Source: Staphylococcus schleiferi (GTDB lineage: Bacteria; Bacillota; Bacilli; Staphylococcales; Staphylococcaceae). From it: a stretch of DNA of 64,000 nucleotides. The stretch covers positions 806,001-870,000 of the forward strand of contig NZ_LR962863.1 in NCBI RefSeq assembly GCF_900458895.1. The letters run 5' to 3'. Positions 1-64,000 of this stretch are shown in pieces (position 1 is the first letter of the stretch; each line of letters begins with the position of its first letter). A program made the translations under genes and the position numbers. The notes under the pieces were generated by a model. The model was given only the letters and a program-made list of their open reading frames with translations. It was not told the origin of the DNA and made no database searches.

Positions 1-704
1 CTAATAAACCCAACGCTAAATTATTTATTTTACTTATAGGGGAACGTCCTGAAGAAGTGACAGATATAGAACGCTCTGTTGATGAAGCAGAAGTTGTTCA
101 TTCTACTTTTGATGAACACCCAAAACATCACGTCAAAGTAGCAGAACTTTTATTAGAACGTGCTAAACGTCTCGTAGAAATTGGAGAAGACGTTATTATA
201 TTAATGGATTCTATTACAAGATTAGCGCGTGCTTATAACCTTGTTGTGCCTCCGAGTGGCAGAACTTTATCTGGTGGTTTAGATCCTGCTTCCTTACATG
301 GTCCAAAAACGTTTTTTGGTGCAGCGAGAAATATTGAAGCTGGGGGTAGCTTAACAATTTTAGCGACTGCATTGATTGATACAGGCTCACGTATGGATGA
401 CATGATTTACGAAGAGTTCAAAGGAACAGGTAATATGGAATTACATTTAGACAGAAAACTATCTGAGCGCCGTATTTTTCCTGCGATTGATATTTCAAGA
501 AGCTCTACGCGAAAAGAAGAATTACTACTTCCTAAAAGCGAATTAGATAGCTTATGGCAATTGAGAAATATGTTCTCAATTGCACCTGACTTTACAGAGC
601 GCTTTATTCGAAAATTGAAGCGGACGAAAACGAACGAAGAATTTTTTGAAGTCCTACAAAAAAGCGCAGCCGAAAGTACAAAAACAGGTAAGCCTATTAT
701 TTAA
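1..704 (+). CDS. rho: transcription termination factor Rho, C-terminal part
   Basis: The gene runs in from the left edge; the open frame begins at base 3 and the first visible ATG-like codon at 57 is internal. Rho is a hexameric RNA-dependent ATPase that ends transcription. The visible part holds the ATPase core: LIGERPEEV just after the edge, the Walker B-type segment [15 protein letters not shown], the Q/R-loop region SGRTLSGG and the C-terminal arginine-rich helices ending in KTGKPII. About 233 codons are seen, roughly the last half of the protein. It precedes rpmE2, the usual staphylococcal order. Identity is very sure; the N-terminal RNA-binding domain lies outside the window. Confidence 0.97.
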
Positions 705-726
705 GTCGAATAATTAAAAAGTAGGG

Positions 727-755
727 TTGCATTTTCGTGATACGCCATTTATAAT
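727..755 (+). promoter_or_regulatory. probable sigma-A promoter of rpmE2
   Basis: TTGCAT at 727-732 and TATAAT at 750-755 are separated by 17 bp. The predicted start lies about 65 nt upstream of the rpmE2 ATG, leaving a leader with the paired-looking stretch around 793-815. The match is by eye only. Confidence 0.55.
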
Positions 756-825
756 ATTTAAGTATTGGGTAAAAACTCACAAATAACTCTGTTCCAGATG
801 GTTCAGGGCAAAGGAGCTGAAAATT

Positions 826-1080
826 ATGAAACAAGGCATTCATCCAGAATACCGTAAAGTCATCTTTTTAGATACAACAACTGATTACAAGTTTTTAAGC
901 GGTTCTACTAAATTTTCAAATGAAACAATGAAATGGGAAGATGGAAATGAATACCCAGTTATTCGTTTAGATATTTCTTCTGATTCACATCCTTTCTACA
1001 CAGGACGCCAAAAGTTTGCTGCTGCAGACGGTCGTGTGGAACGTTTCAACAAAAAATTTGGTCTCAAATCAAACAACTAA
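826..1080 (+). CDS. rpmE2: 50S ribosomal protein L31 type B
   Basis: 84 aa, the usual size of the staphylococcal type B L31, a large-subunit ribosomal protein at the subunit bridge. It starts [19 protein letters not shown] and has the conserved [13 protein letters not shown] segment. It contains no cysteine, so it is the zinc-independent (C-minus) form; in many bacteria this form replaces zinc-binding L31 when zinc is scarce, but here it is the form next to rho. RBS AAGGAG lies at 811-816. A hairpin terminator follows. No Zur-like palindrome is seen in front of it. Confidence 0.95.
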
Positions 1081-1090
1081 TGCAATATTC

Positions 1091-1121
1091 AAGCATTCTC
1101 TTAGACGAGAATGCTTTTTTA
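1091..1121 (+). terminator. Rho-independent terminator after rpmE2
   Basis: AAGCATTCTC pairs with GAGAATGCTT across a short loop and is followed by TTTTTATT. It closes the rpmE2 unit. Confidence 0.85.
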
Positions 1122-1385
1122 TTCGTTAAGGTCTCTTTGTGTCGCCATTTTGATACATCATGATAAACATGTGCGAACGATTGTAGCAATGATACATAAA
1201 AATTTTAAAGTTCGAGTCTTAGGGGATGAAAGGGTCTCCTATTCTATTTTTAGGTTTTAAATATAGAATACATAGCAGCAGCACTTGTGATTTAACGTGT
1301 TCAGTCGCTAAAATTTAAGTGCAGAATCGATTACAATTTAAGCAAACGAATATTTCATTTTATGATATAATGAAGTGATTTTGTT
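1122..1385. other. intergenic stretch before tdk, no convincing gene
   Basis: About 265 bp. A frame is open from about 1120 to 1260 and could give 29 aa from GTG 1171, ending VLGDERVSYSIFRF, but there is no clear RBS and no recognised family. A TATAAT at 1366-1371 may be the -10 of tdk; no good -35 stands 17 bp upstream. Confidence 0.3.
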
Positions 1386-1406
1386 TTGGAAAAGGTGGAA
1401 AGAACG

Positions 1407-2003
1407 ATGTATGAAGCGTACCATTCAGGTTGGATAGAATGTATTACCGGAAGTATGTTCAGTGGTAAGTCGGAAGAACTGATAAGACGATTACGCAGAG
1501 GTGTTTACGCCAAGCAAAAGGTTATCGTTTTTAAACCGGCCATTGACGACCGCTATCATAAAGAAAAAGTGGTATCACACAATGGTAATGAAATAGAAGC
1601 GATTAATATTTCTAAAGCAAATGAAATATGGCAATATAATTTAAAAGATGTAGACATCATCGGTATTGATGAAATTCAATTTTTTGATCAAGAAATTGTA
1701 GAGATTGCAGAAACACTTGCAGAAAAAGGTTATAGAGTAATTACAGCAGGACTTGATATGGATTTTAGAGGTGAGCCTTTTCATCCTGTTCCTGAAATGC
1801 TTGCTGTAAGTGAACATATTACAAAATTACAAGCAGTATGTGCTGTATGTGGTGCTTCATCAAGTCGGACACAGCGATTAATTGATGGTAAGCCTGCAAA
1901 AGTGGATGATCCGATTATTTTGGTTGGCGCAGACGAACGTTACGAACCGCGTTGTCGTGCGCATCATGTTGTATTACCGAGTGAAGATACTGAGGAGGGA
2001 TAA
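1407..2003 (+). CDS. tdk: thymidine kinase
   Basis: 198 aa. The enzyme phosphorylates thymidine to dTMP in nucleotide salvage. The P-loop reads [14 protein letters not shown] (residues 11-24), the Walker B-like DEIQFF and the lasso/zinc residues CAVCG plus the later EPRCRAHH give the type II (TK1-like) tetramer fold. The frame stays open upstream to TTG 1386, but homologues begin [11 protein letters not shown], and the RBS AAAGGTGG sits correctly for ATG 1407. It is followed after 5 nt by prfA, as in other staphylococci, so the two are likely cotranscribed. Confidence 0.95.
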
Positions 2004-2008
2004 GAATA

Positions 2009-3086
2009 ATGTTTGATCAATTAGATATCATTGAAGAACGTTATGAGCAATTGAACGAATTGCTAAGTGACCCAGAAGTGGTTAGTGATTCAGATTTATT
2101 GCGCAAATATTCAAAGGAACAATCAGAACTACATAAAACTGTAGAAGTTTATCGTCATTACAAACAAGTGAAAGAAGATATTCAAGAAATTGAATTAATG
2201 CTTTCAGAAACAGATGATAGTGATGAAGTGGCAATGTTAAAAGAAGAAGCTGCAGACTTAAAAGCAGAAGTCCCAGAACTTGAAGAAAAACTCAAATTTT
2301 TATTAATTCCGAAAGATCCTAATGACGAGAAAGATGTTATTGTCGAAGTACGTGCGGCGGCTGGTGGCGATGAAGCTGCCATCTTTGCAGGTGACTTATT
2401 CCGGATGTACTCTAAATTTGCTGAAGCGCACAATTTTAAAACAGAGATTGTGGAAGCAACTGAAAGTGATCACGGTGGATACAAAGAGATTAGTTTCTCC
2501 GTTTCTGGTGATGGTGCCTACAGTAAATTGAAATATGAAAATGGTGCACACCGTGTTCAACGTGTTCCTGAAACAGAATCAGGCGGACGAATTCATACAT
2601 CAACAGCAACTGTTGCTGTACTACCAGAAGTAGAAGATGTAGAAATAGAAATTCGCAATGAAGATTTGAAAATCGATACGTATCGTTCAAGTGGTGCAGG
2701 TGGGCAACACGTCAATACTACTGACTCAGCTGTACGTATTACACACTTGCCAACAGGTGTAATTGCGACATCTTCTGAAAAATCACAAATTCAAAAACCG
2801 TGAAAAAGCGATGAAAGTTTTAAAAGCGCGTCTTTATGATATGAAAGTTCAAGAGGAACAACAGAAATACGCAGCACAAAGAAAGTCAGCTGTTGGGACA
2901 GGGGACCGTTCTGAGCGTATTCGAACATATAATTATCCTCAAAGTCGTGTGACGGACCATCGAATTGGTTTAACGTTACAAAAGTTAGATCAAATCATGG
3001 AAGGAAAATTAGACGAAGTCGTCGATGCATTAACAATGCATGAACAAACAGAAAAGTTGAAAGAGCTTAATTCTGGTGAACTATAA
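2009..3086 (+). pseudogene. prfA: peptide chain release factor 1 (RF1), broken by one frameshift as written
   Basis: RF1 reads UAA and UAG and triggers peptide release. The first frame (2009-2803) holds the coiled-coil N-terminus, the stop-codon recognition region [12 protein letters not shown] and the catalytic GGQ (near residue 231) in [10 protein letters not shown]. At an A-run, 2793-2797, five A stand where four are needed: after KSQIQ the expected [15 protein letters not shown] continues only in the next frame, up to 3086. Removing one A restores a 358-aa protein, the normal length. RF1 is essential, so an uncorrected sequencing insertion is the simplest reading; the gene is probably intact in the cell. 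prmC overlaps its end. Confidence 0.93.
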
Positions 3087-3918
3087 TCAGTGGATAAAAG
3101 ACGCTAAACAGAAAATGGCGGCACAAGGCTATGAAGAAAATGCTGTCGAATGGCTTGTGATGGACTTATGTCAATGGTCTCGGACTCAGATGATTTTGAA
3201 TGAAAAAGACGTTTTATCGCAAGATAGATTGAAGCAACTTGAGCAAGGTTTGTCATTATTGTTAAAAGGAATGCCTGTTCAATATGTGGTGGAACAAGCG
3301 CATTTTTATGGACGTATTTTTAAAGTCAATCCTAATGTATTAATTCCAAGACCTGAAACAGAAGAAGTAGTGCATTACTTTTTGAATCAAATTAAACCGA
3401 ACATGACCGTTGCTGATGTGGGTGTAGGTAGTGGTATTATTGCAGTGACTTTAAAAGCAGAAATGAATGAATTAATTGTCTATGGTAGCGATATTTCAAA
3501 GCCTGCCTTATCTGTTGCTCAAAAGAATGCAAAAAAGCATAACTGTGAGATTCATTTTATGGAAGGCGATGCACTTAAACCGTACATTGAACGAGGTATT
3601 CAATTGGAAGGTTTAATTTCAAATCCGCCTTATATTAGTAAAGATGAAGTGAATGTGATGGGAAAAGATGTACTAGAATTTGAACCTCATTTAGCACTTT
3701 TTGCTGAGGAACAAGGCTATCAAGTTTATAAAGCACTGATCCGCGATTTACCTTCTGTTATGTGTGACGGTGCACCTGTTGTGTTTGAAATCGGATATCA
3801 ACAAGGGGAATTTTTAACCCAACTGATGCAATCGTGGTTTCCTCATATTAAAACGCAAGTGATTAACGACATTAACGGTCAACCACGTATCTTCACATTT
3901 AACTGGCACAAGATTTAA
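3076..3918 (+). CDS. prmC: peptide chain release factor N5-glutamine methyltransferase
   Basis: 280 aa, SAM-dependent enzyme that methylates the glutamine of the GGQ motif in release factors. The N-terminal helical domain is followed by the Rossmann fold with [15 protein letters not shown] (near residues 113-127) and the signature NPPYI (near 183-187) that binds the glutamine side chain. The GTG start at 3076 overlaps the last 11 bp of prfA in another frame, which suggests translational coupling with its own substrate protein. Product length and all motifs are normal. Confidence 0.95.
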
Positions 3919-3934
3919 AATTTTATATTTCATC

Positions 3935-4005
3935 TAAATAAAAGGGGTGAGGCATAGAGATCCGTCATCGAGGTATGGATTTCAGTCTTACACCTTTTTT
4001 ATTTT
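3935..4005 (+). promoter_or_regulatory. imperfect hairpin between prmC and the Sua5 gene
   Basis: AAAAGGGGTGAG near 3940 can pair, with one mismatch and one G-U, with CTTACACCTTTT near 3987-4000, followed by a T-rich run. It could be a weak terminator or attenuator; the loop is about 35 nt. Only the sequence supports it. Confidence 0.35.
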
Positions 4006-4040
4006 GTAGTAAAATATGAGGAAAGGAGAGGTGGCTTTCA

Positions 4041-5093
4041 ATGAAGGAAACCAAAATATGGGATGTCCGTAACTATACAACGTGTTTAAACACATATCCC
4101 GAGTTAGATGCAATTATTGAGACTTATCGACGAGGAGGGCTTGTCGTTTTACCAACTGAAACGGTATACGGTTTAGGCGGAAACGCGAGAGACGATGAAG
4201 CTGTTCGTAAAATATATGAAGCAAAGGGGCGCCCATCTGATAATCCATTAATCGTGCATATCTATGATACGGATCAACTTGATGATTTTGTATCGTCCAT
4301 ATCTGATGCTACAAAAAGGTTAATGGAAGCATTTTGGCCAGGTCCCATTACTTTTATTTTGCCTTTGAAAAAAGGTTATTTATGTGAACGTGTGACGGGC
4401 GGATTGGATTCTGTAGCTGTTCGCATGCCAAGTCATCCAGTAGCAAGGGCGCTGTTGGAAGCCGTTGACTTACCTATCGCTGCGCCAAGCGCAAATCTTA
4501 GTGGTCGTCCGTCACCGACAACGTTTGAACATGCATATGAAGACTTGAATCACCGGGTTGATGGTATCATTCAATCCACTCAGAGTGACGCGGGATTAGA
4601 AAGTACAGTACTGGATTGTACTTCCTTCCCATTTCGTATTGCGCGTCCTGGAACGATTACGAGAAGCATGTTGAATGAAGTCATGCCTTTAGCGATTGAT
4701 GAACATCAAATAGCAGCAACAGAGAAACCAATTGCGCCGGGGATGAAATACAAGCATTACGCGCCGAATACACCGCTAAAGATTATCCAGCAAATTAATG
4801 CACCGATTAGAAAAGAAGCGCACGAAGATTGGTCAAAAATTGCTTTTATAGTACCTAAAAATAAAATTCCTTTTTTACCAAAAGAAGCAAAAGTTTTAGT
4901 TATCAGTGAAGATGAAAATGATATAAAAGGTGCGAACCACCATCTTTATAGTATTTTACATCAATTGGATCAAATGCCATCCATTGAACTGGCTTATATT
5001 TTTGGTTATGAAGATAATTTTGAAACGGAAGCTTTAAGAAATCGTATGTTAAAAGCAGCAAATCAACAAGTGATAAAGGATGAAACACTATGA
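4041..5093 (+). CDS. ywlC: L-threonylcarbamoyladenylate synthase (Sua5/YwlC)
   Basis: 350 aa. It makes threonylcarbamoyl-AMP from threonine, bicarbonate and ATP, the first step of the t6A modification at position 37 of ANN-decoding tRNAs. The N-terminal YrdC domain (about residues 15-205) shows the motifs LPTETVYGLGG, KGRPSDNPL and SANLSGRPSPT; a linker with APGMKYKHYAP leads to the C-terminal Sua5 domain (about 230-345). The two-domain length identifies the Sua5 rather than the short TsaC type. The stop overlaps the next gene by 4 bp (ATGA), so they are one operon. Confidence 0.94.
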   Translation: MKETKIWDVRNYTTCLNTYPELDAIIETYRRGGLVVLPTETVYGLGGNARDDEAVRKIYEAKGRPSDNPLIVHIYDTDQLDDFVSSISDATKRLMEAFWPGPITFILPLKKGYLCERVTGGLDSVAVRMPSHPVARALLEAVDLPIAAPSANLSGRPSPTTFEHAYEDLNHRVDGIIQSTQSDAGLESTVLDCTSFPFRIARPGTITRSMLNEVMPLAIDEHQIAATEKPIAPGMKYKHYAPNTPLKIIQQINAPIRKEAHEDWSKIAFIVPKNKIPFLPKEAKVLVISEDENDIKGANHHLYSILHQLDQMPSIELAYIFGYEDNFETEALRNRMLKAANQQVIKDETL

Positions 5094-5515
5094 AAATTGT
5101 TTTTGTTTGTACAGGTAATACGTGCAGAAGTCCAATGGCAGAAGGAATTGCTAAAAAGCTAATGCCAGAAGTAGAAGTTGTTTCTAGAGGATTAATGGCG
5201 CAACAAGGTGCGCCGATTGCTCAGCATAGTCAACAACTCATAGAACGTCATGGTTTTGATGTTCATGGTGAAGCGGAGCGCTTTACGGATGAAGATACAA
5301 AAGCAGATTTAATATTAACGATGACACCAGAACATGAAAGCATGATTCGCTCAATGTACGGGAATCAGGTTAACGTGGCGACATTGAGTGAATATGTAGG
5401 CGAAAATCAAGTCGTTAATGATCCTTTTAGTTCAGGCTATGAAACTTATGAAAAAACCTTTGATCAACTTTGGGATCTCATACAAAAGTTAAAAGATAAA
5501 TTAATGGCAGAATAA
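5090..5515 (+). CDS. ywlE: low molecular weight protein arginine phosphatase (YwlE/PtpB type)
   Basis: 141 aa. The P-loop CTGNTCRSP at residues 7-15 and the distal NDPFSSGYETY acid motif define the low-molecular-weight phosphatase family. Threonine right after the catalytic cysteine (C-T-G-N-T) is typical of YwlE-like arginine phosphatases, which undo McsB arginine phosphorylation; the S. aureus homologue is PtpB. Substrate choice is inferred from family and position after ywlC. It overlaps ywlC by 4 bp. Confidence 0.9.
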   Translation: MKIVFVCTGNTCRSPMAEGIAKKLMPEVEVVSRGLMAQQGAPIAQHSQQLIERHGFDVHGEAERFTDEDTKADLILTMTPEHESMIRSMYGNQVNVATLSEYVGENQVVNDPFSSGYETYEKTFDQLWDLIQKLKDKLMAE

Positions 5516-5634
5516 TTAAGTAATCAGTATAAGTTGAAGAAAAAATAAGTTATAATAAGGGGCGTATAGCATGTTTTTACAGTTCTTTAATTATTGTTTT
5601 TTCGCTCATACGTATACTTTAAGGGGGTTACAAT

Positions 5635-6162
5635 ATGAAGGCATTAAATCAATTATTAGAAGAACTTCAGGCCCAATCGTTTTTTAAAAAAGGTGAAGTT
5701 TGTGTCATCGGTTGTTCAACATCAGAGGTTCAAGGTGATCGGATTGGGACGACAGGTTCTTTAGAAGTTGCTGAGACCATTTTTAAATCGCTTGTTAAAG
5801 TTCAACAAGAAACAGGTGTCGCTTTTGCATTTCAGGGTTGTGAACACATTAATCGTGCAATCACAATTGAAAAAAAGGACTTTGATCCTTACCTGATGAC
5901 TGAAGTTTCTGTCGTACCGGACACGCATGCAGGAGGCTCATTGTCCACATATGCTTATCGTCATATGGATGAACCGATTGTCGTTGAATATATTAAAGCA
6001 GATTCAGGCATTGATATTGGTCAAACTTTAATCGGAATGCATCTTAAACACGTAGCAGTCCCTGTTCGTACATCAGTGAAGCAAATTGGTGAAGCTATCG
6101 TGACCGTGGCTAAAACAAGACCTAAAAAAATCGGAGGCGAACGTGCTAAATATCAACTATAA
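5635..6162 (+). CDS. UPF0340/TIGR01440 family protein (YwlG-like)
   Basis: 175 aa of the conserved DUF436 family, found next to glyA in Firmicutes. Visible conserved stretches are [12 protein letters not shown] (near residues 63-74), [15 protein letters not shown] and the lysine-rich end [12 protein letters not shown]. No catalytic role is established; the cysteine/histidine in GCEH suggests an enzyme or metal site, which is inference. A strong RBS (AAGGGGG, 5622-5628) precedes the ATG. It lies 20 nt upstream of glyA, so cotranscription is likely. Confidence 0.85.
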
Positions 6163-6182
6163 AAGAAAAGAGGGAATTGTCT

Positions 6183-7421
6183 ATGTCATTTATTGCAAAA
6201 CAAGATAAGTCTGTATTTGAGATTATTCAAAAAGAGTTTGATCGTCAAAACAGTAACATTGAATTAATTGCATCAGAAAACTTCGTATCTGAAGCAGTAA
6301 TGGAAGCTCAAGGTTCAGTCATGACGAACAAATATGCTGAGGGGTATCCTGGACGTCGTTATTATGGTGGCTGTGTTTTTGTTGACCAAACTGAACAACT
6401 TGCTATTGATAGAGCGAAAGCGCTTTTCAATGCTGAACATGTTAACGTACAACCGCATTCAGGTTCACAAGCGAACATGGCAGTCTATCTTGTAGCACTA
6501 GAGCACGGAGATACAGTGCTAGGTATGAATTTAAGTCATGGTGGACATTTAACACATGGCGCACCTGTTAACTTTAGTGGTAAATTTTACAATTTCGTAG
6601 AGTACGGTGTCACTAAAGATGAAGAGCATATCGATTATGAAGAAGTGCGCAAATTGGCAAAAGAACATCAACCTAAGCTGATTGTAGCAGGTGCTTCAGC
6701 ATATTCACGTGCAATTGATTTCAAAAAGTTTAAAGAAATTGCGGATGAAGTCGGTGCCAAACTAATGGTCGATATGGCGCATATCGCAGGACTTGTAGCT
6801 GCTGGCTTACACCAAAACCCTGTTGAATATGCAGATTTCGTAACGACAACAACACATAAAACATTACGCGGCCCTCGTGGTGGTATGATTTTATGTAAAG
6901 AAGAATATAAAAAAGATATTGATAAAACAATTTTCCCTGGTATCCAAGGTGGACCGTTAGAGCACGTTATTGCTGGTAAAGCTGTCGCATTTGGTGAAGC
7001 GTTACAACCAGAATTTAAAACGTACCAACAACAAGTCATTAAAAATGCACAAACACTTGCAAAAACATTACAAGATAACGGCTTTAGAATTGTATCTGGT
7101 GGCACTGACAACCATTTAATCTCTGTAGACGTTAAAGGTTCAGTTGGTATCACAGGTAAAGTTGCAGAAGAAGCACTTGATGAAATCGGTATTACTTGTA
7201 ATAAAAACACAATTCCGTTTGATCAAGAAAAACCATTTGTTACTAGCGGTATCCGCTTAGGTACACCTGCAGCAACAACACGTGGTTTTGATGAAAAAGC
7301 ATTTGAAGAAGTTGGACATATTATAAGTGATGTACTTAAAAATCACGAAGATCAAAAAGTTTTAGAAGAAGCAAAAAAACGCGTAAAAACTTTGACAGAG
7401 CAATTCCCTTTATATCAATAA
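6183..7421 (+). CDS. glyA: serine hydroxymethyltransferase
   Basis: 412 aa, PLP enzyme that converts serine plus tetrahydrofolate to glycine and 5,10-methylene-THF, the main source of one-carbon units. The PLP lysine lies in [14 protein letters not shown]; other family marks are [32 protein letters not shown] and [17 protein letters not shown] at 6177 is in frame, but homologues and the RBS GAGGG at 6171-6175 favour ATG 6183. upp follows after 33 nt. Intact and of standard length. Confidence 0.97.
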
Positions 7422-7454
7422 ACAGATTAATTTATAACAAACGGAGGCAATAAA

Positions 7455-8084
7455 ATGGGTAAAGTACATGTTTTTGATCACCCTTTAATTCAACATAAAC
7501 TGAGCTATATCCGCGATGTGAATACAGGTACCAAAGCATTTCGAGAATTAGTTGATGAAGTAGGTATGCTGATGGCATATGAGGTGACACGAGATTTGGA
7601 ACTTCAAGAAGTTGAAATCGAAACGCCTGTAACTACTGCAGTTGCGAAGCGTTTATCAGGAAAAAAACTTGCATTTGTTCCTATTTTGCGCGCAGGTTTA
7701 GGCATGACGACAGGTATTTTAAATTTGGTTCCAGCTGCTCGAATTGGGCACGTGGGGCTTTATAGAGATCCTGAAACACTCAAAGCTGTCGAATACTTTG
7801 TAAAATTGCCACAAGATATTGAAGAGCGTGAAATTATCGTTGTTGACCCAATGCTTGCAACAGGTGCTTCAGCAATCGAAGCGATTAATTCATTGAAAAA
7901 GCGTGGTGCAAAGCACATTCGTTTCATGTGTCTTATTGCTGCCCCTGAAGGCGTTGAAAAACTCCAAGCAGCATATGAAGATGTGGATATCTTTATTGCC
8001 GCACTCGATGAAAAATTAGATGAAAATGCATATATCATTCCAGGTCTCGGTGATGCAGGAGACCGCCTATTCGGTACAAAATAA
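7455..8084 (+). CDS. upp: uracil phosphoribosyltransferase
   Basis: 209 aa. It forms UMP from uracil and PRPP in pyrimidine salvage. The PRPP-binding loop reads [12 protein letters not shown] (near residues 130-141), and the uracil-binding end reads [21 protein letters not shown] at 7443-7447. Family length is 209, so the gene is complete. It sits between glyA and the UDP-GlcNAc epimerase, as usual in staphylococci. Confidence 0.97.
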
Positions 8085-8106
8085 TTCATAATAAGGAGCT
8101 TTTGTA

Positions 8107-9243
8107 ATGAAAAGGATTATGACGATTTTTGGTACTAGGCCAGAAGCCATCAAAATGGCACCTCTTGTTTTGCAGCTTAAAAAAGATGAACAACTCGAAC
8201 CGATAGTCGTTGTCACAGCCCAACATCGTGAAATGTTAGACTCTGTGTTGGATACTTTTGGCATCGAACCGGATTACGATTTAAATGTCATGAAGCAAGG
8301 ACAAACGTTATCAGAAGTGACGTCACGCGTACTTACAGGTTTAGAAAGTGTCATTAAGCAAGCCAAACCGGATATGATTTTGGTTCATGGAGATACAACA
8401 ACAACGTTTGCGGGCAGTCTCGCTGCTTTTTATAACGAAATCAGTATTGGCCATGTTGAAGCGGGATTACGAACTTGGAATAAGTACTCTCCGTTTCCTG
8501 AAGAGATGAATCGTCAAATGACAGGTGTCATGGCAGATATTCATTTTGCACCTACTGAACAAGCAGCGCAAAATCTTTTGAATGAAAAGAAAGATCCCAA
8601 TACAGTTGTTGTTACTGGGAATACGGCAATCGATGCTATGCATACAACAGTTGACGATCAATATCAATCTGAAATCATTCAACGGCACCAAGGTAAACGC
8701 ATCATACTGCTAACAGCACATCGTCGAGAAAACATAGGGGCACCTATGGAAAATATCTTTAAGGCAGTTAGACGAATCGTGGAAGAAGTAGAAGATGCAG
8801 TTATCGTCTATCCAATGCATAAAAATCCAAGAGTTCGTGAAATCGCGTATCGTCATTTAAATGATCACGAACGTATTGAATTAATTGAGCCGCTTGAAGT
8901 GGTAGATTTTCATAATTTCGCGCATCAAGCACATTTTATTTTAACGGATTCCGGCGGTGTTCAAGAGGAAGCGCCGTCATTAGGAAAACCTGTACTCGTT
9001 TTAAGAGACACGACTGAACGACCTGAAGGGGTTGAAGCGGGGACACTTAAACTTGTAGGTACCGAAGAAAATGATGTGTATGAAGCAACAAAAGCATTAT
9101 TAACAGATGAATCACTTTATCAAGAAATGAGTATCGCTCAAAATCCATATGGTGACGGTCAAGCCTCAAAACGTATTTGTGAGAACATTAAATATATGTA
9201 TGGCTTAATCGAAGAAAAACCAGAAGGCTTTAAAGTGAAGTAA
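8107..9243 (+). CDS. mnaA: UDP-N-acetylglucosamine 2-epimerase (non-hydrolysing)
   Basis: 378 aa. The enzyme interconverts UDP-GlcNAc and UDP-ManNAc; the ManNAc is used for the linkage unit of wall teichoic acid and for some capsules. GT-B fold marks are FGTRPEAIKMAPL at the N-terminus, VHGDTTTTFAGS, the catalytic-region HVEAGLRTW, TAHRRENIG and the sugar-nucleotide site LTDSGGVQEEAP. Same family as WecB. It begins 22 nt after upp and ends before the ATP synthase promoter. Confidence 0.95.
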   Translation: MKRIMTIFGTRPEAIKMAPLVLQLKKDEQLEPIVVVTAQHREMLDSVLDTFGIEPDYDLNVMKQGQTLSEVTSRVLTGLESVIKQAKPDMILVHGDTTTTFAGSLAAFYNEISIGHVEAGLRTWNKYSPFPEEMNRQMTGVMADIHFAPTEQAAQNLLNEKKDPNTVVVTGNTAIDAMHTTVDDQYQSEIIQRHQGKRIILLTAHRRENIGAPMENIFKAVRRIVEEVEDAVIVYPMHKNPRVREIAYRHLNDHERIELIEPLEVVDFHNFAHQAHFILTDSGGVQEEAPSLGKPVLVLRDTTERPEGVEAGTLKLVGTEENDVYEATKALLTDESLYQEMSIAQNPYGDGQASKRICENIKYMYGLIEEKPEGFKVK

Positions 9244-9316
9244 TCAAATATGGGGGTCAAATGTGTCAAAATTGTGACAATTTAGAGTACAAAATCAAAG
9301 CCTTTTCACTGTGCAA

Positions 9317-9345
9317 TTGACACGCTTTTCCCCCTATATTATCAT
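9317..9345 (+). promoter_or_regulatory. probable promoter of the ATP synthase operon
   Basis: TTGACA at 9317-9322 and TATCAT at 9340-9345 are 17 bp apart. It lies in the 151-bp gap between mnaA and atpI and is the only good -35/-10 pair seen there. Confidence 0.55.
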
Positions 9346-9394
9346 GAAAGTTGTATGTGTGGAACGGTTTTCAAAATTGTGTCTTTAGGCAGAA

Positions 9395-9772
9395 ATGAGG
9401 CTCAATATGAATCGTTTTTCTAAAATGTTTCAGCCGTTTTTAACATATTACTCTACGATTTTAGTAGGGCTTTTAATCCTATATGTTTTCAAGATCCAAC
9501 CACCAATTGTACTTGGGCTCATCGTAGGAATAATTGCATCCATTGCGAATACATGTATTTTTGAATACTATTTAAAGCGATCAAAGAAAACCAATGTTGG
9601 TCACATTTCAACTGGAAGTGGTTGGCGATTTTTAATCGCAATTTTAGCATGTATTGGATGGGTATTCTTTCAAGCACAAATACATATTCTTGGCGTCTTG
9701 ATAGGGTTGATGGTTTCATATGTGTTAATGGTTTTTCGTCCTTTTATTAAGAACGAAAAAGACGAATTATAA
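9395..9772 (+). CDS. atpI: ATP synthase protein I
   Basis: 125 aa with four predicted membrane helices (about residues 17-35, 36-55, 70-90 and 92-112). AtpI is a small helper that assists assembly of the c-ring in other bacteria; it is not part of the finished enzyme. Little sequence is strictly conserved, so the call rests on position directly before atpB, size and topology. ATG 9395 and ATG 9407 are both possible starts. Confidence 0.8.
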   Translation: MRLNMNRFSKMFQPFLTYYSTILVGLLILYVFKIQPPIVLGLIVGIIASIANTCIFEYYLKRSKKTNVGHISTGSGWRFLIAILACIGWVFFQAQIHILGVLIGLMVSYVLMVFRPFIKNEKDEL

Positions 9773-9777
9773 TTTGA

Positions 9778-10518
<741 letters not shown>

Positions 10519-10523
10519 AATAA

Positions 10524-10778
<255 letters not shown>

Positions 10779-10937
10779 TAACAGCGCAAATTAGACGCAC
10801 GACATTCTCAAGACATGTGTGTTGCCCTACAATACATGCGTAACATGTGTCATAGGCGAGGTCTAGTATTGATTAGACTTTCGCCGTTCGTATTTATTGT
10901 TTAATAGATGAAATGGTTGAAAGGAGTGTACATCATA
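10779..10937 (+). other. structured gap between atpE and atpF
   Basis: About 160 bp without a gene. GCGAGGTCTA at 10857-10866 can pair with TAGACTTTCGC at 10876-10886 with one bulge, and ACATGTGT-type repeats occur at 10815-10822 and 10844-10851. No T-run follows, so it is not a terminator. It may stabilise or separate the atpE message, whose product is needed in excess; that role is inference. Confidence 0.4.
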
Positions 10938-11453
10938 GTGACTGCTAATTTATTTACCTTTGCAGCTGCAACTGGCGTAAATATTGGTGATATTATCGTT
11001 ACAGTGTTAACGTTTATTATCTTGCTTGCGCTATTGAAAAAGTTTGCTTGGGGACCACTTAAAAAAGTCATGGACGATCGTGAGCGTTCGATTAATCAAG
11101 ATATTGATGATGCAGAACGTGCAAAAATGAATGCTCAACGTTTAGAAGAAGAAAATAGACAAAAATTAAAAGAAACACAAGACGAAGTGCATAAAATTCT
11201 TGAAGATGCTAAAGTTCAAGCTCAACGTCAGCAAGAAGAGATTATTCACGAGGCGAACCAACGTGCTAACGGTATGATTGAAACAGCCCAAAGTGAAATT
11301 AAGAGTGAAAAAGAACGTGCATTGGCAGAAATTAACAATCAAGTTTCTGAACTTTCAGTACTGATTGCATCAAAAGTATTGCGTAAAGAAATCTCTGAAC
11401 AAGATCAAAAAGCTTTAATAGAGAAGTATGTTAAAGAGGTAGGGGATAAGTAA
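10938..11453 (+). CDS. atpF: F1Fo ATP synthase subunit b
   Basis: 171 aa: one N-terminal membrane helix (about residues 10-30, [15 protein letters not shown]) followed by KKFAWGPL and a long charged coiled coil that forms the peripheral stalk to subunit delta. The frame is open upstream to 10908, but homologues begin near TANLF, and the RBS AAGGAG at 10921-10926 is correctly placed for GTG 10938. Its stop overlaps the atpH start (TAATG). Confidence 0.95.
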
Positions 11454-11992
11454 TGGCTGACGTTGCTCAAAAATATGCCCAAGCACTTTTTGATGTTGCG
11501 ATCGATCAAAATGCGTTAACAGAAGTTTACGACGAATTTACGGAAATCAATACGGCGATTCAAAGTCAAATTGATTATTTAAAAGGTATCGACCATGAGC
11601 CAAAAATTACAATTGCAGATCGATATCAAATCGTAGAGAACGTGTTTAAAGGTGTACATCCATACTTATTGAATACATTAAAAATTATCGGATCACACCG
11701 GAATTTACATTTGCTTATTGCAATATTTAAAGCATTTGAAGCGCAGTATTATAACTTCCATGGTTTAGCAGATGCATACGTAGAATCAGCAACATCTTTA
11801 ACAGATGATGAATTGATGCAAGTTAAAAATGCATTGTTAAATCGTACAGGACTTAAAGATTTAATCATTCATGCTGATATCAATGAATCCCTCATTGGTG
11901 GCGTGCGCGTTAAAATTGGGACTAAGGTCTACGATGGCAGTGTACAAAATGATTTAAATCAACTTATTAAAAAGTTTAACAGAGCACATTAA
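11453..11992 (+). CDS. atpH: F1Fo ATP synthase subunit delta
   Basis: 179 aa OSCP/delta subunit that ties the peripheral stalk to the top of the alpha3beta3 head. It begins VAQKYAQALFDVA, the family's N-terminal helix, and ends with the conserved segment GGVRVKIGTKVYDGSVQNDL. Start and atpF stop share one base. Standard length. Confidence 0.95.
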   Translation: MADVAQKYAQALFDVAIDQNALTEVYDEFTEINTAIQSQIDYLKGIDHEPKITIADRYQIVENVFKGVHPYLLNTLKIIGSHRNLHLLIAIFKAFEAQYYNFHGLADAYVESATSLTDDELMQVKNALLNRTGLKDLIIHADINESLIGGVRVKIGTKVYDGSVQNDLNQLIKKFNRAH

Positions 11993-12018
11993 TTAGATTA
12001 AATGGAGGAGTGACATAG

Positions 12019-13530
<1,512 letters not shown>

Positions 13531-13562
13531 TCGATCATTAAAATAGATAAGGTGGTGAGATA

Positions 13563-14429
13563 GTGGCTTCATTAAAAGAAATTGATTCTCGTATAAAATC
13601 AACGAAAAAGACGAAGCAAATTACAAACGCGATGAACATGGTTTCAAGTTCGAAATTGCGTAAGGCTGAAAAAAACGCAAAGACATTTCGACCATATATG
13701 GAAAAAATGGAAGATGCGATTACAGCGATTGCGGGTGCGAATACGAATAACACCCATCCTATGCTTGTTGAACGCGAAGTGAAACGTGTCGGTTATATGG
13801 TGATTACAAGTGACCGAGGCCTTGCAGGTGCATACAGTGCCAACGTTTTAAAACATATGATTCGTGATATCGAAAAACGACATCAAAGTTCTGACGAATA
13901 CAGTATTATTGTGCTAGGACAAATCGGTGCTTCATTTTTAAAAAATAGAGGATACGAGATTGAAAATACATTAACTGATATTCCAGATCAGCCTTCATTT
14001 AAAGCCATTCAAGCTATAGCTAAACGCGCTGTTGACTTATACGCAGAAGAACGTATTGATGAATTACATGTCTACTATAGCCATTACATGAGTGTCATTG
14101 AAAATAAACCAAGAAGTAAAAAATTATTACCATTATCTCCTGAGGATTCAAGCTTAGGGCACGGCGCGTTATCGTCATATGAATTCGAACCAGATAAAGA
14201 AGCAATATTAAAAGTCTTATTACCACAATATATTGAGAGCTTAATTTATGGTACGATTCTTGATGCTAAAGCGAGTGAACATGCATCTCGTATGAATGCG
14301 ATGAAGAATGCTTCTGATAATGCAGGAGAAATGATTGATGATTTATCATTACAATTTAACCGTGCGCGACAAGCAGCCATTACACAACAAATCACTGAAA
14401 TTGTTGGTGGTTCAGCAGCGTTAGAATAA
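13563..14429 (+). CDS. atpG: F1Fo ATP synthase subunit gamma
   Basis: 288 aa central rotor stalk. The N-terminal helix reads [25 protein letters not shown]-like sequence, the middle has [15 protein letters not shown], and the C-terminal helix reads [19 protein letters not shown]. The start is GTG 13563, preceded by GGTGG; homologues begin at the same place (MASLKEI). Confidence 0.96.
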
Positions 14430-14440
14430 TTTGATTATAA

Positions 14441-15865
<1,425 letters not shown>

Positions 15866-15887
15866 TACAAATTAGGAGGCTTGGATA

Positions 15888-16292
15888 ATGAATACATTAA
15901 CCTTAGATATCGTCACTCCTAATGGTTCTGTTTATAAAGAAGAGAACGTAGAAATCGTTGTCTTACAAACAACAGCAGGCGAGATGGGTGTGATGTACGG
16001 TCACATTCCGACGGTTACACCATTAAGAATCGGTCATATCAAAGTGACTAAAGATGGCAAAGCAGATTATATCGCTGTAACAGAAGGGTTTGCTGAGATT
16101 AGACATGAAAAAGTAAATATTTTAGCACAAGCTGCTGAATCAGCAGAAGATATTGACTTAGAGCGTGCAAAATCAGCAAAACAACGTGCAACTTTTTATC
16201 TTGAAGGAGATCAATCAGATACGGATTTAAAACGTGCAGAACGTGCATTGCAACGTGCTGATAACCGTATCGAAGTTGCTAAATACAAGTAG
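15888..16292 (+). CDS. atpC: F1Fo ATP synthase subunit epsilon
   Basis: 134 aa. The N-terminal beta sandwich (LDIVTPNGSVY, GEMGVMYGHIPTVTPL) binds the rotor; the C-terminal two-helix part (about residues 88-134) can inhibit ATP hydrolysis. Last gene of the operon, closed by a strong terminator 24 nt downstream. Confidence 0.96.
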   Translation: MNTLTLDIVTPNGSVYKEENVEIVVLQTTAGEMGVMYGHIPTVTPLRIGHIKVTKDGKADYIAVTEGFAEIRHEKVNILAQAAESAEDIDLERAKSAKQRATFYLEGDQSDTDLKRAERALQRADNRIEVAKYK

Positions 16293-16315
16293 TTGGCTTT
16301 GACGAGCTAACAATC

Positions 16316-16354
16316 AAAAGCTCGATGTGTATCTATCCACACATCGAGCTTTTT
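16316..16354 (+). terminator. terminator of the atp operon
   Basis: AAAAGCTCGATGTGT pairs perfectly with ACACATCGAGCTTTT over an 8-nt loop; the 3' arm ends in a T-run. Confidence 0.93.
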
Positions 16355-16538
16355 ATAATGGTATCAATGCTGCAATCTAGCAATCATAAGTCTCTAAAAC
16401 TATTATTGCCCATTATATTTCATTTCAATGCTATTATAGAAAAATTGTGTTTATAAAAGGCGCTAATAGTATGAATTGTACTATAAATCATGTAGAATTA
16501 ATGAAGAGAATGAAATTGTGAAGGAGCAAAATAACAAT

Positions 16539-16769
16539 ATGGATTATATGGGTCAATTTGCTATCGCACATATTATAACGCACGTGTTCTGTATTTGTAT
16601 TGCTTATTGGGGCTTAAATGCAATTAGGCTAGATCAGTTTTTTAAAAAAGGATTTCCTATGCAAGTACAAGTCATTATGATTTTTGCAGCAATTTTATTA
16701 GGCACAAGCGTGAGTAATTTTATTATTGATTTACTACATTTTTCTACGCAAATCAGATATTTATTTTAA
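16539..16769 (+). CDS. DUF1146 family small membrane protein (YwzB-like)
   Basis: 76 aa with two hydrophobic segments (about residues 8-26 and 43-64) separated by the basic loop LDQFFKKGFPMQ, the DUF1146 pattern. The function of the family is unknown; it is commonly found between the ATP synthase operon and murA. The frame is open from TTG 16476, but AAGGAG at 16521-16526 points to ATG 16539. Probably an inner-membrane protein. Confidence 0.8.
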   Translation: MDYMGQFAIAHIITHVFCICIAYWGLNAIRLDQFFKKGFPMQVQVIMIFAAILLGTSVSNFIIDLLHFSTQIRYLF

Positions 16770-16895
16770 AAATTCAACTCATGATGTTTAAAATAAAATA
16801 AATAAGTTAAATAGCTAATAACCGGTGTATTTGCTCAAGTAGTGACCAATTAAAAAAATAGAACAGAGTTGTAAACTAGTGGAGGATTAATGAAG

Positions 16896-18161
16896 ATGGA
16901 TAGAATTATTGTTAAAGGCGGTCAAACGCTTAAAGGTGAAGTAACGGTAGAGGGGGCAAAAAATGCAGTCCTACCGATTATTACAGCTTCATTATTAGCA
17001 AGTAAAGGGAAAAGTGAATTACTTAACGTACCTGCTTTAAGTGATGTCGAAACAATTAACAACGTGCTTAGCGTTTTAAATGCTAAAGTGAAATATCATG
17101 AAAAAAAGCAATCGGTAACAGTCGATGCTTCTAAAGATTTAAATGAAGAAGCCCCTTATGAATATGTGAGTAAAATGAGAGCTAGCATCCTTGTTATGGG
17201 ACCTTTATTAGCTAGATTAGGACGTGCAAAAGTAGCATTACCTGGAGGGTGTGCAATCGGTTCCCGTCCGATAGAGCAGCACTTAAAAGGTCTTGAAGCA
17301 TTAGGTGCCAAAATATATCAAGAAGCAGGTTATATCTATGCTGAAGCACCTCAAGGTTTAGTTGGAAATGAGATCCATTTTGATTTTCCAAGTGTAGGCG
17401 CAACACAAAATGTGATTATGGCAGCAACCTTGGCAAAAGGACGTACCGTCATTGAAAATGTTGCAAGAGAACCTGAAATTGTCGACCTCGCAAATTACAT
17501 TAATGAAATGGGTGGCGACGTTAAAGGTGCAGGCACAGATACCATCATTATTAAGGGTGTTGAATCATTGAAAGGGGTCCAACACGTAATTATTCCTGAC
17601 CGTATCGAAGCAGGAACACTGATGATTGCTGCTGCCATTACGAGAGGCGACGTATTGGTTAAAGGTGCAATTAAAGAGCACATGACAAGTTTAGTCTATA
17701 AATTGGAAGAAATGGGTGTAAACCTCGAATATCAAGAGGATGGTATACGTGTAACTGCTCCGGAACAACTACAGCCAGTAGATGTTAAAACGCTTCCTCA
17801 CCCAGGTTTCCCGACAGATATGCAGTCACAAATGATGGCACTGCTTTTAACAGCTGAAGGCCATAAAGTCATCACGGAAACGGTGTTTGAAAACCGATTT
17901 ATGCATGTAGGTGAATTCAAACGTATGAATGCTAAAATATCAGTTGAAGGCCGTAGCGCAAAAATAGAAGGCAAAAGTGAGTTGCAAGGTGCGCAAGTCA
18001 AAGCAACCGATTTACGTGCAGCAGCAGCTTTAATTTTAGCTGGCCTTGTGGCAGATGGAGAAACAACAGTAACTGAACTGAAACACCTTGATCGTGGTTA
18101 TGTGAATTTTCATGGAAAGCTTAAATCATTAGGTGCTCAAATTGAAAGAGTTAATGACTAA
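16896..18161 (+). CDS. murA: UDP-N-acetylglucosamine 1-carboxyvinyltransferase
   Basis: 421 aa. It transfers enolpyruvate from PEP to UDP-GlcNAc, the first committed step of peptidoglycan synthesis. The substrate lysine/asparagine are in [10 protein letters not shown]; the loop [14 protein letters not shown] holds the reactive cysteine that fosfomycin alkylates. [10 protein letters not shown] and [19 protein letters not shown] complete the two-lobed EPT fold. GGAGG at 16881-16885 is only 4 nt from ATG 16890 and 10 nt from ATG 16896; homologues begin MDRIIVKGG, so 16896 is preferred. This is the ATP-operon-linked copy (MurAA). Confidence 0.95.
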
Positions 18162-18351
18162 GCGAAATAACTGGTTACAAGTCCTGACGCATTCACTCAG
18201 TGCAAAATTGATTCTTTTTGTAATCGTCGCAGTAATTTTGTTTTTTGTCGGAATCATGACAGGCTTTATTATTAACCATGACAACGTCATTAAAATGTTT
18301 GATTTGAGTTTTTGGCATCATATATTTGAAACAATTGGAGGAGAAGATTAA
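18154..18351 (+). CDS. EpuA-like small membrane protein ('RNA polymerase subunit beta' in many annotations)
   Basis: 65 aa: a short basic N-terminus ([14 protein letters not shown]), one strong membrane helix (about residues 20-42, [20 protein letters not shown]) and a short outer tail. It overlaps the end of murA by 8 bp in another frame and ends one base into fabZ, so translation is coupled. The common database name, DNA-directed RNA polymerase subunit beta, is by family transfer (EpuA domain); nothing here shows a role in RNA polymerase. Confidence 0.75.
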
Positions 18352-18794
18352 TGGAAACCATCTTTGATTATAATGAAATAAAAAATATTATACCGCACCG
18401 TCAACCTTTTTTGTTGATAGATAAAGTTGTTGAATATGAGCCGGGTCAACGTTGCGTGGGTATTAAACAAGTTTCAGGTAATGAGCCGTTTTTCCAAGGC
18501 CATTTTCCAGAATATGCAGTTATGCCAGGCGTCTTGATTACAGAAGCTTTAGCACAAACAGGTGCTGTCGCTATGCTGAATAGTGAGGAGAATAAAGGGA
18601 AGTTAGCCTTATTTGCTGGTATAGATAAATGTCGTTTTAAAAAGCAAGTGGTTCCAGGAGATACACTACGTTTAGAAGTAGAAATCACAAAAATTAAAGG
18701 GCCGATAGGAAAAGGGACTGCTAAAGCAACAGTTGATGGTCAAATTGCATGTAGTTGTGAATTAACTTTCGCATTGCAAGATCCTAATGCCTAA
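18351..18794 (+). CDS. fabZ: 3-hydroxyacyl-[acyl-carrier-protein] dehydratase
   Basis: 147 aa hot-dog fold enzyme that dehydrates 3-hydroxyacyl-ACP in fatty acid elongation. The catalytic histidine and glutamate lie in [20 protein letters not shown] (near residues 52-71). [11 protein letters not shown] at the N-terminus is also typical. RBS GGAGGAG lies at the end of the previous gene. An insertion sequence starts 12 bp after its stop, so the original downstream region, including a terminator now at 20.33-20.39 kb, has been pushed away. Confidence 0.96.
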
Positions 18795-18797
18795 TTA

Positions 18798-18805
18798 AAA
18801 ATTAA
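18798..18805 (+). repeat. target site duplication, left copy
   Basis: AAAATTAA directly before the left inverted repeat; an identical octamer stands at 20290-20297. Eight-bp duplications are standard for ISL3-family elements. Confidence 0.85.
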
Positions 18806-18837
18806 GGTTCTTTGTCAACGTCGGTTGGCGAGACGAT

Positions 18838-18880
18838 AACGCATTAAGCAACGTTATTTTGTTGTTTAATGCGTTTTTTA
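18838..18880 (+). terminator. IS-borne terminator facing incoming fabZ transcription
   Basis: AACGCATTAA at 18838-18847 pairs with TTAATGCGTT at 18866-18875, with an inner CAAC/GTTG pair, and is followed by TTTTTA on the + strand. It overlaps the transposase stop codon and would stop read-through from fabZ into the element. Confidence 0.65.
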
Positions 18881-20169
18881 TATTCACTTACAAATACCTT
18901 GGAAATGATTAAGATTCGATTCCTAAAATTCCAGAAATTTCTATAACCATAAGAAACCCGTTTAATCAGTTTTATTTTATTATTAATGCCCTCAATTGGC
19001 CCATTCGTTAAATGTGGATAACGCATCGTATTTGAGATATAGGGCAAATATTTGATGAATGTTTGAATGACGCGCTTGAGTCCTTGTGAAATATCTTTTG
19101 TTTTTGAATCCTGTAAGATGAAGCGTAATTGCTGGATATCGTTTACTTTCAGAGCACTTAAAAGACGATGCCCCGTTTCATATGTCTCTTTGAGCCTCTC
19201 ATCAAGCTCCAATAAATACTGAACTAAACTGTATTGACTCTGCCAAGACTTAAAAAGTCCGTATGACTGATATATCATTCGATCTAAATCTAAGGGCGCT
19301 TTTAATAGTAACTTCCAATAACGCTTTAATTTATTATATTGAGGTCTATCTTTTGTCCTAAAACCATTCATAACTTGAACTCGGCATCGATTGATTTCAC
19401 GATTGATAGCCTGCACGATATGAAAGCGATCCATAATTATCTCCGCATGAGGAAATAAGTCTTGAATGAGTGCGATATAAGGTGGAAACATATCTATAGA
19501 GATGGTTTTCACTCTTTCACGTTGCTTTCTAGAGAACTTTAAAAAATAGGCTTCTAATTTATGTTTGCGACGATCAGGTAAAATATCGATGATATCATGG
19601 GTTACACTATCACAGTAAATAAAGCTCATTGCACCTTCGACATCTTTCGTTGATTTGAATTCGTCAAAAGCTAAGTGCTCCGGTAAAACATGATGTGCCT
19701 GCGTCTTCACCGAATCACTTACCTCTTTTAAATGGCGATGGACAGTTGAAGGTGATACACATAGACTTTCAGCGACATCCTTTTCAGAGATGACTTTAGA
19801 TAGTTTCCGGGTCATCATGCGTTTGACCTCATTTGAGATGGTACATCGGGGTTGAATATAGGGTGTTTGAGCTGTAAAGGTTTGTTGACAAGCTTTACAG
19901 TAAAAGCGCTGTTTCTTCAATTTTAAATAGGCAGGTCTTTCAAAAATTAATCCCATATAAACTTTCGTTTTACGAAAGCCATGTTTAATAATTAAATGGG
20001 CATCATTTTTAATTCCACAACACGCACAAGCACTGGGATGATATGTCAATTGGCCTTCGTATAATAATGCCTTTACGTTTTTATGTACATCTAATCCTAG
20101 ATTTTGAGTGATTTTTAAATTTTTGACTTTAATTCCAAGCATTTCTGATATATCATTACACATAGGCAC
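18844..20169 (-). CDS. ISL3-family transposase
   Basis: 441 aa, close to the 439-aa size of IS1181-type transposases. The N-terminus has a zinc-finger-like CACCGIKN with a later CKAC, followed by a helix-turn-helix (KDVAESLCVSPSTVHRHL, about residues 117-134) and the DDE catalytic core (DMFPPYIALIQDLFPHAEI, DRFHIVQAINREINR, ending with NGPIEGINNKIKLIKR that carries the last acidic residue). The frame is complete, so the element is potentially active. The start ATG is read leftward at 20169. Confidence 0.95.
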   Translation of the reverse strand: MPMCNDISEMLGIKVKNLKITQNLGLDVHKNVKALLYEGQLTYHPSACACCGIKNDAHLIIKHGFRKTKVYMGLIFERPAYLKLKKQRFYCKACQQTFTAQTPYIQPRCTISNEVKRMMTRKLSKVISEKDVAESLCVSPSTVHRHLKEVSDSVKTQAHHVLPEHLAFDEFKSTKDVEGAMSFIYCDSVTHDIIDILPDRRKHKLEAYFLKFSRKQRERVKTISIDMFPPYIALIQDLFPHAEIIMDRFHIVQAINREINRCRVQVMNGFRTKDRPQYNKLKRYWKLLLKAPLDLDRMIYQSYGLFKSWQSQYSLVQYLLELDERLKETYETGHRLLSALKVNDIQQLRFILQDSKTKDISQGLKRVIQTFIKYLPYISNTMRYPHLTNGPIEGINNKIKLIKRVSYGYRNFWNFRNRILIISKVFVSEYKKRIKQQNNVA

Positions 20170-20289
20170 AATATCTCCTTAATCGTTGGTTTGGTCACTT
20201 ACAATTATAGAGATATTTGTGCTTTTTTAATATCAAAAATTAAAATAACGGTCAGTGAATATTTCACCAACCGTTAAAAATATACAACC

Positions 20290-20297
20290 AAAATTAA
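20290..20297 (+). repeat. target site duplication, right copy
   Basis: AAAATTAA, identical to 18798-18805. Confidence 0.85.
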
Positions 20298-20325
20298 ATA
20301 TAATGGCATAATGAATGTCCAATAT

Positions 20326-20390
20326 AAAAAAGTAGATGTCTGGGTCGTGAACAACTTGAATCAAGTACAACCTAGACATCTACTTTTATT
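20326..20390. terminator. bidirectional terminator between fabZ/IS and ywpF
   Basis: AAAAGTAGATGTCTGGGT pairs with ACCTAGACATCTACTTTT with one G-U over a 24-nt loop; A-runs and T-runs flank it. It could end ywpF from the right and, before the IS arrived, fabZ from the left. Confidence 0.75.
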
Positions 20391-20507
20391 TGAAGAAACG
20401 TCGATATTCCTCTTGTTTAAATATATTTGAGATGTTTTATTCAATTTAATATTTCTGATACGTTTAATTTTTACGAAAAGTTGTTGTCAAAAATGATTAA
20501 TTTCACA

Positions 20508-20942
20508 CTATTGCCGTTCGTCTTTTAAACGTGGTTTTGATTGCATCATACGGTTAAATGTTGTGATTAACTCATCACCTTCAAGACCTTCATTCACTAA
20601 TTGCTCAAGTAAACTTTCCGCGTACACTTGGCGCAATGTATAGATGTGACATTCAAATACGACAGAGATAGACTCTTTTAAAGGTGTAATATGTTTAATT
20701 GTGGCATCAAATAACGCAGGATCGTTAGAAGGGCGTGTAATGACGACACGAATATCTAATAACTTTTCTTCTGCCATATACTGTTCCATTTGTTCTTGAT
20801 GCACATCAGAAATGACAATTTCCAACAACCAACCTGTTCCACTATTTTCTTTATTAATAATAACGCCATCAATCAGTTCATATTCTGTCACAGTACTGTT
20901 TTCAGAAACGATTTGGAAGCGGACAGCCTTAAATGTTTTCAT
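20508..20942 (-). CDS. ywpF: YwpF-like family protein
   Basis: 144 aa on the - strand. It begins MKTFKAVRFQIV and carries NKENSGTGWLLEIVIS and VVITRPSNDPALFDATIKHI, segments strongly conserved among staphylococci. Soluble, with no signal or membrane segment. The function is unknown; the family name comes from B. subtilis ywpF, which also lies near fabZ. It is divergent from the SSB paralogue across a 180-bp gap. Confidence 0.85.
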   Translation of the reverse strand: MKTFKAVRFQIVSENSTVTEYELIDGVIINKENSGTGWLLEIVISDVHQEQMEQYMAEEKLLDIRVVITRPSNDPALFDATIKHITPLKESISVVFECHIYTLRQVYAESLLEQLVNEGLEGDELITTFNRMMQSKPRLKDERQ

Positions 20943-21131
20943 TCAACCAACCCCTTAAAAGATTAAAGAACTTTTCGAAAAAATGGATTCATCGCTTATT
21001 ATAACTCAAAAAGTAAAAAAATTCTTTACCTGCTTGAACTTTTAAAGGAGGTTGCATGGTTGTTTTTAATTTTTTGAACATTGTTTTATTGTGATAAACC
21101 GACTATATTACGGATATAGGAGGTGAGCTCA

Positions 21132-21488
21132 ATTAACCAATTTCAAGCAATCGGTTGTATTAATCGTCCGCCACAGTATTATGAAAATGAAAACAGTCAC
21201 TTGATAACTTTTACAGTCAAAGTCACACGTAACTATTTAAGTCGCAACCAGCGACCCATGTATGACTTTTTGAACTGCAAAGCATATGGAGAAGTGGCAA
21301 TTCAAATTAAAGAAGCTTTCAAAGAAGACATCATTGTAGCAATCAGCGGACAAATTCAAACAAGACGTTTTTTTCATAATGATGAAAAACGTTATGCTAC
21401 GGAACTTCTCGTTACACAATTTTATCCCTTTATTCCCTCGCAAATGAAATCAACATGTGAAAACCTAACAAGCCAAACACAAATTTAA
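21132..21488 (+). CDS. single-stranded DNA-binding protein paralogue, apparent ATT start
   Basis: 118 aa if begun at 21132. The OB-fold pattern is visible: (I)NQFQAIGCINRPPQYY, ITFTVKVTRNYLS, YDFLNCKAYGEVAIQI and VAISGQIQTRRFF. It lacks the long acidic C-terminal tail of the main SSB, so it may be an SsbB-like or competence-type paralogue; that is inference. The strong RBS AGGAGG (21118-21123) would overlap the GTG at 21123, which cannot then be the start. The first codon at normal spacing (8 nt) is ATT 21132, which aligns with the ATG of other SSBs. No in-frame ATG occurs before residue 46. Confidence 0.75.
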   Translation: MNQFQAIGCINRPPQYYENENSHLITFTVKVTRNYLSRNQRPMYDFLNCKAYGEVAIQIKEAFKEDIIVAISGQIQTRRFFHNDEKRYATELLVTQFYPFIPSQMKSTCENLTSQTQI

Positions 21489-21911
21489 ATATCTATGATT
21501 TATCACCCACTATGCTTTCAAAATCAACCTTCTCAAATTATATTTCCCCTTACAAAATATAATCGAATTTACCTCACACAATCATTTAACTGATCTTATT
21601 CATTTACCTTCAAAAACATTCCCAACTATTATTTTTGAATGGGAGTGGGACAGAAATCTATAGATTTCGTCGTCCCACCCCGGCAAAGATGACTAGGGCT
21701 GAGGCGAGCTAGAAGAGCGAAAGCGCAGCCCAGACATCGACTGCGCTCTATAAATGAAAAGAATACATACATAAAGGTATTAAATATTGGAACAACAGTT
21801 TCATACTAATAATTGGTAAATCGAATCATTAAAATAGAATATTCAGAATAAAAGTCGACTCTAATTGAAATTAAACAGTCTTTTTGATACATTAAGTATA
21901 AATAAATAAGA
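21489..21911. other. non-coding stretch before the thiamine operon, with a hairpin repeat
   Basis: About 420 bp without a gene. S. aureus, as I recall, has sceD between the SSB gene and tenA; nothing like it is seen here. The stretch holds the hairpin repeat listed separately and an A+T-rich leader into the riboswitch. Confidence 0.5.
21643..21757 (+). repeat. dispersed staphylococcal hairpin repeat (GGGAGTGGGAC type)
   Basis: GGGAGTGGGAC pairs with GTCCCACCCC, enclosing the perfect palindrome GAAATCTATAGATTTC. A second hairpin, GGGCTGAGGCG with CGCAGCCC, follows, and ACTGCGCTC closes the unit. Staphylococcal genomes carry many such GGGAGTGGGACAGAAAT repeats between genes; their role is unknown. 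Confidence 0.6.
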
Positions 21912-21995
21912 CTACTAGGGGCGCCTTATGGCTGAGATGAATGGCAATTCAGACCCTTCGAACCTGATTTGGTTGATACCAACGTAGGGAAGTAG
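21912..21995 (+). promoter_or_regulatory. TPP riboswitch (THI box)
   Basis: The aptamer has the conserved GGGGCGCC, GCTGAGATGAA, ACCCTTCGAACCTGAT, GGTTGATACCAACG and GTAGGGAAGTAG blocks; CTACT (21912-21916) and AGTAG (21991-21995) close helix P1. It binds thiamine pyrophosphate and lowers expression of the tenA-thiDME operon that follows. Confidence 0.95.
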
Positions 21996-22043
21996 CGGTA
22001 TAACATCATTCACCATGGTATGTTATCAAGGCTGCTTTTCTTA
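21990..22043 (+). terminator. riboswitch-controlled terminator hairpin
   Basis: GGTATAACAT pairs with ATGTTATC around ACCATGGT, and GTAGC can extend the stem with GCTGC, followed by TTTTCTT. It is the expression platform of the TPP riboswitch; its base shares AGTAG with P1, so the two folds compete. Confidence 0.6.
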
Positions 22044-22076
22044 GTGGTCTTTTTTCATATCAAAGGAGAATACAAA

Positions 22077-22754
22077 ATGACATTTTCTGAACAGTTAATG
22101 CAAGAGGCAGAGCCAATTATTGAGCAAATTTATAATGATGATTTTATTCAAGGTTTACTTACAGGGCAAATTCCTAAAGCAGCAGTTAAGCATTATTTAC
22201 GTGCAGACGCTCGCTATTTAAATGAGTTTGCGAAAATATACGCGTTGTTAATACCTAAAGTCAATTCAAAAGAAGAAATACAATTTTTGACCGAACAAAT
22301 ACAATTTGCAAGCTCAGGAGAAGTGGAACCGCATCATATTTTAGCTGATTTTGTAGGTGAAGATTATCAATCGATAATCGCTGAGGGTGAATGGTATCCC
22401 TCTGCCGATCATTACATTAAACATATGTATTACAATGCTTTTGCATTTGATAATGTGGCATATACGATTGCCGCTATGGCGCCATGCCCATATGTTTATC
22501 AACAACTTGGCAAACGTGCAATGGCACAGTACGATTTTTCAAATTCAAACCCATTGAAATCATGGTTTGCATTTTATGCACAAGAAATGGACACTTTAAT
22601 GTCATACATTCAACGATGGTTAGATGATTATGCAGAAACGAGTTCTACTCAAGTTCAAAAAACTTTACGACAAAACTTTCTACAAAGTACGATTCATGAA
22701 CGCCGTTTCTTTAATATGTCATATCAATTAGAACAATGGGAATTTGGAGGGTAA
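22077..22754 (+). CDS. tenA: aminopyrimidine aminohydrolase / thiaminase II
   Basis: 225 aa, all-helical. TenA recovers HMP from degraded thiamine by hydrolysing aminomethyl-pyrimidine. The catalytic cysteine is in MAPCPYVYQQLG (near residue 136), and FEQLMQEAEPI-like helices and the C-terminal glutamate region (NMSYQLEQWEF) frame the site. The frame is open upstream to 22020 inside the riboswitch, but the RBS AAAGGAGAA places the start at ATG 22077. thiD follows after 3 nt. Confidence 0.93.
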   Translation: MTFSEQLMQEAEPIIEQIYNDDFIQGLLTGQIPKAAVKHYLRADARYLNEFAKIYALLIPKVNSKEEIQFLTEQIQFASSGEVEPHHILADFVGEDYQSIIAEGEWYPSADHYIKHMYYNAFAFDNVAYTIAAMAPCPYVYQQLGKRAMAQYDFSNSNPLKSWFAFYAQEMDTLMSYIQRWLDDYAETSSTQVQKTLRQNFLQSTIHERRFFNMSYQLEQWEFGG

Positions 22755-22757
22755 AAA

Positions 22758-23564
22758 ATGGAAAAACCAAAAATAGCTTTAACAATTGCAGGTACGGATC
22801 CTAGTGGTGGCGCAGGTGCAATGGCAGATTTGAAATCTTTTCATTCCTGTGGTGTTTATGGCATGGCAGCAATTACAAGTATTGTAGCGCAAAACTCTTT
22901 AGGTGTTCAGCATATTCATAATTTAGATGCTGCATGGCTTGAAGAACAATTAGAAAGTGTATTTAATGATGAAAAACCGCATGCTTTAAAAACGGGTATG
23001 ATACCTACACCGGAAATGATGGAAGTCATCGAAAACTATTTGAAAAAGATTGATATTCCTTATGTCATAGATCCCGTAATGGTTGCCAAAAGTGGAGATT
23101 CATTAATGGACCAAAGTGTACGTCAGAGTTTAAAAGAATCATTATTACCTTATGCAGATGTTGCAACACCTAATCTTCCTGAAGCTGAAGAAATCGTGGA
23201 AATGACCATTGATAGTGAAGAAAAAATTCTTCGTGCCGGTCAATATTTTATTCAAGAAATTGGCTCAAAAGGTGTCATTATTAAAGGTGGCCATTTAGAA
23301 GGCGATGCGATTGACCATTTATTTACTAAAGAAGGTCATTATGAATTTAAAAGTGAACGTTTCCCAACACAACACACACATGGAACAGGTTGTACTTTTT
23401 CGGCAGTTATTACAGCAGAATTAGCAAAAGGAAAGTCAGTTTTCGATGCAGTAGCTAAAGCGAAAAAATATATTTCGTTAGCAATTCAACATACCCCTGA
23501 AATAGGAAAAGGGCGTGGCCCGGTGAACCATTTTGCATATGAAAAAATCAATGGGTGGGATTAA
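22758..23564 (+). CDS. thiD: hydroxymethylpyrimidine/phosphomethylpyrimidine kinase
   Basis: 268 aa ribokinase-fold enzyme that phosphorylates HMP and HMP-P to HMP-PP. Marks: TIAGTDPSGGAGAMADLKSF at the N-terminus, VIDPVMVAKSGD, TPNLPEAE and the ATP/anion-hole motif HGTGCTFSAVI. It overlaps nothing but adjoins thiM, whose ATG follows the stop by one base. TPP-repressed through the upstream riboswitch. Confidence 0.95.
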   Translation: MEKPKIALTIAGTDPSGGAGAMADLKSFHSCGVYGMAAITSIVAQNSLGVQHIHNLDAAWLEEQLESVFNDEKPHALKTGMIPTPEMMEVIENYLKKIDIPYVIDPVMVAKSGDSLMDQSVRQSLKESLLPYADVATPNLPEAEEIVEMTIDSEEKILRAGQYFIQEIGSKGVIIKGGHLEGDAIDHLFTKEGHYEFKSERFPTQHTHGTGCTFSAVITAELAKGKSVFDAVAKAKKYISLAIQHTPEIGKGRGPVNHFAYEKINGWD

Positions 23565-23565
23565 T

Positions 23566-24357
23566 ATGAATTTTTTATTAAAGTTAAGAGCACAACATCC
23601 TTTAGTTGTTTGTTACACCAATGATGTTGTTAAAAACTTTACGGCTAACGGTTTGATTAGTGTCGGTGCAAGCCCTGCAATGAGTGAAGCACCGGAAGAA
23701 GCAGATGATTTTTTTAATGTAGCGCAAGCATTATTAATTAATATTGGGACATTGACAAAGCAACGCGGTGAAGACATGCTAAAAATCGCAAAAACAGCCA
23801 ATAAAAAAGGCGTGCCTGTTGTGTTTGATCCAGTTGCAGTGGGCGCATCTCAATTTAGAAAAGATTTTTGTCAACGTTTCCTAGAGGAAGTAGATGTATC
23901 GGTCATTAAAGGTAATGCTTCTGAAATAATGACTTTAGTCGATACGACAACAACGATGAAAGGTACGGATAGTGCGGATGATATCGATGTTGTAACAATC
24001 GCACAAGAAGCGTATAAAAAGTATCAAACCGCTATCGTTATTTCTGGCAAGGTCGATGTTATTATTCAAAAAGAGGGTATTGTTACATTATCTAATGGTA
24101 CGCCACTCCTTACTAAAATCACAGGAGCAGGATGTTTGCTTGGAGGTGTGATTGCGAGCTTTTTATTAGGAGATGAAATACCTTCAATCGAACAATTGAC
24201 CCAAGCAGTATCTTTTTATAATATTGCTGCAGAACAGGCTGAGCTTCGAGAGGGCGCAGATTTACCAGGGACTTTTCTTGTCGCTTTTATTGATGCATTG
24301 AATCAAACATCCGCTGAATCTTACCAATTGGAGATCAAAAAGAGAGAAGTGATTTAA
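23566..24357 (+). CDS. thiM: hydroxyethylthiazole kinase
   Basis: 263 aa. It phosphorylates the thiazole alcohol HET for salvage into thiamine. N-terminal CYTNDVVKNFTANGLISVGASPAM-type sequence (see residues 18-41), the middle VVFDPVAVGAS and the catalytic-cysteine loop ITGAGCLLGGVI are diagnostic. The frame is open from 23533 within thiD; RBS GGTGGG and homologues support ATG 23566. Confidence 0.95.
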   Translation: MNFLLKLRAQHPLVVCYTNDVVKNFTANGLISVGASPAMSEAPEEADDFFNVAQALLINIGTLTKQRGEDMLKIAKTANKKGVPVVFDPVAVGASQFRKDFCQRFLEEVDVSVIKGNASEIMTLVDTTTTMKGTDSADDIDVVTIAQEAYKKYQTAIVISGKVDVIIQKEGIVTLSNGTPLLTKITGAGCLLGGVIASFLLGDEIPSIEQLTQAVSFYNIAAEQAELREGADLPGTFLVAFIDALNQTSAESYQLEIKKREVI

Positions 24358-24358
24358 A

Positions 24359-24997
24359 ATGGGTTTTGACCGCAAGCAATTACGTATTTATTTCATTGCC
24401 GGAACGCAAGATGTGAAAGAGGGCAGTCTTGAGTCGATTCTTAAAGAAGCGTTAGAGGCGGGTATTACAATGTTCCAATTCCGCGAAAAGGGGCCATCTT
24501 CTTTAACAGGAAATGAGAAAAAGAAGAAGGCGTTGGAATTGCAAAAGTTATGTCATGCCTATAAAGTGCCTTTTATCGTCAATGATGATATCAATTTGGC
24601 GATAGAAATTGATGCTGATGGTGTTCATGTAGGACAAGATGATGAAAAAATAGCTTCATTTTATTCTAAGCTAGAAAACAAAATTATTGGATTAAGTGTA
24701 GGGAACTTCGAAGAGTATGATCAATCAGATTTGACACATGTAGATTATATTGGTGTTGGACCCGTTTATGAAACGAGTTCAAAAAGCGATGCCAAAAAAC
24801 CTGGTGGTGTCGAAATGATTCGACGAATGAGAGAATATGATGAGAATATTCCTATTGTAGCTATAGGTGGCATAACTGAAGAAAATGTGTCATCTATTAT
24901 TAAAAATGGAGCAGATGGTATTGCGACCATTTCCTCGATAACACATAGTAGAAATATTGAAAACTCTGTGAATCGTTATATGCAATATTTCAAATAA
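24359..24997 (+). CDS. thiE: thiamine phosphate synthase
   Basis: 212 aa TIM barrel that joins HMP-PP and HET-P into thiamine phosphate, the end point of this salvage operon. [29 protein letters not shown] and the [11 protein letters not shown] phosphate site are present, followed by VAIGGIT. The start lies one base after the thiM stop. No thiC or thiG is in view, so the operon supports salvage rather than de novo synthesis. Confidence 0.95.
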
Positions 24998-25085
24998 AAT
25001 CATTTTTACGTTTGAATATATTTCCACCATTACGATTTCTATGATAAAATATCATTTATGTGAATATTACTTTAGAGGTGGAAAA

Positions 25086-25943
25086 ATGAAGAACAAAGCG
25101 TTACTGACGACCCTTCTAGGTGTAGTCTTATTTCTAGCTGGATGTGATTACAGTAAGCCTGAAAACCGAAATGGTTTCTTTTATAATACGTTTGTTCAGC
25201 CTATGGACAATCTCATTCATTGGTTGGGGAATTCGTTAGGCGATAATTACGGGTTGGCCATTGTTATTCTTGTATTAGCTGTCCGTCTCGTCTTATTACC
25301 TTTTATGCTGTCCAACTATAAAAACATGCATATGATGCGTGAAAAAATGAAAATTGCAAAACCTGAAATTACAGAAGCACAAGAAAAGGTTAAACGTGCG
25401 CGTACTCAAGAAGATAAATTAGCTGCCAATCAAGAAATGATGCAAGTTTATAAAAAATATAATATGAATCCTATGGCAAGTATGTTGGGATGTTTACCTC
25501 TCATTATACAAATGCCTATCGTCATGGCTTTATACTTTGTTTTAAAATACCCATCAGGTGGGGGAATTACAAAGTTTTCTGACTTTTTATGGTTCCATTT
25601 AGATAAGCCCGATATTTGGATTACAATTATAGCTGGTGTGCTCTACTTTATTCAAGCGTATGTTTCAAGCTTTAATATGCCACCTGAGCAACGTCAAATG
25701 GGATACATGATGATGATTATTTCTCCAATTATGATTATTTGGATTTCATTAAGTTCAGCTGCTGCACTAGGTTTGTATTGGTCAGTGTCAGCTGCGTTCC
25801 TTGTTGTTCAAACTTATGTTGCTAACGTTGTCTATGGACGTAAAGCAAAAGCAGAAGTTGCACCATTAATTGAGAAATTCGAGCGCGAGAAAAATGCAAA
25901 AGCAGGGAAAAATACTCAAGTCGTAAAGAAAAAGAAAAAATAA
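25086..25943 (+). CDS. yidC: membrane protein insertase YidC/OxaA
   Basis: 285 aa lipoprotein. Signal peptide [20 protein letters not shown] with lipobox LAGC (cysteine at residue 20), then a short outer part, a first core helix (about 57-78), the charged coiled hairpin [19 protein letters not shown] and three to four more helices; [18 protein letters not shown] is the family signature. The C-terminus is lysine-rich, as in ribosome-contacting YidC. The frame is open from 25041, but RBS AGAGGTGG sets ATG 25086. Followed by a terminator. Confidence 0.94.
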
Positions 25944-25957
25944 GATATGACTAAGAT

Positions 25958-26000
25958 AAGTAGTGAGTCGATTTAAAAGTCGAGTCACTACTTTTTTATT
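25958..26000 (+). terminator. terminator after yidC
   Basis: AAGTAGTGAGTCGA pairs with TCGAGTCACTACTT with one mismatch over an 8-nt loop, followed by TTTTTATT. Confidence 0.85.
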
Positions 26001-26119
26001 TACCTTCCTTTTTATATGAATGAAAAAAGGATGGATAGTAGAAAAATCACTCATTATAAAAAATTGTAAATAAATGTTCACAAATTTATATGTATTAAAA
26101 TCTTTTTAAAAATACAATA

Positions 26120-26148
26120 TTGACTACTAAAATTTAATTGACTATAAT
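26120..26148 (+). promoter_or_regulatory. promoter of the His-rich surface protein gene
   Basis: TTGACT at 26120-26125 and TATAAT at 26143-26148 with a 17-bp spacer, an almost ideal sigma-A promoter. The predicted start, near 26155, falls inside the Zur-like palindrome that begins at the next base. Confidence 0.8.
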
Positions 26149-26169
26149 TAATCGTAATCATTACGATTA
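26149..26169 (+). promoter_or_regulatory. Zur-type operator, perfect palindrome
   Basis: TAATCGTAAT, a central C, then ATTACGATTA: 10-bp arms with no mismatch. It matches the known staphylococcal Zur box (TCGTAAT-N-ATTACGA core) and differs from Fur (GATAATGATTATC) and PerR boxes. It covers the predicted transcription start, where bound repressor would block initiation when zinc is plentiful. Confidence 0.82.
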
Positions 26170-26182
26170 AAGGAGAACAGTC

Positions 26183-28678
26183 ATGAAAAAAACAATAGTT
26201 ACATCAATGCTTGTTTCAAGCGGAATCTTGCTTTCATCACACGTAGCATATGCTGATACAACGGACAATGCGAAAGATCAACAAAGTGATGATCAGCCAA
26301 CAGAGGTCAAACAAAACAGTGCTCAGCCACTTTCAGAGAATAATAAGAACCTTGAAAATAAAGAACAGCAAGACCAAAGCATTCAGTCTGAAAATCGAGA
26401 CACGCAAGATAAAGTTGATAACGTTCAACAGAATCACAATGATGACATTCAAGCTGTCAATCAACCATCAAGAAGTACGAGTGAACATATACCTCAACCT
26501 GAAGTTGCACCTACTACTTCAACACATCCTTCAGAAACAGAGCATGCAAAGCCTTCTTCCACAGAAGACCTACATACCCATAATCATGAAAATTTAACAC
26601 ACACAGCGCATGATGAGCATCATCATGCAGAAATTCACCAATCTCATCCAATTGAGGAAGAACAAGAGGGGCATCCTGAAAAAGAGAAGCTTCAAATGAT
26701 TGGACCTGTCAACCTCATTAGTCCGACACATAGAGAGTTAAAACAAAATAAAGATGTTGTTGATCCTAACAGCTTTAGTGCGATTAGCTTTAAAATATAC
26801 GATAATTTTAATTCACACGCGCAATTAATCATGCCCAATGGCACTTATACGCCTTCATTTGGTTATTATGTTTTAAAGAAAACGGATTGGAAAGATGTTA
26901 AATTCAAATTACCACAAGTTCATGTACCAGAAGGTTACTATTTAAAATATTGGTCTTATGATTTGCCAAAAGATGGAAAAATTACAAGAGACCGCTTATT
27001 TAGAGCGCATATTGGTTTAGAAAAATATAAAAATACACCGCCTGTGTTAGGTCCTTTTACTAATATTGAATCTGATGAAGTAAATGCAAAACTTAGCCAA
27101 GTAGATAGAGACGACTATGCACCTATTTTCTTTAAGGCATTAAATGGCGGCCACTTTGAAAATGACGGTAAGTCTGCAAATAATCTGATTTATTATGTAA
27201 AGCACGGACAAACGTGGAAACAATTAAAAGATAACGGCATGGTTGTCCCTACGCCTAAACCTAATGACAAATATAATGAATTTATTGAATGGCGTTCAGA
27301 ACTTCCTAAAGACAACACATATCCATCAGATAATATATATTTAGCTGCTTTTGGTACGACTGATGTATTAATAGGAAAATATAAACCTACTGATATCAAC
27401 CATCCTTTAGATGAAAAAGATCCAGCACGCCCACATCCTAAATCATTAACACGTCCTTATGATAAAAATCACTACACAGCAATCGCTTTTATCGCAGATG
27501 GACCTGGTGCATTATATAATTACACTTCAACGGATAAAGCACTTGTTTATTTAATTAGAAACAATAAAACTTGGAAAGATTCATTTTTTGGAGGACCTGT
27601 TCCTGTTGCCGATGAAGGTAGTGTCTTTGTAGGATGGGATAGTCCTGTATCACGCGATAACAAAATTGAGTCAAAAGTATACCGAGCTAAATTTATGACA
27701 AAAGAAGAATTTGCCAAACAACATTGGGATACACCAAATGCTGAAGTAGGAAAAGCGGAAGAAGATGCACATGCGGATGCCTGGGAAAAAGAAGCAGAGT
27801 CAAAAGATTGGGATACACCAAATGCTGAAGTAGGTAAAGCAGAGGAAAATGCGCATGCAGATGCATGGGAAAAAGAAGCAGAGTCAAAAGATTGGGATAC
27901 ACCAAATGCAGAAGTAGGTAAAGCAGAAGAAGATGCGCATGCAGATGCCTGGGAAAAAGAAGCAGAGTCAAAAGATTGGGATACACCAAATGCTGAAGTA
28001 GGTAAAGCAGAAGAAGATGCGCATGCAGATGCATGGGAAAAAGAAGCAGAGTCAAAAGATTGGGATACACCAAATGCAGAAGTAGGTAAAGCAGAAGAAG
28101 ATGCACATGCGGATGCATGGGAAAAAGAAGCAGAGTCAAAAGATTGGGATACACCAAATGCAGAAGTAGGCAAAGCAGAAGAAGATGCACATGCGGATGC
28201 ATGGGAAAAAGAAGCAGAGTCAAAAGATTGGGATACACCAAATGCAGAAGTAGGCAAAGCAGAAGAAGATGCACATGCGGATGCATGGGAAAAAGAAGCA
28301 GAAACAAAAGATTCGGATATGCCAAACGTAAATACGGATAAAACAGAAGAAAATAGTCATACGAATATTGCGAATAAAGAGGTTAAAGAAGAACAACAAG
28401 ATCAAACGTCAAAATCAAATCAACAAGTTTCAAAACCAGATCAAGCGCCTGAGATGATTAACAATCAATATGCGCCACATCATATAAGCAATATGGACAA
28501 TAAGACTTCTCAAACATCAATGATGGCGTCTAGCCCTAAAACTCAGTCAAATCAAATCGTACAAAATCAAAATAATGATGCAAAAGATGTATCTGTTAGC
28601 GAAATGAATGTAGAAAATCAACAGCTAGCACCTGAGATGCCAATGGAAGTACAGAAACAAACAATTGCGCATGTATAA
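26183..28678 (+). CDS. secreted His-rich repeat surface protein, cut off before its LPXTG anchor
   Basis: 831 aa. Signal peptide with cleavage after AYA (residue 24), no YSIRK motif. Residues 25-130 are low-complexity Q/N/E/S; residues 131-164 hold 11 histidines in 34 positions, a likely metal-binding patch. Residues about 190-510 contain three related beta-rich units, each with a Y-V-x-(K/R)-x-x-x-T-W-K pattern and a (Y/F)-x-x-W-x-S/D-x-x-P turn, reminiscent of InlB B-repeat or SHIRT-like folds. Residues 515-710 are seven 28-aa tandem repeats. A stop at 28676 ends the frame; 16 bases later the same frame resumes and leads to LPKTG. With the Zur box in front, a zinc-starvation adhesin or zinc-capturing wall protein is inferred. 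No named homologue recognised. Confidence 0.85.
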   Translation: MKKTIVTSMLVSSGILLSSHVAYADTTDNAKDQQSDDQPTEVKQNSAQPLSENNKNLENKEQQDQSIQSENRDTQDKVDNVQQNHNDDIQAVNQPSRSTSEHIPQPEVAPTTSTHPSETEHAKPSSTEDLHTHNHENLTHTAHDEHHHAEIHQSHPIEEEQEGHPEKEKLQMIGPVNLISPTHRELKQNKDVVDPNSFSAISFKIYDNFNSHAQLIMPNGTYTPSFGYYVLKKTDWKDVKFKLPQVHVPEGYYLKYWSYDLPKDGKITRDRLFRAHIGLEKYKNTPPVLGPFTNIESDEVNAKLSQVDRDDYAPIFFKALNGGHFENDGKSANNLIYYVKHGQTWKQLKDNGMVVPTPKPNDKYNEFIEWRSELPKDNTYPSDNIYLAAFGTTDVLIGKYKPTDINHPLDEKDPARPHPKSLTRPYDKNHYTAIAFIADGPGALYNYTSTDKALVYLIRNNKTWKDSFFGGPVPVADEGSVFVGWDSPVSRDNKIESKVYRAKFMTKEEFAKQHWDTPNAEVGKAEEDAHADAWEKEAESKDWDTPNAEVGKAEENAHADAWEKEAESKDWDTPNAEVGKAEEDAHADAWEKEAESKDWDTPNAEVGKAEEDAHADAWEKEAESKDWDTPNAEVGKAEEDAHADAWEKEAESKDWDTPNAEVGKAEEDAHADAWEKEAESKDWDTPNAEVGKAEEDAHADAWEKEAETKDSDMPNVNTDKTEENSHTNIANKEVKEEQQDQTSKSNQQVSKPDQAPEMINNQYAPHHISNMDNKTSQTSMMASSPKTQSNQIVQNQNNDAKDVSVSEMNVENQQLAPEMPMEVQKQTIAHV
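27725..28312 (+). repeat. seven tandem 84-bp repeats (28 aa each)
   Basis: Units begin at 27725, 27809, 27893, 27977, 28061, 28145 and 28229. Each encodes WDTPNAEVGKAEEDAH followed by ADAWEKEAESKD; only a D-to-N (unit 2) and S-to-T (unit 7) change. An eighth, decayed unit follows (SDMPNVNTDKTEENSH). DNA identity is very high, so copy number may vary or be miscounted in short-read assemblies. Confidence 0.95.
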
Positions 28679-28888
28679 GCTTCAAACCATCGTATGAACG
28701 CACCAGTTGAAAATGTCGCTAAATCAGAGACGTATACATTAAGCAATAAGAATCACCAAGAAAAAAATAACAAGCATGAGAAGATGAATGAACTTCCAAA
28801 AACAGGTCAAAGTGAAAGTAAATCTCCACTTTTAATCTCTGCTTTATTCACTGCTCTAGGGGCATTGTTGTTAAGAAGATTAAAATAA
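28679..28888 (+). pseudogene. detached C-terminus with LPXTG sorting signal of the surface protein
   Basis: In the same frame as the preceding gene and separated only by its TAA at 28676-28678. It encodes a lysine/asparagine-rich wall-spanning stretch, then NELPKTGQSESK, a hydrophobic helix (SPLLISALFTALGALLL) and the basic tail RRLK, a full sortase A signal. An ATG at 28694 has no good RBS and would make a product with no signal peptide. So this is the end of the adhesin, split by a nonsense codon or a base error. Confidence 0.88.
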
Positions 28889-28936
28889 AATAATCATTGT
28901 AGTGAATAAGCGTTATCACTAAAATGTCATCATATT

Positions 28937-28970
28937 AACTTCAAAGGTTCTTGACACCTTTGAAGTTTTT
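28937..28970 (+). terminator. terminator after the surface protein
   Basis: AACTTCAAAGG pairs with CCTTTGAAGTT around TTCTTGACA and is followed by TTTAT. Confidence 0.9.
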
Positions 28971-29031
28971 ATGTATATTGATTAAAATAAATTTATTATT
29001 GTATAGATTAATATAATTTTAAGGAGATAAA

Positions 29032-29679
29032 ATGAAGAAAACTATAGCTCAAATGTTTCGTGAGGATAACCTTGTCAATAATGATCCGTTAATAAAAAGA
29101 CTGATTAAAGGCGCAATCTTCATACTTTTATTTGTCATTTACATTGGCGAATCTTCAGTACTAGATACACTTTCTTTTAAAGCAGTCATATATTTTCTTG
29201 TACTCTTTGTGATGATTTACTTACTAAAATACTTTAAAATCAATTTATTTAGCTTCAGAAAATTAACAACTCGTGATATTTCAATTGTCATTATTTTTAC
29301 GCTTACTGTGAAAGTATTAGATATTATATTTGCAAATTTATTGACAGGCAGCACTTTAAACCAAGAGCATATTGAAGAAAGTATTCAAAACATTTCAATA
29401 TTAAATTTTGCAATATTTTTTGCCGTACTACCAGCAGTTTTAGAAGAGATCGTTTTCAGAGGACTTATTTTGAGAGTGTTATTCAAAGGGCACCTCTTAC
29501 TCGGGCTAATTATTAGCAGCGTTCTTTTTGCTTATGTTCACGAATACAGTAACATTATCGAGTTTTTACCTTATTTATACTCAGGCTTTTTATTTGGTAT
29601 TGCATATTTATTGACGAGAAGAATTGAAGTCTCTATTCTTATCCATTTTATTGGAAATTTCACTTCTCTTTGGTTTTAA
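29032..29679 (+). CDS. CPBP family intramembrane glutamic endopeptidase
   Basis: 215 aa with about seven membrane segments. The Abi/CAAX protease motifs are present: EEIVFRGLIL (near residues 138-147), then FAYVHEY (near 166-172) and the later HFIGN. Such enzymes cleave within the membrane; substrates of this one are unknown, though staphylococcal members (SpdC/MroQ types) affect sortase-anchored proteins and peptide export. Its place right after a sortase substrate gene is suggestive only. RBS AAGGAG at 29020-29025. Confidence 0.82.
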   Translation: MKKTIAQMFREDNLVNNDPLIKRLIKGAIFILLFVIYIGESSVLDTLSFKAVIYFLVLFVMIYLLKYFKINLFSFRKLTTRDISIVIIFTLTVKVLDIIFANLLTGSTLNQEHIEESIQNISILNFAIFFAVLPAVLEEIVFRGLILRVLFKGHLLLGLIISSVLFAYVHEYSNIIEFLPYLYSGFLFGIAYLLTRRIEVSILIHFIGNFTSLWF

Positions 29680-29723
29680 AATCTAGTCTTAGCCTGTCCA
29701 ACATTAAAAAAATATTCATTTCA

Positions 29724-29760
29724 AATAGAGATTGCTCAAAGATGAGTAGTCTCTATTTTT
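29724..29760 (+). terminator. terminator after the CPBP gene
   Basis: AATAGAGATTGCTC pairs (one wobble, one mismatch) with GAGTAGTCTCTATT and ends in a T-run. Confidence 0.75.
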
Positions 29761-29785
29761 AAATATTTTTTCGAGAATATAAAAA

Positions 29786-29830
29786 AGAGTGAAACTAAAA
29801 TCGTTTTGATTTCTATGTCTCACTCTAACT
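29786..29830. terminator. hairpin between convergent genes
   Basis: AGAGTGAAACTAAAATC can pair with GATTTCTATGTCTCACTCT in its outer 7 bp and inner AAATC/GATTT; A-rich on one side. It could terminate the HD-protein unit arriving on the - strand. The remaining bases to 29922 show nothing further. Confidence 0.45.
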
Positions 29831-29922
29831 AAAATGAAGATATATGCAACTCACTCATATTCAAGTGATTTATTGTTGATGAGTAATTTTACATCTTGGT
29901 GATATGTTGAATGATGAGAGGA

Positions 29923-30570
29923 TTATTTTTCAATCTGCCATTCAGCAAAGAAATGTTGTAAATATAATTCTAAAAAAGCATGCCGTTCTTCTGCTATCTT
30001 CTTGGCAGGAAGCGTGTTCATTAAATCTTTAAGCTTTAATAATTTTTTATAAAAATGCTTAACTGCAGAAGGGGGCAAATTATCGATATCTTCTAAAGTA
30101 CGCATTTGTTCTAAAGAAAGTTCTCCTGTCCACATCGGTTCTCCAAAATGTCCGGCATATTGGAATGTGCGTGCAATACCTATAGCGCCAATCGCATCTA
30201 AACGATCCGCATCTTGAACAATTTGTGCTTCGATTGTTTTTAATCTACCCGATAGTTTAGATTTTCTAAAGCTGATATAATCAATAATATATAAAATTTC
30301 TTGTTGTTTTTCTAATTCGATATTTTGTTCGTTAAGAAATTGCTTAAGCTCAATATAAGCGGCATCACGATCTACCAATTTATCATCCACTGTATCATGA
30401 AGTAATGCAGCTATTTCTATAATATCGTGCTGAGATTCTGGATAATAATCAGCCAATTTTAAAGCCATTTGTCTTACACGCAATACGTGTGCAATGTCAT
30501 GACCAGTGGTATCATGTGCATGTTTTGATTTCATAAATTTTATTGTTGCATTGCGTGTTTCTTCCATCAT
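29923..30570 (-). CDS. HD domain phosphohydrolase-like protein
   Basis: 215 aa. The metal-binding HD pattern is clear: H in GHDIAHVLRVRQMA (residue about 23), HD in AALLHDTVDDKL (about 53-54) and the final D in VQDADRLDAIGAIG (about 119). This YedJ/YpgQ-like group hydrolyses nucleotides or related phosphate esters, but the natural substrate is not known. Start ATG 30570 has AAAGGAA in front. It follows cls by 20 nt on the same strand, so the two form an operon. Confidence 0.85.
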   Translation of the reverse strand: MMEETRNATIKFMKSKHAHDTTGHDIAHVLRVRQMALKLADYYPESQHDIIEIAALLHDTVDDKLVDRDAAYIELKQFLNEQNIELEKQQEILYIIDYISFRKSKLSGRLKTIEAQIVQDADRLDAIGAIGIARTFQYAGHFGEPMWTGELSLEQMRTLEDIDNLPPSAVKHFYKKLLKLKDLMNTLPAKKIAEERHAFLELYLQHFFAEWQIEK

Positions 30571-30590
30571 TGTTTGATGTTCCTTTCTTT

Positions 30591-32081
30591 TTAGAGAATA
30601 GGGGCAAGTAATTGGCTGATAGACTCTTTAAATTTAATCCATAGGCTTCTTTGAGCGTAGCGTTCTTTTGTTAATTCTGAACATACTTTAAGATCATCTT
30701 CAAAACTTTGGCGAACTTCTTTTGCAAAGTTTTCGTTATATACGAAAGCATTGACTTCGAAATTCAAAGTGAAGCTGCGGTTATCCATATTTGTAGTCCC
30801 GACACTTGTAATTTCATCATCAATTGTGAGTGTTTTCGCGTGTAAAAAGCCATTATCGTACAAGTAAACGCGTGCCCCCGCTTCAATCAAGCTTGCCACA
30901 TTTTTAAATGTTGCCCAGTAAACAAATGGATGATCGGGTTTACTTGGAATCATAATATTGACATTGACGCCACCCAGTGCGGCAATTTTCAATGCATCCA
31001 TAAAAGCTTCATCTGGAACGAAATAAGGGGTTTGAATATAAATATCTTTTTTGGCCATAGATATCATTTTAAGATAACCATATTTAACTTGTTCCCATAA
31101 TTCATCGGGCCCACTCGAGGCGATTTGAATACCGATATTACCATTTTTAGGTAAAGGATGCGCAGGAAAGTATTTTTCGTTATAGACCATATTGTCACGG
31201 TTTGCTTGAGAGTTCCAATCTAAAATAAATCGTAATTGCAGGGCATGGACCGCTTCACCTTTAATGCGAAGATGTGTGTCACGCCAATAACCAAATTTTT
31301 TGGATAATCCAAGGTATTCGTTTCCTACATTAAAACCACCTAAATAACCAATCAAGCCGTCAATGACTACAATTTTTCGGTGATTGCGATTATTCATACG
31401 TAAATTAATTAAAGGTAACTTAGAAGGGAAGAATGACTCAACATGGCCACCTTTTTCTTTAAATCGTTTAAAATCCCGTAAGGTAAGGCCCCTTGACCCC
31501 ATGTCATCATATAACATTTTAACTTCGACGCCTTGTTCTAATTTTTCCTCTAATAAGGCCATAATACTTTTACCGAGTGTGTCGTGTCGGAAGATGTAAT
31601 ATTGAATATGTATGTAAGATTGTGCCTGACGTATATCTTCTTTTAAACGTTCGAATTTTTGATGGCCGTCTGTTAACAATTCAATTTCATTATTTTTTGT
31701 ATAAAAGGCGGCGTTATTATAGAGGAGCATTTGTATCATGCGACTGTAATTTTGTATATGAGGGTTATGTGGCTCAAATTTGTTATTTTTAATGGCCTTT
31801 AATTGTTGATTTACGATGTATTCAAGGCCGATTCGATCCCTTTGTTCTAACTTAAAGATAGATTCGCGTTGAATTTGTCTACCGAATAACAAATATATGA
31901 CGAATCCTATCAATGGAAACAAGCCGAGTACAAATATCCATGCCCATATGGACCCTGCACTTCTTCTTTCCATAAAGATAATAGTAAAGATAAAGGTTAA
32001 ATTTAATAAAAATGCCCCTACCAACAGATAATTGATAATCACATTATCATTAAAAAAGAATGTATAGAAAATCTCAGGCAT
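30591..32081 (-). CDS. cls: cardiolipin synthase
   Basis: 496 aa, membrane enzyme that condenses two phosphatidylglycerols into cardiolipin. Two N-terminal membrane helices (about residues 11-33 and 43-67), then two phospholipase D domains with HKD motifs in [17 protein letters not shown] and [18 protein letters not shown]. Length and the [10 protein letters not shown] segment match the staphylococcal Cls2 type. RBS AAGGAGA before ATG 32081. The copper regulator lies divergently, 139 bp away. Confidence 0.94.
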
Positions 32082-32150
32082 AACTTCTATCTCCTTTTAT
32101 ATGAAGTTTTAATCATTGTAACATAGAATATAATGTGCGATACAGAAATA

Positions 32151-32179
32151 TTGACATATACCTCTATAGGGTATATCAT
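32151..32179 (+). promoter_or_regulatory. csoR promoter with CsoR-type operator
   Basis: TTGACA at 32151-32156 and TATCAT at 32174-32179, spacer 17 bp. The spacer is filled by ATACCTCTATAGGGTAT, a near-palindrome of the CsoR operator class, so the copper-free repressor would cover the promoter core. Confidence 0.82.
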
Positions 32180-32220
32180 ACATGATGTAAGAGAAGTTAA
32201 ACAGATTTGAGGGATGTGAA

Positions 32221-32508
32221 ATGACAGAACAAGCACACCATTCAGATGAAATTAAACGTAACTTAAAATCACGTTTGAACCGCATCGAAGGCCAGGTCAA
32301 AGCAATAAATCGTATGATTGATGAAGATGTCTATTGTGATGATGTTCTTACACAAATTAGAGCAACGCGTTCAGCTTTAAATAGCGTTGCCACACGGCTC
32401 CTTGATCATCATATGAAAAGTTGTATTATGAATAAAATTGATTCGGGTCATCAAAGTGAAGCGATGGAAGAGTTACTTGTTACGTTTCAAAAATTAATGA
32501 AAGACTAA
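32221..32508 (+). CDS. csoR: copper-sensing transcriptional repressor CsoR
   Basis: 95 aa all-helical DUF156 repressor. The copper ligands Cys-His-Cys are visible: C in DEDVYCDDVL (residue 41), H in LLDHHMKSC (near 66) and the final C (near 70). The start of the family, IKRNLKSRLNRIEGQVKAI, is intact. Cu(I) binding releases the operator upstream and the one before copA. First gene of csoR-csoZ-copZ. Confidence 0.95.
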   Translation: MTEQAHHSDEIKRNLKSRLNRIEGQVKAINRMIDEDVYCDDVLTQIRATRSALNSVATRLLDHHMKSCIMNKIDSGHQSEAMEELLVTFQKLMKD

Positions 32509-32529
32509 GAACGATCATGGGGTGAAAAT

Positions 32530-32763
32530 ATGGAAACAGGTCATGTTCATGTTTCTAACTTAACAACGCTTGAGGAAAAAGAGAAACTGACACAACGATT
32601 ACTGGATATGATTGGGGTTGAAGCGGTTAATATCGATCTTGATGCGCAACTTATTATACTAACTTATCAAACACCAGCTAATCTTAACACTTTAGAGAAA
32701 GAAATTTATGATGCAGGTTTTCCTGTTATCCAATCACATAAAGGAGTGTATGAAAATGAGTAA
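32530..32763 (+). CDS. csoZ: CsoZ-like protein, HMA-type fold without a CxxC site
   Basis: 77 aa. The pattern of a heavy-metal-associated domain can be followed (GVEAVNIDLDAQLIILTYQT ... LEKEIYDAGFPVI), but the CxxC copper site is absent and no cysteine occurs. An MxHxH-like cluster, GHVHVSN, lies at the N-terminus. In staphylococci the gene between csoR and copZ is called csoZ, a suspected copper chaperone; activity without cysteines is unproven. It overlaps the copZ start by 8 bp. Confidence 0.72.
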   Translation: METGHVHVSNLTTLEEKEKLTQRLLDMIGVEAVNIDLDAQLIILTYQTPANLNTLEKEIYDAGFPVIQSHKGVYENE

Positions 32764-32962
32764 ACATGTTATTCAAGTTGAAGGGATGAGTTGTGCCCAT
32801 TGTAAAGCAGCAGTTGAAGGTGCAGTAAAAGAAAATCCAGATGTTGTCCATGTAGAAGCGTTTCCAGCTGATAATAAAGTAGAAGTGGATGTCAAAAAAG
32901 ATGATGCACTCGCTGATATTAAGCAACGTATTTATGATCAAGGCTATGACGTTGTTTCGTAA
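32756..32962 (+). CDS. copZ: copper chaperone CopZ
   Basis: 68 aa HMA domain with the Cu(I) site MSCAHC at residues 11-16 and the closing GYDVVS. It carries Cu(I) to the CopA exporter. AAGGAG at 32741-32746 is 3 nt from ATG 32750 and 9 nt from ATG 32756; the latter gives the usual N-terminus MSKHVIQVEGM. A hairpin terminator separates it from copA. Confidence 0.93.
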   Translation: MSKHVIQVEGMSCAHCKAAVEGAVKENPDVVHVEAFPADNKVEVDVKKDDALADIKQRIYDQGYDVVS

Positions 32963-32981
32963 AAGTTAAGGGAAAATATTT

Positions 32982-33022
32982 AGGGGGTTATTTTTCATAA
33001 AAAAACGAAAAATGGCCCCTCA
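32982..33022 (+). terminator. terminator between copZ and copA
   Basis: AGGGGGTTATTTTTC pairs with GAAAAATGGCCCCT (G-U pairs, one bulge) over an A-rich loop, followed by CATTTT. Confidence 0.65.
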
Positions 33023-33035
33023 TTTTAAATGGAGA

Positions 33036-33055
33036 ATATACCCTGTATAGGTATA
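33036..33055 (+). promoter_or_regulatory. CsoR-type operator before copA
   Basis: ATACCCTGTATAGGTAT agrees at 15 of 17 positions with the reverse complement of the csoR operator. It lies 13 nt before the copA ATG, next to the RBS; no strong -35/-10 pair is evident. Confidence 0.72.
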
Positions 33056-33067
33056 GGAGATGAAAAT

Positions 33068-35308
33068 ATGGCACAAGAAACTTTTAAAATTTCAGGCATG
33101 ACCTGTGCGGCTTGTTCTTCAAGGATTGAACGTGTGCTAGATCGGGAGGAAGGTATCGATCAAGTAAGCGTCAATCTAGTTATGGAGAAAGGGACAGTTA
33201 CATTTGATCCTAATCAAATTTCAATAGAAGAAATCTATGAACGTGTCGCGAAAATTGGTTATCAAGCATTTCCAATGGAGACTAAAAAAGAAGCAGATCA
33301 ACGTAAACATGATGAACTTAAACGTCAGAAATATAAATTTATTGTCTCGCTCGTTCTGGCTTTACCGTTACTTTATACGATGTTTGCGCATTTTTCATTT
33401 TTAAGCTTTATTCCAGTGCCGGATTTATTACTTAATCCTTGGTTTCAATTGATACTTGCGACACCGATTCAATTTGTTTTAGGTTGGCAATTTTATGTAG
33501 GTGCTTATAAATCATTAACAAATAAAAGTGCAAATATGGATGTTCTTGTAGCGATGGGAACTTCAGCAGCTTATTTTTATAGTATTTATTTGATGTTCAC
33601 AACGCCACACCATCATGGACATAGCCATACACCACTTTATTTTGAAACAAGTGCGATTTTAATTACATTAATTTTATTAGGTAAATATTTTGAAAAAAGA
33701 GCAAAAGGACATGCCAGTGATGCGATTAGTAAGCTCGCAGCTTTACAAGTTAGAGATGCAGAAGTTGAACGCCATGGTGAAACTGAAATGTTACCTATTG
33801 AAGATATTAGAGTAGGGGATATTGTCCGTGTGAGAACAGGACAACAGATTCCACTTGATGGCGAAATTATTGAAGGTGAAACAACGATTAATGAATCGAT
33901 GTTAACGGGTGAGAGTATCCCAGTTGAAAAAACTGTAGGGGATCAAGTGATTGGTAGTACAATCAACCAAACGAACTTCATTAAGTTAAAAGTGACACAT
34001 GTGGGTGAAGATTTGATTTTAAATCAAATTATTAAAGTTGTTGAAGATGCTCAAAATGATAAACCGCAAATTCAAAGATTAGCGGATAAAATTTCTAATA
34101 TTTTTGTGCCATCAGTCATCGCAATTGCGCTCGTCACATTTTTAATTTGGTATTTAGTGATTACACCATTTCAACTTACTGAATCTCTTGAAATCTTTAT
34201 TGCTGTAATCGTCATTGCTTGTCCGTGTGCTTTAGGTTTAGCCACACCAACTTCTATTATGGTCGGTTCAGGTCGAGCAGCAGAAGCGGGTATTTTATTT
34301 AAAACAGCGGAATCATTAGAACAAACGAAACATGTTGATACAATTGTATTTGATAAAACCGGAACGCTAACACATGGTGAACCAGAAGTCGTTCATGTGA
34401 TAGATTATATGGAAGATGAATCATTAGGTGCATACATTAAAAGTATGGAAGCACAATCAGAACATCCGCTTTCTAAAGCGTTAGTCCAACATTTTAAAGA
34501 TGCACAGACTTTGGATGTGCAACAGTATCAAACACATGCAGGAAATGGTATTTCTGGTGTGATACAAAATCAACACATTCGTATTGGTTCAGTTCGTTTT
34601 ATATCAGAAAACGTTCAGTTGATGGAATCTGAATATACACAAGTGCGTGACCTTGAGCAACAAGGGTCTACAGTTGTGGGTATGACAATTGACAATCAAC
34701 TTGCAATGTTGATGGCGTTGCGAGATGAACCGAAAGAAGACGCACAAACAGTATTAAATCAATTAAGTGAAAATCATGAGCTCATTATGTTGAGTGGTGA
34801 TAGCGAACAAACTGCACGTGCTATTGGTCATGAGCTTGGCATTGATCGTATCATTTCAGAAGTCAAACCCGATGAAAAATCCAAAGTCATTCGTGACCTT
34901 CAAAGCGAGGGGAAACGTGTTATGATGGTGGGCGATGGCATTAATGATGCACCTGCACTCATGACAAGTGATATCGGTGTTGCTATGGGTTCAGGTTCAG
35001 ATATTGCACTTGAATCAGCAGATATAGCGTTAGTTAAAAATAAATTAGCTTCTATTGCAGAAGCATTAAAATTGAGTCACCTTACAATAAAAAATATTAA
35101 ACAAAACCTCTTTTTTGCATTTTGTTATAACTTAATCGGCATTCCAATTGCAGCTGCAGGCTTCTTAGCGCCGTGGGTTGCAGGCGCAGCAATGGCATTT
35201 AGTTCTGTTTCTGTTGTTATTAATGCACTTCGGTTAAAAAATATAAAAAATAATTTTTGTAAATTTAAACTTTGGTGTAGTAATATGTCGAAATTTGGGG
35301 TAATATAA
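33068..35308 (+). CDS. copA: copper-translocating P-type ATPase CopA
   Basis: 746 aa Cu(I) exporter. One N-terminal HMA domain (GMTCAACSSR, residues 10-19), whereas S. aureus CopA has two. Then eight membrane helices, the TGES actuator loop (MLTGESIPVEK), the CPC transport site in ACPCALGLATP, the phosphorylated aspartate in DKTGTLTHGE, the HP motif (SEHPLSKAL) and MVGDGINDAPAL. The in-frame ATG 33029 would place the operator inside the coding region, so ATG 33068 is used. The last ~20 residues (after ALRLKNIK) look foreign; one more A in the run at 35251-35256 would create the expected stop. Confidence 0.95.
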   Translation: MAQETFKISGMTCAACSSRIERVLDREEGIDQVSVNLVMEKGTVTFDPNQISIEEIYERVAKIGYQAFPMETKKEADQRKHDELKRQKYKFIVSLVLALPLLYTMFAHFSFLSFIPVPDLLLNPWFQLILATPIQFVLGWQFYVGAYKSLTNKSANMDVLVAMGTSAAYFYSIYLMFTTPHHHGHSHTPLYFETSAILITLILLGKYFEKRAKGHASDAISKLAALQVRDAEVERHGETEMLPIEDIRVGDIVRVRTGQQIPLDGEIIEGETTINESMLTGESIPVEKTVGDQVIGSTINQTNFIKLKVTHVGEDLILNQIIKVVEDAQNDKPQIQRLADKISNIFVPSVIAIALVTFLIWYLVITPFQLTESLEIFIAVIVIACPCALGLATPTSIMVGSGRAAEAGILFKTAESLEQTKHVDTIVFDKTGTLTHGEPEVVHVIDYMEDESLGAYIKSMEAQSEHPLSKALVQHFKDAQTLDVQQYQTHAGNGISGVIQNQHIRIGSVRFISENVQLMESEYTQVRDLEQQGSTVVGMTIDNQLAMLMALRDEPKEDAQTVLNQLSENHELIMLSGDSEQTARAIGHELGIDRIISEVKPDEKSKVIRDLQSEGKRVMMVGDGINDAPALMTSDIGVAMGSGSDIALESADIALVKNKLASIAEALKLSHLTIKNIKQNLFFAFCYNLIGIPIAAAGFLAPWVAGAAMAFSSVSVVINALRLKNIKNNFCKFKLWCSNMSKFGVI

Positions 35309-35341
35309 GGGTAGTAGATAAGCTAAGTATGGGGTGATTTC

Positions 35342-35491
35342 ATGGCAAAAAAGAATGACAAGCTTCAAAATGTAGTTCAAATGTTGTCTTCAATCGGTGT
35401 CAAAGTTAAGAAAACCAAATCCCGATTTGATATTATGCGTACGCTACCTAATCCCAAACCTGCAACTGAAAATATTAATCGTATTAAATAA
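35342..35491 (+). CDS. Lmo0850-family small protein
   Basis: 49 aa, short and very basic: MAKKNDKLQNVVQMLSSIG then VKVKKTKSRFDIMRTLP. It has a fitting RBS (GGGGTGA, 35332-35338). It resembles the small uncharacterised Lmo0850 family seen at this spot near rodA in staphylococci. The role is unknown. A terminator follows directly. Confidence 0.65.
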   Translation: MAKKNDKLQNVVQMLSSIGVKVKKTKSRFDIMRTLPNPKPATENINRIK

Positions 35492-35492
35492 G

Positions 35493-35537
35493 AAAACACT
35501 TAGATGTACAAGCTCGATGACATCTAAGTGTTTTTTC
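35493..35537. terminator. bidirectional terminator
   Basis: AAAACACTTAGATGT pairs perfectly with ACATCTAAGTGTTTT over a 12-nt loop, with T-runs on both strands. It ends the small gene from the left and rodA from the right. Confidence 0.92.
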
Positions 35538-35560
35538 TATATGTGTTTATGAATTGTGAA

Positions 35561-36778
35561 TCAATTGTGGGAAGGGCTCGCAGTTTTCGTCGTATTGAGA
35601 TTTTCATCATATTTTTTAGGCGTATGATAATGAATACTTAAAATTACACCTATCCCTGTCATCAAACTCCACAACGAACTTCCTCCATAACTTATAAAGG
35701 GTAACGGAATACCTGTAATAGGTAATAATTGAATCGTCATACCTATGTTTTGAACGATATGGAATAATAATAAACTTGCATAACCAACGATAAAAGACTT
35801 ATTAAATAAATCATCAGCATTCGTCGCCATGCGTAGTAAATGAATCAACAATAGTAAAAAGATACCTAAAAGAACGACAGCCCCGATAAAGCCAAATTCC
35901 TCACCAATTACTGAAAAAATAAAGTCTGTATGATTTTCTGGAATGTAGACTTCTCCGTTATTCAAACCTTTTCCTATTAATTGACCTGATCCAATGGCTT
36001 TTAAAGATTCCGTTAAGTGAAATCCATCCCCCGAACTGTAGGAATACGGATCCAACCATGAATTTATACGGCCTAATTGATATGTTTTAATACCAGCCAC
36101 ATTTTCAATTAAACTTGGCTTATAAATAATGGATAAAATTAAGGCGAATCCAATTATAATGACTGTACCAAATAGAGGTGCTAAAATTTTCCAAGTCACA
36201 CCGCTTACAATCACAATACCAGCGATAATCGCAAGTATCACGAGTGTTGTTCCTAAATCGTTTTGTAACAGAATAAGGGCCATTGGAATGATACTCACAA
36301 AAGCAATCTTAAATAATAACATTAAGTCCGTTTCGAAAGATTTATTGAAAGTGAAGCGATTGTGTTGGGCAACAACTTTTGAGATGGCTAAAATCAGTAC
36401 GATTTTCATGAATTCTGAAGGTTGAATGCTAATAGGGCCGAAGCGATACCAACTTTTAGCACCGTTAATCACAGGTGTTATTGCAGATTCAGGTAAAATG
36501 ATTAATCCTAATAATAGAACAATAAATATAAAGTAAATGATATAAGTATATTTTCGTATTTTTTTAGGTGAAAATAACATAATTATAAAAGCAATGATTG
36601 CACCAAGTATGTAATAAAAAATTTGCCTTAAACCAAAATCTAAGCTATATTGGCCGCCCCCCATTGCTGAATGAATCGTCATAATACTAATTACAAAAAG
36701 GACAGTAATAAGCGTAATTAACTGCCAGTCTAACCGTCGCAAAAATGACTTTTGCGTTTGTTGTCGAGAAGATACCAT
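35561..36778 (-). CDS. rodA: rod-shape/FtsW-RodA-SpoVE family peptidoglycan glycosyltransferase
   Basis: 405 aa with about ten membrane helices. SEDS-family marks are RFGPISIQPSEFMKIVLIL, LLQNDLGTTLVI, FSVIGEEFGFIGA and PFISYGGSSLW. SEDS proteins polymerise lipid II together with a class B PBP; in staphylococci this gene next to ddl-murF is RodA, the partner of PBP3 in cell-side wall synthesis. RBS AAAGGAG precedes ATG 36778. It is divergent from ddl across 154 bp. Confidence 0.92.
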   Translation of the reverse strand: MVSSRQQTQKSFLRRLDWQLITLITVLFVISIMTIHSAMGGGQYSLDFGLRQIFYYILGAIIAFIIMLFSPKKIRKYTYIIYFIFIVLLLGLIILPESAITPVINGAKSWYRFGPISIQPSEFMKIVLILAISKVVAQHNRFTFNKSFETDLMLLFKIAFVSIIPMALILLQNDLGTTLVILAIIAGIVIVSGVTWKILAPLFGTVIIIGFALILSIIYKPSLIENVAGIKTYQLGRINSWLDPYSYSSGDGFHLTESLKAIGSGQLIGKGLNNGEVYIPENHTDFIFSVIGEEFGFIGAVVLLGIFLLLLIHLLRMATNADDLFNKSFIVGYASLLLFHIVQNIGMTIQLLPITGIPLPFISYGGSSLWSLMTGIGVILSIHYHTPKKYDENLNTTKTASPSHN

Positions 36779-36857
36779 GTCAATCTCCTTTACACATTAT
36801 TTCTTTTATTTTCATTATATACCGATTTTACATAAGTTGTAATCAAATTGCTAATAA

Positions 36858-38003
<1,146 letters not shown>

Positions 38004-38015
38004 GAGTTTTGGACA

Positions 38016-39377
38016 ATGATTAATATCACGTTAAAACAAATTGCTGAATGGATAGATTGTAAAATTGATTCACAATATTTAGATGTAGAGATTAAAGGCG
38101 TCACTATTGATTCTAGAAAGATTGAAAAAGGTCAGCTCTTTATTCCTTTCAAAGGTGAAAATGTGGATGGTCACCAATATGCTGAGCAAGCATTGCGCGA
38201 CGGGGCTGGGGCAACTTTCTTTGAAGCGCAAAGTTCAGTTGAATTCCCACAAGCGGGTCCGGTGATTGTAGTTTCGGATACGCTAGTGGCGTTACAACAA
38301 TTAGCAAAAGCTTATCTTCAATATGTATCTCCAACTGTTATTGCTGTTACTGGTTCTAACGGTAAAACGACAACGAAAGATATGATTGAAAATGTCTTAG
38401 CCGGACATTACCGTGTACAAAAGACACAGGGCAATTACAATAATGAAATCGGTATGCCGTTAACAATTTTAAATCTAAATAAAGATACAGAAATTTCGAT
38501 TTTAGAAATGGGAATGTCTGGTTTTCACGAAATTGAATTGTTATCTACAATTGCACAACCGGATTTTGCGATTATAACGAACATTGGTGAGTCACATCTG
38601 CAAGATTTGGGTTCACGTGAAGGCATCGCAAAAGCTAAGTTTGAAATCGTTAAAGGTTTAAAACCAGGAGGCTACTTCATATATGATGGGGACGAGCCTT
38701 TATTGCAACCTCATGTTGACACTTTAGAATCAGCTAAAGTCATCAGCATTGGGCGAAATGCTTCCAATGATGTACAATGTGAAATTGTTTCGCATCATGA
38801 TGAAGGAATTGTATTTAAATTAAATGACAATGAACAATACTCAATCCCAGTGTTAGGCGAACACAATATGCGAAATGCAGCCATTGCGATTACGGTTGCA
38901 CGTGCTTTAAATATTCAACACGATGAAATCCAACAACAACTCAATCAATTACAGTTGACTGACATGCGTATGCAAAAATTTAAAGCTAAAAATGGTGCAT
39001 TGATTATCAATGATGCGTATAATGCAAGCCCTACAAGTATGAAAGCTGCCATTGAAACATTGACACTTTTAGAAGGTAATAAAATATTAATTTTAGGTGA
39101 TGTTTTAGAGCTAGGGGCACAATCTAAAATCATGCACGCAAGTGTCGGTCAATATTTGGACGGTAAAGGGATTAATGGTCTGTATACGTTTGGTGAGGCG
39201 GCAATGGAAATTCATGAAAAAGGAAAACATCATGTGGACGAAGCGATTCATTTTGATACAAAAGAGAAGATGATTCGTTATTTGACTTCTATTGTAGATC
39301 AAGGTGACGTTGTTCTTGTTAAAGCATCAAGAGGCATGCGTCTAGAAGAAGTGGTCGAGGCGCTTGTAAAGGCGTAA
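38016..39377 (+). CDS. murF: UDP-MurNAc-tripeptide--D-alanyl-D-alanine ligase
   Basis: 453 aa. It adds the D-Ala-D-Ala made by the neighbouring Ddl to the cytoplasmic precursor UDP-MurNAc-tripeptide. The N-terminal domain (VTIDSRKIEKGQLFIPFKG), the ATP loop VTGSNGKTTTKDMI (near 110-123), EMGMSGFHEIELL and the C-terminal LILGDVLELG are typical. ddl-murF is a two-gene operon ended by a strong hairpin. Confidence 0.95.
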   Translation: MINITLKQIAEWIDCKIDSQYLDVEIKGVTIDSRKIEKGQLFIPFKGENVDGHQYAEQALRDGAGATFFEAQSSVEFPQAGPVIVVSDTLVALQQLAKAYLQYVSPTVIAVTGSNGKTTTKDMIENVLAGHYRVQKTQGNYNNEIGMPLTILNLNKDTEISILEMGMSGFHEIELLSTIAQPDFAIITNIGESHLQDLGSREGIAKAKFEIVKGLKPGGYFIYDGDEPLLQPHVDTLESAKVISIGRNASNDVQCEIVSHHDEGIVFKLNDNEQYSIPVLGEHNMRNAAIAITVARALNIQHDEIQQQLNQLQLTDMRMQKFKAKNGALIINDAYNASPTSMKAAIETLTLLEGNKILILGDVLELGAQSKIMHASVGQYLDGKGINGLYTFGEAAMEIHEKGKHHVDEAIHFDTKEKMIRYLTSIVDQGDVVLVKASRGMRLEEVVEALVKA

Positions 39378-39415
39378 CCTAAAAAGTTTAATATCAGTCT
39401 CATTTTAGTTGTTAG

Positions 39416-39471
39416 CAATATCATTTAAATCCTTAGAAAATGTATAAGAATTTAAATGATATTGATTTTTC
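39416..39471 (+). terminator. terminator after murF
   Basis: CAATATCATTTAAAT pairs with ATTTAAATGATATTG over a loop of about 18 nt, followed by ATTTTTCG. Confidence 0.85.
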
Positions 39472-39531
39472 GTTTATTGCGGTATTGTGGCTAAGATGGT
39501 AATATGTAGAAGTTAGATTAAACTTATTTGA

Positions 39532-41061
<1,530 letters not shown>

Positions 41062-41142
41062 GCAACTTTATTATAAACAATCCGTACAATATGACTATTA
41101 GTTAAAGTACGTCATTGTGTTGTGATGATGACCATTAATTTT

Positions 41143-41240
41143 AAAGAGGTTAGACAATCAGGTATACAGAAGCGTTGAAGCAGACACTGATGAGTGGTGT
41201 CTATAACGCATCTGTTAGGCATTGTTTGGCCTCTTTTAAT
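41143..41240 (+). ncRNA. long nested hairpin RNA candidate downstream of cshA
   Basis: AAAGAGGTTAGACAAT (41143-41158) pairs with ATTGTTTGGCCTCTTT (41221-41236) through Watson-Crick and G-U pairs. Inside it ACAGA/TCTGT (41166-41170/41211-41215), GCGTT/AACGC (41172-41176/41205-41209) and AGACAC/GTGTCT (41182-41187/41197-41202) nest in order. The 3' arm ends CTCTTTTAATC. It may be a small RNA or an elaborate cshA terminator; no Rfam family is recognised. Confidence 0.5.
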
Positions 41241-41347
41241 CATGTTCAAAAAGTAAAATGCACTTGAAAAGGCATTGGAATGCATTCAGCCTACATAAAG
41301 ATTTGTGATATAATGATGCTAAATTTATTGAGGAGTGTTAAATCATT

Positions 41348-41821
41348 ATGGAATTTGAATTTCTTCACCCCCCAAAGGTGGCATTGACATATATGAAAAT
41401 ATTAAGTGTCATACAATGTTGCGTCGTAATCGTCTTGATTGGCGTTGCGAGTTGGCTATGGTTATATTATGACTTATGGATGAATATGATATACCTCTTT
41501 GCCGTAGTAGCAGTCATGGCGCTTATCTATTTTATAGTAAAGCCGTTTATTTATTATCGCTATTATACATATCGCTTAACAGCGCATCATATTGAAATTC
41601 AAAAACGATGGTGGTTTAGAAAATATGAAGTCATTCAAATAGAGCGGATTCAAAGTATTTCGCGTGAAAATGGACCGTTACAAAGGCATTATCAATTGCA
41701 ACAGTTGCATTGTACTACCGCGGGTCATAGTATCCAACTTCCTCTCGTTCTCGGTGAAGATGCGAAACGTATTGAAGTCTATTGTGTCAACCGACTTAAA
41801 GGTGGTGATGCAGATGTATAG
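41348..41821 (+). CDS. YdbS-like membrane protein with bacterial PH domain
   Basis: 157 aa. Two membrane helices (about residues 17-38 and 44-66) followed by one bPH_2 domain beginning YRLTAHHIEIQKRWWFRKYEVIQIERIQSI-type sequence (residues 76-105) and ending LPLVLGEDAKRIEVY. The ydbS-ydbT pair in B. subtilis affects resistance to some amylocyclicin-type bacteriocins; whether that holds here is unknown. Its last codons overlap the start of the next gene (GATGTATAG). Confidence 0.82.
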   Translation: MEFEFLHPPKVALTYMKILSVIQCCVVIVLIGVASWLWLYYDLWMNMIYLFAVVAVMALIYFIVKPFIYYRYYTYRLTAHHIEIQKRWWFRKYEVIQIERIQSISRENGPLQRHYQLQQLHCTTAGHSIQLPLVLGEDAKRIEVYCVNRLKGGDADV

Positions 41822-43329
41822 TCCGCAAAAATTGCATCCGATTTCATATATATTGTCATTGATTACGGCAATTAAAGATAATTTTATATTGATTGTTGTC
41901 TTTCTTATATTTCAATTAGATTCATTTGATTTTACAGATTTAAAAAACTATGTTTGGCCTGGAATTCTTACAATTTTGTTTGTATTGAGTTTTTTAAGAC
42001 GTTCTGTTGAAATTTTTCGTACTCGTTATTGGATAGAGAATGAATATTTTGTACTTACAAGCGGTCTTTTTAATTTAGAACGTAAAGAATTGAATATTAA
42101 GCGTATACAATCTGTTGATATCACTCAAAATATTGTCCATCAACTTGTAGGGGGGCGTAAAACTTACGATTAAAACACCTAGCGATGGCATAACCTTAGA
42201 CATGGTCACAAAGCAACAAAGCGTTTGGATTCAACAAGAAATAGAAAAAACGAAGCGCGAAATTGAAAAAACTGAAACAGTTGAAACAGTGAATGAACAT
42301 ATTCAACTTGAGGATACGACTGCTAACAATGCCCAACATGAAGATATACACGTTTATCAATTATCATTGAAAAATTTATTATTCATGAGTATGACGAGTG
42401 GGGCGCTTTTTGTCGCATTACTTACGATATTACCAATACTGTCAGCGCTCTCCGATGTGATTCCTCGGGATAAAATCTTTTCTCAAGTCAACGGTTTTGT
42501 ATCGCATATTACAATTGCCACGTTTATCGTTATTTTTGCGATTTTATTCATTGCCTATATTGCCGGTGTGTTGATGAATATGATTCGATTTTATCAATTC
42601 ACCCTTATTCGCAATGGCGATTTCTTAAAAGTTAAATATGGTTTGTTTAATGTAAAAACTATGACCCTTCCAATTTCAAGAATTCAAGCGATTGAAGAAG
42701 AAAAGTCATTTATTAGACACATGCTTGGTTATACGGAATATGCATTTATTATTACAAGTGACATGGATTCGGATACAGAAGACGATACGATCACTGGTCG
42801 CATCACGGTGTTACCATTTATCAAACAAAAAGAAGCACAAACGTTAATTTCATCATTAGTTCCGGATATGGCTTTTCATCAAGTTGAAAAAGGGATGCCG
42901 TGGCGTGGGTTTCATAGACGTTTTTGGATAATTTCGCTCATTCTTATAGCTATCGTATGGGCGCTTAATGATTATTTATGGACATGGATTTGGATACCGA
43001 CTGTCATTATCATTGCTTATTTCGTATTACACAGTTGGATTGCGACACTTTATTCTGGCGCATACTTCAGTAAAGATGAGGCGTCGGTATGTAAAGTAAC
43101 AGGATTTGGATTTAAAACGACTTACTTTAAAAAAGACAAAGTTTTAGGTTATCAAGAAAGTGCACATCCTTTTATGCGACGAGCAAGCCTGACACATTTT
43201 CGATTTATTTTAGCAAGTGGCTCAATCAATAAAAAAGTTGGATTAAATTTTGAAGATAAAGATAAAGCGAAGGCTTATAATCAATGGTATTTAGGAGGTG
43301 CAACAGCGTATCATGGAAAAAATGAGTAA
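41814..43329 (+). pseudogene. YdbT-like PH-domain membrane protein, broken by one frameshift
   Basis: The gene begins MYSPQKLHPISYIL at 41814 and is open to 42173 in that frame. At a G-run, 42150-42155 (six G), the reading is lost after VHQLVGG; with five G the protein continues VKLTIKTPSDGITLDMV into the frame ending 43329, giving about 504 aa. It would hold two pairs of helices and two or three bPH_2 domains (KRIQSVDITQ, SRIQAIEEEKSF, DKVLGYQESAHP). All other features are intact, so the lesion is recent or an error. It lies between two smaller PH proteins in a tight operon. Confidence 0.87.
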
Positions 43330-43834
43330 GCAGGGTCCTAAAGCAATGCGAGTTGTAGCAGTGATAGTTGCTACAATCATCTTGATGGTACTCATTGCGA
43401 GTCTTGTGGCAGCTTTTTATTTAGAGTGGAATAAATGGATGCTTGTTTTAAGTGGTTTGATTGCTGTAATATGGCTGTTGTACCTTATTATATATGTATG
43501 GTTAAATCCTATTTATCAATATCGAATATTTGGATATCACTATACAAAAGATCTAATTACAGTGAGAGAAGGGTTTATATTTATCAGGCAAGATACGATT
43601 CCTCTCTTTAGAATTCAAAATGTGGATTTAAATGAAGGATGGATTATGAGGAAATTTCATCTCGCAACATTAACGCTTTCTACTGCAGGCGGAAATCACC
43701 AAGTATCTTATATTGATAAGCAAGTCGCATTAAAAATAATGAAATTTATAAAACAGGAAAGTCAAAATGACCTTGATCTTCCTCAGAATGCGACGTCGAA
43801 TCAGATGAATGATGGAGATGAAGAGATTTCATGA
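43313..43834 (+). CDS. PH-domain membrane protein, third of the cluster
   Basis: 173 aa. Two helices (about residues 15-37 and 41-63), then a bPH_2 domain with the usual [30 protein letters not shown] and [17 protein letters not shown]. It overlaps the end of ydbT. AGGAGG at 43293-43298 is in contact with GTG 43298, so the start is ATG 43313 or 43322. Its stop overlaps the acpS ATG. Probably a complex of the three PH proteins in the membrane; that is inference. Confidence 0.78.
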
Positions 43835-44187
43835 TATTTGGAATAGGAATAGATTTAGTTGAAATGTCACGGATGCGTAAAATACTAAGTCGCCAAAGCC
43901 GTTTTCCAGATAGAGTTTTAACCTCTGGGGAGCGAGAAACTTTCAACAATATCCAATCAGAAAGAAGGCGGCTTGAGTTTTTAGCTGGACGTTTTGCTGT
44001 AAAAGAAGCTTTTAGCAAAGCATTAGGCACAGGTATAGGGGAAAGCGTGTCATTTCAGGATGTTCATTGTGAAAATGATGAAATGGGGAAACCTACGATA
44101 CAATATGAAGGGTTTAAAGTCCATGTATCCATTACGCACACAGAACAGTATGCCGTGAGTCAAGTGATTTTAGAAAAAGATGAATAG
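43831..44187 (+). CDS. acpS: holo-[acyl-carrier-protein] synthase
   Basis: 118 aa. It transfers 4'-phosphopantetheine from CoA to ACP. The magnesium/CoA residues are in [11 protein letters not shown] (D at about residue 6-8) and [18 protein letters not shown] (E near 58). It overlaps the upstream PH gene by 4 bp. alr follows after 44 nt, as in other staphylococci. Confidence 0.95.
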
Positions 44188-44231
44188 GAACATAGCGGAA
44201 TGCGCTTTAATAATTGAGGAAGGTGACTTGA

Positions 44232-45380
44232 ATGTCAGAAAAGTATTATCGTACCACCACATTGAAAATAGATTTAGATGCAATTACAGAAAATTATTAT
44301 GCATTAACAAAACTGCAACCGAATAAAACATTGATGCCTGTTGTTAAAGCAAATGCTTATGGTTTAGGCAGTATACAAATTGCTCAGCATCTTAGTCAAT
44401 TAGGGGCAGAGTTCTTTTGTGTAGCAACGTTAGATGAGGCGATAGAGCTACGAATGCATGGTATTAAAGAGAAGATTTTAATTTTATCAAGCATACCACC
44501 TGATGCAATTAACAAAGCGATTCAACATCGTGTTGCGGTAGCCGTTCCTTCAAAATCATGGTTAGAAGCGGCAATTTCATATATCGATAGTGATACAGAT
44601 AAATCTTTATGGATGCACATTAAATTGGATACTGGAATGAATCGATTAGGGATTAAAGATATAGAAACGTATCATGAAGTGAAAGCAATGATAGAAGCAC
44701 ATGATTTATTGGTGTTTGAAGGAGCTTTTTCGCATTTTCATTCGGCAGATGAGGATGATGATTCCGCGCAACAACAATATACACGTTTTGAAGAAATGAT
44801 TGAAAGCACTGACCATCCACCGTATATTCATATACAAAACTCTGCTGGTGCATTACGTTTTGATCCTGCATTATGTAATGCCTTTAGAGCTGGTATCGCT
44901 TTGTACGGTTATTATCCTTCAACTTTCATAGAAGAAAAGGCAACAGCTAAGCTGAAGCCTTCAGCAAAGTTAGTGTCACAAGTGATGCAAGTTAAACATG
45001 TCCGTAAAGGTGAAGGTATCGGCTATGGTCATACATTTAAGGCCCCAGAAGATATGCATGTTGCTTTACTTCCTATTGGGTATGCAGATGGTTATTTACG
45101 TTCAATGCAACATGCACATGTGCGTTTAGGTGCTTTCCAATGTGAAGTGGTTGGACGTGTAAGCATGGATCAGACAGCAATTCGTGTGCCCGGACATACA
45201 CAGCTCGGTGATGAAGTGATTTTAATTGATAACCAGGCACACACATCACAATCTGTTGAAGCTTTAGCAGCACAACAGCAAACAATTAATTATGAAGTCC
45301 TTTGTAATTTAGGCAGACGTATCGCGCGTCAATATGTGACAAAAGAAATGACCGAAATCTCGAACGAATTATTAAAATAG
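44232..45380 (+). CDS. alr: alanine racemase
   Basis: 382 aa PLP enzyme giving D-alanine for the ddl product and for teichoic acids. The PLP lysine is in PVVKANAYGLG (near residue 40), the second catalytic tyrosine in GIGYGHTFKAP (near 265), and VSMDQTAI follows. RBS GAGGAAGGTG at 44217-44226. Complete. It leads into mazEF but a separate promoter-like box stands between them. Confidence 0.95.
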   Translation: MSEKYYRTTTLKIDLDAITENYYALTKLQPNKTLMPVVKANAYGLGSIQIAQHLSQLGAEFFCVATLDEAIELRMHGIKEKILILSSIPPDAINKAIQHRVAVAVPSKSWLEAAISYIDSDTDKSLWMHIKLDTGMNRLGIKDIETYHEVKAMIEAHDLLVFEGAFSHFHSADEDDDSAQQQYTRFEEMIESTDHPPYIHIQNSAGALRFDPALCNAFRAGIALYGYYPSTFIEEKATAKLKPSAKLVSQVMQVKHVRKGEGIGYGHTFKAPEDMHVALLPIGYADGYLRSMQHAHVRLGAFQCEVVGRVSMDQTAIRVPGHTQLGDEVILIDNQAHTSQSVEALAAQQQTINYEVLCNLGRRIARQYVTKEMTEISNELLK

Positions 45381-45386
45381 TATGGT

Positions 45387-45420
45387 ACTTCCGACTGATT
45401 TTTGATATTATAATCAGTAA
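45387..45420 (+). promoter_or_regulatory. possible mazEF promoter/operator
   Basis: TATAAT at 45409-45414 lies in the imperfect palindrome CTGATTTTTGATATTATAATCAG. MazEF autoregulates in many bacteria; the palindrome could be the operator, but no clear -35 is visible. Confidence 0.35.
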
Positions 45421-45465
45421 TCAGAGAATTTTTTAATGTGTTGTATTGATATGGAGGTCCTATTT

Positions 45466-45636
45466 ATGTCAGCATTCAATCAAACAAGATTTAAAAATTT
45501 AGAACAATCTTTAAAAGAAGGCTATGTTCAAATGGCAGATTTGAATCTCTCCCTAGCAACTGAAGCATATTCAGTTGAATGTGAAGCCTGTGATTGTAAT
45601 GAATCACACTTGTTATCAGATTATAAGGATGACTAA
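45466..45636 (+). CDS. mazE: antitoxin MazE
   Basis: 56 aa, the length of staphylococcal MazE. It contains [20 protein letters not shown] and [11 protein letters not shown], the conserved middle and end. It binds and blocks MazF and is cleared by ClpCP in S. aureus. The frame is open from 45436, but GGAGG at 45453-45457 sets ATG 45466. mazF starts immediately after its TAA. Confidence 0.93.
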
Positions 45637-45990
45637 ATGAAGCGCGGGGACGTTTACTTAGCAGATTTATCACCAGTACAGGGCTCTGAACAGGGGGGAG
45701 TAAGGCCCGTAGTTATTATTCAGAATGACACTGGAAATAAATACAGTCCAACTGTTATTGTCGCAGCAATTACTGGTCGGATTAATAAAGCTAAAATACC
45801 AACGCATGTAGAAATAGAAAAAAATAAATATAAGCTCGACAAAGATTCTGTCATCTTATTAGAACAAATTCGAACGGTCGATAAGAAGAGACTTAAAGAG
45901 AAATTAACATTTTTATCTGAAGAAAAGATGAAAGAAGTTAATTACGCACTTGGTATTAGTTTAGGACTGAACATGAATCATCATAAATAG
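45637..45990 (+). CDS. mazF: mRNA interferase toxin MazF
   Basis: 117 aa. PemK/MazF fold with [24 protein letters not shown] N-terminus ([12 protein letters not shown]), RPVVIIQND and the catalytic threonine/arginine region [12 protein letters not shown]. The S. aureus enzyme cuts UACAU. Nearly identical to it, so activity is expected. Toxin follows antitoxin without gap, and a terminator separates it from rsbU. Confidence 0.95.
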
Positions 45991-46021
45991 GCTTTAGGAC
46001 AACTCTCCTAAAGCCTTTTAG
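45989..46021 (+). terminator. terminator after mazF
   Basis: AGGCTTTAGGA pairs perfectly with TCCTAAAGCCT over a short loop and ends in TTTTA. Some read-through into rsbU is known at this place in S. aureus. Confidence 0.88.
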
Positions 46022-46048
46022 CTTTTATAAAGTGAAGGGGGACGTCTA

Positions 46049-47053
46049 ATGTCGGAAGAAAGCAAATTGCGCTATTTCGAACTCGTGCGTCAATTTTTAA
46101 AGCACGAAAATAGAGAAAAAGTATTGAAACAAGCGCAATCATTTTCGAAGGATTTACGAGACGATGCATTAGTACCTGAAGATTTTGTGTGTATACATAA
46201 ACAGTTTTTTAAAAACAATTCATTAAGTCAATCAGAGATGATTGAGAGCTTAGACGTTTTAAAGACAGTCGTTGAAAGCTTCGGCTATAATTATCAAGAT
46301 TATAAAAATTTAGTTAACAAAGTTGAAGTTCATGACAAAGAGTTAGATGTAGCTTCAAGATTACAACAAACGATGTTAAAAACAAACATCCCTCAATTTG
46401 ATAGCATTCAAATTGGTGTCATTTCAGTTGCAGCACAACATGTGAGCGGCGACTATTTTAACTTGATTGATCATAAAGATGGTACGATGAGTTTTGCTGT
46501 TGCTGATGTCATAGGTAAAGGCATCCCGGCAGCATTGGCAATGAGTATGATTAAATTTGGTATGGATTCTTATGGCCACTCTCAATTGCCTAATGATGGT
46601 TTGAAGCGCTTAAATCGTGTAGTTGAAAAAAATATTAATCAGAACATGTTTGTCACAATGTTTTATGGTTTATACGAAGATTTAAACCATGTGCTTTACT
46701 GTAGCTCTGCTGGACATGAGCCGGGGTATATTTTTAGAGCAAAAACCAATGAATTTGAAGAAATTACAGTACGGGGCCGCGTTTTAGGTGTAAGCCCTCA
46801 CGTTCGTTATCAACAGCAAGAGATAGCGATTGAAATTGATGATATGATTATTATTTTCACAGACGGTGTGACTGAAATACGCAAAGAGGATGGACATTTC
46901 ATCAATACACAAAATATCCTTGATTTTATCCTTGAATATAAATCATTGCATCCACAAGATATTGTTCAACTTTTATACGAAGAGCTTTTAAGAGTACAAA
47001 AGTCTGGTAAACGTGATGATCTTACAATACTTATTATTAAGCGCGTACATTAA
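46049..47053 (+). CDS. rsbU: PP2C-type serine phosphatase RsbU
   Basis: 334 aa. The N-terminal helical domain (about 1-100) receives signals; the PPM domain follows with ISVAAQHVSGDYFNL, AVADVIGKGIPAALAMSMI and FTDGVTEIRKEDG, all metal-binding aspartates present. It dephosphorylates RsbV and so frees SigB. Full length, unlike some S. aureus laboratory strains with a deletion in this gene. Confidence 0.95.
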   Translation: MSEESKLRYFELVRQFLKHENREKVLKQAQSFSKDLRDDALVPEDFVCIHKQFFKNNSLSQSEMIESLDVLKTVVESFGYNYQDYKNLVNKVEVHDKELDVASRLQQTMLKTNIPQFDSIQIGVISVAAQHVSGDYFNLIDHKDGTMSFAVADVIGKGIPAALAMSMIKFGMDSYGHSQLPNDGLKRLNRVVEKNINQNMFVTMFYGLYEDLNHVLYCSSAGHEPGYIFRAKTNEFEEITVRGRVLGVSPHVRYQQQEIAIEIDDMIIIFTDGVTEIRKEDGHFINTQNILDFILEYKSLHPQDIVQLLYEELLRVQKSGKRDDLTILIIKRVH

Positions 47054-47131
47054 ATAAGATAGTAAGATTACAATTGATTAGAAATGGGTAAGAAAGTTAA
47101 GTAGAGAATAAACGTAGGAGTGTAATCAATA

Positions 47132-47458
47132 ATGAACCTTAATATAGAAACGCAAGAACACAAGACGCATTATGATATTTCAGTAGCTGGTGAACTTGAC
47201 GTTGCAACTGTGTCAGAGTTAGAAAAAGTGTTGGTGCCCATTCGACAAGCAGGGACACACGATATTTATGTAAACTTAGAAAATTTGACCTACATGGATT
47301 CAACTGGACTAGGTTTATTTGTCGGGACTTTAAAAGCTTTAAATCAACATGAAAAAGAATTATATATTTTAGGTGTGAATGATAGGATTAAACGATTATT
47401 TGAAATTACAGGTCTTGATGATTTAATGCATGTCAACGAAGGAACGGAGGTCGAATAA
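47132..47458 (+). CDS. rsbV: anti-anti-sigma factor RsbV
   Basis: 108 aa STAS domain. The phosphorylatable serine is in [12 protein letters not shown] (near residue 57). Dephosphorylated RsbV binds RsbW and releases SigB. RBS TAGGAGTG at 47115-47122. A possible SigB-type -10 (GGGTAA, 47085-47090) lies in the gap after rsbU, but no matching GTTT -35 is clear. Confidence 0.95.
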
Positions 47459-47459
47459 A

Positions 47460-47939
47460 ATGACACATGCAAATGATTTCATTGAAATGAGACTTCCTGC
47501 TTCAGCTGAATATGTGAGTTTAATTCGTTTAACACTTTCTGGAGTTTTTACACGTGCAGGTGCGACTTATGATGATATTGAAGACGCAAAGATTGCTGTA
47601 AGTGAAGCTGTGACGAATGCAGTGAAACATGCATACAAAGGCAAAGAAGAAAAAGGCTACATCAATGTTGGTTTTGAACTTGAACCAGATCGTATTAAAA
47701 TCATTGTTTCTGATCAAGGTGATAGCTTTAACTACCAAGAGACTAAACAAAATCTAGGCCCTTACCAAGAAAATGAAAATATTGACTTTTTAAGAGAAGG
47801 TGGCTTAGGTTTATTCTTAATCGAATCGTTGATGGATGAAGTGACAGTTGATAAAGAAACTGGTGTTACGATTAGTATGATTAAGTATATTAGAAAAGAG
47901 CAGGTGCGAAATAATGGCGAAAGAGTCGAAATCAGCTAA
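47460..47939 (+). CDS. rsbW: anti-sigma factor and serine kinase RsbW
   Basis: 159 aa GHKL kinase. N-box [18 protein letters not shown], the ATP-lid residues [11 protein letters not shown] and [15 protein letters not shown] are present. It holds SigB and phosphorylates RsbV. RBS GGAGG in the end of rsbV sets ATG 47460; the open frame from 47430 is within rsbV. Its end overlaps the sigB start by 26 bp, so the two are translationally coupled. Confidence 0.95.
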
Positions 47940-48684
47940 CGCTGTTTCACCTGAACAAATCAACCAATGGATTCAAGCACATCAAGAGCATCATGACGAA
48001 GAGGCGCAAGAAAAGCTCGTTAAACACTACGAAAAGTTAATTGAATCCTTAGCCTATAAATACTCAAAATGCCAATCGCATCATGAAGATTTAGTGCAAG
48101 TGGGTATGGTTGGACTTATAGGCGCGATTAATCGATTTGATTTATCTTTTGATAGAAAATTCGAAGCTTTCTTGGTTCCGACTGTTATAGGTGAAATTAA
48201 GCGATATTTACGTGATAAAACATGGAGTGTCCATGTCCCACGTAGAATAAAAGAAATAGGACCGAGGATTAAAAAGGTCAGCGATGAATTAACGAACGAA
48301 TTAGAACGATCACCTTCAATCAGTGAAATCGCTGATAGACTTGAAGTTTCAGAAGAGGACGTTCTTGAAGCGATGGAAATGGGTCAGAGTTATAATGCAC
48401 TGAGTGTGGATCATTCCATCGAAGCGGATAAAGACGGTTCAACGGTTACATTATTAGATATTATGGGACAACAAGATGAAAATTTCGACTTAACTGAAAA
48501 ACGTATGATACTTGAACGGATTTTACCTATTTTATCTGATCGTGAGCGAGAAATTATCCAGTGTACTTTTATAGATGGATTGAGTCAAAAAGAAACTGGA
48601 GAGCGTATCGGTTTAAGCCAAATGCATGTATCACGTTTACAAAGAACCGCTATAAAAAAATTGCAAGAAGCAGCAAAAAAATAA
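47914..48684 (+). CDS. sigB: RNA polymerase sigma factor SigB
   Basis: 256 aa general stress sigma factor. Region 2 ([27 protein letters not shown]), region 3 ([19 protein letters not shown]) and region 4 helix-turn-helix ([20 protein letters not shown]) follow in order. Last gene of rsbUVWsigB, ended by a terminator at 48.8 kb. Controls stress, pigment and adhesin genes in staphylococci. Confidence 0.96.
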
Positions 48685-48762
48685 ATCTGATAGATTAACA
48701 TTTTTTAACTATAAAAGTAAATGATGACGTGTAAAAACGAAGTCATATCGTAAAAAGGAAGA

Positions 48763-48790
48763 GCCTGAGACAAAATTGTCTCAATAATCG
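48763..48790 (+). repeat. small GCCTGAGAC-type hairpin repeat
   Basis: TGAGACAA and TTGTCTCA form an 8-bp hairpin beside GAGCC. A related GCCTGGGACATAAAT (on the - strand) occurs at 49141-49155 and a decayed one near 49170. These are common between staphylococcal genes. Confidence 0.5.
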
Positions 48791-48793
48791 ATG

Positions 48794-48836
48794 AAATCCG
48801 AGGTTTTCGTAAAAAACGAAAAATCTCGGATTTTTT
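48794..48836 (+). terminator. terminator of the sigB operon
   Basis: AAATCCGAGGTTTTCGT pairs with ACGAAAAATCTCGGATTT over an A-rich loop and ends in TTTTTT. Confidence 0.85.
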
Positions 48837-48984
48837 CCTTTTATCATCAGTTTAGCCGCACTAGATGCGACTAATTTCCTTAGGCACCTCGTTAATTTAG
48901 TTTTTGTTGTGATGAATTAAATTATACGAAAGTGCCTTATTTTTTTAAGTATAATGGTGAATGATTACATATATAAGCGAAGTA

Positions 48985-49155
48985 TTTATAGCGAGACTCC
49001 TGAGGGAACAGGACGAGCCGAAGACTACAGGCTGAGGCTGTCCCCTCGGAAAGCGAGCCTATATAATACGAAGCATGACAATAAAAAGGAAGCTCGAAGA
49101 CGATTTTTATCAAAATCATCTTCGAGCTATTTATTTTGGTATTTATGTCCCAGGC
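48985..49155 (+). repeat. composite intergenic repeat, copy A
   Basis: Module 1, GCGAGACTCCTGAGGGAACA followed by GGACGAGCCGAAGACTACAG and GCTGAGGCTG (48991-49055), then module 2, a hairpin with AGCTCGAAGACGATTTT paired to AAAATCATCTTCGAGCT (49091-49128), then ATTTATTTTGG and GTCCCAGGC. Copies B and C at 57.7 and 58.6 kb carry both modules in the opposite orientation. The 645 bp between sigB and tex hold nothing else but hairpins. Confidence 0.75.
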
Positions 49156-49329
49156 TCTATTTATTTTGGGATTGATATCCTAGCCTTTTTTTACTTTTTT
49201 TAAAAATTAAAAATAGCGATTATTTTTTACAAGAAGCATCTATTTTGAGTGCTTTGGATTAAACTATCAACTTTTAAATGTGAATGTTACAATAATGAAG
49301 AATGAGAAACGAGAAAGTGGGGATTTAAC

Positions 49330-51480
49330 TTGACCAATCATTTTGTTCAAGACATACATAATAAATATCAATTTCCAATCAAACATATTAACGCTGTATT
49401 GCAGTTGTTAGAGGAGAAAAACACAGTACCTTTTATCGCGCGTTACCGAAAGGAAATAACCGGTGGCCTAGATGAAGTTGAAATTAAACAAATAGCCGAT
49501 GAATATCAATATATGGAAAATCTTCAAAAAAGAAAAGATGAAGTCATCCATAATATAGAGCAACAGGGCTTATTAACAGCTGAGCTAAAAAATGAAATCC
49601 AAAAGCAAACAAAATTGCAGCGTGTCGAAGATTTATATCGACCCTTCAAACAAAAGAAAAAGACACGTGCTACAGAAGCTAAAAGAAAAGGGTTAGAACC
49701 TTTAGCAGAGTGGCTATATCTACAACAACAAAATGCGAATATTGAGGAAAAAGCATCTGAATTTATCAATGATGAAGTATCTTCAGTTGAAGATGCATTG
49801 CAAGGTGCACAAGACATTATCGCTGAGAAAATAGCAGATCATCCGCAATATCGAAAACAAATTTTAAGTCAAACGCTAAAAACAGCGAATATTACTTCGC
49901 AGAAAAAGAAAAATGCGGAAGATGAAAAAGCGACATTTGAAATGTATTATGATTATCAAGAGCCACTACGCAAAGTCGCAAATCATCGTATATTAGCGAT
50001 GAATCGTGGTGAATCAGAAAAAGTTTTACAAATTAAAATTGAAGCCAACCTTTTAGAGCTTACGCAAAATATTAAAAAGTTAGAACTTAAAGCGCAAAAT
50101 GATTTAACAGCTTACGTTGAAAACGCAATTGATGACGCAATGAAACGTTTAATATTTCCTTCAATTGAAAGAGAAATTCGAGGCGATTTAACTGAGCGTG
50201 CCGAAACCCAAGCGATTCACTTATTTAGTGAAAATCTAAAAAGTCTGTTACTACAACCGCCATTAAAGAATAAACAAATTTTAGGGGTAGACCCAGCTTT
50301 TAGAACGGGTTGTAAATTAGCAGTGGTAAATCCTTATGGCACTTTCATAGAAAAATCGGTGATATATCCACACCCTCCAGTTTCGAAAATCAAAGAAGCT
50401 GAGCGCACATTTTTAGAAATAGTGAAAGCATTCCATATTGACTTGGTAGCAATAGGTAATGGTACAGCAAGTAGAGAAACAGAACAATTTGTTGCGAATA
50501 TGATTCAAGAAAATCAACTTGACTTGAAATATATTATCGTCAATGAAGCGGGGGCTTCTGTTTACTCTGCATCAGACATTGCAAGAGCGGAATTTCCGGA
50601 CTTTCAAGTAGAAGAAAGAAGTGCTGTGTCCATTGCGAGACGTGTTCAAGATCCTTTAAGTGAGCTTGTAAAAATTGATCCAAAATCTATTGGCGTTGGA
50701 CAATATCAGCATGATGTAAATCAAAAAGCGTTAGGTGGCGCTTTAGATTTTGTGGTTGAAACGGCCGTAAACCAAGTCGGTGTTGATGTTAATACAGCGT
50801 CAAGTACGTTGTTACAGCACGTGTCAGGTTTATCTCGACAAATTGCTGAGAATATTGTTGCATATAGAGAAGAAAACGGTGCAATAACACATCATAAACA
50901 ATTGAATAAAGTCAAACGTTTAGGTGCCAAAACATTTGAACAAAGTATCGGCTTTTTACGAATCGTCGAAGGCAAAGAACCACTTGATAATACAGCAATA
51001 CATCCTGAAAGTTATCCTGCGACCTACCAGTTGTTAGAATTAGTCGGTTTAGAAATATCAGAAATTGGCAGTGCCAAAGCAATAGAAAAATTAAAGCAAG
51101 TTGGTATTGCAACGCAAGCCAATGCTTTAAATATTGGTGTTCCAACTTTAGAAGATATTATTAAGTCATTAATTGCGCCACATCGTGATCCAAGGGATGA
51201 TTTTGAGACACCAGAACTCAAATCGGACGTTTTATCTATTGAAGACTTATCAAAAGGGATGAAACTGAATGGGACAGTTCGAAATGTTGTCGACTTTGGC
51301 GCTTTTGTAGATATTGGTGTGAAACAAGATGGGTTAGTTCATATTTCAAAATTAGCCAAAAAGTTTGTAAAACACCCAATGGACATCGTTAGTGTAGGAG
51401 ATATTGTTGAAGTTTGGATAGAACAAATTGATCAACAAAAAGGAAAAGTTGCATTGACTATGATTAATCCTAATGAATAA
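49330..51480 (+). CDS. tex: Tex family RNA-binding transcription accessory protein
   Basis: 716 aa. N-terminal helical domain with [18 protein letters not shown], the YqgF-like RNase H fold ([16 protein letters not shown], near 318-333), a helix-hairpin-helix part ([14 protein letters not shown]) and a C-terminal S1 domain (about 648-716, [19 protein letters not shown]). The start is TTG 49330. The role is poorly known; it binds nucleic acid and affects transcription and stress survival. sprT overlaps its end. Confidence 0.93.
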
Positions 51481-51928
51481 TCAAGAGCTACAAAAATTAA
51501 CAGAAAGTATTGCAATGAATGATTTTAATCAGCCATTTCAACATCGAGTGTTCTTTAATAAACGACTCAGAACAACGGGTGGCAGATATATGTTAGAGTC
51601 GCATCATATTGAAATTAATCCGAAGCAATATGAAACATATGGCAAGCAAGCCTTAATAGATATTATTAAACATGAATTATGCCATTATTTTTTGCACATT
51701 GAAGGAAAAGGCTATCAACATAAAGATTGAGATTTTAAATTATTAGCTGAAAAGGTCAAGGCACCTCGTTTTTGTCAACCAATAGAAAGCTATCAATCTA
51801 GAGTTAAGTATGAATATCAATGTCTTTCATGCCAGACCAAATTTCAACGGATAAGAAGTGTAAATATCGAAAAAATGCGATGTGGAAAATGTGGAGGTCG
51901 TTTAAAATTATTACGTCAACGCAGATAA
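51473..51928 (+). pseudogene. sprT: SprT family zinc-protease-like protein with an in-frame stop
   Basis: The frame starts MNNQELQKL at 51473, overlapping tex by 8 bp. It has [17 protein letters not shown], and the metal site HELCHYFLH. After GYQHKD a TGA at 51728-51730 interrupts; the same frame then runs DFKLLAEKVKAPRF to TAA 51926 and includes the zinc ribbon CLSC ... CGKC. Without the stop it is 151 aa, the normal length. Homologues have a glutamine or similar residue at the stop. True nonsense change or base error cannot be told apart. Confidence 0.85.
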
Positions 51929-52130
51929 CGTATGAACAGAGAGACTAAAGGCAATTCATGTAATCTGTAGACTAAAAATTTCAGAGTCCTGTATTGTCAT
52001 AGGATAAAGATTTATGCAGTTTGAGATTTAAATTACACAGGCATTCAATCATTTCAAACCATTGATTAACAGTACTTATGTTAATCATCACAATGATTGA
52101 ATGCTATTTTTGTTTTTTATAAAAATTTTG
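51929..52130 (+). other. gap between sprT and the rRNA promoters
   Basis: No gene. It contains the long hairpin listed next; the rest is A+T-rich. Confidence 0.5.
52041..52116 (+). terminator. long double hairpin terminator upstream of rrn
   Basis: GCATTCAATCAT (52041-52052) pairs with ATGATTGAATGC (52093-52104), enclosing GATTAACA/TGTTAATC; TATTTTTGTTTTTT follows. It ends tex-sprT and insulates the rRNA promoters. Confidence 0.82.
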
Positions 52131-52159
52131 TTGACAAAAATGGACCACCTTATTATAAT
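52131..52159 (+). promoter_or_regulatory. rrn promoter P1
   Basis: TTGACA 52131-52136, 17-bp spacer, TATAAT 52154-52159: full consensus. Confidence 0.85.
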
Positions 52160-52213
52160 GAAAAAGTCGTCAAAACAAGAAGTTCTTTAAATGTTTTAAG
52201 AGAAAAAAATTGT

Positions 52214-52242
52214 TTGACATGGAACGAGTTGTGTAGTATTCT
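52214..52242 (+). promoter_or_regulatory. rrn promoter P2
   Basis: TTGACA 52214-52219, 17-bp spacer, TATTCT 52237-52242. Confidence 0.75.
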
Positions 52243-52308
52243 AAAATACGTCGCTAATTTAATGTGTTAAAGTAAGATGACAAACATTAAATTAATGTTA
52301 AAAAAGTG

Positions 52309-52337
52309 TTGACACTTATAAAAGCGTATTATATAAT
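52309..52337 (+). promoter_or_regulatory. rrn promoter P3
   Basis: TTGACA 52309-52314, 17-bp spacer, TATAAT 52332-52337: full consensus, 38 bp before tRNA-Leu. Confidence 0.85.
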
Positions 52338-52374
52338 GAATAACGTTCTGAAAAAACCTATCGTTTGATTCCAA

Positions 52375-52457
<83 letters not shown>

Positions 52458-52478
52458 TCAACCAATTTAATTTAATAA

Positions 52479-52552
52479 GCGGGTGTAGTTTAATGGCAAA
52501 ACCTCAGCCTTCCAAGCTGATGTTGTGGGTTCGATTCCCATCACCCGCTCCA
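52479..52552 (+). tRNA. tRNA-Gly(TCC)
   Basis: 74 nt with encoded CCA. Acceptor GCGGGTG/CACCCGC, anticodon loop CTTCCAA giving TCC, T arm GGTTCGATTCC. It is cotranscribed with tRNA-Leu and the rRNAs. Confidence 0.95.
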
Positions 52553-52562
52553 TTTAATCAAA

Positions 52563-52687
52563 ATGAAATGAACATTGAAAACTGAATGACAATATGTCAA
52601 CGTTAATTCCGATAATTTGAGTACTTCAACGTACTTTAAAGAGTGATTGACTTAATCAATCAAACGAGCTATATCAAGCTTACTTCT
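52563..52687 (+). other. pre-16S leader with processing stem
   Basis: CATTGAAAACTGAATG through GTTAATTCCG (52573-52611) is complementary to 54280-54318 after the 16S gene, forming the RNase III stem that loops out pre-16S. A similar pair flanks the 23S (54349-54375 with 57445-57470). Confidence 0.75.
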
Positions 52688-57414
<4,727 letters not shown>

Positions 57415-57487
57415 AAATTTGTTCATAAGGTTTTACTTGTGAATGTATACTTACGATCTAGTTTTGAATGTATAACATTCAATTTAA

Positions 57488-57602
57488 TCTGGTGCCAATG
57501 GCAAAGAGGTCACACCTGTTCCCATGCCGAACACAGAAGTTAAGCTCTTTAGCGCCGATGGTAGTCGGACTGACGTTCCGCGAGAGTAGGACGGTGCCAG
57601 GT
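57488..57602 (+). rRNA. 5S ribosomal RNA
   Basis: 115 nt. TCTGGTG at the 5' end pairs with the closing GTGCCAGG region; internal CCTGTTCCCATGCCGAACAC and GAGAGTAGGACG are conserved. Last gene of the rrn operon. Confidence 0.95.
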
Positions 57603-57610
57603 TATTTTCT

Positions 57611-57638
57611 AAGAGACATTGTGTATGTCTCTTTTTTT
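57611..57638 (+). terminator. terminator of the rRNA operon
   Basis: AAGAGACAT pairs with ATGTCTCTT around TGTGT, followed by TTTTTT. Confidence 0.92.
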
Positions 57639-57718
57639 ATATTTAAATACCATCAATGGATATGCTATTCCACGCAGCCAGTCATACGGATATGAAGAAA
57701 AGTTAAAACGTTAATCTC

Positions 57719-57975
57719 AAAATAAATAGCGCTAAGGTGATTTTTACTAGAAAATCGTCTTAGCGCTTCCTTTGCATGATAAAACGGCTGTACACTTTAT
57801 ATGGTGGTTATGTGTCTATAATAATTAAGTCGCAAACTTCCGATTGCTTCTTCGAGTCTCGCTTTCCCAGGCGCCTTACCTCAACTAATTTTGGCTTTTA
57901 TTGTAGCTCATAAGAAGCCAAAATGGATTTTCGGTTTCGGCTCTATGCCTCGGGAGTCTCGACTCGGTACGCAAT
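57719..57975 (-). repeat. composite intergenic repeat, copy B
   Basis: Module 2 hairpin AGCGCTAAGGTGATTTT with AAAATCGTCTTAGCGCT at 57728-57767; module 1 on the - strand (GAGACTCCCGAGG ... GAGCCGAA ... GGGAAAGCGAGACTCG) at 57841-57965. Module 1 is interrupted by about 60 bp with its own palindrome (GCCAAAAT.../...ATTTTGGC). Bases 57720-57785 match copy C at 63 of 66 positions. Confidence 0.75.
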
Positions 57976-57989
57976 CTATTTAAGCAATT

Positions 57990-58574
57990 TCACTATTGAA
58001 AAGTGGTATTGCTTACTTTATGAATCACACGTTTTACAGAAGATGCAGAAACGTTACAATCACTTGCGATATCAGTTTCTGAGCGAACTTGTGTTGCTTT
58101 ATCTATAATGGCTTTCTGAACATGGTTTGAGATAAAACAGTTATCCTCAACAACATTTGTTTTAGAAGTAAAAGTCCGACCACAAACCCTACATTTAAAA
58201 CGTTGTTTTAACAGATTTAAATACACTGCTATCTCTTGGAATCTTAAAAAAGTAATTCGCGATAAACGTTTTCCGTGTTTGTGTATTCGGTTTGGATTCG
58301 TATGATAACAGTGAGGACAAGTCATAGGCTTGTATGAAAGGGTACCAAAGATGACGTTAGATTTCTTACCTCTAATAACTACATCTTCTTCAACTTTAGT
58401 GATTTTAATATTATTATCTTTAATTTTTAGTAACTTTAATATATCATTACACATAGGCGCAATATGTCTCCTTTATTTTTGGTTTAGTCACTTAAAATTA
58501 TAGAGGCATTTGCGCTATTTTTGTACAAAAAAGCAGGATGACTTATGTCATCCCACCATAAAAAATGAAGAACC
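57990..58574 (-). mobile_element. remnant of a second ISL3-family element
   Basis: The right end is intact: read on the - strand from 58574, GGTTCTTCATTTTTTA then GGTGGG resembles the end of the complete element (GGTT..T..ATTTTT..GGTTGG), and both have a subterminal palindrome (here GGGATGACATAAGTCATCC). The 5' leader before the transposase also matches. The left two thirds are missing. The remnant sits exactly between repeat copies B and C. Confidence 0.8.
57993..58454 (-). pseudogene. N-terminal fragment of an ISL3-family transposase
   Basis: 153 aa: MCNDILKLLKI start, zinc-finger-like CPHC and CRVCGRTF, and the helix-turn-helix SETDIASDCNVSASSVKRVI, in the same order as the 441-aa transposase at 18.8 kb but clearly diverged from it. 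The DDE core is lost. The fragment ends at a TAG formed with the flanking repeat. Confidence 0.85.
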
Positions 58575-58722
58575 AAATAAATAGCGCTAAGGTGATTTTT
58601 ACTAGAAAATCGTCTTAGCGCTTTCTTTCTATGATAAAACTTCGTATGAGATGACTTCGTTTTGCGAGAGGCAGCCTCAGCCTATCGTCTTTGGCTCGTC
58701 TTGTTCTCTCAGACGTCTCGTC
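58575..58722 (-). repeat. composite intergenic repeat, copy C
   Basis: Begins directly at the IS remnant's end with AAATAAATAGCGCTAAGG; hairpin at 58583-58622. Module 1 on the - strand, GAGACGTCTGAGAGAACAAG then ACGAGCCAAAGACGATAGG and CTGAGGCTG, lies at 58650-58722 and aligns along its length with copy A. Confidence 0.75.
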
Positions 58723-58762
58723 ATTAATAGGAGGAAAGTACATTTCGCATACATCAAACAAA

Positions 58763-58806
58763 AATCGGAAATGTGAAATTGAATCATTTATTCCACATTT
58801 CCGATT
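58763..58806 (-). terminator. terminator of the ilv-leu operon
   Basis: On the - strand AATCGGAAATGTGGAA pairs with TTCACATTTCCGATT (one mismatch) and is followed by TTTGTTT. It lies about 125 nt past the ilvA stop. 58807-58930 shows nothing else. Confidence 0.78.
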
Positions 58807-58930
58807 AATCATAGTTTCACACATTGGTTGATGTATATTTAAAATACACTTCAGTCATATCTCTTTAACATTCACCAAGTTTTTATAAGGTAACAGTTTC
58901 ATCTGAACGTTTATTAATCGCGAATTAACG

Positions 58931-60199
58931 CTAAATTAATAATGAGTAGAGCATTTTATTTTCATTAATATAAATATTCTTCGGATCGAACTGATTCACG
59001 TGCTGCTTGAGCTGTTCTAAATCGGTATGTCTCTGTAGTTGAATACCTATAATCACAGTTCCCGTATTTTGGGAAGATTTTTTTAAATACTCAAATTTTG
59101 TAATATCATCATTGGGTCCTAATACATCATTAACAAATTCTCTTAATGCACCAGGACGTTGAGGAAAATTGAGGATAAAGTAATGTTTCATCTCTTCATA
59201 AAGAAGAGAGCGCTCTTCAATTTCTTTCATTCGATTGATATCATTATTTCCTCCAGAAACGATACATACGACATTTTTACCTTTTATTTTATCTTTGTAT
59301 TGTTCCAATGCGCTTACACTTAGCGCACCAGCAGGTTCAGCTACGATTGCTTGCTTAGAATACATGTCTAATATCGTAGAACACACTGCACCCTCATCTA
59401 CTTGGATGTAATCATCTAAAGTCTCACGGCAAATATCAAATGTAATGTCTCCCACACGGGCTACAGAGGCGCCATCTACAAATTTATCAATGTTTTCAAG
59501 TGTTACAACATGACCTTGTTTAATCGACTGATACATACTACTTGCGCCTAAAGGTTCTACGCCAATCATCTGTGTCTGTGGTGAATAGGATTTAAAATAA
59601 GTAGACACACCCGACATGAGTCCGCCACCCCCGATGGCCCCGAAAACATAGTCGATTTTAAGATTCTCTTTTTCTGATTGTTCAATCATTTCTTTAGCTA
59701 AAGTGCCTTGTCCAGCAATCGTGTGTACATTATTAAATGGATCGATAAAAGTCATACCATGTGATGTGGTGTATGCCAGCGCAGCCTTTAAGCAATCGTC
59801 AAATGTATCACCAATGAGCTTAATTTCGACATTGGCATCACCAAAAAATTGAACTTGATTAACTTTTTGTTTTGGCGTTGTCACTGGCATAAAAATAACG
59901 GCATGAAGATTCAGTTTTTTCGCAGTATATGCGACACCTTGTGCATGATTTCCTGCGCTTGCACAAGTGATACCACGAATCCTTTGTTCATTGGGTAATA
60001 CTGCAATGGCATTATAGGCACCTCGCAACTTAAATGAACGGACCCACTGCAAATCTTCACGCTTTAAATAGACATTACATTGATATTTGAGCGATAAATA
60101 ATGATCTTTTTCTAAAGGTGTTTCTTTTACGATGTTTTTAAGACGTAAGTGTGCATCATCCACATCTTGTGCATGTACAGTTGTTCGAAGATTAGACAT
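58931..60199 (-). CDS. ilvA: threonine ammonia-lyase (threonine deaminase)
   Basis: 422 aa PLP enzyme making 2-oxobutanoate, the entry to isoleucine. The PLP lysine is in [37 protein letters not shown] and VSGGNND follow. The C-terminal ACT-like domain (about residues 335-422) is single, the short regulatory type. GTG 60208 is in frame, but AAGGAG on the - strand is spaced for ATG 60199. Last gene of the operon, 12 nt after leuD; intact. Confidence 0.95.
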
Positions 60200-60211
60200 C
60201 TCTTTCACTCC

Positions 60212-60784
60212 TTAAGTATATTTAAGTTCATAATCTTTTATTTCTTTTTCATATTTTAATGTGATTGCGATGTCATCAAGACCGTTCACTAGTTTTTCTT
60301 TCCATGTTGAATCAATTTCAAAATGAAAAGTTTGTTCTGGTGATTGTACAGTTTGTTGAGGGAGATCGACAGTAATGGTTTTAAATTGAGCTAAATGTTT
60401 TCGTGCATTCTGGTCTAATTTGATGGGTAAAAGTGCATTTTTTGTACAGTTCATATAAAAAATATCACTAAAACTTTCAGCAATTATCACTTGAAAACCA
60501 AAATCTTTTAGCGCCCATGCGGCATGTTCTCGACTCGAACCACACCCAAAGTTATCACCCGTTATTAAAATGGTTGCATCTTTATAGTTTTCATCATTTA
60601 ATATAAAGTCTGGATTGTCTGAACCATCAGAGAGGTAACGCCATTCATCAAATAAAAAGGGGCCATAACCCGTTTTGGAAATACGTTTTAAATGGGCTTT
60701 CGGAATAATTTGGTCTGTATCAATATTGTCATAAAATAAAGGAACAACTTTACCTGTATATTGAGTGATAGGTTTGATTTCCAT
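60212..60784 (-). CDS. leuD: 3-isopropylmalate dehydratase small subunit
   Basis: 190 aa swivel domain that pairs with Leu[18 protein letters not shown] at the N-terminus and the substrate loop [17 protein letters not shown] are intact. Its start overlaps the leuC stop by one base. Undamaged, unlike the three leu genes before it. Confidence 0.95.
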
Positions 60785-62158
60785 TATGCTTCAATCTCCT
60801 TTCTTACATCTACAAAGTGACCTTGGATGGCTGCAGCTGCTGCCATAGCAGGGGACACAAGATGTGTTCTCGCACCTTTTCCTTGTCGACCTTCAAAATT
60901 ACGATTACTTGTTGAAGCACAATGGACACCAGCAGGGACTTGATCTGGGTTCATTCCTAAGCACATACTACATCCAGGATCACGCCACTCAAACCCTGCG
61001 TCTTTAAAGATAACGTCAAGCCCTAGTGCTTCTGCCTCTTTTTTTACTTGACGAGAACCTGGAACGACAATCGCTGTAATATTAGGATGAATTTTCTTGC
61101 CTTTTACAAAATGACTCGCTTCAATTAAATCAGAGAGCCTTGCATTCGTACAAGAACCTAAAAAGACGTAGGCTAAAGGAATGTCTTTAGCGAACTGGCC
61201 AGGTTTTAAATCCATGTAACGGTAAGCTCGTTCGTCATTACTATCTTTAGACTCTGGGAAAGGTGTACTAAACGAAACACCCATTTCTGGACTTGTTCCC
61301 CAAGTTACTTGAGGCTCTAAATCTGAAACGTCTAATTGAATCACTTTATCAAAATGTGCGTCTTCATCACTATACAACTGTTGCCATTGTGGCATTTTTA
61401 AATCCATATCTTGAGCATAACGACGACCTTTAAGATAGTCATACGTTATTTGGTCTGGTTGGATTAAGCCATATTTTGCACCTGCTTCGATCGCCATATT
61501 ACATATTGTCATACGACCTTCCATTGAAAGTGATTGAATGGTTTTACCAGTAAATTCAAGTGCATAACCTGTTCCAAAATCAACACCATACTGATTAATT
61601 AAATATAAGATAATATCCTTAGCATAAACGCCTTTTTGGAAGTACACCAGTGACTTCAATTTTTAAGTTTTTAGGCTTTGTTTGCCAAAGCGTTTGTGTT
61701 GCAAAAACATGTTCAACTTCGCTCGTTCCAATACCAAAGGCAATCGCACCAAAAGCACCATGTGTCGCTGTATGTGAATCTCCACATACAACTGTTTTAC
61801 CGGGCTGAGTGAGTCCTGTTTCTGGTCCTACCATATGTACGATACCTTGTTCGTCAGCCCCCATATCAAAAAGTTGAACGCCAAAATCTTTACAGTTTTG
61901 TTGTAAAGCTTGTATTTGCTTATTTGCAATTTCATCTTGGATATTAAAAATGTCGACAGTCGGGACGTTATGATCTAATGTTCCAAAAGTTAAATCAGGT
62001 CGTCGTAATTGACGATTTTGTAATCTTAACCCTTCAAATGCTTGTGGAGACGTCACCTCATGAATAAGATGTAAATCGATGTATAAGAGTTGTGGCTCAC
62101 CATCTTGTCCCGTAATGATATGCTGATCCCAAATTTTATCAAAAAGTGTCTTACTCAT
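60784..62158 (-). pseudogene. leuC: 3-isopropylmalate dehydratase large subunit, one frameshift
   Basis: The first frame (62158 to about 61635) carries [23 protein letters not shown] and [13 protein letters not shown]; the second (about 61659 to 60784) [16 protein letters not shown], the 4Fe-4S cysteines [12 protein letters not shown] and GCSMCLGM, and [15 protein letters not shown]. At 61633-61637 five T (five A on the coding strand) stand where four would keep the frame. Corrected length is 457 aa, normal. Either a real loss of leucine synthesis or a homopolymer error. Confidence 0.9.
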
Positions 62159-62161
62159 TTG

Positions 62162-63212
62162 TTAAGCCTCCTTTAATTCCTGTATAAAGTGATGGAACAC
62201 TGCATTAGTCCCATAATGACCTCCTAAGTCAGACGTTGTAATGCCATTTTTAAGTAAATGGTCAACGGTTTGTTCTAAAAGTTGTGCCATTTTTTCTTGT
62301 TGTGCGGATTGGCGTAAACACATGGCGAGTGACAAAATCATGCCGAAAGGATTGGCTTTATTTTGTCCAGCGATATCAGGGGCAGAGCCATGTATCGGTT
62401 CATAGAGTGAAGGCCCATTTGTGCTAAAGCTTGCAGAAGGGGAAAGTCCTAACGAACCAGGTAACATTGAGGCTTCATCGCTTAAAATGTCTCCGAATAA
62501 ATTTTCTGTTACGATGACGTCAAACTCAGCAGGTCGTTTAATGAGATGCATACTACATGCATCAACAAGCAAATGTTCCACTTCGACGTCTGGATAGTGC
62601 TGTGCAACTTCATTAATCGTTTTACGCCAAAGTTTGCTGCTTGATAACACGTTTTCTTTATCGACGGAAGTTAATTTTCCTCGACGAGATTGTGCAAGTT
62701 TAAAAGCAGTAATGTGCAATTCTCGTTATTTCCGCTTCACTATACGCCAGTGTATCTACTGCTTCATTTGCATTAAAATAACGCGGTTCACCAAAATAAA
62801 GCCCTCCAGTGAGTTCTCTTACAATGATTAAATCGGTTTGATTAACAATCTCACGTTTAATAGGTGACAAGTCCACTGTATAAGGTGTTACACGAGTGGG
62901 ACGTATATTTGCGTATAAATTCAAAGCTTTTCTAAGTTGAAGTAAGTCGTGCTCTGGACGACAATCGGGATTTTCCCATTTAGGACCACCGATGGCACCT
63001 AACAAAATAGCATCCGCATTTTGACAAGCATGTAGTGTTTCATTAGGCAAAGGTGTGCCATAGCGATCAATGGCACAACCACCTATATCATAAGTATCGA
63101 CATGACAGTTAAAATTGAATTTTGTGGCAAGCTCGTTAAGAATTTCTAACGTGCCTGCCATTATTTCTGGTCCAATACCATCGCCTGGAAGTGCAACAAG
63201 GTTGAATGTCAT
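62162..63212 (-). pseudogene. leuB: 3-isopropylmalate dehydrogenase, one frameshift
   Basis: The first frame (63212 to 62700) has LPGDGIGPEIM, GAIGGPKWE and VRELTGGLYFGEPR; the second (62719 to 62162) has [40 protein letters not shown] and HGSAPDIAG. At 62711-62712 (AA on the + strand) one base is extra: ITRIAH should continue TAFKLAQ. This site is not a long homopolymer. Corrected length is 349 aa. The gene overlaps leuA by 4 bp. Confidence 0.9.
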
Positions 63213-64000
63213 TCTGTAGCACCTACCTTGACCACAGGCGTTGTTGATTTAGCTACAGCTTCTACGTAGGCTTTACATGACGCATAGATAATATCATGGT
63301 CAAAGCCAACCCCTGTATATTCTTGTCCATTGACTTCTACACGGACATGAACTTCAGCTTGTGCATCAGAACCTTCAGTTACAGCATCAATGCGATAATC
63401 TAATAATGCAGTTTCAACTTTAAAAATGCGGTCTACTGCATTATAAATAGCTAAAATAGAGCCTGTTCCTATACTTGAATCTTGATAAACTTGTCCAGCG
63501 TTATCTTTAATGACGACGACTGCACTTTGTAAACCATTTGAAACGAATTGAAGTTGTAATGCATCAAGATGATATTGGGCATGCTTATCATGTTCACTAT
63601 CTTGAATTAACGCATGAATGTCTTGATCTGTGACATGCTTTTTCTTATCCGCAATATCTTTAAATGATTTAAACAACGTCTTTTGTTCCTCTACATCAAT
63701 GTTGTAACCTAAAGCCTTTAATTTTTCTTGGAATGCATGTTTACCTGATAATTTACCAAGAGGTAATTCTGTATTTTTTCACACCGACTAATTGAGGTGT
63801 CATAATCTCATAGGTTTCAGGATTTTTAAGAAAACCATCTTGGTGAATACCAGACTCATGGCTAAAAGCATTTTTACCTACAATTGCTTTATTACGAGGA
63901 ACTCTCAAACCAGCATAGCGTGCTACTAAATCAGAAGTTTGCTTTGTCAGTTCAAGATTGATTCGACTTTGAATTTGGTAGTGATCTTGTCGGACATATA
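63209..64000 (-). pseudogene. leuA: 2-isopropylmalate synthase, partial, one frameshift
   Basis: Runs off the right edge; only the last ~264 codons are seen. The upstream part shows [19 protein letters not shown], a signature of the catalytic barrel; the C-terminal leucine-binding regulatory domain follows ([35 protein letters not shown]). At 63774-63779 six T (A on the coding strand) replace five, so PQLVGVK loses the frame before the expected [11 protein letters not shown]. First enzyme of leucine synthesis and the feedback point. Confidence 0.88.

What the first reader, a model, noticed from the sequence alone, without database searches (positions are those of the whole stretch)
26120..26169. 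Zur-type operator placed on the start site of a surface-protein gene
A consensus promoter (TTGACT-17-TATAAT) is followed at once by a perfect 10-1-10 palindrome whose TCGTAAT/ATTACGA core is that of the known staphylococcal Zur box. The predicted start lies inside it. This would tie a large wall protein to zinc starvation, much like AdcR-controlled His-triad proteins in streptococci. I know of no described Zur-regulated LPXTG protein in staphylococci.
Basis: partly seen in the sequence, partly recalled or inferred. Interest (0 to 1): 0.78.

Follow-up and report, generated by a model that had tools for sequence, protein, structure and literature searches.

The report
Zinc-starvation switch on exported histidine-rich protein
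A staphylococcus gene for a large exported, histidine-rich protein carries at its start site what looks like a perfect binding site for the zinc-sensing repressor Zur, so the cell probably makes this protein mainly when starved of zinc.

Summary
The operator is real. TTGACT-17-TATAAT (26120-26148) runs into a perfect inverted repeat, 11-1-11 rather than 10-1-10 (26148-26170). It is the only exact 19-mer Zur-type box in the 2.52 Mb genome (0.0003 expected). The five one-mismatch boxes sit at the same promoter position before zigA, rpsN2, cntK and two flavoprotein genes; weaker ones before adcA and rpmG2. A Zur matrix built without the focal site gives it the matrix maximum, 28.25; a Fur matrix gives 5.5. 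The S. coagulans ortholog keeps the operator 23 of 23, while upstream DNA is 106 of 176 identical.

S. coagulans copies reach LPETG. The protein has a conserved histidine patch, three ~95-residue internal repeats of no Pfam family and seven 28-residue repeats. Most likely it is a Zur-repressed extracellular zinc-binding protein; Zur binding, zinc response and zinc binding are untested. Zur-controlled sortase-type proteins are known in Corynebacterium diphtheriae; my (capped) literature listings showed none in staphylococci.

The parts
26120..26148 (+). sigma-A type promoter TTGACT-17-TATAAT
   Evidence: both hexamers identical in the S. coagulans ortholog, spacer 14 of 17
26148..26170 (.). perfect 11-1-11 inverted repeat TTAATCGTAAT-C-ATTACGATTAA: predicted Zur operator covering the predicted transcription start
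   Evidence: 23 of 23 identical in S. coagulans
26170..26176 (+). ribosome-binding site AAGGAGA
   Evidence: sequence
26183..28678 (+). open reading frame, 831 aa, exported histidine-rich repeat protein; no Pfam or NCBIfam family
26183..26257 (+). signal-peptide-like N-terminus, aa 1-25 (MKKTIVTSMLVSSGILLSSHVAYAD), 96% identical in S. coagulans
   Evidence: by eye, no signal-peptide predictor was run
26567..26680 (+). histidine patch, aa 129-166, with HxHxH and one HxxHxH; 70% identical in the ortholog while the preceding stretch (aa 26-128) is 25% identical
26690..27712 (+). conserved central region, aa 170-510, three internal ~95-aa repeats (the first only weakly supported)
27723..28326 (+). 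7.2 tandem copies of 84 bp (28 aa, DWDTPNAEVGKAEEDAHADAWEKEAESK)
28676..28678 (+). in-frame stop TAA that ends the protein before the sorting signal
   Evidence: a second allele (P0001, 691 aa, 2 repeats) ends with the same residues
28679..28888 (+). same-frame continuation cut off from the gene, holding LPKTG (28793-28807), a hydrophobic stretch and RRLK
   Evidence: sequence, read by eye and apart from the gene
28937..28967 (+). terminator-like hairpin, 12 pairs plus T run; gene probably monocistronic
   Evidence: 4 such sites in the region, 2.0 expected from shuffles

Best explanation
Zinc-loaded Zur, most likely the third Fur-family protein of this genome (encoded after metal-ABC-transporter genes at 1301294), binds the perfect palindrome at 26148-26170 as a dimer and blocks RNA polymerase at the start site. 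In zinc starvation Zur lets go and the gene is transcribed, probably alone. The product is exported and binds zinc outside the cell through its histidine patch, helping zinc acquisition or buffering, or helping the cell to persist where the host withholds zinc. In S. coagulans it is wall-anchored by sortase; in this genome a stop codon removes the anchor and it should be released. Shown: promoter and operator sequence, its rank in the genome, the regulon geometry, conservation in S. coagulans, the stop codon. Inferred: Zur binding, zinc response, export, anchoring, zinc binding, purpose.
For: (1) Only exact box in the genome; 5 of 5 one-mismatch boxes lie at promoters: zigA, rpsN2, cntK and two flavoprotein genes. 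adcA (2 mismatches) and rpmG2 (3 mismatches) share the placement. (2) In the 8 promoters scored (this one included) the box core begins 3-9 nt after the best -10, sought within -3 to +14 nt. (3) adcA, cnt and zigA are zinc- and Zur-controlled in S. aureus (PMC5666155, passages; PMC13339975, passages). (4) Zur matrix 28.25, Fur 5.5; the 11 Fur-type sites used score at most 5.41 with the Zur matrix. (5) Operator 23 of 23 conserved, upstream DNA 106 of 176. (6) Genus: 52 exact 17-mer boxes in 34 of 84 genomes (reversed control: 1 place in 1 genome); 50 of 52 precede, by eye, zigA, rpsN2, two flavoprotein families, a methyltransferase, thrS, cntK or this gene; 1 precedes an unidentified 190-aa frame, 1 nothing clear. 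(7) Histidine patch 70% conserved beside a stretch of 25%; densest 40-aa window 11 His, reached in 3 of 5000 shuffles.
Against: No binding or expression data. The other boxes were found with a pattern taken from the focal site, so the matrix is partly circular; the independent part is which genes they precede. Of the 12 other places (one with 2 mismatches, four with 3) lie inside open frames and were dropped from the matrix. The 15-mer is not enriched. The review PMC6103462 (passages) warns that predicted boxes often fail and asks for binding proof or reporter assays. The gene is found in only 2 of 84 genus genomes, so it is lineage-specific. No NCBIfam model names L007 as Zur above its cut-off; the assignment rests on gene position and exclusion (L005 passes the Fur model; L006 hits a PerR model best but below cut-off). 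The anchor is lost here, and adcA, adcB and one flavoprotein gene of the same regulon also look split in this genome, so the regulon may be decaying or the assembly faulty.
Confidence: 0.77

Rival explanations
1. The gene is Zur-controlled, but the protein has another job (adhesion, immune interaction) and zinc scarcity is only the cue that the cell is in a host; the histidines are incidental.
For: Repeat-rich exported architecture with varying repeat number (2 and 7 copies in two alleles), typical of surface adhesins (recalled); internal repeats of unknown fold.
Against: The histidine patch is kept at 70% while the preceding stretch diverges to 25%, and the gene has a Zur-type operator.
Confidence: 0.3
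2. The operator is used by Fur or PerR, alone or together with Zur.
For: All three share a 7-1-7 architecture (recalled); cntK in this genome has both a Fur-type and a Zur-type box.
Against: Fur matrix 5.5 against 28.25 for Zur, while the 11 Fur-type sites used score 21.6-27.8 with the Fur matrix when left out. The site differs from the Fur and PerR consensuses (recalled) at 4 of 14 positions.
Confidence: 0.06
3. The palindrome acts as an RNA hairpin or is a chance repeat.
For: It lies just before the ribosome-binding site.
Against: The predicted start lies in the left arm, so the transcript would lack part of that arm; no Rfam family there (only two microRNA matches far below their cut-offs, at 25942-26009); chance 0.0003 per genome; the same motif precedes known zinc genes.
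Confidence: 0.03
4. In this genome the locus is a decaying remnant: the operator works but the protein without its anchor does nothing.
For: Stop before LPKTG; other members of the same regulon look split here.
Against: 831 open codons, dN/dS of the central region 0.17 against S. coagulans (synonymous sites near saturation, and the value does not date the constraint), and a second allele of the same cluster with the same end and a different repeat number, so the released form is not a one-off.
Confidence: 0.25

Closest known systems
Zur regulon of Staphylococcus aureus (adcA, cnt, zigA, zur operon, rpsN2, rpmG2)
   Same: In this genome the same type of box lies at the same promoter position before adcA, zigA, rpsN2, rpmG2 and cntK
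   Different: Table 3 of PMC6103462 (passages) lists no surface or secreted protein for S. aureus
CmrA, CmrA2 and ZnuG of Corynebacterium diphtheriae (PMC6711530, PMC12445094, passages)
   Same: Zinc- and Zur-repressed, sortase-type cell-wall proteins; ZnuE, ZnuF and ZnuG bind zinc, likely through an HxD/HxH motif
   Different: Another phylum; homology searches reached only S. coagulans-named or unnamed close relatives; not next to a transporter; anchor lost in this genome
Streptococcal Pht histidine-triad proteins under AdcR (recalled)
   Same: Exported, zinc-starvation-induced in prospect, HxxHxH motif (1 here, 3 in S. coagulans P0003 and P0005)
   Different: No Pfam match; AdcR is a MarR-family repressor (recalled), not Zur
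ZepA of Anabaena (PMC10957091, passages)
   Same: Zur-controlled exoprotein with a histidine-bearing unstructured N-terminus; mediates zinc supply
   Different: Not among the homologs found; PEP-CTERM rather than LPXTG end

Membership tests
Staphylococcal Zur regulon | Zur box matching the regulon motif | tested here: met
   Maximum matrix score, only exact 19-mer box in the genome
Staphylococcal Zur regulon | Box overlaps promoter or start site | tested here: met
   Core 3 nt after the -10; 3-9 nt in the 8 promoters scored
Staphylococcal Zur regulon | A Zur protein in the genome | tested here: inconclusive
   Three Fur-family genes; L007 follows metal-ABC-transporter genes, but no NCBIfam Zur model passes its cut-off for it; assigned by position and exclusion
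Staphylococcal Zur regulon | Zur binds the promoter | not testable with these tools
   needs gel shift or footprint
Staphylococcal Zur regulon | Transcript responds to zinc and to zur | not testable with these tools
   needs RT-PCR or reporter
Fur regulon | Fur-type box TGATAATNATTATCA (recalled) | tested here: not met
   Fur matrix score 5.5 against 21.6-27.8 for 11 Fur-type sites left out in turn; absent from the 16 places with up to 1 mismatch
PerR regulon | PerR-type box TTATAATNATTATAA (recalled) | tested here: not met
   4 of 14 positions differ by count from the sequence; no PerR matrix was built; the only exact PerR-type match in the genome lies elsewhere
LPXTG wall proteins | C-terminal LPXTG, hydrophobic stretch, charged tail in the frame | tested here: not met
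   Stop at 28676-28678; LPKTG lies after it. Met in the S. coagulans DSM 6628 ortholog (LPETG) and in 11 of 14 aligned homologs (two of the other three are partial records, the third is P0001)
Pht histidine-triad proteins | Histidine-triad Pfam domain | tested here: not met
   0 Pfam families at E up to 1
Zinc-binding exported proteins | Binds zinc | not testable with these tools
   Only the conserved histidine patch speaks for it

The most novel reading that the evidence does not exclude
In this lineage zinc supply has shifted from the Adc importer, whose adcA and adcB look broken here, to staphylopine plus a released, Zur-controlled histidine-rich exoprotein that captures zinc outside the cell: a protein zincophore that arose when a surface protein lost its wall anchor.
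Probability: 0.1. Interest if true: 0.72.

Novelty: new variant of a known kind. Interest (0 to 1): 0.55.

Why it matters
It would extend the staphylococcal zinc-starvation response from importers, metallophore, chaperone and ribosomal spares to an exported protein, as in Corynebacterium and streptococci, and would give veterinary staphylococci a surface or secreted protein displayed specifically under host zinc withholding. The form with an anchor in S. coagulans and the form without one here make a natural comparison.

Tried and rejected
Fur or PerR operator: disfavoured by matrix (Fur) and consensus. RNA element: no Rfam family above cut-off. Pfam, NCBIfam and PDB sequences: nothing for the window protein or the alignment profile; of two S. 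coagulans homologs one gave 0 Pfam families and the other one irrelevant match below cut-off. Relatives in other staphylococci: repeat-only similarity (50-54%) to two adjacent proteins in G030, neither with a Zur-type core within 3 mismatches in the DNA held; long repetitive proteins in G022 are noise (17-19% identity). A search for exact cores followed closely by ATGAARAAR in 84 genomes found 4: this gene, its ortholog and two AdcA-like lipoproteins (by eye); it misses imperfect boxes and other starts. The genus survey also used exact boxes only, so a Zur-controlled surface protein with an imperfect box elsewhere is not excluded. The first named-genome scan, with the window protein, found nothing; the scan with P0003 found S. 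coagulans DSM 6628. A second homology search with an alignment reached no protein beyond the first 23. Structure prediction never ran.

Full report
What is there. In the window it is the only perfect repeat of arm 10 or 11 with a one-base spacer.

Is it more than chance? The pattern AATCGTAATNATTACGATT was searched in the whole genome with up to 3 mismatches: 13 places, against 7 for the reversed control. By mismatches 0/1/2/3 the counts are 1/5/2/5; an order-2 model from the window expects 0.0003/0.013/0.3/4.1. So the exact and one-mismatch sites are real signal and the looser ones partly or mostly background. The shorter 15-mer with up to 2 mismatches shows no enrichment (17 against 20), which I count against any claim based on the short core alone.

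What the sites precede. The five one-mismatch sites precede a flavoprotein gene (Pfam Pyr_redox_3) followed by a membrane protein with a Gate domain (259383), a second flavoprotein gene, split here (473320), a ZigA-type COG0523 GTPase (604340; NCBIfam ZigA 524 bits, below its cut-off of 600), rpsN2 (1545377; named by eye) and cntK (2437686; NCBIfam CntK 367 bits, above its cut-off of 300). Of the two two-mismatch sites, one precedes adcA (338331; pieces hit AdcA, ZnuA and ZinT models) and one (266727) lies inside a 472-codon frame. Of the five three-mismatch sites, one precedes rpmG2 (1545492; named by eye) and four lie inside open frames. A weak three-mismatch core, found by eye, precedes the first gene of the zur locus. 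In the eight promoters scored, this one included, the box core starts 3 to 9 nt after the best-matching -10, which was sought from -3 to +14 nt. In S. aureus adcA is raised in a zur deletion and in zinc-poor medium, and cnt in zur and fur deletions (PMC5666155, passages); zigA is Zur- and zinc-regulated (PMC13339975, passages). This ties the motif to Zur without relying on memory of the staphylococcal Zur consensus, which I recall; a search of one B. subtilis Zur paper (PMC4324032) for the letters TCGTAAT found none.

Zur against Fur and PerR. A matrix from eight other sites (seven of the 12 other places, the five intragenic ones dropped, plus the weak core of the zur locus) gives the focal site 28.25, which is the matrix maximum; the eight sites, each left out in turn, score 12.1 to 25.5. 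A matrix from 11 of the 16 Fur-type places (the other five dropped: two inside frames, two without an iron-related neighbour that I recognised, one not fetched as a locus) gives 5.5. In 5 Mb of simulated sequence the best Zur score was 20.1. The next best place in the window scores 12.7. The training sites were found with a pattern derived from the focal site, so this is partly circular; the gene identities are the independent test. For PerR only the recalled consensus was compared (4 of 14 positions differ); the single exact PerR-type match in the genome lies in a clpX-like frame.

Conservation. The protein occurs in 2 of 84 genus genomes (G000 and G016); 2 more give repeat-only or noise matches. 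There the operator is 23 of 23 identical, both promoter hexamers identical, spacer 14 of 17, but the 176 bases upstream are only 106 identical. The window species is probably S. schleiferi, which I recall as the sister species (inference; the tools hide the name).

The motif across the genus. The exact 17-mer ATCGTAATNATTACGAT occurs 52 times in 34 of 84 genomes (reversed control: 1 place). Downstream genes, named by eye: rpsN2 15, zigA 11, two flavoprotein families 6 and 9, a methyltransferase 4, this gene 2, thrS 2 and cntK 1 (thrS and cntK frames only at about 300-465 bases), an unidentified 190-aa frame 1, nothing clear 1. None of the other 50 precedes another protein that looked exported to me on the first 55-110 residues. 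Imperfect boxes were not surveyed outside this genome.

The protein. 831 residues: signal-peptide-like start, a variable stretch, a histidine patch (HTHNH and HDEHHH in aa 129-166), a conserved central region with three internal repeats (second and third clearly related, hhalign E 1e-6, probability 91%; the first only weakly, E 0.01-0.02, probability 2-4%), seven 28-residue repeats and a variable tail. No family in Pfam or NCBIfam and no PDB sequence match. Against the S. coagulans ortholog the amino-acid identity is 96% (aa 1-25), 25% (26-128), 70% (129-166), 69% (170-510), 55% (511-710, repeats) and 18% (tail); dN/dS of the central region is 0.17, with synonymous sites near saturation.

The anchor. 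The frame ends at TAA 28676-28678; a same-frame stretch with LPKTG, a hydrophobic run and RRLK follows (28679-28888). The cluster representative P0001 (691 aa, 2 repeats; 43 member sequences, how many share the end is unknown) ends with the same residues. Of 14 homologs aligned (of 23 found), 11 reach LPXTG, 2 are partial records and P0001 does not; the named ones are S. coagulans, and P0002 lacks the N-terminal part. The DSM 6628 ortholog is 785 aa and ends with LPETG, a hydrophobic stretch and RKTK. So this genome most likely secretes the protein.

How it works, and what is known. Zinc-Zur blocks the start site; zinc loss frees it. In C. diphtheriae, cmrA, cmrA2 and dip0443 are zinc- and Zur-repressed and encode predicted sortase-anchored proteins, and ZnuE, ZnuF and ZnuG bind zinc, likely through an HxD/HxH motif (PMC6711530 and PMC12445094, passages). 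The Zur review PMC6103462 lists 'several surface-anchored proteins' for that species and none for S. aureus (passages). Ten literature searches (open-licence PMC only; listings capped, for example 20 of 197 and 20 of 140) showed no staphylococcal example in their listings; eight papers were opened for passages only. By the criteria of that review only the box itself is established here.

Noticed in passing
L107:1570-1965 and 1949-3187; L015:3399-3809 and 3829-4272 (own genome, 338 kb and 1300 kb): adcA and the adcB/mreB permease gene are each split between two frames in this genome. In 7 of 7 other staphylococci searched the second-best permease match is one full-length frame, and each has at least one full-length ZnuA-family gene besides its best match (orthology to adcA not tested). 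Real loss or assembly error is open.
   Followed up: partly
L020:2848-3273 and 3257-4018 (own genome, 473 kb): A Zur-box flavoprotein gene, 383-401 aa in 9 loci of other staphylococci, is split into two overlapping frames here.
   Followed up: partly
L019:2420-4875 (own genome, 259 kb): A Zur-box pair: flavoprotein (Pyr_redox_3) with a C-terminal CCGVNCSC, and a membrane protein with a Gate domain that reminds me of FeoB-type transporters; possibly an undescribed zinc uptake route.
   Followed up: partly
L010:1414-2616 and L010:2601-3476 (G030): Two adjacent exported-looking proteins with the same EDAHADAW repeat as the window protein, one with LPETG, and no Zur-type core within 3 mismatches in the DNA held: the repeat module occurs without the operator.
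   Followed up: partly
L090, L092 (G014, G018): Exact Zur-type boxes about 300 bases before a frame that looks like thrS (threonyl-tRNA synthetase).
   Followed up: no
window 26060-26075: A short stretch AAAATTGTAAATAAA is kept between the two species upstream of the promoter; possible extra control element.
   Followed up: no
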